Part shown: in pieces, positions 1 to 64,000 of the stretch
Layout: every line of letters starts with the position of its first letter
Numbering within the stretch: the first letter of the stretch is position 1
The notes under the pieces: model-generated
What the model was told of the DNA's origin: nothing
The model's database searches: none
What the model saw: the letters and a program-made list of their open reading frames with translations, nothing else
NCBI GenBank assembly: GCA_030836185.1
Contig: JAURQH010000043.1
Location: 1 to 64,000, forward strand
Direction of reading: 5' to 3'
DNA from: Planctomycetota bacterium
Lineage (GTDB): Bacteria; Planctomycetota; Planctomycetia; Planctomycetales; Planctomycetaceae
DNA: 64,000 bases
Translations under genes and position numbers: made by a program

Positions 1-82
1 CGTCACACTGCACGCGACAAACAACGCCAATCAACAGCCGCGCAGCATCAAGCTCAACCGGTCTTCGCGCTGCGAGTGGTCT

Positions 83-1429
83 CTATGGCTTGGGCTGTGT
101 TTGCAACGCCTTCTTCTTCGCATTACGACGGCGTTGGCTCTCTCTCGCCAACGCGCAGCGACGTTCACGCTCGCGTAGGATCGGCATGATTTCTTCCAGC
201 GTCGTACTACCATTGGCGACCATCCCCAGCAAAGGAAACATGTATTTACTGGGACGATAACCGGTGTGCAAGTACATCAGCATGATTCCAATCATCGCCA
301 CATAGAAATGGAGTTCCATCCCCGGTTTCGTCTGACTGATCAGATGCCGAAAATTTCCGTACGACTTGAGCCAGCGGAAAAACAGTTCGACCTGCCAGCG
401 ATGACGGTACAGTTGACCGATGATTTCGGCAGGTACATCGAGTAAGTTTGTCAACAACTGAAGCTGTTTCAGTTCTCCATCCTGTTCGTAATCGATCACG
501 ACTTCGCGCAGTTCGACATCTGACAAACCCAACCGGGCGGCATTCGTTGAGCTCAGGCGAACAAACCGATCTTCCACGACACCCGCCGCGCGATCCTCGT
601 CGCTCAACGCGCGCTCTTCGCAACTCGTGAACGTGATACCACCATTCTTCTTGCCATCACCTCTCAAGCGGAGTACGAATTGAGAAAGGACTTGGGAAGT
701 GTCCCCTTCCTGATAATGAGCGGCGATCAACGGAAGACTGTTAAAGCCACGGTCGTAGAGATAAAGTTTTCCGGGTTGGAGTGCGTGGCGGGCCGACTCG
801 GCTTCGCCTTGGTGCGGTTCGGGGACGACGATCGCTTCGGGCAAGCCATCTTCGACATTGAGCATCACGTCGATTCGAGCCCGATGGTTTTGCGATCCAT
901 GCTGGTTTGTGTTGCGGACAGCCCAGGCGACATTCGCCAGCGCGGGCAGGAATGTTCCGTCCACAGCGATGGTCTGTTCGAGTAGCTGGTTCAATGGCTC
1001 GCTGCGCTGCTGACCGTTTTCCCGTTGTGCCAAAGTCACTTGGCGCAAGAATGCGATCAGTGGCTGTAGCCGTTTGGGGTCGGCCAGGGCGTTGAAATCG
1101 GAGAGGGTGCTTTTGCAAATCTTTCGTGTTGTGAGATGCTTCTGGGCCTGTTTCGTCTGACTAAAATCCTCGATGGTCCGTAATGTTCGCACGGTGGGAT
1201 TAAAAAAGGCGAGCAATTGTGCAATGAAGACATCGTCGAGAAACAAGGCGCGATTTCCGTGAGTGTTTGCTGCGTCTTCTGCGCGGAGCGACTGCACATA
1301 TTTTTGGAGCTGTTTGACATACTTTCCCCCCTGAACCCGATGCGGCCAGAGAGGAAGTTCTTCGCTGTCGGTAAGGGGTGGTTGGGGAGTTTGAGGGGCA
1401 CGTTTTTTCATAGGAGGGAAGCATGGCAA
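83..1429 (-). CDS. IS4-family DDE transposase
   Basis: A 448-residue transposase of the IS4 type, which cuts and rejoins its element through a DDE-type RNase H fold. The first catalytic Asp is seen in AVDGTF, the second in LYDRGF, and the Y-R-E-K signature in YRHRWQVELFFRWLK carries the catalytic Glu. The N-terminal part (LLAFFNPTVRTLRTIEDFS, FNALADP) is typical of the family and the C-terminus is strongly basic. The frame is open end to end, so the enzyme may be active. Left terminal repeats are not resolved: the element probably runs past base 1, and its right end should lie somewhere in 1430-1600. It sits just downstream of cysS, convergent with nothing, with no sign of having broken a neighbouring gene inside the window. 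Confidence 0.93.
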   Translation of the reverse strand: MPCFPPMKKRAPQTPQPPLTDSEELPLWPHRVQGGKYVKQLQKYVQSLRAEDAANTHGNRALFLDDVFIAQLLAFFNPTVRTLRTIEDFSQTKQAQKHLTTRKICKSTLSDFNALADPKRLQPLIAFLRQVTLAQRENGQQRSEPLNQLLEQTIAVDGTFLPALANVAWAVRNTNQHGSQNHRARIDVMLNVEDGLPEAIVVPEPHQGEAESARHALQPGKLYLYDRGFNSLPLIAAHYQEGDTSQVLSQFVLRLRGDGKKNGGITFTSCEERALSDEDRAAGVVEDRFVRLSSTNAARLGLSDVELREVVIDYEQDGELKQLQLLTNLLDVPAEIIGQLYRHRWQVELFFRWLKSYGNFRHLISQTKPGMELHFYVAMIGIMLMYLHTGYRPSKYMFPLLGMVANGSTTLEEIMPILRERERRCALARESQRRRNAKKKALQTQPKP

Positions 1430-1555
1430 ACGTCATACCAAACCGGCCAGAAGTCAAACGGGAGAAAAAGAAGTCGACTCTATTGATTGCAACGATTATT
1501 TTCCCGGACAGCATTGGGCTGTGCCTGACGTTGTACAGTTCCCGTGCTTGGTTTT

Positions 1556-1573
1556 GCTGGGACCAGTCCCAGC
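1556..1573. repeat. Perfect 8-bp palindrome with 2-nt loop
   Basis: GCTGGGAC and GTCCCAGC face each other across a CA loop. A near copy (CTGGGAC-AA-GTCCCAG) lies at 31425-31440. It lies between the transposase start and the cysS stop and has no T-run, so it does not look like an ordinary intrinsic terminator. It resembles other two-nucleotide-loop palindromes in this window (15207-15228, 23083-23096). Confidence 0.6.
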
Positions 1574-1705
1574 CTACGGGAACTTTGATGTTTTTTGCCC
1601 GGTGGAACCGGCCCTGTATTTCTAAACTGCGACATCATCATGGGTGCCACTGCTGGCTTGCCCAGCCGTGAAATACTCAAAACAACTCAGAACACAATCC
1701 AACTT

Positions 1706-3259
1706 CTACTCGCGACGCCACAACGTATCACCTGTGCGATCCTCCAGCGTGACTTTCAAATCAGCCAATCCATCACGAATACGGTCGGCAATACCCCAGT
1801 TTTTGGTCTCTCGCGCTTCGGCTCGCAAATCGATAATCAAACTCATCAACCCGTTGACAAATTCATCATCAGCGGCGGAATCTTTCTGTAACGGTTTGCG
1901 GAACACACCAAGCAGGTTAGATAGTTCTTTCAAAATCCCGACCGCCGTAGTGAGCGTTGTCACGGCAGCGTCTTGATCGGAGTTATCGCCGAGTTGTTCT
2001 TGAGTAATGAAAGCATTGATGGCTTTTCGCATCTCGTGCAGTATGCCAACTCCACCACCGGTGTTGAAGTCATCATCCATGGCTTCCCAGAAGCGGGTTC
2101 TGAATAATGCCATTTCTTTTAGCAGTTCTGACTCGGCTTCATCGAGGCTGACGCTTTCTTCCCGCGAAGTCGCTGTTTCCAGATCATAAAAGCTCTTGCC
2201 ACTGATGCGATCATAAGTATCGAAGAGTCGATAAAATCCTTCGATACTTTTCTCGATTTCAGAAATCCGTCCTTCGCTGAAATCGATCGGACTGCGGTAA
2301 TGTGTGGCTAACAGAAAGAAGCGTACCGTTTCGGGATCAAACTTTTCAAACATGAGTTTGACAGAATCGGCTCCTTTGGATCCGGCCAGTTTGCCAGCTT
2401 CCTGGGCTTCTTTGGATGTATTCAGATCGCCGGTTTTATCGTGAGCTCCACCCACTTTGCCTGATTCTCCACTGGCCTGCATCAAACCGTTATGCATCCA
2501 GTAAGTGGCAAAGGGTTTTCCGGTACAGCATTCCGATTGAGCCAATTCGTTCTCATGATGAGGGAACATCAAATCGAGACCGCCACCGTGAATGTCGAGT
2601 GTTTCGCCGATGTATTTCATGCTCATTGCCGAACATTCAATATGCCAGCCGGGCCGGCCTGCTCCCCACGGGCTTTCCCATGAAGGTTCACCCGGCTTTG
2701 ACTTTTTCCAAAGGGCAAAGTCGGCAGGATGGTGTTTTTTATCGGTCGCTTCGACCCGATCTCCGGCCATGATCTCGTCCAGCTTGCGACCACTCAGAGA
2801 TCCGTACTTCTCATCTTTTGTGGTTTCAAAATAAACATCCCCATCCAATGGGTAGGCATAGCCGTCATCGACAAGCTTTTGGATGATGTCGAGCATTTCC
2901 TGAATATGCTCAGTCGCATACGGGAATTCATCGACGGTATCGACACCCATTGTGGCCAAGTTCTCGAAGTAATCGTCGGTCATTTCTTTCGCCAACGCTT
3001 CGACCGTCATCCCTTTTTCATTGGCCTTATTGATGAGTTTGTCATCGACATCGGTAATGTTAATCACGTAGGTGACCTCGTAACCGAGGTAGGTCAGATA
3101 GCGTTTGACCGTGTCGAAGATCACGGGACCGACCATGTGTCCGATGTGGGCCGGTTTATAAACCGTCGGCCCGCACAGATACATGCCGACCTTGCCCGGC
3201 TCGATTGTTTGAAACGGTTCTTTGGTTCTTGTCAGCGTGTTGTAAACTTTGATCGTCAT
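1706..3259 (-). CDS. cysS: Cysteinyl-tRNA synthetase with divergent KMSKS region
   Basis: Charges tRNA-Cys with cysteine in the cytosol. The start MTIKVYNT (ATG at 3259) is preferred over an upstream in-frame Met at 3310, which would overlap ispF; it gives 517 residues. Zinc ligands of class I CysRS are visible: Cys29 (YLCGPTVY), a Cys in WHIECSAM, and His/Glu in FPHHENE. The HIGH signature is intact at residues 38-41. The KMSKS loop is not recognisable: after YWMHNG there is an inserted stretch of about 25-30 residues followed by GKLAGSKGA, where family members have a short KMSKSLGN. The family sequence resumes at RFFLLATHYRSPIDFSE. It lies 22 bases after ispF in the same direction, probably co-transcribed. 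Confidence 0.95.
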   Translation of the reverse strand: MTIKVYNTLTRTKEPFQTIEPGKVGMYLCGPTVYKPAHIGHMVGPVIFDTVKRYLTYLGYEVTYVINITDVDDKLINKANEKGMTVEALAKEMTDDYFENLATMGVDTVDEFPYATEHIQEMLDIIQKLVDDGYAYPLDGDVYFETTKDEKYGSLSGRKLDEIMAGDRVEATDKKHHPADFALWKKSKPGEPSWESPWGAGRPGWHIECSAMSMKYIGETLDIHGGGLDLMFPHHENELAQSECCTGKPFATYWMHNGLMQASGESGKVGGAHDKTGDLNTSKEAQEAGKLAGSKGADSVKLMFEKFDPETVRFFLLATHYRSPIDFSEGRISEIEKSIEGFYRLFDTYDRISGKSFYDLETATSREESVSLDEAESELLKEMALFRTRFWEAMDDDFNTGGGVGILHEMRKAINAFITQEQLGDNSDQDAAVTTLTTAVGILKELSNLLGVFRKPLQKDSAADDEFVNGLMSLIIDLRAEARETKNWGIADRIRDGLADLKVTLEDRTGDTLWRRE

Positions 3260-3281
3260 CCTTGTGATCAACTCCCGATAT

Positions 3282-3803
3282 TCAAGAATCTGTTTGCGTG
3301 GAATTATCAATGCGTACGAGCAGCACGATGGCCTCGGCGTTCATCGCTTCTCCGCGACCGACCGGGCCGACCAATTCGCCCGTTTTTGCTTTCACGTTCA
3401 CACAACTCACATCGAGTTGCAGTAGCTCAGCCAATCGTTGACGAATTGCCGGTTTGTGGGGTGTTAGCTTGGGTTGTTCGGCAGAAATGGTGCAATCGAG
3501 ATTGGTGATCGCCCAACCGCGGCTTTGAATCTCTTTGACGGCTTCCAAGACGAAGACATCCGAAGAGGCTCCCTTCCATTGAGGGTCGGAATTCGGAAAC
3601 CATTCTCCAATATCACCGAGGCCAGCGGCTCCCAGTAAAGCATCGGTCACTGCGTGCAACAACACGTCGGCATCGCTGTGTCCGTCGAGCCCCTTGGCAG
3701 ACGGGATTTCAACTCCTCCCAGCATCAACGGCGGACCCACCACCAAACGGTGTGCGTCCTGGCCGAGGCCGACTCGTATCGAAGCTGGAGAAATCGTGGT
3801 CAT
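3282..3803 (-). CDS. ispF: 2-C-methyl-D-erythritol 2,4-cyclodiphosphate synthase
   Basis: Cyclises CDP-ME 2-phosphate to MEcPP in the non-mevalonate isoprenoid pathway. The 173-residue product has the family's metal-site residues Asp16 and His18 (GLGQDAHRL), the HSDAD segment with His42, and the closing GRGEAMNAEA, close to the usual GRGEGIAA. DIGEWFP replaces the common DIGxHFPD. The ATG at 3803 is chosen because it gives the normal N-terminus just before the first beta strand and has a weak AGGGA-like site; an in-frame ATG at 3836 lacks one. It sits between the PQQ-repeat protein and cysS on the same strand, an ispF-cysS arrangement seen in other bacteria. No ispD is present here. Confidence 0.95.
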   Translation of the reverse strand: MTTISPASIRVGLGQDAHRLVVGPPLMLGGVEIPSAKGLDGHSDADVLLHAVTDALLGAAGLGDIGEWFPNSDPQWKGASSDVFVLEAVKEIQSRGWAITNLDCTISAEQPKLTPHKPAIRQRLAELLQLDVSCVNVKAKTGELVGPVGRGEAMNAEAIVLLVRIDNSTQTDS

Positions 3804-3896
3804 CGTCCCTGTTTCGTCTGACTGGAATCCATTCATTAACTGGACGCAATCATAACGGGGAACCCAATTTCGAGCAATGCGATCCGCCCAGCCCTT

Positions 3897-5612
3897 CTAC
3901 TCTGCCAGTTTCAACTTATAGCAGACCGCTTCCTCATAGTTGCGAACCAACAAATAGCCGTTGGCAAAGGCGGGGTTGTTCCACGTTTTACCTGACATTG
4001 CCGGCATGCGATACAATTCTCGCCATTCTTCCGGCGTCGCCTCGGCAAAGACTAACTCACCACTTTCAGTGATAATTGTCAGCAAATCACCGATCAGGAT
4101 CAGTTGCCCGAAACCGGTCTCGGAACGTGCCTTCCACTTTCGACGCCCCGTCTTCATCTCAATGCACGACATCAAAGTTTCATCGAGTCCATAGATAAAT
4201 CCGTCTTTGTAGACGCCATCATTGAATTTCAGCTTGAAGAAATTTTTCTTCGACCATTCCGGTTCCGAACTCCAAGTCTCCTCGTCACGGCTGACATTCA
4301 ACAAAACCGACCCCGAATTGTAGCTGCTGGAGATAAATACCTGGTCTCCACGAACGAGGGGTTGAGCCGCATTCACCTTCGGCATGTTGGACCACTCAAA
4401 CCGCCACTGTTCATCTCCGTCATCAAGGTTAATGCCGGCAACTCCGTCGCCATCAAAAACGAGAAGCTGTTGCTCTCCTTGAATCTCGGCCACGTTGACA
4501 CCCGCATAAGACGCAGGATGATTTCCTTTGGCCCAGACAATCTCTCCCGTCAACTTGTCATAAGCAATCACCGCTTTTCCCGGCTGACGGTCGGTTGGCT
4601 CCTTCATAAGTTCTTCTTGAGAAATTCCCGCGTTGACAATAACCTTGTCACCTACGATCAGAGGAGAGCCGGACATCGCCCATTGAGTATTGTCGGCTCC
4701 TGCATCTTCCAGAATTTTTCGTTGCCAGATCGATTCCCCGGTCAACGCATTAAGACAATTCAGATACCCTGTGCCTCCCAGTGTGTAAGCTTTGCCTTCA
4801 TGGATCGTCGGAGTCCCTCGTGGCCCATCTCCACCAACAGGTTCCGACCAGCGCGTCATATCAGCATGCGACCAGACTTCTTGGCCGGTCTTGAGTTCAT
4901 AACAGACAACCAATTCCTCATCATCAAGTTGTTCTTGCGTCCAGCACAAGTCATCCACAATCGAGAATGATGACCATCCCAACCCGACTTTAATTCTCCA
5001 CAACTCTTCGGGAGGATTGTTTTGAAAATCACGATCTAACTGAACGTCGAGCACGCGACCTTCACGATTATCATTACGAAACTGTGGCCAGTCGCTGTCT
5101 GCAATTTCAAGTTCGCGAAGGGAGACATCCAGATCCGATTTCTTTTGTGTCGCCTTCGATTCTCGCGCCAAATCTTCCGAAGTGGGGCTCCACCTCCACG
5201 CAAATCGAGGAAACATATCTCCTTCCATCGATTCAATTCGGACCGAAGCGGCCACACCAACGCAGGAAATCGCAAAAACCGCCATTCCCAAAATCCATGA
5301 TTTCCAGGTGACTCCCGAGAGAAAGGACCACCAGATGAGGGATAGCAGAATGCTTAACGGAAACAACACATACAAACTGATGAACGAGAAGGTGCTTTCA
5401 TCCAGTTTCATGTTGAGCGCATCAATCACAAACTCGGTTTGATTGAGGTAAAAAAGCAGTCCAAACAGGGCGGCCACCGGAAACAACATGAAAAACAACC
5501 GTCGCAGCTTTACTCCACTTTGTGTGCTGCTTGAAGATGTTTCAATTCTGTCAGGTGTGCGTGAAGAAGACTCTGTTTGTCCATTCTTGACGGGTTGATC
5601 ATCCTGTGACAT
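3897..5612 (-). CDS. Membrane-anchored PQQ-repeat beta-propeller protein
   Basis: A 571-residue protein with a polar N-terminus, about three predicted membrane helices in roughly the first 125 residues (LFFMLFPVAALFGLLFYL; a long one around SLYVLFPLSILLSLIWW; WILGMAVFAISCVGVAASV), then a beta-propeller. Propeller blades of the PQQ-like type are marked by DWPQFRNDNREG and repeated phrases such as GQEVWSH, GESIWQRK, GEIVWAKG, GDEQWRFEW and GRRKWKAR. This architecture is common in planctomycetes; the ligand and role are unknown, and real PQQ binding is not implied. Start MSQDDQ (5612) is preferred because AAAGGG lies 8 bases upstream; the longer ORF start MLKGY has no such site. It follows the sulfatase by 33 bases and precedes ispF by 93. 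Confidence 0.85.
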   Translation of the reverse strand: MSQDDQPVKNGQTESSSRTPDRIETSSSSTQSGVKLRRLFFMLFPVAALFGLLFYLNQTEFVIDALNMKLDESTFSFISLYVLFPLSILLSLIWWSFLSGVTWKSWILGMAVFAISCVGVAASVRIESMEGDMFPRFAWRWSPTSEDLARESKATQKKSDLDVSLRELEIADSDWPQFRNDNREGRVLDVQLDRDFQNNPPEELWRIKVGLGWSSFSIVDDLCWTQEQLDDEELVVCYELKTGQEVWSHADMTRWSEPVGGDGPRGTPTIHEGKAYTLGGTGYLNCLNALTGESIWQRKILEDAGADNTQWAMSGSPLIVGDKVIVNAGISQEELMKEPTDRQPGKAVIAYDKLTGEIVWAKGNHPASYAGVNVAEIQGEQQLLVFDGDGVAGINLDDGDEQWRFEWSNMPKVNAAQPLVRGDQVFISSSYNSGSVLLNVSRDEETWSSEPEWSKKNFFKLKFNDGVYKDGFIYGLDETLMSCIEMKTGRRKWKARSETGFGQLILIGDLLTIITESGELVFAEATPEEWRELYRMPAMSGKTWNNPAFANGYLLVRNYEEAVCYKLKLAE

Positions 5613-5645
5613 CTGATAGCCCTTTAGCATTGAATGCGTCGCGAT

Positions 5646-7007
5646 TTACTTCTTTTTTTGAGTCTTCAACCGTTCGCCGGTGACTCGATCAAATCCATCC
5701 GCACGCCGTTCGTCTGGCAACACATCGTTCGTTTCCTTCTGCCAGCGAGCCAAAGCGTTTTTGAGTTCATTCAGTGGCTTTTGAAAACTAGGATCGTTGG
5801 CCAAATTGTTCATTTCAAACGGATCCGTTTTCAAATCATAAAATTCCCACTCCGCTCTTGGGGCTTCGAAACAAATGCTTTGTGACTTGGGCAATTTCCC
5901 CGCCGCGTGTAACTCGATCATCTTTCGATACGTGGGACTCCTGACCGCATCAGCGGGAGGCGTCAATGGGATATCGGTGTAGAAGTTGCGAACTAATCGA
6001 TATCGTGACGAACGAATTCCGCGAGAGAAGTCTTCAAAGTCGTGCCAGTTATGTTCCGAAAAAGCATACTTACGAAATGGTAACTCTGGTTTCAAAATAA
6101 CCGGCAAGCAGCTTTTACCCATGAAATTGTCTCCGACGGGAAGCCCGGCGACATCTAAAAATGTCGCTGCAATATCGACAGAGCTCACGACCGCATCTGA
6201 TGTCTTCCCTGCGGGGGCTTTCCCCGGCCATTTTACAATCCAGGGCGTTTTCACACCGCTGTCGTAAACGGTGGTTTTGCAGCGTGGAAACGGTCGACCA
6301 TTGTCACTGATAAACAGAATCAATGTGTTGTCGGCAACTTTTTGTTTTTTCAATTCTTCCTGCACGGCACCGACCACTCCATCGAGTCGAGTGATTTCAT
6401 CGTAATACATGGAGAGATCATTACGGGTGTCTATGTTATCTGGCAAAAATGGTGGGACAACAGCATCTTTCGCAGTGTGTGGATTGGGAATAATGTTTTT
6501 CTGGTAGGGACGATGAGGATCAACGAAGGCAAACCAGAAAAAGAAAGGTTGATCGCGAGGTCGTTCTTTGACCGTCTTGACCCATTCAAATTGCTTCGTA
6601 TTGACGGAATCAAATTTGGGAACCGTCTCGTTTCCTAAATGCCATTTCCCTGCCGCCGCGGTGTAATAGCCACTCGCTTTCAGCTTCTCGACAAATGTAA
6701 TTTGCTCTCCCGGCAAGGGAAGGTGAAGTTGATGTGCTCCCGTGTTGTGTGGGTATCTCCCGGTAATGATGCTCGAACGACTGGGGCTGCAAGAGCTGCA
6801 TGTCAGCATGGCGTTATCAAACCGAACTCCGTCTTTGGCGAGCTGATCCAGATGAGGGGTTTGAATATGGGGATGACCGTAAGTTCCACAATCATTCCAT
6901 GCCATATCATCGGCGATAAACAGAATGATGTTAGGTTGCTCTTCGGCGATGACCGAAGTGGCGAACCAGGTGAGACAAAACAGAAGCAAGAAACTGCGAG
7001 CCAGCAT
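5646..7007 (-). CDS. Secreted sulfatase, sulfamidase-like
   Basis: A 453-residue type I (formylglycine) sulfatase with an N-terminal signal peptide (MLARSFLLLFCLTWFATSVIA). The metal-binding Asp pair is in FIADDMAWND, the modification motif CSPSR starts at Cys73 followed by SSIITGRYPHNTG, and the GKWHLG and DNGRPFP segments supply further active-site residues. The motif context and overall length most resemble the N-sulfoglucosamine sulfohydrolase (heparan N-sulfatase) branch, so it may desulfate an algal or animal polysaccharide in the periplasm, but substrate cannot be read from sequence. It appears to be first of a same-strand run with the PQQ-repeat protein, ispF and cysS; DUF393 lies 75 bases upstream. 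Confidence 0.92.
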   Translation of the reverse strand: MLARSFLLLFCLTWFATSVIAEEQPNIILFIADDMAWNDCGTYGHPHIQTPHLDQLAKDGVRFDNAMLTCSSCSPSRSSIITGRYPHNTGAHQLHLPLPGEQITFVEKLKASGYYTAAAGKWHLGNETVPKFDSVNTKQFEWVKTVKERPRDQPFFFWFAFVDPHRPYQKNIIPNPHTAKDAVVPPFLPDNIDTRNDLSMYYDEITRLDGVVGAVQEELKKQKVADNTLILFISDNGRPFPRCKTTVYDSGVKTPWIVKWPGKAPAGKTSDAVVSSVDIAATFLDVAGLPVGDNFMGKSCLPVILKPELPFRKYAFSEHNWHDFEDFSRGIRSSRYRLVRNFYTDIPLTPPADAVRSPTYRKMIELHAAGKLPKSQSICFEAPRAEWEFYDLKTDPFEMNNLANDPSFQKPLNELKNALARWQKETNDVLPDERRADGFDRVTGERLKTQKKK

Positions 7008-7082
7008 TTGAGGTTCCTGATTGAATGATGGTGGAAGGAATTGGTGACTTAGAGAACTCTCCAGAATAACAAGTCCTCGGAA

Positions 7083-7487
7083 TCAATCCAGAAACCGCTC
7101 ACGTTCAGAAGGAGTCGGAATGCGACAGGATTCTTTCTTACCAAAGAGAGAATATCGACACGCAGAAACACCACGGTATCCCAAGTTTCGTAAAGGGAGC
7201 GGAATGATCCAGAGCAAAGCCCCTAACAATGCCCAGAACCCCCCCAGATACCACAGAATTCGAACCACTGCCGAGGTGCGGCGATAGAGACCCGATTCTG
7301 TCTTCAAAATGAGTGTATTCAGGTTTTCCACATCGTCTGAGCCGAGCATCGAAGCGGCTGTCTCACCCTGAAGAGGTGCAAATCGGAATCTGTCCCGTTT
7401 GTCCCTCATTAATACGAAATCGACGCTTTTGTTGCAAAGGCCGCAAACACCATCAAAAAACAGGATGGGATGGGTCTCAGAAGGCAT
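7083..7487 (-). CDS. DUF393 (DCC family) thiol-disulfide oxidoreductase-like protein
   Basis: A 134-residue protein with FFDGVCGLCNKSVDF, whose CxxC (Cys15, Cys18) lies right after an Asp: the DxxCxxC pattern gives the DCC family its name. RFRFAPLQG and the closing FGKKESCRIPTP are also family-typical. A hydrophobic stretch (ILWYLGGFWALLGALLWIIPLP) suggests membrane association. The ORF extends another 85 residues upstream to 7742, but that part is not like the family; I place the start at MPSETHP (7487), although no clear ribosome site precedes it. Members are inferred to be thioredoxin-fold redox proteins; partner unknown. Confidence 0.85.
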   Translation of the reverse strand: MPSETHPILFFDGVCGLCNKSVDFVLMRDKRDRFRFAPLQGETAASMLGSDDVENLNTLILKTESGLYRRTSAVVRILWYLGGFWALLGALLWIIPLPLRNLGYRGVSACRYSLFGKKESCRIPTPSERERFLD

Positions 7488-7786
7488 GGTTGCAGTCTCA
7501 TTCAAGGGGAAGGGTTTTCTTGCTAACCGCATTCTCTTAAACACTTTAACGTATTTTTTGCTGATCATATAGGACCAAAAAAGCCAAATTGGTCTGACAA
7601 CCCGACATTGGTGCCGCTTGTTCGGTCTTTCTCTGATTATCAGGTTCCTCCTGATGGGTATTCCCCAAGATGAACTTGATACTGCATCATGCCGATAGTG
7701 AAATAATAGAGAGAACATTGGATACAAGTCTATGCAACACATGTTTTGCAGTCTCTCTTTGAGTTTGCCCCTGTACGTGGATATTC
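7488..7786. other. Divergent intergenic region
   Basis: About 300 bases between the DUF393 gene (minus) and the VWA gene (plus). It must hold promoters for both, but no convincing -35/-10 pair or RNA gene was recognised. The open frame running through its left part is an upstream extension of DUF393 without family similarity. Confidence 0.5.
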
Positions 7787-8740
7787 ATGTCAACCGTCTG
7801 GAATGAATCAGAAGTCGTCGATTCAAAACGTGCTGCCTGGAAAAGCCCGGCAGAAGCGTACGGGATCTCGACCATTCTCCATGCGGTCATTTTCTGTCTG
7901 TTGTCGGTCTTCACACTGTTGGAGTCCCCCGTTCCATTCGCAAAAGGTCTGCTTGTTCAATTTGATCCGGGAGAGAAATTTGAAGAACTCGAACCTGATC
8001 CCATCCAGCCGACCGAATTCTCGGCAGAGACGGGGGGCAGCGAGTCTTCATCGGTCGTTTTTTTAACGGCTTCCACGAACTTCAAGGTCTCCGCCCCACC
8101 TCTGGCAGACACGGCATTGCCTGTCCCGACAGACAAAAATCTCAATTCTGCGAATCTTGCCACTTATGTGGGGGCATTAACGGGAACAGGAAGAGGCGGA
8201 AACGGTGAGGGAGATGGACAAGGCGATGGTCGAGGATTCTTTGGAGATCCGGGAGCGGCAAAGTCATTTGTCTTCGTCCTCGACCGATCGATGAGCATGA
8301 ACAAGACTCACCAATTGAGTAACGGGTTGACCCGATTCCAACGTCTCAAGACCGAACTGATTGGATTCATCGACAAGTTGAGAGCAGATCAAACCTTCTA
8401 TGTCGTTTTCTTCAACGACAAAATGAACCGCATGCCGGCAGAGGGTTTGGTTCCGGCCACCGTAGAAAACAAACAAAAGTATCTCAAATGGATTTCTTCT
8501 GCGGATGCGATTGGTGGGACAGATCCTCGCCGTTCGATTCGACTTGCCATGCAACTCCAACCCGAAATGATCTACTTCCTTTCCGATGGTGAAGTCGAAA
8601 GCGACTATCAATCGCAAATGTTGAGACATGATCCAGGAGATTGGAAGTTGAATACCTTTGTGTTTGGACTAAGGGGAGCGGGGCCATTCATGAAGTTCTT
8701 TGCGGAAAAGCACAACGGCGAATACTTGTATATTCCCTGA
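7787..8740 (+). CDS. Membrane-anchored VWA-domain protein
   Basis: A 317-residue protein. Residues 28-46 form one membrane helix near the N-terminus (STILHAVIFCLLSVFTLLE), followed by an acidic linker, a glycine-rich spacer at about 133-153 (GTGRGGNGEGDGQGDGRG) and a von Willebrand factor A domain. The metal-ion-dependent adhesion site is present: DRSMS (Asp166, Ser168, Ser170), a Thr in IGGTDPRR and an Asp in FLSDGEVE. The N-terminus with hydrophobic helix and Gly-rich spacer recalls TonB/energy-coupling-type anchors, but no TonB box or C-terminal TonB fold is present. Planctomycete genomes hold many such proteins; the ligand is unknown. The stop lies 15 bases from the convergent DUF1559 stop. 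Confidence 0.85.
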   Translation: MSTVWNESEVVDSKRAAWKSPAEAYGISTILHAVIFCLLSVFTLLESPVPFAKGLLVQFDPGEKFEELEPDPIQPTEFSAETGGSESSSVVFLTASTNFKVSAPPLADTALPVPTDKNLNSANLATYVGALTGTGRGGNGEGDGQGDGRGFFGDPGAAKSFVFVLDRSMSMNKTHQLSNGLTRFQRLKTELIGFIDKLRADQTFYVVFFNDKMNRMPAEGLVPATVENKQKYLKWISSADAIGGTDPRRSIRLAMQLQPEMIYFLSDGEVESDYQSQMLRHDPGDWKLNTFVFGLRGAGPFMKFFAEKHNGEYLYIP

Positions 8741-8755
8741 GTTGAGATTAGAGCA

Positions 8756-9712
8756 TTAAAAGTTTCCGACCACTTCTCCGTCTTGCATTTGACACAATTG
8801 ATACCAGGTTTGTTTATCAATATTGACGCTGATCGGTCGAACCGAACCATCTGCGAGGGCAAACTGGACAACTCCTTCGTGAGCACTATTGAACTGGCGA
8901 GCATACGAACCTCCCAATCCATCTGCGGCTGACATGGGCCCCGATGCCATCCAGGTTTGTTCGACATAGGGTTTCCCCACGATGTCACCCTTTGCGTACT
9001 CGCCAAACATCAGAACCTGACTTGTCCCGTCCGTAATCTCCGAGAATCGAGTTTTGGAGCGATTATAGAATATCCCTTTCCGAGATTCGTAACCGGGCAT
9101 ATCTGCCCAGAATCCGGTGACACCAACATAGTTTGTGAGTCCGAACAATTTGGAGGTCACCGTTCGCATTTCCATCCCGACACCGTAGGGGCCCAGATAA
9201 TAATTTGCCCTGGTGTTGTAACGTGGAGCGACATAGTGAGTGACAGAAGGACATAGAAATACCTCTAATTGAGCACGCCCTACTTGATTGGCAGTCGGGT
9301 TGGCATTCCACTGTGGCCCTCCCAGTCGTCCCAATTTGAGAAACTGATCCGGGATTCGATTGTAAAGCTCCGATTGCTCTAACATCGGCAGTAAGTACGC
9401 CAAGTGACCAATTCCCGAATGATCCCCACCCGTCGTTAACGTAAGAGACTTGTCCTGCGGGTTGGCTCCCAAGAAGCCGGGCGGAAAGCGATTGTGAAGA
9501 TCGTGAAAATTGTGAGCACTTAAAGCAATCTGTTTCAGATTGTTCTTACAAGCAGTGCGACGAGCCGCCTCTCGGGTTTGCTGCACGGCTGGCAGCAGTA
9601 ACGCAGTGAGAATTGCAATAATCGCGATGACCACCAATAGCTCGATCAGTGTAAATCCATCGCGAAGCCGATCGTCGGCTTGGGAAACAGAGGGGGATGT
9701 GTCACGTATCAT
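8756..9712 (-). CDS. DUF1559 pseudopilin-like protein
   Basis: A 318-residue member of the planctomycete DUF1559 family. The N-terminus carries a type IV pilin/pseudopilin prepilin signal ([20 protein letters not shown]), cleaved in the family between Gly and Phe, then [21 protein letters not shown] and a large C-terminal domain ending in the diagnostic [20 protein letters not shown]. The usual [16 protein letters not shown] motif is slightly altered ([17 protein letters not shown]). Start MIRDTS (9712) is the best fit to a short pre-signal; the ORF itself extends to 9895 without family similarity. The family is exported or surface-exposed by inference; function is unknown. Confidence 0.93.
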
Positions 9713-9919
9713 GATTGTATTTCTTGGGAATCGCTGCATGAGGGGGGAATGAGTGAGTCTGTAGCTTGAAGATAAAGACCGTACCCACCCGTTCTCACGG
9801 AGAAATTTCCATTTTTCTTCTGATTGAACCCAGAAGAGGGAAATTCCTCTCTCCCCGAACAAACTCAGACACTGAAATGCTGGCATCGCTGCCAACTCCT
9901 CCGTACAATAACTCGCATC

Positions 9920-10786
9920 ATGACAGGGACTTCCGAAAAACTAGACGAATCGGGAATCGGCATTGTCGGTGTCGGCCTGATTGGTGGGTCTATCGCGGCT
10001 GCTCTCAAAAAATCGGGCTACACCGGAAAAATCGTCGGCTTTGGCCGGAATGCAGAACGTCTCCGCAAAGCACAATCGCTCGGTCTGCTTACCGAATTCT
10101 CAACCGATCCAGATTCCGCCTCACTCCGTGATGTCTCGCTAATTGTGATCTGTACTCCCGTTGACCGTATTGTCGAAGATGTCCGTCAGTTTGCTGATTC
10201 GGCCACCCCGGGGACCATCATTACCGATGCGGGAAGCGTGAAGGCCTCCCTCTGTGATGAATTACAGAACCTGTCATCGAGTAAAGTCAGCTTCATCGGT
10301 TCGCATCCACTGGCGGGGTCCGAAAAGAACGGTTTTGAGCACGCGGATGCAGACCTGTTTCAGGATCGACTTTGTTTCATTACACCTCACAAAGAGACTC
10401 CCACGAATCAAGTCGCTCGCGTTGAAAACTTCTGGACCAAGCTCGGCATGAATCTCCACCAAGTCTCTCCTGACGAACACGATCGGCTGATGAGTGTGAC
10501 CAGTCACGCCCCTCATCTCATCGCATCCGCTCTCGCCATGCTGTTGGAAGACGACTTCAAACCATTTACGGGAACCGGATTTCAGGATACCACCCGAATC
10601 GCGTCGGGTAATCCCGCCTTATGGCGGGCGATTTTAATGCACAACCGAGAGCAATTATCGGCTTCTTTAGTCAAGTTCAGCGAGAATCTTCGGGAAATGT
10701 CAGACGCCATCGAACAGGGGAACGACCAAAAGTTAGAACAGTTGCTCGAACTCGCGAAAACCCACCGTGATTCCCTCGTCTCTTGA
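9920..10786 (+). CDS. tyrA: Prephenate dehydrogenase
   Basis: Oxidatively decarboxylates prephenate to 4-hydroxyphenylpyruvate in tyrosine synthesis. The 288-residue product begins with the NAD-binding [13 protein letters not shown], followed by [19 protein letters not shown] and [14 protein letters not shown], whose His and Ser/Gly contacts are typical of TyrA, and ends with [11 protein letters not shown] and [15 protein letters not shown] helices. There is no fused chorismate mutase or ACT domain. ATG at 9920 (MTGTSEK) is chosen because the ORF's first 32 residues (from 9824) read like upstream leader. It precedes purL by 181 bases with a repeat element between, so co-transcription is uncertain. 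Confidence 0.93.
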
Positions 10787-10856
10787 CCGATCATTCGGTA
10801 CTTTGGGTGCAGCAGACCTCATAGAGTCCTCTCAAGGGCTGGTTGCAGTGACGCAA

Positions 10857-10923
10857 AATCAGCCGGAACGCGCTAGCGTCCGGTTTTTAACTTGAACCGT
10901 GGGCTAGCGCCCAGCGGCTGATT
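10857..10923. repeat. REP-like palindromic element, copy A
   Basis: A 67-base unit bounded by AATCAGCCG (10857-10865) and its exact reverse complement CGGCTGATT (10915-10923). Inside are two further motifs with shared cores, AACGCGCTAGCGTCCGG and GGGCTAGCGCCCAGCG, each partly self-complementary around CTAGCG. Both motifs occur again, with their order exchanged, at 30515-30667. It sits in the tyrA-purL gap and reads as a dispersed REP/MITE-type repeat. Confidence 0.7.
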
Positions 10924-10967
10924 CTGATCGCGGTGGCACACAATATTGATTCACAAGGAAGCACATC

Positions 10968-13874
10968 ATGCTGTGGGAAGTCGAGATTCGTCCAAAAGCT
11001 GGCCTCATCGATTATGAGGGACAACGCATCCTGGCAGAAAGTCGGGAACTCGGTTCGCAAACGATTGATTACGTCAAGACGGCAAAATCGTTTCTGATTG
11101 AAACCTCCTTACCGGAAGCCGATGTCCGACGCATTGCTGGCTCCTTGTTAGTCGATGTCGTCGTCGAAGATTGCGATCTCCGCACGCTCCCTTCCCCACA
11201 AGCCACAGCAAACGGCCATCGCCTTCTAAATGTCTTGTTGAAGCCCGGCGTCACCGATAACGTCGCTCGCTCGGCTCGAAACGCAATGACTGAACTGGGC
11301 GTCACCACCGAGGCCGTCTCGACATGTCGCAAATACTGGATTAACTCCTCTGCCGACGAAGCCGACATCAAGCGAATCAGCACCAAGCTGTTGGCCAACG
11401 ACGCCATTGAACATGTACTCGAAGGACCATTACAACTCGAATCGATCACGCTTGGTTCTCCCTATCAGTTTGAACTGACTCACATTGCCATCCGCGAGAT
11501 GGATGACGCCGCGTTAGAAGTTCTCTCCAAAGAAGGTCAGCTCTATCTCAGTTTGACCGAGATGCAGACCATCCGCGATTACTTCATATCGCTTGACCGT
11601 GACCCGACCGATGTCGAACTCGAAACGGTCGCTCAAACCTGGAGCGAACATTGCTCTCACAAAACACTCGCCGGTCGTATTCACTACAAAGATGAGTCGC
11701 GCGATATTCAGTTCGACAATATGCTCAAAGAAACCGTCTTTGCCGCCACGATGAAAATTCGTGAAACGCTCGGCGACGACGATTGGTGTGTCAGTGTCTT
11801 CAGTGATAATGCCGGCATCATCACCTTCAGCGAGACGGAAGATGTCTGCATCAAAGTGGAGACTCATAATCATCCCTCAGCTCTCGAACCTTACGGCGGC
11901 GCGAACACTGGTCTGGGTGGTGTGATCCGCGATCCTTTGGGAACAGGCCTCGGAGCGCGTCCCGTCTGCAATACCGATGTCTTCTGTTTCGCGCGTCCCG
12001 ATTACCCTGATGCCAAGTTGCCTCCTGGTGTCTTGCACCCACGGACCGTTCTGAAAGGTGTCGTCTCGGGAGTCCGTGATTACGGCAATCGAATGGGGAT
12101 CCCCACAGTCAATGGTGCGGTCTACTTCGACGACCGTTATCTCGGTAATCCGCTTGTCTACTGCGGCAATATTGCCATGATTCCCGTGGGCAAAAGTCAT
12201 GGGAAAGTCGAACCGGGACATCTCATTGTCGCGGTTGGTGGACGCACTGGACGAGACGGCATCCACGGCGCCACGTTCTCCTCTGCAGAACTGACCGAAG
12301 AATCTGAATCACTCTCCGGTGGCGCGGTCCAGATCGGCAACGCAATCACCGAAAAGATGGTGGCCGATGTGATCCTGCAGACCCGCGATGAAGAGCTTTA
12401 CTCAGCCATCACCGACTGCGGTGCGGGCGGGTTCTCGTCAGCCGTTGGCGAAATGGGAGAGAAGACAGGCGCCGAAGTCTGGCTCGAAAAAGCTCCTCTC
12501 AAATATGCCGGCCTCTCCTACACAGAAATCTGGATCAGCGAAGCGCAAGAACGCATGGTGCTCGCGGTTCCCGAAGAGAACTGGGAACGCTTCCACGAAA
12601 TCTGTTCTGCCGAAGGGGTCGAAGCCACCGTCCTCGGCAAATTCACTGACACTGAGCGACTGGTCCTTAAATACGAGGGAACAGAAGTGGCCGATGTGAC
12701 CATGGCCTTCCTCCATGATGGTCGTCCTCCCGTCATTCGCGAAGCGGTTTACTCGCCTCCTGAAACAGTTGCTCTTAACCTCCCAGGAAAAGCTCGTTTC
12801 GATGACGACCTCAAAGCGATCCTCGGCTCACTCAACGTCGCCAGCAAAGAATGGATTATTCGGCAGTACGATCACGAAGTGCAAGCGGGCTCTGTCGTTA
12901 AACCGCTCGTCGGTATCAAAAGCGATGGGCCGTCCGATGCAGCCGTTGTACGCCCCGACCTCACCATCAATCGTGGGCTCGTTATCTCCTGTGGCATGAA
13001 TCCCTGCCTTGGTGATTACGATCCGTACTGGATGGCCGCCTCGGCGATTGACGAAGCGATGCGTAACTGTGTGGCCGTTGGAGCCGATCCAAACAAAATT
13101 GCCATCCTCGATAACTTCTGCTGGGGGAACACTGAACGTCCCGAAACTCTCGGTTCGCTCGTGCGGGCGTCGCTTGCCTGTCACGACATGGCCATCGCTT
13201 ACGGCACTCCGTTCGTCTCTGGTAAAGACAGCCTGAACAACGAGTTCTCCTACTTCGACGACAATGGTGAGAAAACCACGGTTGCGATTCCGTCTTCGCT
13301 GCTGATCACGGCACTCGGACAAATTGCCGACATCGAACAAGCCGTTACGATGGATTTGAAGGAAGCTGGCAACCTGTTGTATTTGGTCGGTGACACCAAA
13401 GACGAACTCGGTGGCAGCCATTATTCCCTGGTCAATGATCTGTGCGGAGGCGAAGTCCCCCAAGTCGATGTCGATGCGGCCATGACTGTCTTCCGTAGTA
13501 TTCACACCGCGATCACTTCTGGCTTCGTTCGCAGTTGTCATGATTTGAACGAAGGAGGACTTGCCGTCTCGGCTGCCGAGATGGCTTTTGCGGGAGGCTT
13601 GGGAGCGGACATCGACCTGTCGCAACTCGCCGAACAAACGGGCATCAACAAGAGCGACATTCTCCTCTTCTCAGAAAGTAATAGCCGTTTTCTGGTCGAA
13701 GTGGCTCCAGAATTTCACGCAGAGTTTGAAGCGGCCATGCAAATGGTCCCGTTCGTAAATCTCGGGAGCGTGACCGACGATGCAACACTCAAGGTCGTGT
13801 CTGGCGACGACACTCTGATCGAATCGAACAGTGAAGAACTACGAGAGGCTTGGAAAAGTCCGTTGCAGTTTTGA
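10968..13874 (+). CDS. purL: Phosphoribosylformylglycinamidine synthase, PurS-like segments fused to PurL
   Basis: Makes FGAM from FGAR, ATP and an ammonia donor in purine synthesis. The product is 968 residues: longer than stand-alone small PurL (about 740) and shorter than the PurL-PurQ fusion (about 1300). Residues 1-160 look like two consecutive PurS-like units ([17 protein letters not shown]... and [20 protein letters not shown]...), then the PurL core: [54 protein letters not shown], and the second half with [12 protein letters not shown] and [12 protein letters not shown]. No C-terminal glutaminase with a Cys-His-Glu triad is present, so a separate PurQ is needed. Translation begins [10 protein letters not shown], with AAGGA-like sequence about 9 bases upstream. 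Confidence 0.93.
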
Positions 13875-13990
13875 AGGACTCTGTGTTCGGCAACTCACTT
13901 TAATAGTCTGTTGATATCAATCCTCCATTCCCGAACACTCAACCGCCTTTTCAAGATTTGAAGATTCGATGATTTGGGGGGGTGCCATTT

Positions 13991-14047
13991 CCGAATCTTG
14001 AAATCAAATCTTCCCAAATCTTGATTCCGAATCTTCCCGAATCTTGA
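13991..14047. repeat. About 2.5 tandem 23-bp units
   Basis: Units start at 13991, 14014 and 14037, each opening CC(G/A)AATCTTGA. The first two full units match at 18 of 23 positions and each contains a second AATCTTC half-site about 12-14 bases after the first. The segment at about 13951-13978 is an imperfect inverted match, so the block could fold back on itself. Confidence 0.6.
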
Positions 14048-14291
14048 GCAAGTTCTTGGCCTCGTTCGGTTTGTGTCAAAACGTGTGGGGAGTGAAAAAG
14101 TACCCCAATGTCGGTGCGCATTTTCCACGCCACGCGAAATCGTCTCCTTTCTCACGTTGCAGCGGTCGTCATTGGTAAACACGTTATCGGTTTCAAATGA
14201 CGTTCAAATTGCCAAAGATCAATTCGCCCTCAGGCGAACTCTGAACCGTATCTCTGGTACGAAGAGTTTGGCAAGACCAATCAAGAGTGAT

Positions 14292-14319
14292 CATAGCCCG
14301 AACTGCGCAAGCAGTCGGG
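14292..14319 (-). repeat. 28-bp dispersed repeat, copy 1
   Basis: Read on the minus strand this is CCCGACTGCTTGCGCAG followed by TTCGGGCTATG. A second copy on the plus strand at 31470-31497 differs at only one base. Each copy contains an inner inverted repeat CCCGA...TCGGG. Confidence 0.7.
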
Positions 14320-14503
14320 ACAGGTGCGAATCATATTCGGCTGGCCATCGCAATCACGCAGACAGACTACGAAATAGAACACGGATGAAACGGAGAAAAC
14401 GGATTGTCACGGATCAAAGATTTATTGACGCAAATTCGCCAAGATGCGAAGCAACGCAAAGAGGTTGTAGCTGCGTTCGCAAGAACGCAGAGAAATTCAC
14501 GGC

Positions 14504-14573
14504 GTTGGGTGGCTGCGGCTCTCACAGTCTGTCAATTGAGAAATGACGCTTGATTGAGCCCCAGCCACCCGAC
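14504..14573. repeat. Inverted repeat of 18-bp arms
   Basis: The left arm 14504-14521 (GTTGGGTGGCTGCGGCTC) and the right arm 14556-14573 are reverse complements at 16 of 18 positions, separated by 34 bases. The GTTGGGTGGC word also opens the palindrome near 15199. The arrangement fits a small non-autonomous mobile repeat. Confidence 0.6.
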
Positions 14574-14884
14574 ACGTTTCTCACTCCAAGAAAAAGAAGT
14601 CGGTTGGCACTGGTGGCTTGTCACAAGTGAGAGAAGTTGACTCACGCAGCGGCGCGGAGACGCAGAGGAATAAGAGAAGTGGCGTTGGTCAAGTTCCGGC
14701 ATGACTCCCTCTTGAAAACTCAGCGACAAGACACAACTAGCATTTTGAACCACGAACGACACGAATCAAGCGAATGAAAACAGGGTGGCGGGGCGCTCCG
14801 TGAAACGGAAGCCCCCGGAGATAGACCGTAGATGATTTCACCGCAGAGTTCGCAGAGAACGCGGAGAATTATTCAGAGCCGTAG

Positions 14885-14920
14885 GTCGGATTAGCCGAGC
14901 GAAGCGAGCCGTAATCCGAC
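14885..14920 (+). repeat. Hairpin repeat, copy 1 (9-bp stem)
   Basis: GTCGGATTA (14885-14893) pairs perfectly with TAATCCGAC (14912-14920) around an 18-base centre containing GAGCGAAGCGAG. A second copy in the opposite direction at 37610-37645 matches at 30 of 36 positions. This type of GTCGGATTA...TAATCCGAC unit is widespread in bacterial intergenic DNA. Confidence 0.7.
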
Positions 14921-15206
14921 ATTTCGAATGGACATGAAGCTTTCAACTCACGGGTGCTTCTGCTGCGCAGAGCGCCCGCCACCCATTGTACTCCAATAGA
15001 TCTGTTGATAAATAGACTCACGCAGAGGCGCAGCGGCGCGGAGAAAGAGAAGCAAGATGTTCGCTGATCAAAACTCTGCCTCAAAATCATGCAGAGACAG
15101 GAGAAATACTTTTTGTGCCTTTTGGTGTTTTTTGTGGCCATCAAATGAAAGAACCGCGGATCACGCGGATGTCACGGATAAACAGAGAGACTTACCACGT
15201 TGGGTG

Positions 15207-15228
15207 GCACGTCCTGAACAGGACGTGC
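15207..15228. repeat. Perfect 10-bp palindrome with AA loop
   Basis: GCACGTCCTG (15207-15216) and CAGGACGTGC (15219-15228) are exact reverse complements across an AA dinucleotide. No T-run follows on either strand. Confidence 0.65.
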
Positions 15229-15353
15229 TTCGTCGCAGCAAGATGAATCATCCTGCGGGTTGAATTTGGGAAGATTCGTGACTGACTTCATTCGACGGTC
15301 ATCAAGAGTCATTTTGTGATTTCATTACCCAGCCAAATGTTTCGCTGAGTTTC

Positions 15354-16109
15354 TTAGATGATGTTTCGAGGTTTGAATTTGGAATCGCCCGTCTCCATTA
15401 AATATCGTAATCCCTGTTTGAACGAAGCGCGGGCATCCAGATGTAGATGTTTTGCCCAAGTTGGTTTCGCTTCGTTTCGCAACCAGGCGGCGTGTGCCAA
15501 AGCATATCCAAACATCGGTTGCGTCATATATTCAGGTTTGGGGACTTTACTGCTTGGCCAATACGTGAAATCGCTCTCCCACGCTCGGGGAACATTGGCC
15601 AAAAAGATTCCCAGTCCATGAAAAACGACCGTCAGATCTGTGAGGAGTTCATTATCGAAAATCTCATCCGGGATACGCCGTTCACCGAGAAGACGCAAAT
15701 GGGCCAGTTCGTGTGCCATGGTGCCGACTAATGTCATGGGGTCATCCAACTGGGATGTCTCCAGATGAATGGTCGTTTTGTGTGATTGTTCATCATAGAG
15801 GCCTGCGTTTTGAGGAAGTACTTGTCCTCGGTCATTGATCAACCACAATTCATTATTATTGGTGAAGAATTGGAGTTCGACACGATCCATGTCGGCATCC
15901 ATGTATCGACAGACTCGGTCGAGTAGGCTTTTCGCGGCTGCCTCGGAGCCATCATAGTTGTCAGGGAAATATTCCTGGAGAGGCAGGATGATCGAGCGGC
16001 GTGTGAACACATCGAGGCCGAACTCATCGGCCAACCATGCCAAACGAGTTTCGATCCAGTTTTTGGCACGAGGATCGACAGGACAGGTAGGGCGAAACCA
16101 TCCAAACAT
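15354..16109 (-). CDS. HExxH putative zinc metallopeptidase, unknown family
   Basis: A 251-residue protein with HELAH at residues 133-137 inside GTMAHELAHLRLLGE, the zincin motif in which two His bind zinc and Glu is catalytic. About 17 residues later ELLTDLTVVFHGLG offers Glu154 or Asp158 as a third ligand, which would fit a gluzincin-like arrangement. No signal peptide or membrane helix is seen, so it is probably cytosolic. Start MFGWFRP (16109) is chosen because GAGGA lies 7 bases upstream; the ORF could begin 10 residues earlier at 16139. I recognise the type as a planctomycete hypothetical but cannot name a substrate. Its stop abuts the repeat island. Confidence 0.75.
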   Translation of the reverse strand: MFGWFRPTCPVDPRAKNWIETRLAWLADEFGLDVFTRRSIILPLQEYFPDNYDGSEAAAKSLLDRVCRYMDADMDRVELQFFTNNNELWLINDRGQVLPQNAGLYDEQSHKTTIHLETSQLDDPMTLVGTMAHELAHLRLLGERRIPDEIFDNELLTDLTVVFHGLGIFLANVPRAWESDFTYWPSSKVPKPEYMTQPMFGYALAHAAWLRNEAKPTWAKHLHLDARASFKQGLRYLMETGDSKFKPRNII

Positions 16110-16415
16110 CAGCGAGTCCTCGGTGTTATTGTTTTTCATCTTATCACGAAGTGAGTGTCTGTTTCAGGCTCACTCGTCGATTCACGGCACTGGCAAAATG
16201 TGATTGGAACCCGGTGTTCATTACTGCATTCATCCACGCGATCTCATCATCGTCCCAGCAGAATGCCATCGTCAAGAACTTTATACATCTATCTGAATGC
16301 AGACGGAGTAAGCTAATGATACGGTTTGATCACTTGTCTCAAGATTTCCTGGGTGTTTGTGATGCGGCTCAATTCTTGAGTTGGAACGCCGTGGGATTCT
16401 CGGTACAACGGCAGC
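16110..16415. other. Divergent intergenic region
   Basis: About 300 bases between the metallopeptidase (minus) and the amino-acid-kinase-fold gene (plus). I see no gene, RNA or clear repeat in it; promoters for both neighbours must lie here but none is distinct enough to call. Confidence 0.45.
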
Positions 16416-17012
16416 ATGTCACTTGTTGTCTACAAACTGGGAGGTTCTTTGCTCGATCTGCCCGATCTGGGGCAGCGTTTGATGCGCTTGTGGAGTGAGC
16501 GGCCCGAGGAAGAACGCCGGCTGTTAATTGTCGGCGGCGGGAAGTTTGCCGATGTGGTTCGTGAGTGGGATGCCCGTTTCGGGCTGGGGGATGAAGATGC
16601 TCACGAATTGGCGGTCATGTCGCTCGGCCTCTCGGAGTCGCTGATTGATCGGATGATTCCCCGGCTCGTCAATGTGACTGATTTTCAGGAAGCGTTAGGG
16701 CTTGATGAAGGTGAGACCGGGTTGGTCTCGGTGGCCGATCTGCTCGATGATGGCGAGCAACGGGGGGCGTTGGTGCCGAGAAGTTGGGAGTTCACGACGG
16801 ATGCGATTTCTGCCTGGGTGGCCAGTATTGTCAAAGCGGATGAGCTGATTTTGCTGAAATCGACCGATTGTGGGGAGGAACCGACGATCAAAGGGTTGCA
16901 GGCGGAGGGGAAGCTGGATGGGGAGTTCTGGAATTGTCGGCAGCGTGATTTTCGGATCGATTGGATCAACTTGCGAGACGAAAAAATGACAGCGGTTCGA
17001 CTCCGGGGCTGA
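16416..17012 (+). CDS. Amino-acid-kinase-fold protein
   Basis: A 198-residue protein of the aspartate/glutamate/uridylate kinase superfamily. The phosphate-binding loop is in VVYKLGGSLLD, a second glycine-rich loop in LLIVGGGKFADVVREWD, and the nucleotide-binding TTDAISAWVA and LILLKSTDC segments follow in the proper order. At under 200 residues it is shorter than UMP kinase (about 240) or acetylglutamate kinase (about 300). Short AAK proteins of this sort occur in planctomycetes and methylotrophs near tetrahydromethanopterin-dependent C1 genes, but no such neighbour is present here, so the substrate is unassigned. The ATG follows a weak site; the gene stands alone before the sucA operon. Confidence 0.75.
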   Translation: MSLVVYKLGGSLLDLPDLGQRLMRLWSERPEEERRLLIVGGGKFADVVREWDARFGLGDEDAHELAVMSLGLSESLIDRMIPRLVNVTDFQEALGLDEGETGLVSVADLLDDGEQRGALVPRSWEFTTDAISAWVASIVKADELILLKSTDCGEEPTIKGLQAEGKLDGEFWNCRQRDFRIDWINLRDEKMTAVRLRG

Positions 17013-17147
17013 TCTTGTACTCTGAAGGTCCGGGAACGAACATTTTTGGGAAAAAATCTTGTCGGAAGTGGCTTGGCGTCCTTATCACTCCCAGCCTGAG
17101 TGACTACGATAAAGGCGTTACGAAGAGTCACCTCGGATTGAGAGAAG

Positions 17148-17202
17148 CTGGAGGTTAGCGCCCGGCCTCCAGATATCGATACGGAGACCGGTGATGGTCT
17201 CC
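17148..17202. repeat. Two adjacent small hairpins upstream of sucA
   Basis: CTGGAGG (17148-17154) pairs with CCTCCAG (17166-17172), and GGAGACC (17183-17189) pairs with GGTCTCC (17196-17202). The first loop contains TAGCGCCCGG, resembling the core of the REP-like elements at 10857 and 30515. They lie 66 bases ahead of the sucA start and could be a repeat remnant or a leader structure. Confidence 0.5.
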
Positions 17203-17267
17203 AAAACTCGCTCCTGTTCAGGCGATCAAATTCCCAATCTCCTGCCTGTAAAATATGCCAAACTGCA

Positions 17268-20099
17268 ATGAGCTCCGCTGAACACGAAGAACTCTACAGC
17301 GAGTCGCTGGCCTACGTTGAGCAACTCTACGAACGATACCTGCAAGACCCGCAATCGGTGCCGGACAATTGGCAGGAGACGTTCCGAGACATGAACGAAT
17401 CCGACCAATTTAGCGGTCGGATTTCCTTTGCGCCCTCCTTTAAGCCGAAGTCAATTTTCCATAAAGGGAGCGGGCTGGCTTACTCGAATGGTCACGTCAC
17501 ATCCTCCACTCGTTCGACCGAGGCCCGGACCGCGGCGTTGCAGGAACGAGTCGATATGCTCGTTCGCAACTATCGCGTACTCGGACACAACCTGTCTCAG
17601 ATCGATCCGCTGCGACAGTCTCGGCCCGTGCCCAAAGAACTGACGCCCGAGTTTTACGGTTTCAATGCCGAGGAACTCGATCTTTCGATCTCCACCCGCA
17701 TGATTGGTGGACCGAATGTGTTGACGATCCGCGAATTGGTGCAGCGGATGCAAAACACGTATTGCCGCACGATCGGCGTGCAGTTTACTCACATTAATGA
17801 TATGTCGGTGCGTGAGTGGTTGCAGTATCGTTTGGAACAAACCGAGAACCGCACGACATTAACTCGCGAAGAGCAATTACGGATCCTCAAAAAACTGACA
17901 CATGCGATTCAGTTTGAGACGTTTATTCATGACAAGTTCAGAGGACACAAGCGATTTTCGCTTGAAGGTGCTGAGACTCTGATTCCGTTGCTTGACCTCG
18001 CCGTCGAAAAAGCGAGCGAATGCGGCACGGAATTGATTCTTCTGGGGATGGCCCATCGTGGTCGTTTGAACGTGCTTACCAACATTATGGGGAAACGTCC
18101 GCGAGAAGTGTTTCGCGAATTTCTCGACATCGATCCGCATTTGCACAGTGGCCGTGGCGATGTGAAGTATCACATGGGCTACAGCTACAACCGTGAGACT
18201 CTCTGTGGGCGCAAGGTTCATCTGTCTCTCTGTTTTAATCCGAGTCACCTTGAGTTTGTGAATCCGGTGGCTGTCGGTCGAGCGCGTGCCCGACAGGATA
18301 AAGTGGATGACTTTGATCGCGAACGGACGATGACAATTCTCATCCACGGCGATGCGGCCTTTGCCGGTGAAGGGATCATTCAAGAGTCCTTGAATCTGAG
18401 CGAATTGCCCGGATATACCACTGGTGGAACGATTCACGTTATTGTGAATAATCAGATCGGTTTTACGACCTCTCCTGCCGAAGGCCGTTCGAGTCTGTAT
18501 GCCACTGATGTCGCCAAGATGTTGCAAATTCCGATATTCCATGTGAATGGAGAAGACCCGGAAGCCGTTGCTCAAGTGGTCCGCATGGCAATTGATTTTA
18601 AGGCCGAGTTCAAGCGTGATGCTGTGATCGATATGTATTGTTATCGTCGGTTGGGACACAACGAATTCGACGAACCCTCATACACTCAGCCCGTGATGTA
18701 CAAAGCAATCAAGTCGCGCAATTCTGTGCGTGCCACTTACATGAAGCAACTTTTAAATCTCGGGGAAGTGGATCGCGAAGAGGCCGAGCAGATCGAGCAG
18801 GAATCGCACAATTATTACGAAGACGAGTTACAGGCTGCGAATAGTCCCGAATACGAGCATCCCGAAATGTCGATGTTGGGGATGTGGTCGGAATATTCTG
18901 GTGGGCCTGAAGGAGTCGCGGAAGAACCAGAAACAGGAGTCGACCGCGCAGAACTCACCCGATTGACGCAGCAGATGTGTACGTTGCCGGAATCATTCAC
19001 TCCGCATCCGAAGCTCGACAATATGGTGTTGAAAGCTCGTCGAGAGATGGCGCAGGGCGAGCGACCCATTGATTGGGGAGCGGCCGAGTTGATGTCGCTG
19101 GCATCCATTGCGGCAGAAGGACACCCGATTCGGTTTACAGGACAAGATTCAGGACGCGGAACTTTCAGTCAGCGTCATGCCATCTTACACGATCATGAAG
19201 ATGGCCAACCTTATAATACTCTCTCCGAACTTGCGCCCAATCAGGGTTTTGTTGAAATCATCAACAGCCCACTCTCGGAAGCGGGAGTCTTGGGATTTGA
19301 ATATGGTTATAGTTTGGATCGCCCGGAAGGTTTGATTATCTGGGAAGCACAGTTCGGTGATTTCTCCAATGCGGCACAGGTGATCATTGACCAATTCATC
19401 TCGTCGGCGGAAGACAAATGGGGTCGGCTTTCGGGTTTGGTGATGTTATTGCCTCATGGATTTGAAGGACAGGGACCGGAACACTCTTCCGCGCGGCTTG
19501 AGCGGTATCTGACGCTGGCCGCGGAAGACAATATGCAGATCTGTTATCCGTCCACGGCAGCACAGCATTTTCATATGCTGCGGCGACAAATTGTTCGATC
19601 GTGGCGGAAGCCGCTGATCGTGATGACGCCTAAAAAGTTGTTGCGTGATCCGAAGGCGATGGCCTCGTTGGACGATCTTTCGACCGGACGTTTTCGTCGT
19701 GTGTTGGCGGATGATGGTTACGCCAATCCGGCGAAAACAAAACGGGTTTTGCTTTGTTCCGGGAAAATTTATTTTGAACTCGATCATGTCCGTAAAGAGA
19801 ACGAACGAGACGATGTTGCGATTTTGCGTGTGGAGCAGCTTTACCCGTTACCAACGGGAGAATTGGGGGAAGCACTCTCGCCGTACGCAGATGATATCGA
19901 AGCATTTTGGGTTCAGGAAGAACCGAGAAACATGGGGCCTTGGCAGTTCATGATGGTTCATTATGGTCATCGTTTGCTCAACCGGTTCCCATTTTCATGT
20001 GTCTCACGGCCACCTTCGGCGAGCCCGGCAACGGGGTCGTTTAAGAGCCACGAAATTGAACAGGAGAAGGTTATCTCCGAGGCCTTTGGGCAAGAGTAA
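17268..20099 (+). CDS. sucA: 2-oxoglutarate dehydrogenase E1 component
   Basis: The thiamine-diphosphate-dependent decarboxylase of the 2-oxoglutarate dehydrogenase complex in the citric acid cycle; 943 residues, the usual size. The N-terminal E2-interaction segment (YVEQLYERYLQDPQSVPDNWQETF) is present. Diagnostic blocks are LLGMAHRGRLNVLTNIMGK, HLEFVNPVAVGRARARQD, the ThDP/Mg site GDAAFAGEGIIQESLNLS...NNQIGFTT, CYRRLGHNEFDEPSYTQP, and in the second half FTGQDSGRGTFSQRHA and LPHGFEGQGPEHSSARLERYL. The C-terminus has the WVQEEPRNMGPW motif. sucB follows after 105 bases and lpdA after that, so the three catalytic components are made together. No ribosome site is obvious before the ATG. Confidence 0.97.
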   Translation: MSSAEHEELYSESLAYVEQLYERYLQDPQSVPDNWQETFRDMNESDQFSGRISFAPSFKPKSIFHKGSGLAYSNGHVTSSTRSTEARTAALQERVDMLVRNYRVLGHNLSQIDPLRQSRPVPKELTPEFYGFNAEELDLSISTRMIGGPNVLTIRELVQRMQNTYCRTIGVQFTHINDMSVREWLQYRLEQTENRTTLTREEQLRILKKLTHAIQFETFIHDKFRGHKRFSLEGAETLIPLLDLAVEKASECGTELILLGMAHRGRLNVLTNIMGKRPREVFREFLDIDPHLHSGRGDVKYHMGYSYNRETLCGRKVHLSLCFNPSHLEFVNPVAVGRARARQDKVDDFDRERTMTILIHGDAAFAGEGIIQESLNLSELPGYTTGGTIHVIVNNQIGFTTSPAEGRSSLYATDVAKMLQIPIFHVNGEDPEAVAQVVRMAIDFKAEFKRDAVIDMYCYRRLGHNEFDEPSYTQPVMYKAIKSRNSVRATYMKQLLNLGEVDREEAEQIEQESHNYYEDELQAANSPEYEHPEMSMLGMWSEYSGGPEGVAEEPETGVDRAELTRLTQQMCTLPESFTPHPKLDNMVLKARREMAQGERPIDWGAAELMSLASIAAEGHPIRFTGQDSGRGTFSQRHAILHDHEDGQPYNTLSELAPNQGFVEIINSPLSEAGVLGFEYGYSLDRPEGLIIWEAQFGDFSNAAQVIIDQFISSAEDKWGRLSGLVMLLPHGFEGQGPEHSSARLERYLTLAAEDNMQICYPSTAAQHFHMLRRQIVRSWRKPLIVMTPKKLLRDPKAMASLDDLSTGRFRRVLADDGYANPAKTKRVLLCSGKIYFELDHVRKENERDDVAILRVEQLYPLPTGELGEALSPYADDIEAFWVQEEPRNMGPWQFMMVHYGHRLLNRFPFSCVSRPPSASPATGSFKSHEIEQEKVISEAFGQE

Positions 20100-20204
20100 T
20101 TATCTCATGGTCGATTAGTCAGGTTGTGACCTGATGCAATCGCTGATCAAATTATCGAGCATTAAAGAACACTCTCTTCGAGTGATATTGGAAAGCATTC
20201 AACG

Positions 20205-21416
20205 ATGGCGAAGGAAGTCAAAATCCCCGCATTGGGAGAATCGATTACAGAAGTGATGGTCGGCGAGTTCTATAAGGGAGTCGGTGACTACATTAAGGCC
20301 GACGAGGAATTGGTCGAAATTGAATCGGAAAAGGCGACGATGGATGTGCCGGCTCCGGTGTCGGGAATCATTCAGGAGATTGTCCTGGAACAGGGGACCG
20401 TGGCGACCATCGGTGATACTTTGGTAATCATCGATGATACGGCGGAAGCTCCTGCAGAAGAGAGCAAAGAAGCATCAAAGGCTCCTGCTGCCGAAAAACC
20501 AGCTTCGCCACAAAGTTCGTCCCCTCAGGAGTCAAAGTCCGCAGAAGGGCATGTGATGCCGGCTGCGGCCCGTATGCTCGCTGAGAACAAGTTGGCAGCC
20601 AGCGACGTCACAGCCTCTGGCCCCGGCGGTCGCTTGTTGAAAGAAGACGTCCAGCAACATCTGACCTCTGAAAAAGCGTCGACATCAATGCAGTTGCCTT
20701 CCACTTCGTTCGGAGAGCGTGATTCGGATGTCGTTCCAATGAGCATGCTGCGTCGCAAAATTGCCGAGCGATTGGTTTCGGCTCAACAAAACGCAGCGTT
20801 GTTGACGACGTTCAATGAAGTCAACATGAAGCCAGTGATGGATCTTCGCAAACAGTATCAAGATTCGTTTACGAAGAAGTATGGCATTAAACTCGGGTTT
20901 ATGTCGTTTTATGTCAAAGCGGTGATTGATGCGTTGAAACTGGTTCCACAAGTGAATGGTGAAGTTCGCGGGAACGATTTGGTTTATCACAATTACTATG
21001 ACATTGGAATCGCCGTCGGTGGCGGAAAGGGACTGGTTGTCCCCGTTATTCGTAACGCCGACCAGTTAAGTTTTGCGGAAATTGAACAGACGATTTACGA
21101 TTTGGCCGTTCGCGCGAAAGAAGGCAGCTTGAGTATGGATGAGCTGCAAGGCGGCACGTTCACGATCAGCAATGGTGGCATTTACGGCTCGATGCTATCC
21201 ACGCCAATCGTCAATCCACCTCAAAGTGGTATCCTCGGCTTGCATAACATTCAGGAACGGGTCGTTGTTGAGAATGGAGAAATGGTCATTCGTCCGATGA
21301 TGTATCTGGCACTCAGTTACGATCATCGCATTATCGATGGTCGCGAAGCGGTCACCTTCCTGAAACGAGTGAAGGATGTCATCGAAGAACCGAACCGCAT
21401 GCTGATTGAATGCTGA
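20205..21416 (+). CDS. sucB: Dihydrolipoamide succinyltransferase (E2)
   Basis: The core acyltransferase of the 2-oxoglutarate dehydrogenase complex, 403 residues. A single N-terminal lipoyl domain carries the lipoylated Lys in [14 protein letters not shown]; a Pro/Ala/Ser-rich linker at about 85-115 follows, then the peripheral-subunit-binding domain ([18 protein letters not shown]...[11 protein letters not shown]) and the catalytic domain with the active-site His and Asp in [13 protein letters not shown]. The single lipoyl domain and the sucA neighbour favour the succinyl form over acetyltransferase. lpdA follows 54 bases later. Confidence 0.95.
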
Positions 21417-21470
21417 TCCAATCAGTCAACTCCCGAATTCACCTGAGAAATATCAAAGTTATTTAGTCCT

Positions 21471-22856
21471 ATGTCTCAACACGATCTTGTCATCATCGGT
21501 GCCGGTCCCGGCGGATACACAGCAGCCATTCGAGCCGCCCAATTGGGTTTGAACGTCGCTTGCATCGAGAAAGAACCTGCACTCGGGGGAACCTGCTTAC
21601 GGGTGGGATGTATTCCCAGTAAAGCGCTGTTGGAGTCGAGCGAGTTGTACGATCAGGCCGGTCATGCGTTTGAAGGGCGGGGGATTAAAGTCGGCAAAAT
21701 GTCACTCGATTTGTCTTCAATGCTGGGCCATAAAGACACTGTTGTGAATACGCTCACGCAGGGAATTGCTGGCCTGTTCAAAAAGAATAAGATCACTCGT
21801 TACGAAGGAACCGCTTCGATTCCTGAAACCGGAAAGGTTGTTGTCACCAGTTCCAAGGGTGAGGAAACTCTTGAAGCTGGCAACATTCTGATTGCGACGG
21901 GAAGTAAGCCGAGTGAGTTGCCGGGGGTTGAACTTGATTATGACAAGATCGGAACAAGTACCGAGGCTTTAAAGTACGAATCGGTTCCCGATCATCTTGT
22001 CGTGATTGGAGCGGGATATATCGGCCTTGAGCTGGGGACCGTCTGGCGAAGGCTGGGAGCGAAAGTGACCGTTCTTGAATATCTTGATCGCATATTGCCC
22101 GGCATGGATTCGGAGATGGCGAAAGAGGCACTCAAGATTTTCAAGAAGCAGGGGATCGAATTTCAATTGGGCGTTGCCGTCACTTCGGCCAAGGTCTCAC
22201 GAGGGAAGTGTATCGTCGAAGGGAAAGGGATCGACCCGATCAAATGTGATCGCGTGTTGCTCTCTGCGGGCCGTAAGCCGAATGTCGAAGGTCTTGGCCT
22301 GGAACACATCGGCGTGAATACCGATCAGCGCGGCTTCATTCAGGTTGATGCTCATTTCCAGACCTCCGTTGCAGGAATTTATGCCATCGGTGATGTGATT
22401 CCTGGGCCGATGTTGGCTCATAAAGCCGAGCATGAAGGAGTGGCCTGTGTCGAACAGTTGGTCACAGGTTATGGGCACGTGAATTACAATGTGATTCCAG
22501 GAGTCGTTTATACCGATCCAGAAATTGCCACGGTGGGGAAAACTGAGGATCAACTCAAAGAAGAAGGCATCGAGTATAACAAAGGAACATTTCCGTTTTT
22601 GGCCAACGCTCGTGCTCGAGCGCTGGGGATGACGGAAGGGAGAGCCAAGGTTCTCGCCGATAAACAGACCGACCGTATTCTGGGTGTTCACATTATCGGT
22701 CCGCGAGCGGGGGATTTGATCGCGGAAGCCTGTGCCGCTATGGAGTTTGGTGCGTCGAGTGAAGACTTGGCGGCTGTGTGTCATGCACACCCGACATTGT
22801 CAGAAGTTCTGAAAGAAGCCGCACTTGGCACTTCGGGGCAAACACTGAACTTCTAG
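21471..22856 (+). CDS. lpdA: Dihydrolipoamide dehydrogenase (E3)
   Basis: Reoxidises the lipoyl groups of E2 with NAD; 461 residues, normal length. The FAD site GAGPGGYTAAIRAAQLG opens the protein, the redox-active disulfide is in GGTCLRVGCIPSKALL, the NAD site is in VVIGAGYIGLELGTVW, the second FAD motif is YAIGDVIPGPMLAHKA, and the catalytic His-Glu pair lies in CHAHPTLSE near the C-terminus. It is the last gene of the sucA-sucB-lpdA run. Confidence 0.96.
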   Translation: MSQHDLVIIGAGPGGYTAAIRAAQLGLNVACIEKEPALGGTCLRVGCIPSKALLESSELYDQAGHAFEGRGIKVGKMSLDLSSMLGHKDTVVNTLTQGIAGLFKKNKITRYEGTASIPETGKVVVTSSKGEETLEAGNILIATGSKPSELPGVELDYDKIGTSTEALKYESVPDHLVVIGAGYIGLELGTVWRRLGAKVTVLEYLDRILPGMDSEMAKEALKIFKKQGIEFQLGVAVTSAKVSRGKCIVEGKGIDPIKCDRVLLSAGRKPNVEGLGLEHIGVNTDQRGFIQVDAHFQTSVAGIYAIGDVIPGPMLAHKAEHEGVACVEQLVTGYGHVNYNVIPGVVYTDPEIATVGKTEDQLKEEGIEYNKGTFPFLANARARALGMTEGRAKVLADKQTDRILGVHIIGPRAGDLIAEACAAMEFGASSEDLAAVCHAHPTLSEVLKEAALGTSGQTLNF

Positions 22857-23082
22857 GGGTTTGCGTCTGCGAAATCCCTCAATTTCGAGTCTTCGTAAAA
22901 AATCTCTTGTTTTTACAACTCGAATGCGCTGCAATAGACATCTATAAGTCGTAATGCCTGATTTGATACACCCGTTGGCGTCCAGGGACAACATGATTGA
23001 GCACGTTGTGCAGGGAAAATGATTCAGGGATGTCCTCTCGGGAAATCCTCGGGAGTGGTCTCGCGACGACTTGGGTCGAGCC

Positions 23083-23096
23083 CCGATAAATATCGG
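23083..23096. repeat. Palindrome with AA loop in the phosphatase leader
   Basis: CCGATA (23083-23088) and TATCGG (23091-23096) pair across AA, flanked by TCGA on both sides. The structure lies right before the AGGAGG ribosome site of the PAS-phosphatase gene, so it could affect translation start, or may be one more of the two-base-loop palindromes seen in this window. Confidence 0.45.
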
Positions 23097-23113
23097 TCGA
23101 GAGGAGGCTCTGA

Positions 23114-25054
23114 ATGAGTCCTTCAGAAAAGTCGTCGGAGTTAAAACAATTATCGCACGATTGTAATGTTTCAGCCGATGCACTCTGTTGGCAGCTTTTC
23201 GATGAGATTCCGATTCCGTTGTTCACTCTCGATGTCAGCTTGCGGTTCCTTTCACTCAACGATTGCTTTCAGGCATTAAGTGGATATTCGCAAGACGCCC
23301 TCATCGGTGAATCGGTTCTGCCCCTCTTGGGTGAATCTTCGCATGGTTCTCCAGAATCGTTTTTGAAAAAACGATATAAACAAGAGTTTCGTCCCTCCGA
23401 TCAGGAGACGGCCGAGTTTGAACTGAAAATGAAGACGGGTGAACGAGTTCCGATTGAAATAAAAACCAGTCGAGTCTATGCGTCGTCTTACCGTTTACTG
23501 CTTTGTTCGGTGATTGATATCTCAGAACGCAAGCGATCTCGTAAAGCCCTGATTGAAAGTCAAAACAGGTTGCGAGAGATCCTCGACAACACCGAAACGT
23601 GTGTGTATGTCAAAGATCTTGAGGGGCGCTACCAATTTGTGAATCGACGGTTTGAGGAACTGTTTCAGCTTCGGCTTGATGCACTCCTTGGGAAAACGGA
23701 TGAAGAGATCTTTCCAAAGTCACTAGCCGAGACTTTTCGACAAAATGATATCGAAGTGGTGGAGCGAGGAGAAACGATTCAGGTTAAAGAAATTGCTCCT
23801 CATGAAGATGGCCCTCATTTGTACCTTTCTTCCAAGTTTCCTCTTCGGAATCAGCACGGAGAGATTCATGCGATTGCCGGAATCTCGACAGACATTACGC
23901 AAATGGACCAGCAAGAGCGAGAGGTGGAGCGGCTCAAATCGTCTCTCGAACTGATACTTGATTCGGTTTCGGATGGCATTATCGGTGGAAGTCGGACCGG
24001 CGATATTGAATACATGAACCGGGCTGCACGTCTGATGCTCCGAATGGAGGAGGGTTCTGAAGCTGGTTCTCAGATGATAAGCAATGTTCGATTTCGGGCG
24101 ACTCCTCACGATCGACACAGTATTTCCATGCAGGAATTGTTTCACGATTTGATTTCGAAGCCTGAGGGAGCGTTGCACTTTCCATCGGGTTCGCTTGTGT
24201 TTAAGGATGGGACTTCGCTTCCCGCCGATGTGACGTGTGGAGTGACCGAGAATGATGAAGGGACCATCGAATCGGTGGTGACTCTTCGGGATACGTCTCA
24301 TCTCGTACAGTTACAGCTCAAGTCCGATGAGTTACGGACGGCTCAAATTGTCCAGCGACAGCTTTACCCCACCGTCCCTCCGGTTGTGAACGGGTTTCGC
24401 TTTGCAGGCAAAGCAATTCCGGCCACTCAAGCTTGCGGTGATTACTTTGACTTTATTACCTCGGACGATGGTTCGGATATTGTGCTCTCCATCGGTGACG
24501 TGACGGGACATGGGCTTGGTCCTGCTTTGCAGATGGTGGAAACTCGTGCGTATCTGCGAGCCATGATTCATCAACATGGAAATTTGAAAACCGCACTGAC
24601 CAAATTGAATCAGTTTTTGGTCGAAGACACTCCCGAGGGAAGTTTTATTTCGTTGATGGCCGCCTGTATCAATCCCGAAACACGCAGGATGAGATATGTC
24701 GGGGCCGGTCACGATGGTTGGCTCATACGCCAAACCGGAGAGGTCGAATATCTGGCGAGTACAGGATTGTTACTCGGATTGATGGCAGACTCCGAGTATC
24801 AGATTTCCCCAGAGATTGAATTTCAGCATGGTGATCTGTTTGTGATGGCGACAGATGGTTTGCAAGAAGCCATTTCTGCAGACGGAGAACTCTTTGGAAC
24901 CGACCGTATGATGGCAACGATCCTTCAGCATCGAGAGAAAGAGCCTGCTGAAATCATCGAGACACTGATGGCACAGTTGAACGAATATGTCGACCATCGT
25001 CCGCTTCACGATGACATTACGATGGTGGTGGCACGAGCGGATTTTGGCGAATGA
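23114..25054 (+). CDS. PAS-domain serine phosphatase (SpoIIE/RsbU type)
   Basis: A 646-residue sensor phosphatase. Three PAS-like modules occupy about residues 28-140, 145-275 and 280-410 (anchors FTLDVSLRFLSLNDCFQALSG, VKDLEGRYQFVNRRFEELF, DSVSDGIIGGSRTGDIEYMN). The C-terminal PP2C/SpoIIE domain, about 420-646, has the metal Asp residues in ACGDYFDF, SIGDVTGHGLG, VMATDGLQEA and HDDITMVV. Proteins of this plan usually dephosphorylate anti-sigma-factor antagonists in partner-switching control; no such antagonist or anti-sigma gene is next to it, although a sigma factor gene lies about 2 kb downstream. The ATG is preceded by AGGAGG at a 6-base spacing. No membrane helix is seen. It is convergent with ugd, 19 bases away. 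Confidence 0.9.
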   Translation: MSPSEKSSELKQLSHDCNVSADALCWQLFDEIPIPLFTLDVSLRFLSLNDCFQALSGYSQDALIGESVLPLLGESSHGSPESFLKKRYKQEFRPSDQETAEFELKMKTGERVPIEIKTSRVYASSYRLLLCSVIDISERKRSRKALIESQNRLREILDNTETCVYVKDLEGRYQFVNRRFEELFQLRLDALLGKTDEEIFPKSLAETFRQNDIEVVERGETIQVKEIAPHEDGPHLYLSSKFPLRNQHGEIHAIAGISTDITQMDQQEREVERLKSSLELILDSVSDGIIGGSRTGDIEYMNRAARLMLRMEEGSEAGSQMISNVRFRATPHDRHSISMQELFHDLISKPEGALHFPSGSLVFKDGTSLPADVTCGVTENDEGTIESVVTLRDTSHLVQLQLKSDELRTAQIVQRQLYPTVPPVVNGFRFAGKAIPATQACGDYFDFITSDDGSDIVLSIGDVTGHGLGPALQMVETRAYLRAMIHQHGNLKTALTKLNQFLVEDTPEGSFISLMAACINPETRRMRYVGAGHDGWLIRQTGEVEYLASTGLLLGLMADSEYQISPEIEFQHGDLFVMATDGLQEAISADGELFGTDRMMATILQHREKEPAEIIETLMAQLNEYVDHRPLHDDITMVVARADFGE

Positions 25055-25073
25055 AACGTGTCGTGGTGACGGA

Positions 25074-26372
25074 CTAGATTCCGATTCCGCAGTAAGTAAA
25101 TCCTTCACCTTCCAAACGTGAAGGCTCGAACATATTCCGACCGTCAAAAATAACGGGTGTCTTCATCTGGTGGGCGATGAATTCAAAGTCCGGGTTTCGG
25201 AAATCACTCCATTCTGTGACGATTGCCAAAGCATCGGCCTCTTTGATTGTCTCGTAATGGTGTTCGCAATACGTAAGCTTGTCGCCATAGATCTCTTTGA
25301 CGTTTTCCATCGCGACGGGATCGTGTACAGCCACTTCCGCTCCTGCGGCGAGCAAACCGTCTATCAAAACGAGCGCCGGTGCTTCACGAATGTCGTCAGT
25401 CCGAGGTTTGAAAGCGAGTCCCCAAATGCCGAACTTTCTCCCTTTCAAATCACTCTCAAAATATTGATCAATCTTCGAGAAGAGAACATTCTTCTGTAAC
25501 GTGTTCACATCATCGACCGACTTCAAGATCTCGGTGTTCATGCCGACGTTTTCGGCAACGGAAATCAACGCACGCACATCTTTCGGGAAACAGGAACCTC
25601 CATAACCGACACCTGGATACAGAAACTGAAACCCGATTCGTTCGTCGTGGCAAATTCCTTTACGGACTTCATTGATGTTCGCACCGACTCGATCACACAG
25701 ATTGGCAATTTCATTGATAAAGCTGATTTTGGTGGCCAGCATGCAATTTGCGGCATACTTGGTCATTTCTGCCGATTCCAGCCCCATCAAGATAAAGGGA
25801 TGATCGGTTCGCAAGAATGGCTTATAGAGTTCATGAAGCACATCGCCAACTTCTTTTTTTTCCACCCCGACGACCACACGGTCGGGACGAGTGAAGTCTT
25901 CAATGGCGGCGCCCTCTTTCAGAAACTCGGGATTCGAGGCCACAGCGACATCGCGTCCCGTGAGCTCTTTCAGTTTCTCCAAGACGGCCCGATTTGTTCC
26001 CACGGGAACTGTCGACTTGATGACAACAACGGTTTTTTCGGAGAGCAACGGTGCAAGTGTTTCGGCCACTTTCCAAAGTCCACTCAGATTTGCCGACCCA
26101 TCGTCTCCTTGCGGAGTGCCGACAGCAATGAAGACACAATCGCAATCAGGAACCGATTCATCGTAATTTGTAGTGAAGTGCAGGCGCTGTTTGCGGACAT
26201 TTCGTTCAACGAGTTCGGTTAATCCCGGCTCGTAAATGGGAATCTTTCCTTGATTCAGATTGTCAATTTTCTGTTGATCGATATCGATGCAGGTGACATC
26301 GTTGTTGCTGTCTGCAAGGCAAGTTCCGGTAACGAGTCCAACATAACCCGTCCCAATCATGGCAATCTTCAC
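25074..26372 (-). CDS. ugd: UDP-glucose 6-dehydrogenase
   Basis: Oxidises UDP-glucose to UDP-glucuronate for exopolysaccharide or lipopolysaccharide sugars; 432 residues. The NAD motif is [36 protein letters not shown] follows, the [15 protein letters not shown] block and the catalytic Cys in [13 protein letters not shown] are intact, and [15 protein letters not shown] is in place. A GTG at 26372 is chosen as start: GAGGG lies 8 bases upstream and the protein then opens MKIAMIG; a TTG five codons earlier is possible but overlaps that site. No other sugar-nucleotide gene is adjacent. Confidence 0.95.
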
Positions 26373-26829
26373 GTTTGAAACCCTCAATTATTCAGGGAAT
26401 TATGTTTGTAAAATCGGTATGAAAATGTAGTGAAGCAGTCTGTTGATCAAATCATTCGCAGCAGCATCAAGTTTTCAACGGGCTGTGAAGACAGATAGTT
26501 TAGTGGATGTTGTGGGGGCTTGACCAGAGCAGGTTGAAGCGAGAAATAAGGAATCTCGCTTGCCGATCCAGATATTCAGGTGGCAGCGATCAAGGCATCC
26601 TCTTTCTTAAACATACTGTACGAATGGTGATAAAAAAACTTGAGTTTTTTTTTGTGAGATCCTGAATATTTCGTACATGGGATCCAACTTTTGTTACGGT
26701 GATGCGTGTTGCGGTTCAATTGGGCTCAAAGGATTGAGAATCCGTTGATCAACAACAGTGAGGCCAGGCAGAAGTCGCCTCATCATCTGAAAACTGTTTT
26801 TTACATCACATCGCAAGGAGGCGATCATC
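26373..26829. other. Long leader region between ugd and the sigma-factor locus
   Basis: About 450 bases upstream of both ugd (minus) and the mini-ORF/rpoD locus (plus). It holds a small hairpin AGCGAGA/TCTCGCT at 26538-26560 and the nested inverted repeat described at 26617-26677. No gene is recognised. Confidence 0.5.
26617..26677. promoter_or_regulatory. Nested inverted repeat upstream of the sigma-factor genes
   Basis: Outer arms TGTACGAA (26617-26624) and TTCGTACA (26670-26677) are perfect reverse complements 45 bases apart. Inside, AAAAAAACT (26632-26640) and AGTTTTTTT (26643-26651) form a second stem around TG, with nine T in a row to 26653. It could be a regulator site with paired half-sites, or a weak bidirectional terminator for transcripts crossing the ugd-rpoD gap; sequence alone does not decide. 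Confidence 0.4.
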
Positions 26830-27030
26830 ATGTTTTCACCGGATCCTATCCGGTCTTCCCGGACCATTTCTCGCTCAAAGCCGGGTAGCTCGTTCAACGA
26901 TATCGCGCTTGCCATGTTTCCTTCGATGGTTGACCAATTACTGGCACCCAGTTCTGCTCCCGTTGTGATGCCAGACATTCCTCCAGCTCCGACAACAGAT
27001 CGAAGCGTTCAACCGATACCACATCGATAA
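26830..27030 (+). CDS. Small hypothetical protein ahead of the sigma factor gene
   Basis: A 66-residue open frame (starting MFSPDPIRSSRTISRSK) with an excellent ribosome site: AAGGAGG ending 9 bases before the ATG. The product is Ser/Pro-rich, has no Cys, no signal peptide and no membrane helix, and matches no family I know. It ends 121 bases before the sigma-factor start on the same strand. The ribosome site is the main evidence; a regulatory leader peptide or a small partner of the sigma factor are both possible. Confidence 0.5.
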   Translation: MFSPDPIRSSRTISRSKPGSSFNDIALAMFPSMVDQLLAPSSAPVVMPDIPPAPTTDRSVQPIPHR

Positions 27031-27151
27031 GTCTCACCACGAGCTTTCATACACAATTTTAAGGTGATGTTGGTCATCGCCTTCGTAAATCATGGTTGTC
27101 ACGTATCCCGTAGAGTGACAACTGCAGATCACAGAGAAAAAGGAGTTTCTC

Positions 27152-28858
27152 ATGTATCGTTTTGATCCCGAAGTTCAGGAGTTCATGGAAGAGGCCGTTG
27201 AAACCGGCTTTCTCACTTTTCAAAAGTTGGACGCGTTTATCCCCGATGAGGAGCCTCACTCGACGTTGATGGAAAAGGTGTTGATGGCAATGGAAGAATA
27301 TTCCTTGCATATTCAACACGATCCCGGTTGCCCGGAAGAGAATGATCCCACGTCGTTCAATAATCCCGTCGAACGTACCGACGCTGAGAAGAACTTTTTG
27401 GCGGAAGCGTCCAATATGTCGTCCCGCGATCCGATTCGTATGTATCTGGCACAAATGGGACATATCCCACTACTGGCACGGGAACGAGAGATCTTTCTTG
27501 CGAAAGAGATTGAAATTACTCGTCGTCTGTTCCGCTGGAAGACTGTGGAGTCTGACTTTCTGCTTCGTCAAGCAGTGGAAACATTTGAAAAAGTTCTCGT
27601 TGGTGATTTGCCCTTTGAACGGACCTTGAGAACCTCAGACACAGAAAACTCTCATAAAGATCAGTTGCTGGGCCGTATTCCAACGAACCTCTCGACATTA
27701 CGTCGGATGCTGGAAGAAAACTCGGATGATTTTGATCAATCTCGAAACCTTGAGTTGTCCGACAAGCAGAGAGCCGAAGCCAAAATGCGTATGGTGATTC
27801 GTCGTCGCAAGATGGCTCGGTTGTGTGAAGAGCTTTCACTGCGAACACATCGAGTCCAACCGATTATGAAACGGATGCAACAAATTGCAGACCGCATTCG
27901 GGAAGTTCATCGCGAGCTGAAAGTTGCCGAAATGCATCCGCATCGACGTGGCGATTGTGATTTGATGGAACAGGAACTCTATGAACTCTCTGCAATGGTT
28001 TACGAAGAACCTCAAGAGTTTGTGAATCGCATGGATGAAGTGACTGAACGGTTTGATGCCTGGACACGAGCCAAGCAGAAGCTCTCCAGTGGTAACTTGC
28101 GATTGGTTGTCTCGATTGCCAAAAAGTATCGTAACCGTGGTCTTTCTTTTCTCGATCTGATTCAGGAAGGGAATGCCGGCTTGATGCGGGGCGTCGAGAA
28201 GTACGAGTTCCGTCGTGGCTACAAGTTTTCCACTTATGCGACCTGGTGGATTCGGCAGGCCATCACTCGTGCGGTTGCCGATCATGCTCGGACCATTCGT
28301 ATTCCGGTTCACATGTTCCAAAGCATCTCGCAATTGAAACATAAAGCAGAAAAGATTCGCCAGAAAACAGGCCGTGATGCCACGATTGAAGAATTGGCAG
28401 AAGCGATCGGTTTGCCGGTTGATGAAACCGAACGGATCATGAAGACCTGGCGTCATCCCATCAGTTTGGATATGCCTATCGGTGAAAATGCGGATGGCAG
28501 TTATGGTGACTTCCTGGAAGATGGTCATGAAACCAGTCCAACAGAATCGGCCACTAAAGAGATGTTGAAAGAGAAAATTCAGCATGTCCTGAAAAGTCTG
28601 ACCTATCGTGAACGGGAAATTATCAAGTTACGATACGGCCTGGGAGACGGATTCAGTTACACCCTCGAAGAAACCGGGCGTATTTTCAAAGTGACACGCG
28701 AGCGGATTCGCCAGATCGAATCAAAAGCTCTCAAGAAACTGCAACATGAAACTCGCAGCAAGCATCTTGCCGGGTTCGTGGATGAGAATGCGATGGAAGA
28801 GATGGAAGAAAAAGCCCTCGAACAGGCACGCGAGCAGGAGTTGCAAAACGTCGCCTGA
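27152..28858 (+). CDS. rpoD: RNA polymerase sigma factor, RpoD/SigA type
   Basis: A 568-residue group 1-like sigma-70 factor. A shortened region 1.1 (about 1-55, with [17 protein letters not shown]) is followed by region 1.2 ([19 protein letters not shown], about 90-125), a long non-conserved region of about 190 residues rich in charged helices, then regions 2.1-2.4 ([52 protein letters not shown]), region 3 (RTIRIPVHM...) and region 4.2 ([20 protein letters not shown]). The C-terminal tail after KKLQ is unusually long and acidic, ending [19 protein letters not shown] lies 6 bases before the ATG. An intrinsic terminator follows the stop. It is probably the housekeeping factor, but a second group 1/2 paralogue elsewhere cannot be excluded. 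Confidence 0.93.
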
Positions 28859-28886
28859 TTCCTTGATAGAAACCTGATTATTACAA

Positions 28887-28923
28887 ACGCGGGGACTGCC
28901 GATTGGTGGCCCCGTGTTTTTTT
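28887..28923 (+). terminator. Intrinsic terminator after the sigma-factor gene
   Basis: ACGCGGGG (28887-28894) pairs with CCCCGTGT (28910-28917), eight pairs including one G-U, followed by a run of seven T. It begins 29 bases after the sigma-factor stop. Confidence 0.85.
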
Positions 28924-29140
28924 ATGGGGAAAATCTCTGGAAACGAGCCTGGGAAATCCGTGTGAATTGATGATTTTCTGAGTGATGAGTATCGTGTGAA
29001 TACGACTACCGAAGATAACGGTCATAATGATCTTCCTTATCCCAGCCTTACTTCTTCCACAGAAGAAGGTACCCGCGGGGCGAATGAGGGGGAAATCGAA
29101 ATATTGAACTCACGACTGATAGAAAACAGGAGTTTATGTG

Positions 29141-29956
29141 ATGGGAATGTTTGAAGGTAAAAAAGGACTCATTTTTGGGATCGCCAATGATCGTTCGATT
29201 GCTTGGGCAATCACGGAGCAACTTGCCAGGGAAGGGGCTGAAATGGGGTTCACGCATCTTCCCGATGCTGATCCCGCTCGTCCGAAAGCCGAAAAGCGAC
29301 TTCGTAAACTGGTTGATCCAATCGGTGCGAAACTGGTCATGCCTTGCGATGCTTCCAAAGACGAAGACCTTGATACCGTTTTTGCCGAAGCGGAAAAGAC
29401 GTTCGGGAAGATCGACTTTGTCTTGCACTCGATGGCGTATGCTCCCATTGATGAATTGAAAGGTCGCGTGACGGATGTGTCTCGCGAAGGATTCAAGCTC
29501 TCGATGGATATCTCGGCTTACACGTTGATCGCCATCGCCAATCGCGCTGAAAAAATTCTGAACCCGGGAGGAAGTATTCTCTCGATGACCTACCTCGGCG
29601 GTGAGACAGTGATTCCCGGTTACAATTTGATGGGAATTTGTAAGGCCGCTTTAGAAAGTTCGATGGAATATTTGGCCAACGAATTGGGACCAAACGGGAT
29701 CCGCGTGAATGCACTCTCTGCGGGTCCATTGCGAACCTTGGCGGCGTCCGCGGTCGGTGAATTCGATCAGATGCAGAAGCTCTATATGGGCTTTTCGCCG
29801 TTACGCCGAAATGTGACTCACGAAGAAGTTGGCAAGACAGGCATGTTTTTGCTGTCGGATGTTTGTAGCGGCGTGACGGGTGAAATCTTCCACGTCGATG
29901 GTGGTTATCACATCATGGGTGCTCCCCCTCACGATGTTCAGGAAAGTGCAGAATGA
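29141..29956 (+). CDS. fabI: Enoyl-ACP reductase (NADH)
   Basis: Reduces trans-2-enoyl-ACP in the last step of each fatty-acid elongation cycle. The 271-residue product opens with the FabI-type nucleotide site [16 protein letters not shown], has [10 protein letters not shown], the catalytic Tyr-Tyr-Lys arrangement in [36 protein letters not shown] and the C-terminal [19 protein letters not shown] at 29141 is chosen because AGGAG lies 8 bases upstream; a GTG one codon earlier is also in frame. Its stop overlaps the Nudix start by four bases (ATGA), so the two are translationally coupled. Confidence 0.96.
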
Positions 29957-30375
29957 CAGGTCGTGAAGGAATTGTCATGATTGGTGTCGCCGTGGTGGAG
30001 CACGGCGGACGCTATCTGGTAGGGGTTCGTAGCGAAGACCGAACACTACCGGGCAAGGCAGAGTTCCCCGGCGGGAAATGTGAGCCTCACGAATCCCCGA
30101 TGACCTGTGCTGTGCGCGAGTGCAAAGAAGAAGCCGGCATCGAAGTCGAGCCGGTGATGCTGTTGGGGGAACGAGAATTCGAGTACGACCATGATGTGGT
30201 CGACATCCGATTCTGGCTTTGTAAACCGAAGGAAGAGGTCGATCTCCAAGCCGATTATCAAGGCTTCAAATGGCTGACCGCGAGCGAGCTTTACAGGCAG
30301 GAGTTCCCGGAAGCAAACGAGCCGTTGTTGGAAAAGATTCGGCTCGAAGGTCCGTTTTTTGATCGGTGTCGTTAG
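29953..30375 (+). CDS. Nudix hydrolase, MutT-like
   Basis: A 140-residue Nudix protein. The Nudix box is complete: Gly41 and Glu47, then R55-E56, E59-E60 and Gly62 in [16 protein letters not shown] followed by CKEEAGI, with Cys57 in the usual hydrophobic position. The short size, the FPGGK lead-in and the FKWLTASEL segment near the C-terminus resemble MutT/8-oxo-dGTPases, which clean oxidised nucleotides from the pool, but other nucleotide substrates are possible. It overlaps fabI by four bases, so expression is tied to fatty-acid synthesis; a functional link is not obvious. Confidence 0.9.
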
Positions 30376-30514
30376 AACAGGGGCTTGTTTTTCGTAACCG
30401 CAAGGGACGCTATTCGGAATGAGCGACATGGAATGGTCCTCACGGAGCTTTCACCGCGAGAAGCAGGTTCGCTTTCTCGGTGACATTCGGTTGGCCGAAT
30501 TGTCTGTCTGAACA

Positions 30515-30667
30515 TAACCGCAGGCTAGCGCCAAGCGGCTCATTGGGCGGAAATTTCAGTCGACGTAATCATCTGACATTGCAAGCAACCGACGTTGGCC
30601 TGAAACGGCTAACCGGGCTCTTTTCCCTTCGACATGATCAGCCGCAACGCGCCAGCGTGCGGTTTAC
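30515..30667. repeat. REP-like element, copy B with exchanged arms
   Basis: The 313-base gap between the Nudix and SDR genes contains both motifs of the 10857-10923 element: AACCGCAGGCTAGCGCCAAG with CGGCT (from about 30516) and CAGCCGCAACGCGCCAGCG with TGCGGTTT (from about 30639). In copy A the AACGCGC motif comes first; here it comes second, with about 95 bases between. A bulged hairpin at about 30451-30481 precedes it. No gene is seen in the gap. Confidence 0.6.
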
Positions 30668-30688
30668 TGCCAGAACCGGCGCGATGGG

Positions 30689-31369
30689 CTATCCCACGCT
30701 CAGCGACTTACCATTGTCGCTCGCGGAAATGTTCAAAATAAACGCTGCCGCTTTGTGGCTCCATTCCTCGGGCGTCGGAGCGTTATCCGCAACTCCGGGA
30801 GAGCAGCTTTGAAGCATCTCGGTGTTGATCACGCCGGGAGAAAGAGGGATCGATGCAATCCCCTCTGGTAACTCTTGGGCGAGTGCTTTTGAGAGTCCTT
30901 CCACGGCAAACTTCGTCGCACAATACGGCGCGACTTGGGGAGACGTGGATCGTCCCCAACCCGATGAGAAATTGACGATCACGCCTTGCTGCCGTTTGAT
31001 CATGGCCGGCGTGAAATGACGAATCGTGTTGGCGACCCCTTTGATGTTGATATCAATCACATTTTCGAATTCGTCAGCAGTCAATTCCCAGAGATTGGCG
31101 GAACGATTGATGACGGCGGCGTTATTGATGAGTAGATCGGGAGTACCGACTTCACTCAACACAGATTTCGCCCAGTCGCTCACTGAGGCATCATCGGTCA
31201 CATCTATGGCATCAAATCGATGCGGGGCAGGGTAGATGTTTTGCAGTTTCTCAATTTCATATTCACTACGGCCACAACCGACGACGGTATGCCCGGCTTC
31301 GATAAACCGATCAACGAGGGCTCGACCGCAACCTCGCGTACAACCTGTAAGAATAATGATTTTGGGCAT
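30689..31369 (-). CDS. SDR-family NAD(P)-dependent oxidoreductase
   Basis: A 226-residue short-chain dehydrogenase/reductase of the classical type. The nucleotide-binding TGCTRGCGRAL is the TGxxxGxG motif, LLINNAAV is the NNAG-like motif, NFSSGWG supplies the catalytic Ser and YCATK the Tyr-Lys pair. SPGVINTEML is the usual PG segment. CGRSEYEI after the second strand could favour NADP. MPKIIILTG (ATG 31369) is the natural start; the ORF opens 12 residues earlier. Substrate cannot be assigned from sequence. Confidence 0.9.
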   Translation of the reverse strand: MPKIIILTGCTRGCGRALVDRFIEAGHTVVGCGRSEYEIEKLQNIYPAPHRFDAIDVTDDASVSDWAKSVLSEVGTPDLLINNAAVINRSANLWELTADEFENVIDINIKGVANTIRHFTPAMIKRQQGVIVNFSSGWGRSTSPQVAPYCATKFAVEGLSKALAQELPEGIASIPLSPGVINTEMLQSCSPGVADNAPTPEEWSHKAAAFILNISASDNGKSLSVG

Positions 31370-31424
31370 ATCCCGGCGTCGTGAAAATTTTATGTGACAG
31401 ACCACATCCCTAAAGGCTTGTAGA

Positions 31425-31497
31425 CTGGGACAAGTCCCAGAAATACCAGAGGAAATGTACCGAACTCATCCCGACTGCTTGCGCAGATCGGGCTATG
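31425..31497 (+). repeat. Palindrome plus 28-bp dispersed repeat, copy 2
   Basis: CTGGGAC-AA-GTCCCAG at 31425-31440 repeats the palindrome at 1556-1573. Thirty bases later, 31470-31497 repeats the 28-bp element of 14292-14319 in the opposite orientation with one mismatch. Both lie upstream of the SDR gene and downstream of the lipoprotein gene. Confidence 0.65.
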
Positions 31498-31554
31498 TTT
31501 CGTTCAGACGATGATCTATTACGCTATCGACTGTGAAGCGTGGCAAAATCAAAT

Positions 31555-31986
31555 TCAAGGCGTCTTCAGATCGAACGGAATTGTGTTCTCTCCATCCTCT
31601 TTGACCTCTGCTGTCAACGTCGATTTTGTGTTGTAGATTTCTGGGATATACATTTCAGAGAGAGGTGGAGGATCTTCGTCGGGACTGGCTGCCTCACCAA
31701 ACTTTCCGGGCACAATTCGGGACGCGGTAATTTCGACCTTCATGCTGCCGGAAACAGTTTCTAGTGTGTATGTGCCATCCTTGATATCTCCCCCGTAGCC
31801 TTTTCCCGTTCCACCATCGGCACGGAACAAAATCCGACCTTCGCTGATGGGTTCTCCGTCGAATGTTACGGTGCCTGTCACGGGAAACAGTTCAGGGCCA
31901 TCCGGTGCTCCTCCGCCGCAGCCGAGAGTACTTAGGCAGATTAACACGGCCTGAAATGTGAGTAGCTGTTTCAAAAAAATTCGCAT
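31555..31986 (-). CDS. Small planctomycete lipoprotein with carboxypeptidase-regulatory-like fold
   Basis: A 143-residue exported protein. The N-terminus (FLKQLLTFQAVLICLSTLGCGGG) is a lipoprotein signal with Cys in LSTLGC. The rest, beginning FPVTGTVTFDGEPISEGRILF and TYTLETVSGSMKVEI, reads as one transthyretin/carboxypeptidase-regulatory-like beta sandwich. Such proteins are nearly always found beside DUF1559 genes in planctomycetes, as here, which suggests a shared role at the cell envelope. A terminator-like hairpin separates it from the DUF1559 gene upstream, so it may be expressed partly by read-through or from its own promoter. Confidence 0.85.
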   Translation of the reverse strand: MRIFLKQLLTFQAVLICLSTLGCGGGAPDGPELFPVTGTVTFDGEPISEGRILFRADGGTGKGYGGDIKDGTYTLETVSGSMKVEITASRIVPGKFGEAASPDEDPPPLSEMYIPEIYNTKSTLTAEVKEDGENTIPFDLKTP

Positions 31987-32026
31987 TGGGTGTCACTATC
32001 AATTCAAATGAGTGGTGTGTGAATAT

Positions 32027-32070
32027 AAAAAACAGGAAGAAAGGAGACCCGCGATCGGATCTCCTTTCCT
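32027..32070 (-). terminator. Intrinsic terminator after the DUF1559 gene
   Basis: On the minus strand AAAGGAGA (32067-32060) pairs with TCTCCTTT (32047-32040), with partial pairing beyond, and is followed by a six-T run (32032-32027). It starts about 20 bases after the DUF1559 stop and lies before the lipoprotein gene. Confidence 0.75.
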
Positions 32071-32091
32071 GAATTCGACGAAGTGGGCCGC

Positions 32092-33093
32092 CTAAAAATC
32101 TCCGATGGACAAACCGTCTTTGTGCATGCCGATTCTCATATAGGTTTGACGATCAATGTTATCCGAAATAAAGCGAACGGAACCATCAGCGAGTGTCGCT
32201 TGCACGCCACCCACATGATAACTGCGGGCAAAACTCCAACGACCACCACCGACACTGCGGTCTTCACACGGAGCACCATTCGGGGCACCAGGGGTGAGGG
32301 CAGCTTTGCAGCTGTAGTTGCGGTCTGGTACCGATGTGTTTGGGACTTCGGCAACTGAGAAAGCATATGCTCCGTGAGGTGCTCCTCCCCAATGGCCGCC
32401 CAATTCACCCCAGGCACCAGTAGTATTGCCGCGATTAATTCCCTCACTGAACAGGAGAGTGTTCGATGATCCATCTACACAATCCTTGAATCCTGTGGAA
32501 GAATCTCGATAGAAAAGTCCAGTTCCCGTTCTTGTGCCGGGACAGATGTTTCGATCAGTAACGGTGATGATATTGGTGGTGGGGTCGATCGTGACCACAC
32601 CGGCTCCACCGCAAACTGCATAACTGCCCTGGAAGGCTGTTATGCCACCGTTTCCACCTCGGCCCGGTGAGTTCGGGTCCGACGGACAGGACTGGCCGGG
32701 AACGGCACCCACAACGCCCATGTCGGTAATGCGGTGGATGTATTCATTCTGCCACGCATTGACCGATTGAAAGCCTTCGTAATAGTTGTATCGGGGAGCT
32801 TGGTCGATGTACGGAAGGATTCGTTGGAACCAGTTGTCACGACGATGGGTCACACCTTCTGTTTGCTGCCCGTAGGGGAAAATCGTAAACACGTCATGAT
32901 AATTGTGCATCGCCAATCCCAATTGCTTGAGATTGTTTTTGCAGGATGATCGCCGAGCCGCTTCACGCGCCTGCTGCACGGCGGGTAACAGTAATGCGAC
33001 CAAAACGGCAATAATGGCAATCACGACCAAAAGTTCGATGAGTGTGAAGCCTCGCTGACGTCGCGAAGGTGAATGTTTTGAAAAATCAAGCAT
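32092..33093 (-). CDS. DUF1559 pseudopilin-like protein
   Basis: A 333-residue DUF1559 protein. The prepilin-type signal is [19 protein letters not shown], then [31 protein letters not shown], the canonical family start, and the C-terminal [26 protein letters not shown]. Two Cys pairs in the middle (RSSCKNN; CPSDPN, CGGAG) are common in the family. Compared with the DUF1559 protein at 8756-9712 it is closer to the consensus. The lipoprotein gene lies downstream on the same strand. Export through a type II/IV-like system is an inference from the signal; function is unknown. Confidence 0.94.
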
Positions 33094-33719
33094 ATTTAGT
33101 CCCCGGGAGAAAAAGTGAAATATTCAATCAACAAACCATTATCTCGATTCTAACAGAAAGAAGATTAGATTAAGCATATGCATAAATTATACCCCTATCA
33201 AAATAAATCTGAGTGAACAGAAGGAGTTGTCGATGTCTACTCAGATAGAAGTTTGACTCTTGGAGGTGCTCTCGAAGAAAAAACGCAATATTCAAATGAA
33301 AATACTAGCACATTGGGTGGGGTCGGGGAGAGCCTTATGGCACTTGGTACACTTGGACGAAAGTATTTCGAATTGATTTTCAAATTCTTATATAGTCATC
33401 TTGCTGCCCGGATTTTACGCAACAAATCTATGATGAATTGGCGAGGAGCTGTTCTGGTAGACGCGGAATTTCTCAATGAATCTTGATTTTTTGCTTGGGT
33501 CGCAAAAGTCATAACTGCGGACTGTTCAACGTTAGACTCCATCGTCAATTATTCAAGGATCAATGATTTCGAGCGTATGAATGAGGCCAATAGAGTGTCG
33601 CTTTTACTTTGAGCGAAGGTTGATTGAAAGCTCACAATTACACATCCTTGTGTATCGCGCGATTTGGAAATCAACAAGGGGCCACGACAGTGTGAGTGTC
33701 GCTAAGAAATAGCAATCTG
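33094..33719. other. AT-rich intergenic region
   Basis: About 630 bases between the DUF1559 start and the nuoD stop, both on the minus strand. A 77-codon open frame on the plus strand (33253-33486) has no ribosome site or family match and is not called. The left part likely holds the DUF1559 promoter; no strong terminator for the nuo operon was found in the right part. Confidence 0.5.
33186..33191 (-). promoter_or_regulatory. Possible -10 box for the DUF1559 gene
   Basis: A perfect TATAAT reads on the minus strand about 95 bases upstream of the DUF1559 start. The -35 region at 17-18 base spacing is a poor match, so this is only a candidate. Confidence 0.3.
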
Positions 33720-34958
33720 TTACCGATCAATCTCACCCATCACGATGTCGAGTGATCCAACAACCGACGGGATGTCTCCCAAGAGTGTGTTTTCACAGAG
33801 TGGAGCAGTGATCGAGAGATTGCAGAAACACGAACTCTTCGCCCGGGTGCGAAGAGGCTCGGCCGCGTTGGCCCCAACCACATAAAAGCCCATTTGTCCG
33901 CGTGGGGATTCGGTTTCGAGATAACATTCGTCGGCAGGTAATTTGGCTCCCAGTTTGAATCCTTCGCGGTAAGAACCCTCTGCCGATTCGTACTTGTCGA
34001 GTCCCTGACGGACTAAGCCGATCGCTTGAACCACTTCCATCATGCGGACGTAAAAACGAGTCCAGTTGTCGCCGAGTTCCACTCCACGAGGAGCCGCATC
34101 AAACGGAGCAACGGGGATCTCGAAGTTATATCCTTCATACATACGGGTGTAGATTCCTTCGCCATCACGACGTAAGTCGTAGTCGATACCACTGCTGCGA
34201 AGGACTGGTCCGGTGCAACCGAAACTCTTGGCCATTTCTGGGGATAACGCTCCGATTCCGGCGGTTCTTCTGATGAAGATGGCATTGCGAGTCAGCAGAG
34301 TATGATATTCGCGGATACGTGTTTCGAGCCAATCGAGGAACATCAGGACGGCGTCCTTCCATTCCAATTCCATATCGGGACTGTTGCCGGTGAGTTGAGC
34401 GAGTCCGGGAGGAATGGTGATCATGCCGGGCAAGTCGTGGGTGACGCCGCCGGGAGTCATGTAGCTGTAGGTGAGTCGTGCGCCGCAGGTTTCTTCAAAT
34501 AGGTCGAGAATGATTTCGCGTTCGCGGAAGGCGTATAAGAAGGGACTGAATGACCCGAGGTCCAAGCCGTAAGCGCCCATACCGACGAGGTGACTGGCGA
34601 TACGCCCCAACTCGGCAATGATCAGTCGGCAGTTCATCGCTTTCTCGGGAACATTCATGCCGATCAGTTTTTCGATGGTCAAAGAGAAGCCGAGATTCAT
34701 ATTCATCGCGGCCAGATAATCCATCCGGTCGGTGTAGGGAATCCATTGTGGCGGTGAGAGGTTTTCACCGATTTTTTCCGCACAGCGATGCAGATAGCCA
34801 ATATGTGGCGTCACTTCGCTGACGACTTCGCCATCCGTCTTGAGCAGCAGACGGAGCACGCCGTGCGTACTGGGGTGTTGTGGCCCCATGTTGACGAGCA
34901 TTTCGTCGGTACGGACGTCGAATTCGATGACGCGGGGGTCTTCTACTTGCATGCTCAT
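33720..34958 (-). CDS. nuoD: NADH-quinone oxidoreductase subunit D
   Basis: The 49-kDa-type subunit lining the quinone pocket of complex I; 412 residues. MGPQHPSTHGVLRLLLKTDGE is the family's opening block with the quinone-site His, followed by GYLHRCAEKIGEN, DRMDYLAAMNMNLGF, SFSPFLYAFREREIILDLFEETCGARLT and the closing CNLSITAPLCENTLLGDIPSVVGSLDIVMGEIDR. It is separate from nuoC rather than fused. It is the last gene of the nuo run here; nuoC lies 74 bases upstream. Confidence 0.97.
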   Translation of the reverse strand: MSMQVEDPRVIEFDVRTDEMLVNMGPQHPSTHGVLRLLLKTDGEVVSEVTPHIGYLHRCAEKIGENLSPPQWIPYTDRMDYLAAMNMNLGFSLTIEKLIGMNVPEKAMNCRLIIAELGRIASHLVGMGAYGLDLGSFSPFLYAFREREIILDLFEETCGARLTYSYMTPGGVTHDLPGMITIPPGLAQLTGNSPDMELEWKDAVLMFLDWLETRIREYHTLLTRNAIFIRRTAGIGALSPEMAKSFGCTGPVLRSSGIDYDLRRDGEGIYTRMYEGYNFEIPVAPFDAAPRGVELGDNWTRFYVRMMEVVQAIGLVRQGLDKYESAEGSYREGFKLGAKLPADECYLETESPRGQMGFYVVGANAAEPLRTRAKSSCFCNLSITAPLCENTLLGDIPSVVGSLDIVMGEIDR

Positions 34959-35032
34959 GGCTGCTGACTCGTTATCGTTGTTGTTTTAAATAATTGATAA
35001 ATTGAAATTCTGTCGAAAAAATGAACGAGAGA

Positions 35033-35563
35033 TTACTGCCCGCGGATGCCGTGATATTCGAGGGGGAATTCGTAGTCTTTGCGGAGCGGGTGTCCTTCCC
35101 AGTCTTCCGGGCAGAGAATGCGTTTAAGATTGGGGTGACCGACGAAGTTGATGCCGAACATGTCGTAGGCTTCTCGTTCGTGCCAGTCGGCAATACCGAA
35201 GACTCCAGCGACAGACGGGATCTCGGGGTGGCTGCCTGGTTCGTCGTCTTTCCAGCGTGTGGTACTGATTTTGATGACAGTGCGATGTTTCTGTCCAAAA
35301 CTGGAAAGGTGATAGACGATTTCCAGATGCGGTTCGTAAGGGAACTTCTTCGCCTTTTTCTCATCCATTTCGAGATAATCCACGGCGGTCAGATCATTCA
35401 AATGATCGAACTGCAACCGTTCGTCATCTCGCAAAAAGGTGAGAATTTCGACGATCTTGTCACCTGCAACCACGATCCAGGGGTCGATGGCTTCGGATTT
35501 CAGTTCGAGAATGGCGTCACCAAATTGCTCGGCGAGAATTCCGTGTATCTCTTCAGTGTTCAT
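35033..35563 (-). CDS. nuoC: NADH-quinone oxidoreductase subunit C
   Basis: The 30-kDa-type peripheral-arm subunit of complex I; 176 residues. [29 protein letters not shown] and [13 protein letters not shown] are the standard family motifs. In most bacteria nuoB lies between nuoA and nuoC; here nuoA ends only 51 bases upstream and no nuoB is present. Confidence 0.95.
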
Positions 35564-35614
35564 CAGGTTGGCTTTCCACCGGGACTGAATGAGTGATATT
35601 TGAATTTGAGTTGA

Positions 35615-36193
35615 TTAACTAGCAGTTTGTTTTTCGGGAATCGCAGTCGGCGGGACCAGATCTTTGTGAGGAGGTGCCGTCTCGATTTGCTTGCGTTCGT
35701 TCATGACGGTACGAACCCAATCGAGATCACCACGTTTCCAGACATAGGCAAAACCGACCAACAGGACACCGAAGAAGACCAACACATCGGCGAAGCCGGT
35801 TAAACCAAGATAGTAAGCTGATTCGGCATTGATGACATTTTCGGACGCGAGTTCGGCAACGGGAGTATTCAGCATTTTGGCGGAGAGTTCGGTGCGGGCG
35901 GCTTCCGAAATACGGCTGTCAGCCAGATGCATTGAACCGCCGTAAATCATGGCCCACGGGAAGAAAAAGATCACTTCCACATCGAATACGATGAAGACGA
36001 GCGCCACGACATAGTATCGCAGGTCAAATTGGACGTAACTGCTGCCGATGGTCGGTTCACCACATTCGTAAATCATGTCTTTTTGAGGCGTGGGAAGTTT
36101 CGGTCGAACGAGTCGACCGAGCAACAACGGCACGATCAAGGCACCAATGATAATGATGCCGAACAAAAGAAAGTGACCTACGAGATCTGTCAT
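35615..36193 (-). CDS. nuoA: NADH-quinone oxidoreductase subunit A with extended loop
   Basis: A three-helix membrane subunit of complex I. The conserved YECGEPTIGSSYVQFDLRYYVVALVFIVFDVEVIFFFPWA block, containing the Cys-bearing switch loop, is intact. At 192 residues it is well above the usual 115-150: about 45 extra residues sit between helix 2 and helix 3 (from about MIYGGSMHLADSRISEAAR to NAESAYYLGL), and the C-terminus has a polar tail of about 35. GAGG lies 10 bases before the ATG, and a small hairpin CCACCC/GGGTGG (36213-36228) precedes it. Confidence 0.93.
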   Translation of the reverse strand: MTDLVGHFLLFGIIIIGALIVPLLLGRLVRPKLPTPQKDMIYECGEPTIGSSYVQFDLRYYVVALVFIVFDVEVIFFFPWAMIYGGSMHLADSRISEAARTELSAKMLNTPVAELASENVINAESAYYLGLTGFADVLVFFGVLLVGFAYVWKRGDLDWVRTVMNERKQIETAPPHKDLVPPTAIPEKQTAS

Positions 36194-36241
36194 CGTTTTT
36201 CATCCTCAAGCCACCCGGCGGGGTGGTTGTGAAGTGTTCAA

Positions 36242-36679
36242 TTATTCTTGATGTGTTTGAGGAACCAACGCTTGCCGACTTTCGAACCCGTCTTCGAGTT
36301 CGTGCCAGTGAGCGATTTCTGATTCTCCCAGTTTCCAGCAAAGGTAGATTTCGCGATCTTCTAATTGTGACCGAAAATCTACCAATCCCTGCTGAGGGTC
36401 TTTCAGTTCCGCCCCGATGGCTTCCAGTTCGAGACGATACTCTTCCAATTGCTGCAAATCCTTCTCCAGCGATTCTTCACTTTGTTCGAGTTCTTCGCTG
36501 TATACATTGTCGGCAGGTTTGTCACCACGCCCTTCTTTGAGTCGGTCCAATCGTTCGCGACGATCTATGACATCTTCGTAAAGTTCGACGATGTCTTTGA
36601 CAATTGAAGTGACCAGAGGCAATCGTTGAGATGCTTCCTGCACCGTGAAGAGTTGTTGTCGGGGAGCCGTTGAATTCAT
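36242..36679 (-). CDS. DUF2203 family protein
   Basis: A 145-residue protein of the DUF2203 family. FTVQEASQRLPLVTSIVKDI opens it, a charged helical hairpin (about 35-90) follows, and the conserved end GLVDFRSQLEDREIYLCWKLGE with IAHWHELEDGFESRQAL is complete. It has no membrane helix; the helical middle suggests a small coiled-coil protein. MNSTAPRQ (36679) is chosen because AAGGAG lies 10 bases upstream; the ORF opens 21 residues earlier. Its position between nuoI and nuoA is unusual; a role in complex I assembly is possible but only by context. Confidence 0.88.
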   Translation of the reverse strand: MNSTAPRQQLFTVQEASQRLPLVTSIVKDIVELYEDVIDRRERLDRLKEGRGDKPADNVYSEELEQSEESLEKDLQQLEEYRLELEAIGAELKDPQQGLVDFRSQLEDREIYLCWKLGESEIAHWHELEDGFESRQALVPQTHQE

Positions 36680-36748
36680 CGCTCTGGAACTCCTTGTGAC
36701 GTTTCTTGTGACGGGACAGGTTTGGGTAACTTCATGTTTCAATCAAAC

Positions 36749-37297
36749 TCATGCTTCTTCAGCAAATTCGAACGGGCTGGGTTCGCCTTTGACCCAGACT
36801 GGCTCGTAGAGCACTTTGGATTCGGCCACGTTGGTTGGGTTGAGTGTCGATTTACCCCAGGCAACCTGCAAGGGCAACTTGGCGTAATCGACAATACAAC
36901 CATCGCGACTGTAACAACTGAGGTCGTAGTTGGACCCCATGAAGATACAGTCCACCGGACAAGGCTCGACACACAACGCACAGAACATGCATTTTGTGTA
37001 ATCGATGGTGAAGCCTTCCACTCGGAAGCCCTTACCGACCGGGCTCTTCTGTTTATCAATGTAGATGCAATCGACCGGACAGGCCACTGCACATTTTTCA
37101 CAACCGATACACGTTGTCAGATCAAAACGATGAAAGCCTCGATAGCGGGCTTTGATCGGCACCGGTGTTTCGGGATATTCGTACGTCTCGGTGAAAGTTT
37201 TACGGCGATAGGTACTGTTCATCGTCCGCAGCGTGATGAACATGCCGTTCGCGACAGTCCAGACAGCTTGAACAACATTACGTATCCAGTTAATCAT
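36749..37297 (-). CDS. nuoI: NADH-quinone oxidoreductase subunit I
   Basis: The TYKY-type subunit that carries two 4Fe-4S clusters (N6a/N6b) between the peripheral arm and the membrane; 182 residues. The ligands are Cys63, 66, 69, 73 in [15 protein letters not shown] and Cys103, 106, 109, 113 in [15 protein letters not shown]. The N-terminal amphipathic segment is present. It is the first gene of the operon: the 470 bases upstream are non-coding, so nuoH and nuoG, its usual neighbours, are elsewhere. Confidence 0.96.
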
Positions 37298-37769
37298 GTC
37301 GGTGCTTTCGCTCTCTCCGTGGGATTGTCCCCTTCAAGTGAGGGGCAATCAGGGTCTCGTTCACTCTACAAATTATATGGTCGGGGCGGTCGTTCGCAAG
37401 GGAACGGCAGAACTCAACTTATGACGTTTTGGTCTGGTTTCCCGGAAGCGGGAAGGAATTGGGGAGATCTGGCGAATTCCGATTCCCGGATCTGGAAAAA
37501 AGGTAAGAAAAGTAAAGTGGCGTGCAAATTATCACCATCACGGATTTCGTCGCCTGCGACAGAGTGAAATTGAAAAGTTGAGAGATTCGGGCACTCATCA
37601 TTTGCGGTTGTCGGGTTACGACTCGCTTTGCTCGACTAACCCGTCAAACATTATATCGTAAGTACGAATTTCACAACTTCCCAAAACGACGTTGAGAAAC
37701 ATCACCGAAATATGAGATAATGAGTCTCCTGCCTCATTACTCACATCGTCTCTGAAAAAGACTCGCTCG
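37298..37769. other. Divergent intergenic region
   Basis: About 470 bases between nuoI (minus) and the cytochrome/DUF1549 gene (plus). Besides the hairpin repeat at 37610-37645 nothing was recognised; promoters in both directions are expected. Confidence 0.45.
37610..37645 (-). repeat. Hairpin repeat, copy 2
   Basis: GTCGGGTTA pairs with TAACCCG(T)C around a centre with ACTCGCTTTGCTCGA. On the minus strand it matches the element at 14885-14920 at 30 of 36 positions. The changes in the arms are mostly paired (A to G with T to C), so the stem is kept. Confidence 0.65.
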
Positions 37770-40190
37770 ATGATCTCACGATTGACTTCATTATTTTTCT
37801 TCACATTATTACTTCCTCTCTCGACATCCGCTGAGGCGAAACCGATTGACTTCGCTCACGATGTCGTCCCGATTTTGCAAAAGCACTGCGTCGAATGCCA
37901 CGGCGGGCGAGAAGCCAAGGGAAGTTTTTCACTCAACACACGAGCTTTATGGGTGGAGTCGGGCTTTGTCGATACCGATGATGTCGCCGCATCTCATATT
38001 ATCGATTTAGTAACTTCGGATGATCCCGAATCTCAGATGCCGCCCAAAGGAAAAGCACGGGTCTCCGATCAAGAAGTGGCAATTCTGAAGCAATGGATCA
38101 GTGAAGACCTACCTTGGGAAGCCGGCTTCTCGTTTGGAGTTCAGTCGTACGAACCGCCTCTCAAACCTCGACGGCCAACAATTCCTGCCGCGGATGGAAA
38201 TCGCAGTCATCCGATTGACCGCTTGATTGATCAACATTTGGCTGAATATGGATTGCCGCGACCAGGACTTATCGACGATGCGACCTTTCTGAGGCGTGTG
38301 CATCTCGATTTGGTCGGTTTGTTGCCGACTCCTGAAGAGTTACAAAAATTTCTCGCCGATCAATCACCCGACAAACGGACTCATAAAATTCGCGAGCTGT
38401 TGGCTGACGATACTGCGTATGCCGATCATTGGTTGTCGTTTTTCAATGATCTGTTACGAAATGATTACAGCGGGACCGGTTTTATTACCGGCGGACGGAA
38501 ACAGGTTTCATCCTGGCTGTATGAATCGCTGCTCTACAACAAACCATTCGATCAGATGGCCCGCGAATTAATTGCCCCGTCTTCGGACGCGAGTCGAGGG
38601 TTCATTGACGGGATCAAATGGCGCGGCAACGTGTCAGCCGGTCAGACGGTCGAAATTCAATTTGCGCAATCTCTTGGACAGGCCTTTTTGGGGATCAATT
38701 TGAAATGCGCCTCGTGTCACGACAGCTTTATTGACCGTTGGACACTGGAAGAATCGTACGGCTTGGCGGCGATTTACTCGCAACGGGAATTGGAAATTCA
38801 TCGCTGCGACAAACCGATTGGAAAGACGGCGAAAGCGGGTTGGTTCTTCCCCGAATTGGGACAGATTGATCCGTTGGCAAGTCGTGAGGTCCGGCTGCAA
38901 CAATTGGCGGGCTTGATGGCGCATCCCGAAAATGGACGCTTCACACGAACCATTGCCAATCGGTTCTGGCATCGACTCATGGGTCGGGGCATTGTTCATC
39001 CACTCGATGCGATGCAAAGCAAGCCTTGGAATGAAGACTTGCTCGACTTCCTCGCGATTTCACTTCGTGATCAGAATTATGATCTCAAACAACTGCTGGA
39101 ACTGATCGCGACCTCGGAATCGTATCAGTCGCAGGTTGAAATCATTGAAGGACCGCAAAGCGGGGATTACGTTTTTCGAGGTCCACGATCTCGACGGCTC
39201 ACGGCCGAACAATTTCTGGACTCTGTCTGGCAGATAACGGGCAGCGCTCCCGATAAGTTTGATGCCCCCGTCTTTCGTACAAAAGTCTCTGCCGAACAAA
39301 AAACGGATTTGAAACTAAAGGCGGAATGGATTTGGGGGGATTCGGCGAAAGGGGTGCCTCCCGCCAATGAAACAATTGTCGTGCGGACAATCATCGATTT
39401 ACGGGCTGCCGTGAAACGGGGAGGAGCCGTCCTGACTTGTGATAACTCTCACGTCTTGTTCATTAACCGTCGAGAAGTCGACAAGGGTGATGATTGGACA
39501 AAGGTTCGCACGTTGCCTTTACATACATTACTTAAACCGGGCAAGAACGACATTACGGCCATCGTGACGAACGGAGGAGCCACGCCGAATCCCGCAGGAT
39601 TCTTCTTCGATGCTCGTTTGCAATTAGAAAACGGTGAGACGGTTTCCCTTTCCTCAGACGCAACGTGGGAGTGGAATCCTAATGCACCCACGACGAGAGA
39701 GGGACGTCTGGGTGGCATTAAAGGGACTTGGAAACCTGTGACCATTGTGGAACCGAACAAAAGTTGGACGGGGGCCGTGAATGCTCAAGCGACGGCATTA
39801 TTGGCGGTTGCCGCCGATGGGAAAAGCTTGATGGTGCGAGCGTCTTTGTTGAAAAATACGGCGTTGATGAAGTCGTTGGGACGGCCGATGCGGGAACAGA
39901 TTGTCTCGATGCGACCCACACAATTGACGACGTTAGAGGCGATTGATTTGTCCAACGAAGCTTCACTCGCGCGAGCATTCGAGACCGGCGCCCGGCATTT
40001 GATTGCACAATCCGACGGCGATGCGAAGAGGCTCACTCGGGAGCTGTTTCTGTTTGCGTTGTCTCGTGAGCCAACAAGTAATGAAACCCAGATCATCAGT
40101 GACATGTTGGGAGAGAAACCGGAGCCTTCCAAAGTGGAAGATTTGCTTTGGTCGATTTGTATGTTGCCAGAGTTTTTCCTGATTCGCTGA
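37770..40190 (+). CDS. Planctomycete cytochrome c + DUF1549 + DUF1553 protein
   Basis: An 806-residue exported protein. After a signal peptide (LFFFTLLLPLSTSAEA) comes the planctomycete cytochrome c domain, with heme motif HCVECHGG and a likely Met ligand in SQMPPKGK. DUF1549 follows (DDATFLRRVHLDLVGLLPTP; a second CxxCH in LKCASCHDSF), then DUF1553 (NRFWHRLMGRGIVHPLDAM, RRLTAEQFLDSVWQ). At about 505-655 a beta-rich, carbohydrate-binding-like stretch (AEWIWGDSAKG...VRTIIDL, FINRREVDKG, FFFDARLQLENGE) interrupts DUF1553, which resumes at SLGRPMREQIVSMRPTQLTTLEA. The DUF1501 partner starts 52 bases later. Planctomycete pairs like this are suspected redox/hydrolytic enzymes at the envelope; activity is unknown. 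Confidence 0.93.
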   Translation: MISRLTSLFFFTLLLPLSTSAEAKPIDFAHDVVPILQKHCVECHGGREAKGSFSLNTRALWVESGFVDTDDVAASHIIDLVTSDDPESQMPPKGKARVSDQEVAILKQWISEDLPWEAGFSFGVQSYEPPLKPRRPTIPAADGNRSHPIDRLIDQHLAEYGLPRPGLIDDATFLRRVHLDLVGLLPTPEELQKFLADQSPDKRTHKIRELLADDTAYADHWLSFFNDLLRNDYSGTGFITGGRKQVSSWLYESLLYNKPFDQMARELIAPSSDASRGFIDGIKWRGNVSAGQTVEIQFAQSLGQAFLGINLKCASCHDSFIDRWTLEESYGLAAIYSQRELEIHRCDKPIGKTAKAGWFFPELGQIDPLASREVRLQQLAGLMAHPENGRFTRTIANRFWHRLMGRGIVHPLDAMQSKPWNEDLLDFLAISLRDQNYDLKQLLELIATSESYQSQVEIIEGPQSGDYVFRGPRSRRLTAEQFLDSVWQITGSAPDKFDAPVFRTKVSAEQKTDLKLKAEWIWGDSAKGVPPANETIVVRTIIDLRAAVKRGGAVLTCDNSHVLFINRREVDKGDDWTKVRTLPLHTLLKPGKNDITAIVTNGGATPNPAGFFFDARLQLENGETVSLSSDATWEWNPNAPTTREGRLGGIKGTWKPVTIVEPNKSWTGAVNAQATALLAVAADGKSLMVRASLLKNTALMKSLGRPMREQIVSMRPTQLTTLEAIDLSNEASLARAFETGARHLIAQSDGDAKRLTRELFLFALSREPTSNETQIISDMLGEKPEPSKVEDLLWSICMLPEFFLIR

Positions 40191-40242
40191 CGATGGTGTA
40201 TAATGTGAGACTAGATGAGTTCCACAGATTGTGAGTTTACAG

Positions 40243-41700
40243 ATGAATTATGAATACGATCCTAAGGCTCCCGAGCACATTATCCGGCGCGATTTTCTCA
40301 AACAGTTAAGTGCCGCAGGGGCCGCTGCGATGATGGCGGGAGAACCGCGTTCATTATCGGCCAACGACGTGGGGCACTTTGCGCATCCCGCCGCGACGGC
40401 AGACAGTTGTATCTTGTTGTGGATGGGTGGGGGGATGGCGGCTCCCGATACGTTTGATCCCAAACGGTATTTGCCTTTCGAGAAAGGCCTGAAAGTTGCC
40501 GACATGCTCAGTACCTTCCCGGCAATTCCAACTGCGGTCAGCGGTTTGGAAATTTGCGAAGGGATGGAAGGAATTGCCTCAGTCATGGATCGGGCGACGT
40601 TGATTCGTTCAGCCGTGCAGCCCGACTTAGGGAGTATCTTACACTCACGCCATCAGTATCATTGGCATACCGGCTATGTGCCGCCGCAAACCGTCGCCGC
40701 TCCACATATCGGTGCTTGGATGGCGCGTGTGCTTGGTCCTCAAAACCCGGTGATGCCGGCGTTTATCAATATTGGTCAACGACTAGAAGGCGTGGGAGAA
40801 AGTGAAGAGTTGAAGGCGTTCACAACGGCTGGCTTTTTCGGCAGCGAATATGGACCACTCAACTTGCCTTATCCTGAAGAAGCGGCGAAATCTGTTCGGC
40901 CTCCGCAAGGAATGACGGGTGATCGGTTTGTGAATCGTAATCGTCTGTATCGAAAGTTGATTGATCAAAGCCCCGAGCGCGCCTTGATGAGTGATTACCA
41001 ACAGGAATCGATGTTAAGGTCGATGGAGAATGCGTATCGATTGCTCAGTTCCAAAGAGCGTGACGCCTTTGACATTGCTTTGGAACCGGAAGAGACCCGA
41101 CAAAAATACGATACCGGACGATTTGGTCGCGGTTGTCTACTGGCTCGACGATTGGTCGAATCGGGGGCTCGATTTGTGGAAGTCACCACCGAGTATGTAC
41201 CGTTCCTGCATTGGGACACTCATTCGGAAGGGCATACGACGATGGACCGTATGCACAAAGAGATCGATTCCCCCATCAAACAATTAATCCTCGATCTGGA
41301 AGAACGGGGGATGCTGGAGCGGACTTTGGTGGTCATTGCTTCGGAGTTCAGTCGCGATGCGCTCATTGAAGGACAGCCCGGTTCGAATGCCGCCGATCAG
41401 GCACGAGATAAGGTCGATGAACTTTCCGAAATGAAACATTACGGTCTCCATCGGCATTTCACAGGTGGTACCAGCGTGGTGATGTTTGGTGGCGGGATGA
41501 AACGCGGTTTTGTCTACGGGAAAACTGCCGACGAGCGTCCATTGATGGCCGTTGAGAATCCTGTCTCAATTGAGGATCTGCATGCGACCATCATGACGGC
41601 GATGGGTGTCAGTCCGAAAACGGGATACGACATTGAAGGCCGGCCGTTTTATGTGACGAAGGATGCCAAAGGAGAAGCCGTCCAAGAACTTTTCGCCTGA
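40243..41700 (+). CDS. DUF1501 protein (sulfatase/phosphatase-fold), partner of DUF1549 gene
   Basis: A 485-residue DUF1501 protein of the alkaline-phosphatase superfamily. The twin-arginine signal is IIRRDFLKQLSAAGAAAMM, so it is exported folded. CILLWMGGGMAAPDTFDPKR, HYGLHRHFTGGTSVVMFGGGMKRG and DLHATIMTAMGVSP are the family blocks; EFSRDALIEG replaces the usual EFGRTP, and WMGGGMAAPDTFD the usual WLGGGPSHxDTFD. ATG at 40243 is used; a GTG four codons earlier (40231) is equally possible, and neither has a strong ribosome site. It pairs with the preceding cytochrome/DUF1549 gene, the standard planctomycete arrangement. It converges with the permease gene, six bases away. Confidence 0.9.
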   Translation: MNYEYDPKAPEHIIRRDFLKQLSAAGAAAMMAGEPRSLSANDVGHFAHPAATADSCILLWMGGGMAAPDTFDPKRYLPFEKGLKVADMLSTFPAIPTAVSGLEICEGMEGIASVMDRATLIRSAVQPDLGSILHSRHQYHWHTGYVPPQTVAAPHIGAWMARVLGPQNPVMPAFINIGQRLEGVGESEELKAFTTAGFFGSEYGPLNLPYPEEAAKSVRPPQGMTGDRFVNRNRLYRKLIDQSPERALMSDYQQESMLRSMENAYRLLSSKERDAFDIALEPEETRQKYDTGRFGRGCLLARRLVESGARFVEVTTEYVPFLHWDTHSEGHTTMDRMHKEIDSPIKQLILDLEERGMLERTLVVIASEFSRDALIEGQPGSNAADQARDKVDELSEMKHYGLHRHFTGGTSVVMFGGGMKRGFVYGKTADERPLMAVENPVSIEDLHATIMTAMGVSPKTGYDIEGRPFYVTKDAKGEAVQELFA

Positions 41701-41706
41701 GTTGAT

Positions 41707-42804
41707 CTACTTACCGGAGGGAACTTGTTCCGAGCCGGGAGATTCGCCACTGAGTAGAATCGAAAACCAGCGAGTTTGCTCGGACGAATCGAGCACGATT
41801 TTCACGATCATGGTGAGGGGGACGGAAAGAATCATGCCGACTGGCCCGAGCACCCATCCCCAGAAGATCAATGAGAGAAAGACCACGAGAGCCGAAATTC
41901 CCATCCCTTTTCCCATGACTCTCGGCTCGACAATATTGCTGAAAATCAGATTGATCAATGCGTATCCGATGACCGCGTAGATACCGGTCGTCACATCATA
42001 TTGAATCAGTGCCATCCCCACGCCGGGGATCGCGGCAATAAATGATCCAACATTGGGGATGAAATTAAAGAAGAACGCAATTAATCCCCACAAGAATGCA
42101 TAATCAACTTTGAGGAGTTTGAGCAGGAGGACGACTCCGCCACCCACCATCATGCTGATGAGTGTTTTCAGAGTGGCGTATTGCCAGATTGCGTTGCGGA
42201 TTTGTTCTGCTTGAGCTGATCGGTTGGGATTATTGGAAGACATCTTCGCGATTTTTTGAGGAAACGATGAGGCTTCCATCAACATGAAAACCATGATCAG
42301 TAACACCCAGAAGATATCGCCAAACAAACCGGCAAGGTCAGCGAGGAAGGATGTCAGCAGAGCCATTGCGCGTTTTGGGTCGAATTCCCGTCTGTCAAGA
42401 TTTTCTGCCAGGTCAGAATATCCTCGGTCTTCGGTCCAGGTGATGAGTGTTTGCTTGCGGGCTTCCAGTAAATTGCGATATCCGTCTAAGTGGCTGGTCA
42501 GATCCTGAAGAGAAGCTCCCACAATCGCGACGACAACAAGCAGACTCGTTGAGACTGTGAAGATAATGAGGATCAGAGACACCCAAGTCGAAAGGCCTTT
42601 TTTTTGCATCCATTCCAGAGCGGGATAGCAGATCACTGTCAGAAATAGCGACGCCAAAAACGGGACAATCAATTCCTGAGCCGCCTTCATGCCGGCCACG
42701 ATAATCACGAACGCCGCCAGTCCCAGTAGCCAACTCATCGCGGGGGAGAGTCGAATAATGGGAACTTGCTCGCATGAGTCGGCTTGCGAATCGGGATCAG
42801 TCAT
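41707..42804 (-). CDS. AI-2E family permease
   Basis: A 365-residue polytopic membrane protein of the AI-2E/PerM family with about seven or eight helices. The family signature lies in ALLKVDYAFLWGLIAFFFNFIPNVGSFIAAIPG-type sequence (FLWGLIAFFFNFIPNVGS) and in NIVEPRVMGKGMGISALVV and LGPVGMILSVPLTMIVKI. Members export autoinducer-2 or act as Na+/H+ antiporters; the substrate here is not determined. ATG at 42804 is chosen over a TTG five codons upstream. Confidence 0.92.
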   Translation of the reverse strand: MTDPDSQADSCEQVPIIRLSPAMSWLLGLAAFVIIVAGMKAAQELIVPFLASLFLTVICYPALEWMQKKGLSTWVSLILIIFTVSTSLLVVVAIVGASLQDLTSHLDGYRNLLEARKQTLITWTEDRGYSDLAENLDRREFDPKRAMALLTSFLADLAGLFGDIFWVLLIMVFMLMEASSFPQKIAKMSSNNPNRSAQAEQIRNAIWQYATLKTLISMMVGGGVVLLLKLLKVDYAFLWGLIAFFFNFIPNVGSFIAAIPGVGMALIQYDVTTGIYAVIGYALINLIFSNIVEPRVMGKGMGISALVVFLSLIFWGWVLGPVGMILSVPLTMIVKIVLDSSEQTRWFSILLSGESPGSEQVPSGK

Positions 42805-42861
42805 GGAGACAGGGTTCAATCTTGAGAAATATCGTCGTGATGTTCGAGTCAGTCGATTAGA

Positions 42862-44289
42862 TTACCACAATGGGTCGATCATTTCTGCGTTCATTATTTG
42901 CCAACCATCAATCAGGTTTTTCAGTCGATCAGGATACTGTGATTTTAGATCGTCCTGTTCGCCGATGTCGGCTCGCAAATTGTAGAGTTCCCAGTCTGCT
43001 CCTTGACCGCGATATGGATTACGGACGGCTTTCCAGTCGCCCGCGCGAAAGGCCGATTTCTCCATGCTTCTCCAGAAGAGTGTCTCGTGGGGAACGCTTT
43101 TTCGAGTGCCTTGCAGAAAGGGGAGCAAATTGACGCCATCCAAAGCTTTGTTTCGAGGAATCGTCGCTCCGGCAAGTTCAGCCATCGTGGCATAGATATC
43201 GAGAGAGATGACCGGTTCACGATAGTCTTCTCCGGCAGGTAAATGATTGGTCCATTGCATCAGAAAGGGGACACGAATCCCGCCTTCGTGGACGTGTCCC
43301 TTTTCGCCGCGAAGAGGTCCGTTGTCGGAGGTGAGTTCGCGCGTCGGGCCGCCGTTATCGCTGATGAAGACAATCAAAGTCCGTTCGGAGAGTTTCAACG
43401 TATTGACCGTGTTCAATACTTCACCGACGCTGTCGTCCATGTTGGCGAGCATAGCCGCGAAGATGCGACGATGGAGATCTTCAATGTGCGCAAACTTTTT
43501 CATATACTTTTCAGCCCCTTGCAATGGGCTGTGGACCGCGTTGTACGCCAAACAGAGAAAGAAGGGGCGTTCCTGATTTCGGGCAATGAAGTCGACCGCT
43601 TCCCGTGTGAAGGCATCGGTCAGATAGTCTTGTTCATTGACTGGTTGCCCGCCGCGATAGATGGGATTGTCGGCATCGTAATCGGGTTCGTTGTAGCCCA
43701 TATGAGTGGACAAAACGAGTTGGCCGTCTTTACTGACCCAGCGTCCTTTTTTGCCAAATGGCAAAGACTTGCGACGCAGCATCGTGGTGACGCCGGAGTA
43801 GGGGGGAGGAACGAAGTAATGACCTTCGTGCATAAAACCGAAGAATTCATCAAATCCGTTTCGAAACGGATGATAGGGGGCGGCTCCCCCGAGATGCCAC
43901 TTGCCCACTAATCCGGTGGCGTATCCACGATCCTGGAGCATTTCGGCGAGAGTGATTTCCCCCTTCGGCAAACCGATATTCGGGTCTTCGTTCTTCTCAC
44001 CAATGGGGTTTCGCTCGTAGCCAAAACGGGTTTGATACCGTCCTGTCATCAAGCCGGCTCGCGATGAACTGCAAAATGGCCCAGTGACATAACCGTCCGT
44101 AAAGCGAACGCCATTTGTCGCAATCGAATCGATGTGGGGTGTCGGGATTTGATCGTTCCCCTGACAGCCCAATTCCCCATACCCCAGATCGTCGGCGATG
44201 AGCAGGATCAGATTGGGAGTCGCGGGAGTTTCAGCAGAGACAATTGGTGAGGCCAACAGACCAATGAAAATCGTGATCAAACAGCGCAT
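42862..44289 (-). CDS. Secreted sulfatase with variant CSSSR motif
   Basis: A 475-residue sulfatase with signal peptide (MRCLITIFIGLLASPIVSA). The Asp pair is in LIADDLGYGELG, LVGKWHLGG, FISDNGGP and GGIRVPF follow, and all are family-typical. The formylglycine motif is CSSSR at Cys73 (PFCSSSRAGLMTGRY) instead of CxPSR or CxASR; the middle Pro is replaced by Ser. The layout resembles arylsulfatase A/N-acetylgalactosamine 6-sulfatase branches. MRCLIT (44289) is chosen because GAGG lies 8 bases upstream; the ORF opens 17 residues earlier, overlapping the SMP-30 gene. That gene precedes it by 47 bases on the same strand. Confidence 0.92.
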   Translation of the reverse strand: MRCLITIFIGLLASPIVSAETPATPNLILLIADDLGYGELGCQGNDQIPTPHIDSIATNGVRFTDGYVTGPFCSSSRAGLMTGRYQTRFGYERNPIGEKNEDPNIGLPKGEITLAEMLQDRGYATGLVGKWHLGGAAPYHPFRNGFDEFFGFMHEGHYFVPPPYSGVTTMLRRKSLPFGKKGRWVSKDGQLVLSTHMGYNEPDYDADNPIYRGGQPVNEQDYLTDAFTREAVDFIARNQERPFFLCLAYNAVHSPLQGAEKYMKKFAHIEDLHRRIFAAMLANMDDSVGEVLNTVNTLKLSERTLIVFISDNGGPTRELTSDNGPLRGEKGHVHEGGIRVPFLMQWTNHLPAGEDYREPVISLDIYATMAELAGATIPRNKALDGVNLLPFLQGTRKSVPHETLFWRSMEKSAFRAGDWKAVRNPYRGQGADWELYNLRADIGEQDDLKSQYPDRLKNLIDGWQIMNAEMIDPLW

Positions 44290-44336
44290 ATGACGAACCT
44301 CGAATTCACGACAGGCAATGAACGAACAATGAAAAA

Positions 44337-45257
44337 TCACTTGCCAGGAAACTGATGACCGGTTGCGTTCATTTTGACCGTGTAAAGACTTTTACGAGCC
44401 GTCACGTAGAGAGTCTTGTTGTCTTGACCTCCAAAGGTGACGTTCGCCGGTTGTTCAGGGAGTTCAATGATGGTCAGAAGTTTTCCTGCGGGATTGTAAA
44501 CTTGCAGTCCCAGCCCGGTCGTGATGTAAAGGTTTCCGTCGGTATCCACAGTGAGTCCATCACCCCCGCGTCCTTCTTGTCCCTCTTTTTGTTTGAGTTT
44601 GCAGAACAGCTTCCCTTTGCCGAGTTTGCCGGGAGATTTTACAGGATACGACATCATCTCGGATTGCATGCTCGGAATGACGTAGAGAGTCTTCTCGTCA
44701 GGAGACAGGATGACGCCGTTGGGTGCCTTGAGGTCATCGATGAGTCGAGTCACTTCGCCTTCTGTCGTGCGGTAATACACGGCGGTCTTTCCTTGAGGCA
44801 AAGGTTCTGGGGCGCGGAAGTGAGGGTCGGTGAAATAGATACCATCTGATTTGTCGACGACAAGGTCGTTGGGAGCGTTAAACCGATTTCCTTTGTATTC
44901 TGAGGCGAGGGGAGTGACCTTTTTCGTTTTGCGATCAATGGTGATCAATTGACCGTCCATCGAACACGCATACAAGGTTCCGTCTGCCGTTGTCATCAAG
45001 CCGTTGCAATGCCCGGCAGGTTCGAGGAAGACACTCAGCTTTCCGTCGGTCGAGATTTCATAGATCCGGTCTGCGGGGATATCGGTGAAATAGATCGTGC
45101 CGTCCGACGTTTTGGTCGGACCTTCGGTAAATTGAAAGTCGGAATGGAGTTTTTGGATCTTGCTGATTGGCCCCGGATCGGGAACAGGTTCCGCGGAGAA
45201 TCCGTATGTTGTTAACAGAAATGTCAGGCAATAGGCGATCAGGGTTGGTCGTTTCAT
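44337..45257 (-). CDS. SMP-30/gluconolactonase-like protein
   Basis: A 306-residue exported beta-propeller of the SMP-30/gluconolactonase/LRE family. A signal peptide (LIAYCLTFLLTTYGFSA) precedes the domain. Metal-binding residues are likely Glu in QFTEGPT, Asn/Asp in NAPNDLVVD, Asn in KAPNGVILSPDEKTLYV and Asp in GGDGLTVDTDGNLY. Relatives hydrolyse sugar lactones. The start MKRPTLI (45257) has GGAGAA upstream. It is co-directional with the sulfatase that follows, so both may act on one sulfated sugar in the periplasm, an inference from context only. Confidence 0.9.
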   Translation of the reverse strand: MKRPTLIAYCLTFLLTTYGFSAEPVPDPGPISKIQKLHSDFQFTEGPTKTSDGTIYFTDIPADRIYEISTDGKLSVFLEPAGHCNGLMTTADGTLYACSMDGQLITIDRKTKKVTPLASEYKGNRFNAPNDLVVDKSDGIYFTDPHFRAPEPLPQGKTAVYYRTTEGEVTRLIDDLKAPNGVILSPDEKTLYVIPSMQSEMMSYPVKSPGKLGKGKLFCKLKQKEGQEGRGGDGLTVDTDGNLYITTGLGLQVYNPAGKLLTIIELPEQPANVTFGGQDNKTLYVTARKSLYTVKMNATGHQFPGK

Positions 45258-45438
45258 GATGTTCTCCGAGTGTGTGGAATTGCGTAGATTCCTGAAATTC
45301 ATGGAAAGAAATTAAGATTGAAAAGCTGTTCTGCGACTCTCTCTGGTTTATCATGACACACTCTGAAAATCGAGAGTCTGTTCAGGAAAGTTTTCGCCGG
45401 AGCGTCGCGTCCGGCCACTCATCAAGGATGTGCGAAGC

Positions 45439-46683
45439 ATGAAAGCTGAAATTATCGCCGTGGGGAGCGAGCTGACAAACGGAGCCAAGCTCGACACAAA
45501 CAGCCAGTGGCTGAGTACGGAACTTTCGGCGCGCGGCATCGAAGTGATTTATCACACGGCTGTGGCCGACTCGATGGATTTGATGGTGTGGTCGTTGCGC
45601 GTTGCTTTAAGGCGTGCGCATTTAATTCTCCTCACAGGTGGCTTAGGACCGACTCTTGATGACATCACGCGACAGGCGGTTGCCGAACTTCTGCATGTGA
45701 GCCTGATACTCGACGAGGATTCACTGAATCATGTGGAGCAGATGTTTCAAAAGCGGGGTCGTGAAATGCCGGCTCGTAACCGAATCCAAGCGATGTTTCC
45801 TGCAGGTGCCGAGCCGTTGGTGAATCCCATTGGAACAGCACCCGGCATGTGGTGCGAAGTTCCCAAGCTGGATGCCGATCATCACGTCGCCATTGGGGCC
45901 ATGCCGGGCGTCCCTTCGGAAATGAAAAAGATGTTCCTCGAACAAATCGTTCCCCGATTGCCCGTTGGCAAGAAAATCATCAAACGCGCCAGAGTCAATT
46001 GCTTCGGTGTGGGCGAGTCGGACTGCGAGGAGCGATTGGGAGAACTGACAGCCAGAGGCAATAACCCGGAAGTGGGAATTACCGTTCACGAGGCAACAAT
46101 CACGTTGCGCATCAATGTGGTCGGTGATTCGATTGACGAATGTGACCAAATGATTGCCGAAACAAAACAGGAAATTCACAAGCGGCTCGAACATCTTGTG
46201 TTCGGAGAAGAAGATGAAGAACTGGAGCACGTCGTTCTGCGTACATTGTCAGAACGTCGGCTTTCGCTATCCACAGTAGAGTCGGGCACGGGGGGATTGC
46301 TGGCTCATCGATTAACGGATGTGATCGAGCATGGTGATTTATACCATGGTGGAATCGTTATTCCAGGAGGGAGCAAGCATTGGGAACTCTTGGGGTTTCC
46401 TGAAAACTGGTTTCAGTCCAATCCTGTGGCCTCCGCTGAAACCGCTCTCGAAATGGCTCGTCGATGTCGCCAGCATTTTGAAACAGATTGCGCACTCGCA
46501 GTCACAGAATCGTCGCCGTCAGAGAGTTCGGGCGATGCGCCACCGATTGCTTATGTTGCTCTTTCAACTCCCGATGGAGAGAGTGTGGTGCCGCATCAAT
46601 TACTGGGGGATCGCTCGTTCCTGAAAAGTCGTGCCGCAAAAGCCGCACTCAATTTGTTGCGTCTCCAATTGAACAAACCATAA
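45439..46683 (+). CDS. cinA: CinA-like protein with eroded deamidase domain
   Basis: A 414-residue protein of the CinA/YfaY type. The N-terminal molybdopterin-binding-like domain (about 1-170) is intact: IIAVGSELTNGAKLDTNSQW, LTGGLGPTLDDITRQAVAE and IGAMPGVPSEMKKMF, the ADP-ribose pyrophosphatase half in known members. The C-terminal PncC-like NMN deamidase domain (from about 255) keeps Ser in VESGTGGLLAHRLTD, but the usual ESCTGG has lost its Cys, the VxYSNxxK block reads IVIPGGSKHW, and the TGIAGPxGG motif is replaced by TESSPSESSGD. The deamidase is thus probably weak or dead. The ATG (45439) has AAGGA 10 bases upstream; GTG at 45430 is an alternative. Confidence 0.88.
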   Translation: MKAEIIAVGSELTNGAKLDTNSQWLSTELSARGIEVIYHTAVADSMDLMVWSLRVALRRAHLILLTGGLGPTLDDITRQAVAELLHVSLILDEDSLNHVEQMFQKRGREMPARNRIQAMFPAGAEPLVNPIGTAPGMWCEVPKLDADHHVAIGAMPGVPSEMKKMFLEQIVPRLPVGKKIIKRARVNCFGVGESDCEERLGELTARGNNPEVGITVHEATITLRINVVGDSIDECDQMIAETKQEIHKRLEHLVFGEEDEELEHVVLRTLSERRLSLSTVESGTGGLLAHRLTDVIEHGDLYHGGIVIPGGSKHWELLGFPENWFQSNPVASAETALEMARRCRQHFETDCALAVTESSPSESSGDAPPIAYVALSTPDGESVVPHQLLGDRSFLKSRAAKAALNLLRLQLNKP

Positions 46684-46717
46684 AAAAACGATCACGCCAG
46701 ACATGCCGACGTGATCG
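46682..46717 (-). terminator. Intrinsic terminator for the Cys-rich secreted protein gene
   Basis: Read on the minus strand, CGATCACG (46717-46710) pairs with CGTGATCG (46696-46689) and is followed by seven T (46688-46682). It lies 33 bases after the stop of the gene at 46750-47580 and overlaps the end of cinA on the other strand, so it may serve both directions. Confidence 0.8.
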
Positions 46718-46749
46718 CGAATTCAGGGATCATTCAGGATTTGCGACTC

Positions 46750-47580
46750 TCAGTTTCCTTCACCAGAACCGTAGCCTGGTCCCGCACTACTTGGGTAAGT
46801 GATGCGAGGAAGTGGTTGACTTTGGAGTTCTCCACGACGAATGGTGTCGACCTCTTGGGCCGGACGACCGTACGCCGTTGTGTTTCGGAAGACGACTGAA
46901 GGAGGTTGCTCACCAGCAGTCAGACGGCTGGCAACTTGTGTGACTGTTGCCATTCGAAGATCGTTGGCTCCGGCAGCGGCAGAAGTTTGGAGATACAAAG
47001 TGCGGTATTGTACCGGTGCATTCTCCAGAATCCATTTGATATGCATATTACCGGCATCGGTGAGTTCGTTGGAATCTGCATCGAAGTGATACTCATACAC
47101 TGTGGTTGCGTCTTGCCAGCCTTTTTGCTGGTGAGCATTGATCATGTTGTTGACCGTATTTCGTGACCAGACATCATAAGGGTGAGGCCAATAGTGGGCC
47201 GCGTGAAAGCGGTGAATCATGTGAGGCTTGGGGCCAGTTGGTCGAGGATGAGCGGGCCAGATTTTGCCTTTGTAACATTTCTGCCGTTGGCCGATGGGGA
47301 GTTGTCCACGCAGGTAATAATCTTCTTTCGACCAGCGCATAACACCCGGCATTTGATCTTCTTTTTTGACGCAATCGGGAGCCATCCAATAAGGAAGCAA
47401 GTGCCATTTGTGATGACAGTCATCACAATAGTCACATTGGCCAGATCCGTTTTGACACTGCTGACACGCCTGCCCATTGACGTCAGTATCGCACCGTTCT
47501 TGTGCATCGACGACTGATGAGAAACTACTGATGAGCATTACAAACGCGGCGGCAAACAGGGATTTTGAAAATCCGGTCAT
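46750..47580 (-). CDS. Secreted Cys-rich protein with OmpA-like tail, unknown function
   Basis: A 276-residue planctomycete hypothetical. The start MTGFSKS (47580) has AAGGGA 7 bases upstream; a signal peptide (FAAAFVMLISSFSSVVDA) follows. Mature residues begin with a Cys cluster, CDTDVNGQACQQC...CDYCDDCHH, then a His/Trp/Tyr-rich stretch (HKWHLLPYWMAPDC, MIHRFHAAHYWPHPYDVW). The last third, YEYHFDADSNELTDAGNMHI to NDLRMATVTQVASRL, follows the pattern of an OmpA-like peptidoglycan-binding domain, but the Asp and Arg of the usual GHTD...NxxLSxxRA motif are poorly kept. Function unknown. A strong terminator follows. Confidence 0.7.
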   Translation of the reverse strand: MTGFSKSLFAAAFVMLISSFSSVVDAQERCDTDVNGQACQQCQNGSGQCDYCDDCHHKWHLLPYWMAPDCVKKEDQMPGVMRWSKEDYYLRGQLPIGQRQKCYKGKIWPAHPRPTGPKPHMIHRFHAAHYWPHPYDVWSRNTVNNMINAHQQKGWQDATTVYEYHFDADSNELTDAGNMHIKWILENAPVQYRTLYLQTSAAAGANDLRMATVTQVASRLTAGEQPPSVVFRNTTAYGRPAQEVDTIRRGELQSQPLPRITYPSSAGPGYGSGEGN

Positions 47581-47821
47581 AACATGGTCCCTTCGGGTTA
47601 CATCGGTTTTGTGCATTGCTTCGATCCTCTTTCTGCGCAGGATTCTTATTTCTCAACAATGCACTAAAAGATTTATCGGCACCGATCACCAGAAATCATC
47701 ACTACGAATGCGCTCTCGGCAGTCAGCGACTCAAGATCAGTTTTGTCGCGCGCGAAGCGTTGGCGCAATTTTCGATGTAAGCGTAGTGATGGGAAGTATT
47801 TGACGAGCTTAGGGTTGTTCC

Positions 47822-48136
47822 CTATGTGTCCTGAAAAATTACGAAGATTTCCTGCTCCAAAACTTCAACTTCGTAGGGCGTTTGACTTATTTGAGGCGTC
47901 AGGCAATGTTGACCAGTTCGCGCATCGAATTGCCAGCCATGCCACGGGCAGGTCACGATGCCTTCGAAACATGCGCCTTTGGCGAGTGGACCACCCGCGT
48001 GAGGACAGATGCCGTCCAAGGCGACAATCTTTCCTTCGACGCGAAACAGGCCGATAATTTTTCCTTCGAGGACCACTTCCAAACCGTGATCTTCGGGAAT
48101 TTCATCGATCAATGCGGCTCGTACTCGATGACTCAT
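47822..48136 (-). CDS. Rieske [2Fe-2S] ferredoxin-like protein
   Basis: A 104-residue single-domain Rieske protein. The cluster ligands are Cys and His in CPHAGGPL and Cys and His in CPWHGWQFD. The size and sequence are those of soluble NirD/BphF-type ferredoxins that feed electrons to oxygenases or reductases. No oxygenase lies nearby. It ends 186 bases... before the preceding secreted-protein locus and is followed upstream by an acyltransferase gene 27 bases away, suggesting one transcript. MSHRVRAA (48136) is preferred over ATG 48145, which would sit on the AGGA site. Confidence 0.9.
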   Translation of the reverse strand: MSHRVRAALIDEIPEDHGLEVVLEGKIIGLFRVEGKIVALDGICPHAGGPLAKGACFEGIVTCPWHGWQFDARTGQHCLTPQISQTPYEVEVLEQEIFVIFQDT

Positions 48137-48163
48137 TCTTGTCATTTCCTGCGTGATTGATGT

Positions 48164-49144
48164 TCAAGCGGCCTCAGTCTGTTTGCTCATTTCTGCTTTG
48201 AGTCGCTTCTTTTTTTCTCGACGAGAGATTTCGATTTTCCAGCGTCGATGGACCCAGAAATATTGTTCGGGAGACTTTCGGATGGCTGTTTCGAGTGCCG
48301 TTGTGTAGCGCTGTGTGATTTGTTCAATCGCATCCGTACCTTGGTAATCTCTTGGGTCAATCAAATCGGTCATGCCGACTTCAAACCGGGACCATTTCCC
48401 GTTGAGGAAGTCATCTTCTAATCGGCGGGTGTAAGCGACCATCAACACCGCATCATACTGCATGGCTAATAACGCGATGGATTTCATGGTTGAAACAGGT
48501 CTGCCAAAAAAGTCAACCAGTATCCCCTTCCGACCGGCTGCTTGATCCCCCAGCAGTCCGAGGATGCCTTTCTTCTCCATGTATTGGGTCATCTCGGTCG
48601 AGCCGCCTTCTTTGGAGATGAGTGCATGACCGGTGCTGCGTCGAAATCGGGTAAACCAATTGTGCAGATAGGGGTTATCCAAGTCCCGAGCGACAGCAGC
48701 CATCGGGAAATCAAACATACCAAAAGAAAAGTTGCCGATTTCCCAGTTCCCGAAATGTCCGCCCAGCAGGATGACAGGTCGCCCCGAGCAAGCGGTCCGC
48801 ACAGCCCAGGCCGATTGTGGGAAGGTCATATATTCATAACAGTTCTCTAAACGCATTTTACGAGGGGCCTGAATAATTTCCGCCACCATACGGAACAAAT
48901 GCAACCACATGTTGTAGATTGTCTGCTCGATTTTCTGATCTGTCATTTCTTCAGGAAATGCGTGACGCAAGTTCTCTTCCGCGACTGCATAGCGGGTCAG
49001 TCTTCTGGGAAGCACAAATGTGAAAATGTATGCTAACCCACGCGCGAACGCGACCGACTGCTTCCACGTCATCGCCTGCACGATGCAGACGAGTACGCGA
49101 AACACTGCATATTCCAGCCAATGTCGAATTGCGACCCAGTTCAT
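48164..49144 (-). CDS. LpxL/HtrB-family acyltransferase
   Basis: A 326-residue lysophospholipid acyltransferase-type enzyme. The catalytic His-x4-acid motif is GHFGNWEIG; GDQAAGRKGILVDFFGRP and PEQYFWVHRRWK are the other LpxL-type blocks. N-terminal helices and the basic C-terminus (REKKKRLKAEMSK) fit a membrane-bound enzyme at the inner leaflet. It probably adds a secondary acyl chain to lipid A or a related lipid; planctomycetes do carry lipid A pathways. The Rieske gene follows 27 bases later. Confidence 0.9.
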   Translation of the reverse strand: MNWVAIRHWLEYAVFRVLVCIVQAMTWKQSVAFARGLAYIFTFVLPRRLTRYAVAEENLRHAFPEEMTDQKIEQTIYNMWLHLFRMVAEIIQAPRKMRLENCYEYMTFPQSAWAVRTACSGRPVILLGGHFGNWEIGNFSFGMFDFPMAAVARDLDNPYLHNWFTRFRRSTGHALISKEGGSTEMTQYMEKKGILGLLGDQAAGRKGILVDFFGRPVSTMKSIALLAMQYDAVLMVAYTRRLEDDFLNGKWSRFEVGMTDLIDPRDYQGTDAIEQITQRYTTALETAIRKSPEQYFWVHRRWKIEISRREKKKRLKAEMSKQTEAA

Positions 49145-49251
49145 ACTTTGTGAATGTTCGTCCCTTTGCTGTTTTTCGTCAACCGCGACTCTGAAATGAT
49201 TTTAGGTTAAGCTGTAACCCGATCTGAAAAATGACTCTATGAGGTGATTTC

Positions 49252-50439
49252 GTGACCGATTCGCTATATCCATCTGATGACTCTGTGATCTCTGCTCGGG
49301 GAGGCTGGGCGAAGCCGTCATCCACTCCTCCCAGTAATCCTCCCATTTATCAGACGACGGCATTCGATCTTGATGGGCTCGACCAATTGGCCGAAGTCGT
49401 CTCAGGAGAGCAGCACGGTTACATTTACACCCGTGACGGTAATCCTAACCAATCGGCATTTGCGGAAGACGTGGCCCGGCTGGAACATGCTGAAGAAGGA
49501 GTGGTTGGTGCATCGGGAATGGGCGTGATTTCTGCTTTGGTCATGTCGCATTGCAAAACGGGTGATCATATTTTGGCGGCCCGCGTGTTATACGGCCGTA
49601 CGGTACAGCTATTACAACAGATGCAAAAATCTTTTGGCGTGGAAGTGACTTTCTTTGACGCGAACGATCCCGCTTCGCTAAGTACTTTGGTTCGTCCAGA
49701 CACAAAACTCTGTTTGCTGGAAGGAATCTCGAATCCACTGATGGAAGTGGCCGATCTTCCCAAAATTATTGAGGCGGCCGGCAGTGTCCCGGTTGTGGTA
49801 GACAATACGTTCGCCACGCCGATCCTGCAAAAGCCGATGAAGATGGGAGCCGCTGCCGTTGTTCATTCGGCCTCCAAATATTTGAACGGGCACGGTGATG
49901 TGATGATGGGAGTGATCGTCGGCAACAAGTATATTATTCGGCGGACACGTCAATTTCTGGCGTTGTTTGGAGCGAATGGAAACCCTTTGGAGAGCTGGCT
50001 CGCTTCGCGCGGGTTGCGGACTTTGCCTTTACGGATGAAGCACGTTTCAGAAACGGCAATAAGTTTAGCCGAATGGTTGGACTCGCACCCGAAAGTCGAC
50101 AGAGTCTATTACCCGGGACTGCCAACCCATCCTTCTCACAAAATTGCTCAGCAATTATTGCCGAATGGTTTTGGAGGGATGTTGGCATTCGATCTGGTGG
50201 CAGGAAAAACTGGCGTCAATCCATTCATGAAGTCGCTGCACGAAACGATTCCTTTTTCTCCGACGTTGGCGGATGCCAGGACAACGCTTTCCTATCCGAC
50301 AGGCACCTCTCACAAATTTATGTCGGCAGAGGAGCGGGCGGAGTACGGTATCAAGGACGGTTTGGTTCGGTTGTCGGTCGGCTTGGAGGACGCGGCTTCC
50401 TTACAGACGGAATTGGAATCGACTTTTAATCAATTGTGA
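49252..50439 (+). CDS. PLP-dependent trans-sulfuration enzyme (cystathionine synthase/lyase family)
   Basis: A 395-residue member of the Cys/Met metabolism PLP family. The Schiff-base Lys is in VVHSASKYLNGHGDVMMG; the PLP-contacting GASGMGVISAL, LLEGISNPLMEVADL, VVDNTFATP and LVRLSVGLEDAASL are present. Sequence alone does not separate cystathionine gamma-synthase, cystathionine gamma-lyase, methionine gamma-lyase and O-acetylhomoserine sulfhydrylase. A GTG start with GAGGTG about 5 bases upstream fits better than later ATGs. The gene stands alone, with no SAM riboswitch or met neighbours seen. Confidence 0.92.
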   Translation: MTDSLYPSDDSVISARGGWAKPSSTPPSNPPIYQTTAFDLDGLDQLAEVVSGEQHGYIYTRDGNPNQSAFAEDVARLEHAEEGVVGASGMGVISALVMSHCKTGDHILAARVLYGRTVQLLQQMQKSFGVEVTFFDANDPASLSTLVRPDTKLCLLEGISNPLMEVADLPKIIEAAGSVPVVVDNTFATPILQKPMKMGAAAVVHSASKYLNGHGDVMMGVIVGNKYIIRRTRQFLALFGANGNPLESWLASRGLRTLPLRMKHVSETAISLAEWLDSHPKVDRVYYPGLPTHPSHKIAQQLLPNGFGGMLAFDLVAGKTGVNPFMKSLHETIPFSPTLADARTTLSYPTGTSHKFMSAEERAEYGIKDGLVRLSVGLEDAASLQTELESTFNQL

Positions 50440-50488
50440 TCTTTGGCAGGATAGAGAAATCGACCCCGTTATCTATAGGAATACAATC

Positions 50489-50788
50489 ATGTCCATTCTG
50501 GAACTTCTCGTGCTGTTAGTCATCTCGGGGATTTGCGGAAGCATTGCGCAGAGTCTCGTCGGGGCAACTCGAAGTGGTTGCTTGGCATCAATCGCACTCG
50601 GTTTTATTGGCGCTTTGATTGGTATGTGGATCGCCCGAGAGCTGGAACTCCCCGAATTCTTACCAATCACGATCGGCGGAAAAGCTTTCCCCGTCATTTG
50701 GTCGATTGTGGGAGCTTCTCTGTTTGCGGCAGTTCTGGCGTTTCTGAGTGGAACTGGACGTGGTAAAGATAAAACGCCGCGACGGTAA
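50489..50788 (+). CDS. GlsB/YeaQ/YmgE-family membrane protein
   Basis: A 99-residue protein with three short helices (LLVLLVISGICGSIAQSL, CLASIALGFIGALIGMWIA, IWSIVGASLFAAVLAFL) and GxxxG-like small-residue motifs, the transglycosylase-associated/GlsB plan. Members are induced by stress and sit in the inner membrane; mechanism unknown. ATG at 50489 has TAGGA 7-8 bases upstream; the ORF in this frame extends 72 codons upstream without membrane character. The stop is adjacent to that of the convergent ABC gene. Confidence 0.85.
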   Translation: MSILELLVLLVISGICGSIAQSLVGATRSGCLASIALGFIGALIGMWIARELELPEFLPITIGGKAFPVIWSIVGASLFAAVLAFLSGTGRGKDKTPRR

Positions 50789-52681
50789 TCAAATGACTGG
50801 TTCCGGGCTTGTCTGCAATTGGACCATCTCGCGATAGCGTCCGTTATGTTCCATCAGCTCAGAATGGGTGCCGCATTCGAGGATTCGTCCATCATCGATC
50901 ACCAGAATACGGCTGGCATGAGTGATCGTGCTTAAGCGATGGGCAATCACGAAACAGGTGCGATTGGCGATCAATGTTTTCAAAGCCGATTGAATCAATC
51001 GCTCACTCTCGGTATCCAGGTTCGAGGTCGCCTCGTCGAGAATCAGAATTTTGGGGTCAGCGAGAATCGCCCGGGCGATGGCCAACCGTTGACGTTGACC
51101 GCCACTCAGTTTGACGCCACGTTCACCAATGACGGTGTCATATCCCTTTGGCAGATCTTCAATAAACTCATGGGCGTTGGCCACTTTTGCGGCCTGAATA
51201 ATCTCTTCCATCGACGATTGTCGGTTGCCATATCCGATGTTGTCAGTGACGGAGCCATCAAACAGAAACACATCCTGTTCGACGAGGCCGATCAACTGAC
51301 GGTAGCTTTCGACATCAATTGTGGTCAGATCACGATCATCCAGCAGAATGCGTCCTTCTGTGGGGTCGTAAAAACGTGCGACCAGATTACAGAATGTCGT
51401 TTTACCCGCGCCACTCGGACCAACCAATGCGATGGTTTCTCCCGCTTGAATCTGTATCTCAATTTCTGTGAGCGCATTTTGATCGGAGTTCGGATAGCGA
51501 AACGAAACCTGGTCGAACGTGATTTGGCCTTCAACCTGATCTGGGTTTAACTTGATCGAATTCGCGTTGTCCATTTCGCGATCTTCTTCCAGCAAATCGA
51601 GTACACGATCTAACCCTGACAGACTATTTTGAAACTGAGCCGCCGACTGAGCGAGAACAGCCAGCGGTCCTAACAGCATCAGTAAATAGGCCAGGAACAT
51701 CACTAAATCTCCCAGGGTCAGTTGACTCTGTAATACCTGCCAGCCGCCATACACCATTAACGCCGCAGAAGCGAACGGGATCAGCGTTTCCCAGGCTAAT
51801 TCGATCCAGCGTGACCACCACCAGGCAAACAGTTCTTGCCGACCCATGAGATGGTTTCCGCGAAGAATGCGTGTGGTTTCCGACCGTTGTCGTCCGAATG
51901 CCCGAACAACACGAATTCCGCTAAACGATTCTGTGGCGAGAGAATCGACCATCTCCCGTTGTGCCCTGACGCGACGGTGTTGCGGGCGAATCCGACTGAT
52001 CCAGGTGCGATGTGTGATGTAAACGACCGGCACCAGAATCATTGCCCCTAATAACAATTTCCAATCGACCCAAGCCAGAATCAACAGCGATCCCGTTAGT
52101 TGAATAATGGCTCGCCAAGGGTTATACAGCAGCCCGAATACTAATTCACCCACGCTGCCAGCATCTTGTCGCAGGATACTGGTTGCTCCGCCTGATTTGA
52201 GATCCTGCACTCGATGTAACGGCAGCCGCATGGCATGAGCGAAGACATCTTTGCGGACCGACATCTGCATCAACTTGGTGACTCGCGTCGCATGCCAACG
52301 TCCCCAGATCGCCAGCAGTGCGCGGACAATCGAAATAACCAACACCCCGGCAATGATCGTGACCAATAATGGCCACGGTTCTTGAGGTAGCGATTTCGGC
52401 CACCAGATGGGTAATGGTTGATCGCCGAGAACACTGTCCACGACAAATTTTGTCGCAGCGGGAGGAATGAGTGCCAGAACGGTGGCAACAGTGAGCGTCG
52501 AGAGGAACAGAAACACCGAGTTTCGGTGAGGTTTTGAGATTTCCCAAAAGCTTTTCAGCAGTTCGCGGGAAGATCGTTCCCGTTTGTGTTTTCCGCCAGG
52601 TCGAGAATTCGGATCCGCTTGAAAAAGCTCTTCCTTGTATTGGTCAAATTGTGTTTTGCTGGACTCAATCGAATGCGGCAT
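50789..52681 (-). CDS. MsbA-like ABC exporter (fused permease-ATPase)
   Basis: A 630-residue half-transporter. The N-terminal membrane domain has about six helices (from SVFLFLSTLTVATVLALIPPAA to the DLVMFLAYLLMLLGPLAVLA region). The nucleotide-binding domain carries Walker A GPSGAGKTTF, Q-loop GLVEQDVFLF, signature LSGGQRQRLAIARA, Walker B ILILDEATSNLD and the His switch IAHRLS. It would work as a homodimer; MsbA-type lipid flipping and multidrug export are both possible. An acyltransferase gene lies nearby on the same strand, which makes a lipid substrate attractive but unproven. Confidence 0.94.
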   Translation of the reverse strand: MPHSIESSKTQFDQYKEELFQADPNSRPGGKHKRERSSRELLKSFWEISKPHRNSVFLFLSTLTVATVLALIPPAATKFVVDSVLGDQPLPIWWPKSLPQEPWPLLVTIIAGVLVISIVRALLAIWGRWHATRVTKLMQMSVRKDVFAHAMRLPLHRVQDLKSGGATSILRQDAGSVGELVFGLLYNPWRAIIQLTGSLLILAWVDWKLLLGAMILVPVVYITHRTWISRIRPQHRRVRAQREMVDSLATESFSGIRVVRAFGRQRSETTRILRGNHLMGRQELFAWWWSRWIELAWETLIPFASAALMVYGGWQVLQSQLTLGDLVMFLAYLLMLLGPLAVLAQSAAQFQNSLSGLDRVLDLLEEDREMDNANSIKLNPDQVEGQITFDQVSFRYPNSDQNALTEIEIQIQAGETIALVGPSGAGKTTFCNLVARFYDPTEGRILLDDRDLTTIDVESYRQLIGLVEQDVFLFDGSVTDNIGYGNRQSSMEEIIQAAKVANAHEFIEDLPKGYDTVIGERGVKLSGGQRQRLAIARAILADPKILILDEATSNLDTESERLIQSALKTLIANRTCFVIAHRLSTITHASRILVIDDGRILECGTHSELMEHNGRYREMVQLQTSPEPVI

Positions 52682-52847
52682 GCGATGGTCGATTCTGTAG
52701 ACTGACTGGTGTTCGCCAAATTATAGGTGTCAAATCAAAGCTGGGCAGAGGAGGGCATCGATATTCTTCCGATAAAAACAAAGACGATCTCCAGTCGGTA
52801 CTGAAAATCGCCTCTGAGAAATGTTCGCATGGCCTCGGTGATTAAGG

Positions 52848-53927
52848 TTATTTTTTTAAGAATTTCAGTGGGGGATCTTTCTTGAGTGGCAGAGAAATCC
52901 GTTTTCCGCTGTGAGACGAGTAATAAATCGCCAGAATGATCTCGACACTTTTGCGTCCCTCTTCTCCATCGACTAACGGCTTGCGATTATTTTCGATCGC
53001 ACCGATGAAGTCTTTCAATTGATCGAGGTGTCCTTGGTACGAGATTGCCGTCGGATCGGCCGCTCCGCCCGTGTTCTCGCCTTTGGGGGAGTACTTTTTA
53101 CGGATGCCATTGTCTTTACGATCTTTCTTGGCAAACTCCCATTTCAAAATGTCGTCTTGTTCGACGATCACAGTTCCTTCCGAGCCGTGAATTTCTGTCT
53201 TCTTAAGCAAGCCGGGATAGCAGGAGGTGGTTGCTTCCAGCACACCTAAAGCACCACTTTTGAAACGGACGGTTGCCACGCCGACATCTTCGACTTCGAT
53301 ACGTTTGTGCGACAGCGTATCGGTGAGTCCACTCACTTCAGCCACATCGCCCATCAACCAATATAAAAGGTCGACATTATGAATGGCTTGATTCATGTAG
53401 GCTCCACCTCCATCGAGACCCCAGGTTCCACGCCAGCCACCCGAATCGTAATACTCTTGCGAGCGATACCATTTGACGTAGGTGTCTCCCAATGTCAGCT
53501 TGCCAAAACGTCCCGACTTGATCGCTTCTTTGAGAGCCATGTTGGCTCCTCCAAAACGGCTCGGCATGATCGTGCAGAGCTTCACCTTATTTTTCTTGCA
53601 GGCGTTGATGATGTTGTCGCACCGTTTCAGGGTAATTTCGAGAGGCTTCTCAACAACAACATGTTTGCCGGCATTGGCGGCAGCGACAGCCGGGTCCATG
53701 TGTGAGCCACTGGGAGTACAGATGCTGACTGCATCGACATTCGGATCGGCCAGCATGTCTTCCAGTTTATGATACGCGGTGCATCCTTGAGCTTCCGAGT
53801 AACGATCAGCACCGGCAGGGAATGTGTCATAACAAGCGGTGATTTTCGCACCGCGAATTCGTTTAATGGCCTCGGCGTGAAAGTTGGCAATCATGCCGCA
53901 GCCGATAATTCCAAAATTGATCCCCAT
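52848..53927 (-). CDS. Gfo/Idh/MocA-family oxidoreductase
   Basis: A 359-residue NAD(P)-dependent oxidoreductase. The Rossmann motif is FGIIGCGMIANFHAEA, the catalytic Lys is in VVVEKPLEI, and GGAYMNQAIHNVDLLYWLMG is the family's substrate-side His region. Members act on sugars, inositols or related polyols. MGINFG (53927) has AAGGA 7 bases upstream. It stands without neighbouring sugar genes. Confidence 0.92.
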   Translation of the reverse strand: MGINFGIIGCGMIANFHAEAIKRIRGAKITACYDTFPAGADRYSEAQGCTAYHKLEDMLADPNVDAVSICTPSGSHMDPAVAAANAGKHVVVEKPLEITLKRCDNIINACKKNKVKLCTIMPSRFGGANMALKEAIKSGRFGKLTLGDTYVKWYRSQEYYDSGGWRGTWGLDGGGAYMNQAIHNVDLLYWLMGDVAEVSGLTDTLSHKRIEVEDVGVATVRFKSGALGVLEATTSCYPGLLKKTEIHGSEGTVIVEQDDILKWEFAKKDRKDNGIRKKYSPKGENTGGAADPTAISYQGHLDQLKDFIGAIENNRKPLVDGEEGRKSVEIILAIYYSSHSGKRISLPLKKDPPLKFLKK

Positions 53928-54331
53928 TGTTGATTCCTTCAAAATGTGTTGATCGTGATGTTTTGTGTGATTTGAGCAGGGATTTTGATTCTAACCGGAT
54001 TGAATTCCGATTTCACGGGTGAGGCCCGGCGACCAGAAAAGATTCTGTTGAGTGATAGAGAAATTCTGGAATAACACACCGATCTATAGCGACTGAGGCT
54101 TCTTCAGGTCATTGAACCGCGGATTACGCTGCTGTTGCGGATCATTTAGTGAGCAAGTGAATGCGTTTTTTGGGCCGACATTCGGCTGTCGGCATGAGCG
54201 ATTTTGATCATTCATTCGGAAGGCGTCCGTTTCGCGAACGCAAAGATACATTGAAAATGTGATCGAGGTGACGGCAAAACATTCATTATCACCGCTTGGC
54301 GGCTTCGCGGGCTGAGCGAGAGGGGATTCTG
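53928..54331. other. Intergenic region with repeat fragments
   Basis: About 400 bases between the oxidoreductase start and the YhaN stop, both minus strand. A fragment ACCGCGGATTACGC (about 54116-54129) matches the phrases of the 13.9-15.35 kb island. No gene or RNA is recognised. Confidence 0.45.
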
Positions 54332-57300
54332 TCAGCCCGCCAAACGCTCCGTTTGCTGTTCCCGTTTGGGCAAGTTGGTCACCGAAACTCCCTGATCGGC
54401 AAATGCCTCTGCCAAGTGGGAATGACAGGTCAAAAGCAATGTTTGTGTGCCGTTCTGTGAGAACTCTTTCAAAGTCTCCATTGCCGAACTGACCCGGGTT
54501 TCATCAAAGTTGACTAAAATGTCATCAAGAATGAACGGTAAATGAATCCCTTCCTGGCGTTGCTCTTCGACCAATGCCAGGCGAAGTGAAAGCAATAATT
54601 GTTCGCGAGTGCCGCCGCTGAGTTCATTGAGCTTGCGTGCCAGGCCGGCATGATCTTCGACATGCAGGTCGTGTTCGCCGAGTGGTGCCCAGACACGTTG
54701 GTAACGGCCCGTCGTCAGCATGCGGAAGTATTGTTCGGCACGCTGCAAAGTGGCGGGGCGTTGTTCGCGTTCGAGACTGAATTTGATGTGAGAGATGGCC
54801 TGTTCTGCTCGGTCAATTCCCAACCAGCGTTCGCATTGTTGCTTGATTTGTTCATCGATTTCCGCGATCTCCTGACGAAGATGTGGTTCGCGACGATCAT
54901 TCAAAATGCTGTCTCGCTGTTGGCGAAGCTCTCCCCGTTTTTCGTGGGTCGCGGTCAGTTCCAATTCGATCTGATTGAGTTGGTGAGAAAGGTCGTTCAG
55001 TCGCTCGCGAGTATGGCTGGCATCATATTCCAGTAAATCATCTTCAAAGATGGCGAGTTGTTTTTCCTCGCCGATGGCGCGATCCAGTTCATCGCGAGAC
55101 ATCTCGATCAACTCGACAAGCTCCTGTCTTTCTTGAAACCACAACGCCCGTTGATCGAAGGATTGCCGGTCGTGAGCGCCGCCGGCTGTGAGTAATTGAG
55201 AGTGCCGCGAGCGAAGGGATTTTATGTCGCTTTCGAGTTCTTCGAGTCGTGATTGAACTTGTCGTTGCTCCCGGGTGATCTCCTGTTTTCGCTGCCATAA
55301 TCGATTCCAGGATTCGTAGTTCTCTCGCCATTCGGCAATGATTCCATGAGCTGAAGAGTGAACCGGTTCGTTGGTGATCTTTTCCTGGATTTTGAAGACA
55401 GACGAATCGAAGACTTGTCGCAGTTCGCCCGATTGTGAATGTTTGTCGCGAAGTGCCGAGATTTGATGCTGAACTGATTTTAGTTCCAGTGCAGACTCCC
55501 AGGACTTCCAACCATCGGCGATTTTGACGGTTTCGTTCAGGCCGATCTCGCGCAGTGTCTGCAACCATCGATCCCGATGATTGGCGAGATCGCGGCGGAT
55601 TTCTTGTAAGCTGGCGCGAATCTGAGAGGCTTCTTTGCGATTGTTTTGCCATTCGGCTTCGCGATCAATCCACCGTTGGTAAGTGGTGAGTTGACCAGTG
55701 AGAGCTGAGAGGTCAGACGTTTGATCGGATTGGCCAAGCGATTCCAGTTTAGTTTGAATTTCGGCACGTTGTTGCCTGAGTTGGTCGACCTCCTTTTGGA
55801 TTTTTCCGAGAGTCTCTCCCTGTTCGGAACTGAAGTGCCATTGCAGGGCGAGTCCCAGTCCACCGCACGTCAAACCGAGGAGGAAATAGACGGCCCCCGC
55901 GAGTCCGCTCACGCTGACTCCCTGCCAGATGCCAAGGACGGCCAGTAATGCACCGGCCACGGTGAAACCGGTCAGTAAATATTGTACTCCAGTCGGAAGC
56001 GGTTCGGTTTCTATGAGTGATTGTTGTTGATGCTCGAGCATAGCAATGCGGTCATCGAGCTGCTCGGATCGCATGTTGAGCCGTTCGCGGTCTCGTGACG
56101 AGTTTAATAGTCGTTCGGTCCGTTCCAGCATCTGTGCGCCGGATTGTCCCTGCCATTTACTCGACTGGCGTTCGAGATCTTGTTGTTCTTTCTGATTCGA
56201 TTTGGACAATGACTCGATCTTTCGACGTGCGCGAGCACGACGTTTCAAGGTCTTCTCGTAATTTTGGGCGGCGTGTGAGAGTTTTTGTTGTTGTTCGGGG
56301 GAAAGTTCATGGCGTCCGAGTCGTTCGAGAGTCCAGTTGTCGCCGAGTTCGGGCAATTTCTGATTAAGCTTTTCTTCTAATCGTTGTAACTCGTGCCGGT
56401 CAGATTCGGGGATCTCTTGTCGTCCATCGAGTTGCTGGGCTTGGTCGAGTAATACGCGAATCGCGGGAAGTTCATCAATGATCGGTTGCGACTCAGTTGC
56501 TGTCGACAGTTCTTCTTCCAATTGTCGTAGTTCGCTACGTAGGGCAGAACGCTCTTCGAGAAGAAGATTGAGATCGTGTTCGAGTTCATCCAGTCGCGCG
56601 ATCCCGTTTTCGGGAAACTCATCGACGACGGGAATCGTGTCGAGCTTTGTTTGCAATTCACGAACTTGTGACCACGGGCCATGTACTCTTTGGAGAAACT
56701 GATAGCCGACTCGTTCGTTTTCCAACGAACTTTGTCTTTGTTGCAAGTCGCCGATTGTTTGTTCGATTTTGAGCAGTTGTTCTTTCAAACCGCTGAGGCG
56801 TTTGCGTGGCTCTCCCAGATCGTCGAGTTGGCGGCTCAGTCGATCATGATCGTTGATTAAACGACGGATCGAAATTTTGTGTTCGCTGCCGAGCGTCATT
56901 TCCTGCTTGCGTCGTTCGGCATCTTTGAGAGCTTGCAGTATGAATTTGCCTTTGTGACCGAGTGAAACGCCGAACAGTTTCTCGACAATTTCTTCCCCGG
57001 AAAGGACAGAGAGTTGTTGAAGTTCATCGAGACCGAAGCAGCAGACATTGTCGAAGACATCTTTGGTGACATTGCCGAGCATTTCTGTCAGAAACCGTTG
57101 TGCATTGTCGCCTTCGAGTTCACGATCTCCGGTGATGGCGAGCACGTCGCCCGTTCGTTGGACGAGATAATTTCCGTCGCGATACTGGACCTCCAGCATT
57201 CCACTCGCGGGATGGGTTGCATCGAGAGAGTCTTGTTCGGCATAACCGAACAGAACTCCACGGAGAAATCGCATGAGAGTGGTTTTGCCGGCTTCATTCG

Positions 57301-57394
57301 GGCCGAATACGACGTTCAGTTCGGGTGAAGAGAGTGGCAGAGAAAGATTCCGCCAGACGCCGAACCGATCGATTTCAAGATGTGTAATTTTCAT
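54332..57394 (-). CDS. YhaN-like SMC/Rad50-type ATPase
   Basis: A 1020-residue ABC-type ATPase with head domains at both ends and a long coiled coil between. Walker A is GPNEAGKTTL at residues 31-40; the ABC signature LNELSGGTREQLLLSLRLAL and Walker B PFILDDILVNFDE are near the C-terminus. Two adjacent membrane helices interrupt the coiled coil at about 470-525 (VQYLLTGFTVAGALLAVLG, AVYFLLGLTCGGLGLAL), the feature that sets YhaN apart from SbcC/Rad50. MKITHLEI (57394) is the family start; this overlaps the end of the upstream YhaO-like gene by 20 bases, so the two are translated together. By analogy with SbcCD it would act on DNA ends at the membrane, but its nuclease partner looks inactive. 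Confidence 0.9.
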   Translation of the reverse strand: MKITHLEIDRFGVWRNLSLPLSSPELNVVFGPNEAGKTTLMRFLRGVLFGYAEQDSLDATHPASGMLEVQYRDGNYLVQRTGDVLAITGDRELEGDNAQRFLTEMLGNVTKDVFDNVCCFGLDELQQLSVLSGEEIVEKLFGVSLGHKGKFILQALKDAERRKQEMTLGSEHKISIRRLINDHDRLSRQLDDLGEPRKRLSGLKEQLLKIEQTIGDLQQRQSSLENERVGYQFLQRVHGPWSQVRELQTKLDTIPVVDEFPENGIARLDELEHDLNLLLEERSALRSELRQLEEELSTATESQPIIDELPAIRVLLDQAQQLDGRQEIPESDRHELQRLEEKLNQKLPELGDNWTLERLGRHELSPEQQQKLSHAAQNYEKTLKRRARARRKIESLSKSNQKEQQDLERQSSKWQGQSGAQMLERTERLLNSSRDRERLNMRSEQLDDRIAMLEHQQQSLIETEPLPTGVQYLLTGFTVAGALLAVLGIWQGVSVSGLAGAVYFLLGLTCGGLGLALQWHFSSEQGETLGKIQKEVDQLRQQRAEIQTKLESLGQSDQTSDLSALTGQLTTYQRWIDREAEWQNNRKEASQIRASLQEIRRDLANHRDRWLQTLREIGLNETVKIADGWKSWESALELKSVQHQISALRDKHSQSGELRQVFDSSVFKIQEKITNEPVHSSAHGIIAEWRENYESWNRLWQRKQEITREQRQVQSRLEELESDIKSLRSRHSQLLTAGGAHDRQSFDQRALWFQERQELVELIEMSRDELDRAIGEEKQLAIFEDDLLEYDASHTRERLNDLSHQLNQIELELTATHEKRGELRQQRDSILNDRREPHLRQEIAEIDEQIKQQCERWLGIDRAEQAISHIKFSLEREQRPATLQRAEQYFRMLTTGRYQRVWAPLGEHDLHVEDHAGLARKLNELSGGTREQLLLSLRLALVEEQRQEGIHLPFILDDILVNFDETRVSSAMETLKEFSQNGTQTLLLTCHSHLAEAFADQGVSVTNLPKREQQTERLAG

Positions 57395-58694
57395 GCGAGA
57401 GATTCTCCGGGTCACTTTGGGTCAACCACTGAGTCACCACCGATTCCGAGTGATTTCCGATCTGAGCGGGATTCAGAACGGGTCGAAGTCGGGTGAGCAA
57501 AGCGGCAGAAGATTTGTCGGTCGCCCAGATCGCGGTCAAGCGATCGATGTCGGGTTGGTCGGCCGATTGTTCGATTTCAAACAGGGCTTCAGCGAGTTCT
57601 TTGCCGGAACAGGCAGAGTTGTGGTCAAGCGGGAACTGACCATCTGGCTGAAATCCATGAATCACGAGCGTTTCGTTGTGATTTTGTGCGGCAAAAGACT
57701 CATTCCAAGCCGCCAGAAGATGACTGTCGTCACCGTCCAGAATAATGTTGGAAAGCCGGTCATTACCGAGGATGTTCCAGGTAATCAGCTTGAGTCGTTC
57801 CTGCGGCCCCCATGTCAGAGATTCGATTTGAGTCTGCATGGCGAGCGCGGCATCTTCCCAATCAGTGCTTGGGGAGAGGTCAAGATCGATTTGGTGAAAT
57901 TGCACAACGGATGTGGGCAATGTTTGGAGATGCGTTTGGCTCTCGGTCGTGAAGTCGATCAGCATGCAACCGGCTTCCCCCTCTGCTTGAGACTCTGCAA
58001 GGGAGAGTGGTTGAGGCGATGTGCAATGATCTTGTTGGATTGAGTTTGAGTGTTGCCGCTGGTGAATCACGGAAGGTCCGGCGCAAATCAAATCAATACC
58101 GGGAGGAAGTGTGTGGGACTGACTCGTTATCTCGTCCAACGCGATGATGGGTGATGGGGAGTTCTCAAACCGGCTATCATCATTCCGAGACAAATCAGGT
58201 AACGGCGTTGCCGCAGTCACGAGCTGAGCGATGACATGATCTTCGTTGATATGTTCGGAGGGTTTTTCGGGAACGGAGACGGTGCGACCTTTGTCGCGAA
58301 GCAGGAGATAGCGATTCGTGGATTGAGGAGAAATTACGCTGATGTTCGATTTTGCCGTACCGAGGTCAATGAGCAATTCTTTCCAGAAGGTGAGCGGATC
58401 GGAAGAACCGGGATGAATCACGACCGGGACTTCTGCTTCTGCGAGAAGTTCGAGACCTTCTATCAAAGCGAACTCTGCGTGGCTGCTCAATTGATCGGCA
58501 ACGACTGTGTTTCCATTCAGAACTAACGCATCGACTTCACGATCTATGGCGTAATCCTGGATCTGTCTCCAACTATCGAGAGTGGAATCCAGCACGATAT
58601 GACGTGCGTCATCGGTGAGAGGAAGAGCCGTCCGCAACGGTTCTCCGAGGCGCAGGTTGGCTACCAATAATAGGCGAACAGATTGAGGTCGCAT
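57375..58694 (-). CDS. YhaO/SbcD-like protein lacking metallophosphoesterase ligands
   Basis: A 439-residue protein directly upstream of, and overlapping, the YhaN gene, the place of the YhaO nuclease. The N-terminal segment aligns by pattern with YhaO/SbcD: VANLRLGEPLR stands for the family's ADLHLGSPLR, VDALVLNGNTVVADQ for VDFVLIAGDLFD, and VPVVIHPGSSDPL for VPVFVIxGNHDxx. The metal ligands are therefore changed: Asp13 position is Asn, His15 is Arg, the GD Asp is Asn (residue 62), and GNHD reads GSSD. The middle is shortened and low in conservation. It ends 20 bases inside the YhaN start. The reading frame is intact, so it is retained as a protein, perhaps as a non-catalytic partner of the ATPase. 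Assignment rests on context and pattern; confidence is moderate. Confidence 0.65.
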   Translation of the reverse strand: MRPQSVRLLLVANLRLGEPLRTALPLTDDARHIVLDSTLDSWRQIQDYAIDREVDALVLNGNTVVADQLSSHAEFALIEGLELLAEAEVPVVIHPGSSDPLTFWKELLIDLGTAKSNISVISPQSTNRYLLLRDKGRTVSVPEKPSEHINEDHVIAQLVTAATPLPDLSRNDDSRFENSPSPIIALDEITSQSHTLPPGIDLICAGPSVIHQRQHSNSIQQDHCTSPQPLSLAESQAEGEAGCMLIDFTTESQTHLQTLPTSVVQFHQIDLDLSPSTDWEDAALAMQTQIESLTWGPQERLKLITWNILGNDRLSNIILDGDDSHLLAAWNESFAAQNHNETLVIHGFQPDGQFPLDHNSACSGKELAEALFEIEQSADQPDIDRLTAIWATDKSSAALLTRLRPVLNPAQIGNHSESVVTQWLTQSDPENLSHENYTS

Positions 58695-58936
58695 GGCAGA
58701 ATCCTTCCCGCCAGTTCAAATCTTCTCAGGGAGCGCACGTTGATCCACAACACATCCATGTGTGTCTCGGCGAAGTCTACTTGAGTTGCCAAATTTCGGA
58801 AAGGCCGATTTTCACAGGTCTTACAGCGAATCAGACGAGGTCCGATGAGACGAACTGCCCACTCTTGAGGGTGTGTTTTGTGCCAAGTATTGAGTATGAT
58901 CGATTTCGTCCCGAGACATTGTAAGTTGTTGCCATC

Positions 58937-59722
58937 ATGAAACTTGTTGTCATTCACTTTCATCTGAACCGGGGTGGAGTCACTTCGGTGGTCCTGAATC
59001 ATCTGCGAGCTTTGCAGCAGGTCGGGGCGGGTGATATTGAAGAAGTGATTCTCTTACATGGAGGTCGAACGAACGGACTGCCGAAAGATTTTTCGGAGTT
59101 CCCGGAGTTGTCTGTTCAGTCACATCCGCTCCCAGAACTCGAATATGATTCGGAACGGGCAGGAGATGCGGAGGCACTGCCGCAGCTTTTGGAGTCCAAA
59201 CTTCAAGCCATAAACTGTCGTCCGTCTGAAACCATTTTGCACGCTCACAATCACTCGCTTGGCAAGAATGTCGAGTTTCTGACCGCGATCGAGAGTCTCA
59301 GCGAGAGTGGTTGGCGTTGGTTATTGCAAATTCATGATTTTGCGGAAGACTTTCGTCCAACGAACTACAAACATTTGCGCGGGCATCTTTCGCCCGAGGA
59401 TGAGACGTTTGGGAAACAGCTTTATCCACAAGCTAAACAGATTCATTATGCCGTATTGAATGGTCGTGATCGCGAGATCCTTCAGCAAACGGGAGTCTCG
59501 ACAGATCGATTGCACACACTTCCCAACCCCGTGTTTCCGTTTGACGATCTCCCCGAGCATGAGGCAGCACGAAAGAAAGTCAATCAGGTGTTGGGGATCA
59601 CCAGCGAGCAACGCTTACTTGTCTATCCGGTGCGCGGAATTCGACGCAAGAATATTGGCGATCCGTTTATCTACGGTCGGCTCAGGATCTCGTCAGGCAA
59701 TATCACACCGATGCCCGGATGA
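58937..59722 (+). pseudogene. Truncated glycosyltransferase (GT4-like N-terminal part)
   Basis: Residues 1-240 read as the N-terminal half of a GT-B glycosyltransferase: VIHFHLNRGGVTSVVLNHLRAL, HAHNHSLGKNVEFLTAI, WLLQIHDFAEDFRPTNYKHL, AVLNGRDREIL, LHTLPNPVFPFDDL and LLVYPVRGIRRKNIG. That last motif normally starts the C-terminal nucleotide-sugar domain with its E-x7-E motif, but here the frame changes character at about base 59657 and stops after DPFIYGRLRISSG and a few more residues. A whole enzyme would be about 400 residues; this is 261. It is most likely the 5' part of a gene cut by a deletion. Confidence 0.7.
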
Positions 59723-59919
59723 ACGGCTTGAACTTTGACCGTCACTCTGAAGAACAAGCCGTCGAAGGATTTGCTCAGCGGATCGTCGATGCTGGCGAAG
59801 CATTCCAGAATGATCCGGCGGGCGGAGAATCAATTCCGAACTGGTCGCGCGTAATCACTGTGTTCCCCGACTTCCCACAGCGTTTGCGAGAAGCGGTCGC
59901 CGCCGATGCGGCTGGGTGA
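59656..59919 (+). pseudogene. 3' fragment of an unidentified gene, out of frame with the glycosyltransferase
   Basis: From about 59656 the coding character passes to a different frame, reading WRSVYLRSAQDLVRQ, MNGLNFDRHSEEQAVEGFA, QRIVDAGEAFQNDPAG and ending FPQRLREAVAADAAG at 59919. It has an ordinary amphipathic helical look and no stop for about 88 codons, but it does not resemble a glycosyltransferase C-terminus and I cannot name the family. An internal ATG at 59719 exists without a good ribosome site. Confidence 0.5.
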
Positions 59920-60001
59920 ACTGAGTGCTCACATTGGTCTCGACATATTTGATGGATTGATTCTATGCTCCGGTTTCGCTCCATTCAGTGAGGTCGAACT
60001 T

Positions 60002-60460
60002 ATGCGACTCATTCTACTGTTGATTCTACTAACTTTTAGCGGCTGCTCGGCTCCGCTCTTCGGACCAGATCGACACATTGTTCAACGGTTTGGTTCCGTG
60101 GATTCGCTGGAGATTCAAATTGAGACAAGTAAGACTGTAAAAAACGTAAAGATTTCAGACTCGGTGACGATTCAACAATTCGAAGAAATCTACAAACGCG
60201 CCAAATGGAGACATTGGATTGCAACTGCTCCGTTCCAGTCCACTTACATCGCAGGATATGCGGCAGAGGAAGAGCGAGTTCGCTTTTCCCTTCTGGGAAG
60301 TAGTTTAGTCGAGCAAGAGGGAGATGAACTTCGCAAAGGCGAGCTTAGCGAAGCAGATATCGAGTGGATTCGCGAACATTTGTTGGAGCCACCAGAATCT
60401 CCAAAAACAACGATTGAGTATACCGAAAAGACCCTCAGAGAGCATGGCGGAGTCATTTGA
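60002..60460 (+). CDS. Small hypothetical lipoprotein
   Basis: A 152-residue exported protein. MRLILLLILLTFSGCSAPLFG is a lipoprotein signal with Cys in FSGC; the -3 residue is Phe rather than the commoner Leu. The mature part is charged and helical/beta mixed (QRFGSVDSLEIQIETSKT, QFEEIYKRAKWRHW, EADIEWIREHLLEPP) and matches no family I know. ATG at 60002 is chosen since GAGG lies 8 bases upstream; the ORF opens at 59906. It follows the gene fragments and may have lost an upstream neighbour. Confidence 0.6.
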   Translation: MRLILLLILLTFSGCSAPLFGPDRHIVQRFGSVDSLEIQIETSKTVKNVKISDSVTIQQFEEIYKRAKWRHWIATAPFQSTYIAGYAAEEERVRFSLLGSSLVEQEGDELRKGELSEADIEWIREHLLEPPESPKTTIEYTEKTLREHGGVI

Positions 60461-60470
60461 ACCGCGCATA

Positions 60471-60503
60471 AAAAATCCGCCATGTTGTGTGGGACATGGC
60501 GGA
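60471..60503 (-). terminator. Strong hairpin, terminator-like on the minus strand but without a minus-strand gene
   Basis: TCCGCCATGT (60476-60485) pairs perfectly with ACATGGCGGA (60494-60503), ten pairs around an 8-base loop, 15 bases after the lipoprotein stop. On the minus strand it is followed by at least five T; on the plus strand no T-run follows. It would end a leftward transcript, yet no minus-strand gene lies to its right within the gap. Confidence 0.5.
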
Positions 60504-60957
60504 ATCAAACCTCGGTGTAGTTCGGCCGAAGAAACGCGATATTCGAACTTCATCCGGCGTCGCGTCAACGCTCGTCTTCTGACGCAAAAGATACTTCTAT
60601 TTCTGCAAAAACACAAGTGGAGGTTCCGGCAGCGATGTTTTATTCAATATTCTGAAACATCAAAAAAATCCGGTTGAAATGAATTAAGTTGAGGCTGGGT
60701 AACGGACTTTGGTCGTTGTGAAAGTGTGCGGATCAGTGGAATAGTACTTGTTGCAAAATGTTGTTGTTCGATACATCAGGCATTGTTAACATCTATTCTT
60801 GCGGATCTGTCCGTTGGCGGCGATTTAAGGTTCGGTTGAATCTTGGGTTATGTCGATTGGAGATCCCGGACGGCCACCCGTCGTCTTCCCACCTGATCGT
60901 TCCTCCTACCGTTCTTATGAATGGTATCGATGACCCACCCGTAGCGGAGCATGCCGC
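60504..60957. other. Intergenic region upstream of the second DUF1549 gene
   Basis: About 450 bases between the hairpin and the DUF1549 start. The short plus- and minus-strand open frames here have no support. A promoter for the DUF1549-DUF1501 pair is expected but none is distinct. Confidence 0.4.
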
Positions 60958-62610
60958 ATGATGCCGTCCAATTTCGTTCGATTTCGATTTGGTCTGTTGC
61001 TGATGGCGTTCACGCTCTGTGCGATTGATGGTGCTGTTGCCGAAGACGATCTTTTGCCTGCGGAGACTTCGATCCCAGAAGCCATCGACCATTATATTGA
61101 TGCCACACTGATGAAGGAGAAAATCACGCCTTCTCCACAGATCGATGATGCGGCATTTTTACGTCGTGTCACTCTCGATTTGGCGGGGCGCGTGCCGACG
61201 TTGCATGAACAGAACGCTTACCTCGATTCGACCGAGTCTGACAAAAAACAAAAGTTGATTGGCCAGTTGTTGGCGTCTCCCGATTTTGCGTTTCATCAAC
61301 GGAATCGTCTCGACGAATTACTACTTGCCGAGATCAAAAAAGACAACAACTGGCGTGAGTATCTGCTGAAGTCGGTTCAAGCGGATAAGCCGTGGGATCA
61401 AATGTTCCGAGAGATCATGCTGGCTGATGGGTCTGATGAAGAGACCGCCGCCGCACAGGAGTTTCTGGCAAGTCGTATTCGTGATGTCAACAAAATGACG
61501 AACGATACCAGCAAACTGTTCTTTGGTGTGAGTGTCAATTGTGCTCAATGTCACGATCATCCGTTGGTCTGGGAATGGAAGCAGGATCATTACTTCGGCT
61601 TCGCATCGTTTTTCAATCGGACTTATCTGACCAAGTCGAAACGACTGGCCGAAAAGTTTGATGGTGACATGCAATTCCGTACGACTGAAGGGGAAGAGAA
61701 AACTGCTGAGTTCATGTTCCTGACGGGTGTCAAAGTTGATGAACCGAAAGTGGAAGTGACCGACGACCTGAAAAAAGAGCGGAACGAGCAAATCAAGAAG
61801 GCTCAGAATGATGAAAACGCGCCGATTCCCGAGCCGGGGTTCAGTCCGCGAGAAGAATTTGTGCGGCTGGCATTGGCTGACGAAAATCAGTCTTTCTTCG
61901 CGCAGTCGATCGTCAACCGGATGTGGGCGTCTTTATTTGGTAGCGGAATCATTGATCCCCCCGATCAGAATCATTCCGGGAATGAGCCCAGCCATCCGCA
62001 GTTGCTCAAATGGTTAGAGCAAGATCTGATTGCCCACAATTATGATCTGAAACGGCTGATTGGCGGGATTGTCGCTAGCCAGGCTTATGCTCGTTCGAGT
62101 GAATGGAATGGAGAAGGAGAACGGCCTCAAAAATGGTTCTTTGCAATGAGCGAAGTTCGCCCGCTGACGCCGCGACAGTATTCGCTGTCACTACTGATTT
62201 CCACGACTTCTCCCGAGAGTCTTCCCGAGTCGAATGAAGATGAAAAATGGGCCGACTTTCGACAACGCTACGAAAACTCTGCCGAGGGAATGGCCGATCA
62301 ATTGGAACGCCCGTCCGAACATTTTCAAGTGAGTGTCGATGAGGCGCTCTTGTTCAGCAATAACTCGCGTGTTGAAAACGACTACCTGCGAGATTCGGGT
62401 GACAAACTCGTTGGTCATCTCAAGAAACAGGAACAGCCGGAGCAACAGATTCTACTGGCGGTCAAATCGACGCTGGGACGTGAGCCGGATGAGGGAGAGA
62501 CGGCAGGGTTTCTTGAGTATTTGAACGAACGTCAAGACCGCCCGGTGGATGGTTTGAAACAGATTGTGTGGGCACTCATTACGAGTCCCGAGATGCGATT
62601 TAATTATTAG
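60958..62610 (+). CDS. DUF1549 + DUF1553 protein without cytochrome domain
   Basis: A 550-residue exported protein with a signal peptide (FGLLLMAFTLCAIDGAVA). DUF1549 starts right after it (DDAAFLRRVTLDLAGRVPT) with the CxxCH-type motif in VNCAQCHDHPLVWEWKQ, then a charged linker and DUF1553 (NRMWASLFGSGIIDPPDQN, ASQAYARSSEWNGE, EVRPLTPRQYSLSL, LGREPDEGETAGFLEYL). Compared with the protein at 37770 it lacks the N-terminal cytochrome c domain and the inserted beta domain. GGAG lies 8 bases before the first ATG. The DUF1501 partner follows after 51 bases. Confidence 0.93.
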   Translation: MMPSNFVRFRFGLLLMAFTLCAIDGAVAEDDLLPAETSIPEAIDHYIDATLMKEKITPSPQIDDAAFLRRVTLDLAGRVPTLHEQNAYLDSTESDKKQKLIGQLLASPDFAFHQRNRLDELLLAEIKKDNNWREYLLKSVQADKPWDQMFREIMLADGSDEETAAAQEFLASRIRDVNKMTNDTSKLFFGVSVNCAQCHDHPLVWEWKQDHYFGFASFFNRTYLTKSKRLAEKFDGDMQFRTTEGEEKTAEFMFLTGVKVDEPKVEVTDDLKKERNEQIKKAQNDENAPIPEPGFSPREEFVRLALADENQSFFAQSIVNRMWASLFGSGIIDPPDQNHSGNEPSHPQLLKWLEQDLIAHNYDLKRLIGGIVASQAYARSSEWNGEGERPQKWFFAMSEVRPLTPRQYSLSLLISTTSPESLPESNEDEKWADFRQRYENSAEGMADQLERPSEHFQVSVDEALLFSNNSRVENDYLRDSGDKLVGHLKKQEQPEQQILLAVKSTLGREPDEGETAGFLEYLNERQDRPVDGLKQIVWALITSPEMRFNY

Positions 62611-62661
62611 TTTTGTTCACAAGCCTTTCAGAGTGATCCGCTCAACTGGTAAGGAATTCCC

Positions 62662-63951
62662 ATGACAATACGTCATCCTCAAATCGATCAATTCAACCGT
62701 CGTCGATTTCTCGGCACAATGGCCGCAGGCGCGGGAACTGTTGCCGCCGATATGACGGTGCTGAATGTCCTGAAAAATCCGGCATTCGCCGAAGAGCTGA
62801 AACGCCAACAAAAAAGTGTGATTCTGTTGTGGCTGGCGGGTGGAGCCAGCCAGTTCGAGACTTGGGATCCGAAACCGGGTCGTCCTACGGGCGGACCGTT
62901 TGGAAAGATTGCCACTAACCAGTCCGGTGTCGAAATTTCAGAACTGCTGCCCAAAATGGCACAGCAGATGGAAACGACGGCTCTGATTCGGTCGTTAAAT
63001 ACCAAGATCGCCGATCACGGCGGCGGGTTTAGTCTGATGGGAACCGGGCGTCGCCCGGAAGCCGGTATCGAGTTTCCTGACTTGGGAGCGATCATTGCTC
63101 GTGAATTAGGACGCAAAGAAAGTAAAGTTCCCGATTACGTCTCGATTTATTCGTCAACCGAAGGGCGGCGTAATGGTACCTCAGGTTTTTTGGGTGGTCG
63201 ATATGCACCGATGTTTCTGACTCAAGATGTCATCCCTCCCAACCTGTCACGCTTGGAGCAGGTGAGCGACCTCGATCATGTTCAACGTGCCGAACTTCGT
63301 CAATTACTCACTGATCGATTTCAGTCGAAACGACAATCACTGGTCGTCAGTTCACAAACTTCCGCTTACGAGCGAGTTCGCGGTTTGATGTCGAGCGAAC
63401 GATTGTTTGATGTCGAAGAAGAGTCGTCATCGATGCGTGCGTTTTATGGTCCGACGCAGTTTCAGCAACAATGTCTGATTGCCCGACGTCTCGTCGAAGC
63501 GGGTGTGCCGTTTGTAAAAGTGGCGCGGGCGTGGTGGGACAGTCACGGCCAGAACTTTGAAACACACCGAGAGTTGTGTGCCGATCTCGATCAAGGCATG
63601 TCGGCATTACTTACCGATCTTGAACAACGCGGACTGCTGGAAAACACGTTGGTGATTACATTGGGTGAGTTTGGACGCACGCCGGGCATTAACCCTTCTT
63701 TAGGACGCGATCACTTTGCCTCGGCATGGAGTTGTTCGCTCTCAGGGTGCGGTATCAAAGGGGGAACGGTTTATGGCAAGACTGATCCCGATGGGAATAC
63801 TGTCGCTGACGGAGAAGTCGGAGCCGGGCATTTGTTTGCGACGATCTTCTCAGCCCTTGGTATCGACTGGCAGAAAGAATATCACCAAGGCTCTCGACCG
63901 ATTCCGATTACCGACTTCGGATGCGAACCGATTAAAGACGTTCTCGCGTAA
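62662..63951 (+). CDS. DUF1501 protein, partner of the second DUF1549 gene
   Basis: A 429-residue DUF1501 protein. The twin-arginine signal is FNRRRFLGTMAAGAGTVAA. VILLWLAGGASQFETWDPKPG, ADHGGGFSLMGTGRRPE, ARAWWDSHGQNFETH, VITLGEFGRTPGINPSLGRDHF and GGTVYGKTDPDGNTVADGEV are the canonical family blocks, including the EFGRTP and GRDH motifs that the first DUF1501 copy has changed. AAGGA lies 7 bases before the ATG. The family has the alkaline-phosphatase/sulfatase fold; its substrate is unknown. The pair with DUF1549 suggests joint action in the periplasm. Confidence 0.94.
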   Translation: MTIRHPQIDQFNRRRFLGTMAAGAGTVAADMTVLNVLKNPAFAEELKRQQKSVILLWLAGGASQFETWDPKPGRPTGGPFGKIATNQSGVEISELLPKMAQQMETTALIRSLNTKIADHGGGFSLMGTGRRPEAGIEFPDLGAIIARELGRKESKVPDYVSIYSSTEGRRNGTSGFLGGRYAPMFLTQDVIPPNLSRLEQVSDLDHVQRAELRQLLTDRFQSKRQSLVVSSQTSAYERVRGLMSSERLFDVEEESSSMRAFYGPTQFQQQCLIARRLVEAGVPFVKVARAWWDSHGQNFETHRELCADLDQGMSALLTDLEQRGLLENTLVITLGEFGRTPGINPSLGRDHFASAWSCSLSGCGIKGGTVYGKTDPDGNTVADGEVGAGHLFATIFSALGIDWQKEYHQGSRPIPITDFGCEPIKDVLA

Positions 63952-64000
63952 CGCATTCTCTCCATAACAAATCACTCTCTGAGAAAATCAGGGTTCGACA

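What the first reader, a model, noticed from the sequence alone, without database searches (positions are those of the whole stretch)
13875..15353. 1.5-kb island of quasi-repetitive non-coding DNA
The island consists almost entirely of degenerate phrases built on ACGGAT, CGCAGAG and CACGAA words, plus several palindromes and an inverted repeat pair. Similar phrases turn up between genes in unrelated phyla, which hints at a mobile or recombinogenic element class that is poorly described. Period-like spacing of G/C words suggests slippage or templated amplification.
Basis: partly seen in the sequence, partly recalled or inferred. Interest (0 to 1): 0.5.

Follow-up and report, generated by a model that had tools for sequence, protein, structure and literature searches.

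The report
Recombining mosaic of intergenic DNA repeats
A 1.5-kb stretch of non-coding bacterial DNA that looks like stammering is one of dozens of related patches in its genome that copy over and swap with each other, and some of its repeated words recur in bacteria and archaea of many phyla.

Summary
The island (window 13875-15353) is one of at least 55 copies in its genome of a dispersed, oriented composite repeat. Each copy begins with a sharp-edged ~260-bp head, usually just past a gene end; convergent gaps are typical. Behind it comes a mosaic of palindromes and iterated-word arrays. Several palindromes are REP elements that also flank resident RAYT-type transposase genes. Comparison with a congener shows two things. 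At 8 shared sites, heads resemble copies elsewhere in their own genome more than the copy at the same site. Two islands appear to have exchanged flanks reciprocally. So 'recombinogenic' is supported; mobility is supported only for the REP part. Word arrays, often as hairpins whose words match while the linkers differ, occur in eight or more phyla including an archaeal MAG. No transposase or shared gene was found beside them. Function and mobilising enzyme are unknown.

The parts
10968..13874 (+). purL (968 aa), the gene upstream of the island
   Evidence: NCBIfam TIGR01736 593.7 bits, over cut-off
13875..13926 (+). unique flank between purL and the element; conserved at the purL locus of G059
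13927..14183 (+). head: conserved ~257-bp start of the dispersed repeat, sharp 5' end (c)ATTCCCGAACACTCAAC, subfamily 1; carries its own iterated AATCTT words and an inverted-repeat pair
14202..14278 (+). recurring module with TTGCCAAA...TTTGGCAA inverted ends; in copies L033 and L047 other palindromes sit inside it
14294..14325 (+). palindrome TAGCCCGAACTGCGCAAGCAGTCGGGA, recurring in other islands
14389..14414 (+). word array AACGGAG/AACGGAT/CACGGAT, part of a longer ACGGAT phrase starting near 14375
14437..14461 (+). word array CGCCAAG/TGCGAAG/CGCAAAG
14467..14489 (+). GTAG-tagged REP-like palindrome GTAGCTGCGTTCGCAAGAACGC
14504..14573 (+). REPIN-like pair GGGTGGCTGCGGCTC ... GAGCCCCAGCCACCC (inverted repeat I1)
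14600..14634 (+). decayed copy, by eye, of the GGGTGGCACTGGCGGCTTGCCCGCCAGTG palindrome that flanks RAYT gene L080 on both sides
14645..14667 (+). word array CGCAGCG/CGCGGAG/CGCAGAG
14751..14775 (+). word array CACGAAC/CACGAAT/AGCGAAT
14783..14821 (+). GGGTGGC-tagged palindrome
14842..14866 (+). word array CGCAGAG/CGCAGAG/CGCGGAG
14881..14923 (+). GTAG-tagged REP palindrome GTAGGTCGGATTAGCC...TAATCCGACA
14953..14984 (+). palindrome ending in GCCACCC (reverse-oriented GGGTGGC type)
15021..15043 (+). word array CGCAGAG/CGCAGCG/CGCGGAG
15155..15179 (+). word array CGCGGAT/CGCGGAT/CACGGAT
15199..15341 (+). tail module: GGGTGGC-ACGTCCTGAACAGGACGT palindrome ... ACCCAGCCAAATG; its relatives flank RAYT gene L079
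15354..16139 (-). convergent downstream gene (261 aa, weak SprT-like match below cut-off)

Best explanation
The island is one copy of a dispersed, non-coding composite repeat in a planctomycete-like genome. A ~260-bp head, found in two of the three held species of the genus, marks the start. It usually sits just past a gene end, typically in gaps between convergent genes where insertions do little harm. Behind it, in one orientation, lies a body built from REP and REPIN palindromes and from arrays of the degenerate word CRCRRAK. Shown: copy number, orientation, shared sites between species, heads resembling own-genome paralogs more than the same-site copy, an apparent reciprocal flank exchange, and REP palindromes that also flank resident RAYT genes. 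Inferred: RAYT transposases mobilise the palindromes in trans; RecA-type homologous recombination (conversion and crossover) between islands homogenises heads and rearranges the chromosome; word arrays arrive as a separate, widely distributed repeat class of unknown enzymology and are then carried along.
For: 55 head loci (lower bound). Heads in 3 of 61 genomes in the family draw, all of this genus, one of them (G003) a 42-nt match only; G003 shows none. Upstream gene on the head's strand in 29 of 35 rows (G000) and 15 of 17 (G059); downstream gene opposite in 16 of 18 with a call (G000 rows include 2 duplicates). Word arrays on the head's strand 44, opposite 2, within 1.25 kb downstream; 1 upstream. 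Eight of 18 G059 heads share the upstream flank with a G000 head (a ninth row was a partial inverted match and is not counted). At these 8 sites identity to the same-site copy is 0.66-0.81, to the best own-genome copy 0.85-0.96; 5 of the 8 carry subfamily 1, not seen among the 18 G059 heads in the tree. G059 C161 island = upstream flank of G000 C35 + downstream flank of C72; G059 C170 island = the converse; junctions lie inside the islands. Of the 5 Y1-transposase genes whose flanks were read (6 found), L079, L080 and L081 are flanked by palindromes seen in islands; L082 by a GTAG REP not seen in this island.
Against: Both assemblies are drafts (107 and ~230 contigs), so misjoins at repeats could mimic an exchange; the longest exact match between the two islands is 65 bp in G000 and 30 bp in G059. 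One of four assessable shared sites is syntenic on both sides (L402/L407). Homogenisation is incomplete: at L066 and L050 the same-site copy ranks 2nd and 3rd of 18, and the L416/L069 pair stays 89% alike. No empty site for head or arrays was found. RAYT action on these palindromes rests on co-occurrence. Heads have no covariation support as RNA (1 of 24 pairs).
Confidence: 0.62

Rival explanations
1. Head plus body is one decayed non-autonomous transposon (MITE-like) whose transposase is lost or elsewhere; shared sites are old insertions, and recent bursts explain the 94%-identical subfamily.
For: Sharp 5' end at one base in nearly all copies; two subfamilies with different ages; no common gene needed.
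Against: No constant 3' end seen: bodies differ in length and module order. At 5 shared sites the young subfamily occupies old positions at the same border base, which insertion alone does not explain. No common target motif beyond a weak pyrimidine bias.
Confidence: 0.2
2. The islands are functional 3' elements, such as bidirectional terminators, RNA-decay or protein-binding arrays, maintained by selection in convergent gaps; the strand-specific 8-11-nt word spacing is a protein or Rho binding register.
For: Location past gene ends and strand bias of arrays 44:2; conserved head columns; word conservation with free linkers across phyla.
Against: No covariation in the head; bodies turn over at shared sites; most convergent gaps were not shown to carry one; G003 lives without heads.
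Confidence: 0.13
3. The apparent exchange and homogenisation are assembly artefacts of short-read drafts, and the islands are inert accumulations of unrelated repeats.
For: Many G000 contigs end inside heads; both genomes are drafts; window island and C35 share a 104-bp exact stretch.
Against: The exchange is reciprocal, with multi-kb flanks at 82-88% identity and exact repeats of at most 65 and 30 bp between the islands concerned. Own-genome resemblance holds over whole heads at 8 sites.
Confidence: 0.12

Closest known systems
REP / REPIN elements with RAYT (TnpA-REP) transposases, including GTAG-tagged repeats (PMC3733652 passages; PMC6006769 passages)
   Same: Intergenic palindromes, some GTAG-tagged, paired in inverted orientation, and found beside Y1 transposase genes of this genome.
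   Different: Most of the island is not REP: the head is ~260 bp without a GTAG foot, the word arrays are not palindromic here, and several palindromes carry GGGTGGC instead of GTAG or CGTC.
TAACTGA heptamer direct repeats of Beggiatoaceae, Cyanobacteria and Bacteroidetes (PMC4679880, abstract and one results section read)
   Same: Intergenic arrays of a 7-nt word shared by distant phyla, horizontal spread suspected, no mechanism evident.
   Different: Different word; described there as direct repeats mostly just upstream of start codons. Here the word is degenerate (CRCRRAK), has 1-4-nt linkers, lies past gene ends, and is often paired as hairpins in other genomes.
Class 3 TnpA-Y1 genes with atypical secondary structures in Planctomycetes and Acidobacteria (PMC6006769, passages)
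   Same: Transposase L081 has a YVDEAQ motif resembling that class and is flanked by GTAG-less palindromes also seen in islands L037 and L048.
   Different: Class assignment was by eye; neither the head nor the word arrays were found beside this gene.

Membership tests
REP/REPIN (palindromic parts only) | short intergenic palindrome in many copies | tested here: met
   (e.g. 14878-14921 matched at many places in G059 and G003)
REP/REPIN (palindromic parts only) | GTAG/GTGG or CGTC tetranucleotide at the foot | tested here: inconclusive
   met at 14881 and 14467; not met for the GGGTGGC-type palindromes at 14507, 14783, 15202
REP/REPIN (palindromic parts only) | cognate RAYT gene flanked by the same palindrome | tested here: met
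   L080 and L079 flanks; not found for every palindrome of the island
REP/REPIN (palindromic parts only) | cleavage or binding by the RAYT protein | not testable with these tools
   needs biochemistry
REP/REPIN (island as a whole) | unit is a single short hairpin or a pair of them | tested here: not met
   head ~260 bp and non-palindromic word arrays
MITE (head plus body) | two constant ends with terminal inverted repeats | tested here: not met
   constant 5' end only; the 3' part differs between copies
MITE (head plus body) | target-site duplication / empty site | tested here: inconclusive
   G003 purL locus lacks the element but also has another neighbour gene
TAACTGA-type heptamer repeats | the word TAACTGA in direct repeats upstream of start codons | tested here: not met
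   words are CRCRRAK and lie past gene ends
Known Rfam RNA family | match above the gathering score | tested here: not met
   0 matches in 64 kb

The most novel reading that the evidence does not exclude
Arrays of the degenerate word CRCRRAK form a previously undescribed, domain-crossing class of intergenic repeat. Its unit of conservation is the 7-nt word rather than the base pair: hairpin arms share words of the family (CGCAGAG with CACAAAG, for example) while their linkers differ. It spreads by a mechanism that writes or copies words, not by an adjacent transposase. In this genus it has been captured into oriented islands that act as recombination exchange points.
Probability: 0.4. Interest if true: 0.82.

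Novelty: new variant of a known kind. Interest (0 to 1): 0.6.

Why it matters
If the reading is right, short non-coding repeats outside IS elements and rRNA operons rearrange and homogenise a bacterial genome at dozens of fixed sites, which can be tested by comparing closely related genomes. Separately, the same word vocabulary in distant phyla, with no gene beside it, poses a clear question: what copies or selects a 7-nt word but ignores its linkers. Dense islands of this kind also break short-read assemblies.

Tried and rejected
Protein coding: rejected. Known RNA family: no match. Structured head RNA: no covariation support (1 of 24 pairs). Head-linked transposase: none identified. RAYT or any shared gene family beside cross-phylum word arrays: phmmer with 5 Y1 proteins against 414 ORFs near arrays in 80 of the 118 loci gave none; the only cluster spanning 3 or more loci was an ABC ATPase. 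Empty site for a word array: a cyanobacterial plasmid trio showed a partial deletion inside the array, not an empty site; the Sphingomonas plasmid flank gave no full-length relative other than itself; the G003 locus L105 turned out to lie at a gene adjacency not shared by G000 or G059. E. coli: no match to one hairpin. Strict exact-word arrays in the unbiased sample: almost none, because the words are degenerate in this genome. Outside head islands the relaxed score barely exceeds shuffles genome-wide, although hits are denser per kb in intergenic than in coding DNA; word arrays in this genome are mainly a feature of islands. Literature: searches by sequence strings and by topic in the held open-access library found no description of these arrays or of the head; subscription papers and preprints were not searched.

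One search was aimed at a chance array and is of no use to the argument.

Full report
What was checked. The island lies between purL and a convergent 261-aa gene with a weak SprT-like match. It is non-coding, matches no Rfam family and is repetitive. Scored for three words CRCRRAK spaced 8-11 nt, the + strand holds 7 arrays at 19 or more of 21 and the - strand 0; 200 shuffles give a mean of 0.05 and a maximum of 1.

Recurrence in the genome. BLASTN of the island in its own genome gives 98 matches. A conserved ~257-bp head (window 13927-14183) is followed, in the same orientation, by body modules. A second query with a diverged head gives 41 rows. The union is 55 head loci by my count; both searches scored only 40 candidates, so this is a lower bound. 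Heads fall into a subfamily of mostly about 88-94% identity to the window and one of about 71-76%. The 5' edge is sharp, with no upstream motif beyond a pyrimidine bias. In a draw of 61 family genomes, 3 match, all of this genus, and G003 has only a 42-nt match. Only 3 species of the genus are held: G000, G059 (about 40 heads) and G003 (none at that search).

Place and polarity. The upstream gene runs toward the head in 29 of 35 G000 rows and 15 of 17 G059 rows (G000 rows include two duplicates). A downstream gene could be called in 18 rows and is on the opposite strand in 16. Within 1.25 kb behind the head, word arrays lie on the head's strand 44 times and opposite 2 times (22 G000 and 18 G059 copies with enough sequence); in the upstream 1.5 kb there is 1.

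Comparison between species. Of 18 distinct G059 heads whose start could be set, 8 share the upstream flank with a G000 head, among them the window's purL site; a ninth BLAST row was a partial inverted match. At these 8 sites the same-site head is 66-81% identical, while the closest head in the same genome is 85-96% identical; the same-site copy ranks 2, 3, 8, 12, 13, 13, 14 and 14 of 18. Five of the 8 carry subfamily 1, which does not appear among the 18 G059 heads in the tree. This is what copying over existing heads would give. It is not complete: ranks 2 and 3 show sites that keep their own history, and the pair L416/L069 stays 89% alike.

Exchange of flanks. Five shared sites were extended. 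One is syntenic on both sides (L402/L407), one cannot be judged because the G000 contig ends, and three lose synteny at the island. Two of those three are reciprocal: G059 C161 joins the upstream flank of G000 C35 to the downstream flank of C72, and G059 C170 joins the upstream flank of C72 to the downstream flank of C35. Alignment places the switch behind the head, inside the island. The longest exact match between the two islands is 65 bp in G000 and 30 bp in G059, which makes a double misjoin less likely but does not exclude it. At the purL site the neighbour seen in G059 lies in G000 at the end of contig C97, next to island pieces; in G059 synteny with the window resumes only at 16377.

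The palindromes. Six Y1-transposase genes were found and the flanks of five were read. L080 is flanked on both sides by GGGTGGCACTGGCGGCTTGCCCGCCAGTG; the same palindrome stands in islands L033, L047 and L057 and, decayed by eye, at window 14600-14634. L079, a REP-associated transposase above NCBIfam's cut-off, is flanked by relatives of the island's tail module. L081 is flanked by palindromes seen in islands L037 and L048; L082 by a GTAG palindrome not seen in this island. In copies L033 and L047 palindromes sit inside a recurring module that lacks them in the window, as nested insertions would.

The word arrays beyond this genome. Of 138 matches, 30 lie in ORFs of 150 aa or more, which cover 75% of that DNA. 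Of 128 usable matches, 36 have an inverted CRCRRAK array (20 or more of 21) within 130 nt downstream and 6 upstream; in the earlier run on 80 of the 118 loci, shuffles gave 0. With a slightly different length filter, 39 hairpins at 30 loci were found, 8 of them in long ORFs. The partner arm uses CGCAGAG in 76 of 117 words and otherwise mostly other family members; 51 of 78 linkers differ between the arms. Record titles of the non-ORF hairpin loci name Pseudomonadota, Deltaproteobacteria, Lentisphaerae, Verrucomicrobiota, Acidobacteriota (Holophagaceae), Chloroflexi, Planctomycetota, Bacteroidetes (Saprospiraceae) and a Methanosarcinales archaeon; some of these phylum names are my reading of the genus or family in the title. 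Many are MAGs, so single cases may be contamination, but isolates of Sphingobium and Paucibacter are among them. A search that presupposed no word, in 80 genome loci (query site masked) and 80 IMG/VR loci, found mostly words that fit CRCRRAK among those recurring in more than one locus (CGCAAAG, CACAGAG, CACGAAT and its shifted form ACGAATT); the other one, GATGAAC, comes from an ACGGAT-type phrase.

What could not be shown. No empty site, no linked gene and no transcript data. Within the unbiased 389-kb sample, arrays outside islands are few and at the relaxed threshold barely above shuffles, so in this genome the arrays are chiefly a feature of islands. The head has no covariation support as RNA.

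Comparison with the known. REP/REPIN elements and their RAYT transposases account for the palindromes (PMC3733652 and PMC6006769, passages read). The nearest printed analogue of the word arrays that I found is the TAACTGA heptamer repeats shared by distant phyla (PMC4679880, abstract and one section read), with a different word and location. Sequence-string and topic searches of the held library turned up no description of the head or of CRCRRAK arrays. That phrases of this type are widespread was also my recollection before the scan; only the scan is evidence.

Noticed in passing
L413 (G059 C109) against G000 C7:100708-104041: A ~1.28-kb segment is inverted between the species, with a head in G059 and in G000 only about 40 nt of a head plus a word array on that side: a second possible island-linked rearrangement.
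   Followed up: partly
L105:1260-1621 (G003): Word arrays fill a gap between two genes that are not neighbours in G000 or G059, so these arrays too lie at a gene-order breakpoint.
   Followed up: partly
L388, L389, L390 (cyanobacterial plasmids): A word array between homologous genes on three plasmids has lost part of its words and the loop in 'Nostoc azollae' pAzo01, and single words differ between the other two.
   Followed up: partly
   Followed up: no
G000 contigs C11, C24, C53, C81, C91, C99 and others: Many contig ends of the draft fall in or close to heads, so the true copy number is probably higher and islands limit the assembly.
   Followed up: no
L153 (Holophagaceae MAG): One hairpin arm uses CGCAGAG words and the other CACAAAG; they pair only if G-T (G-U) wobble is allowed.
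   Followed up: no
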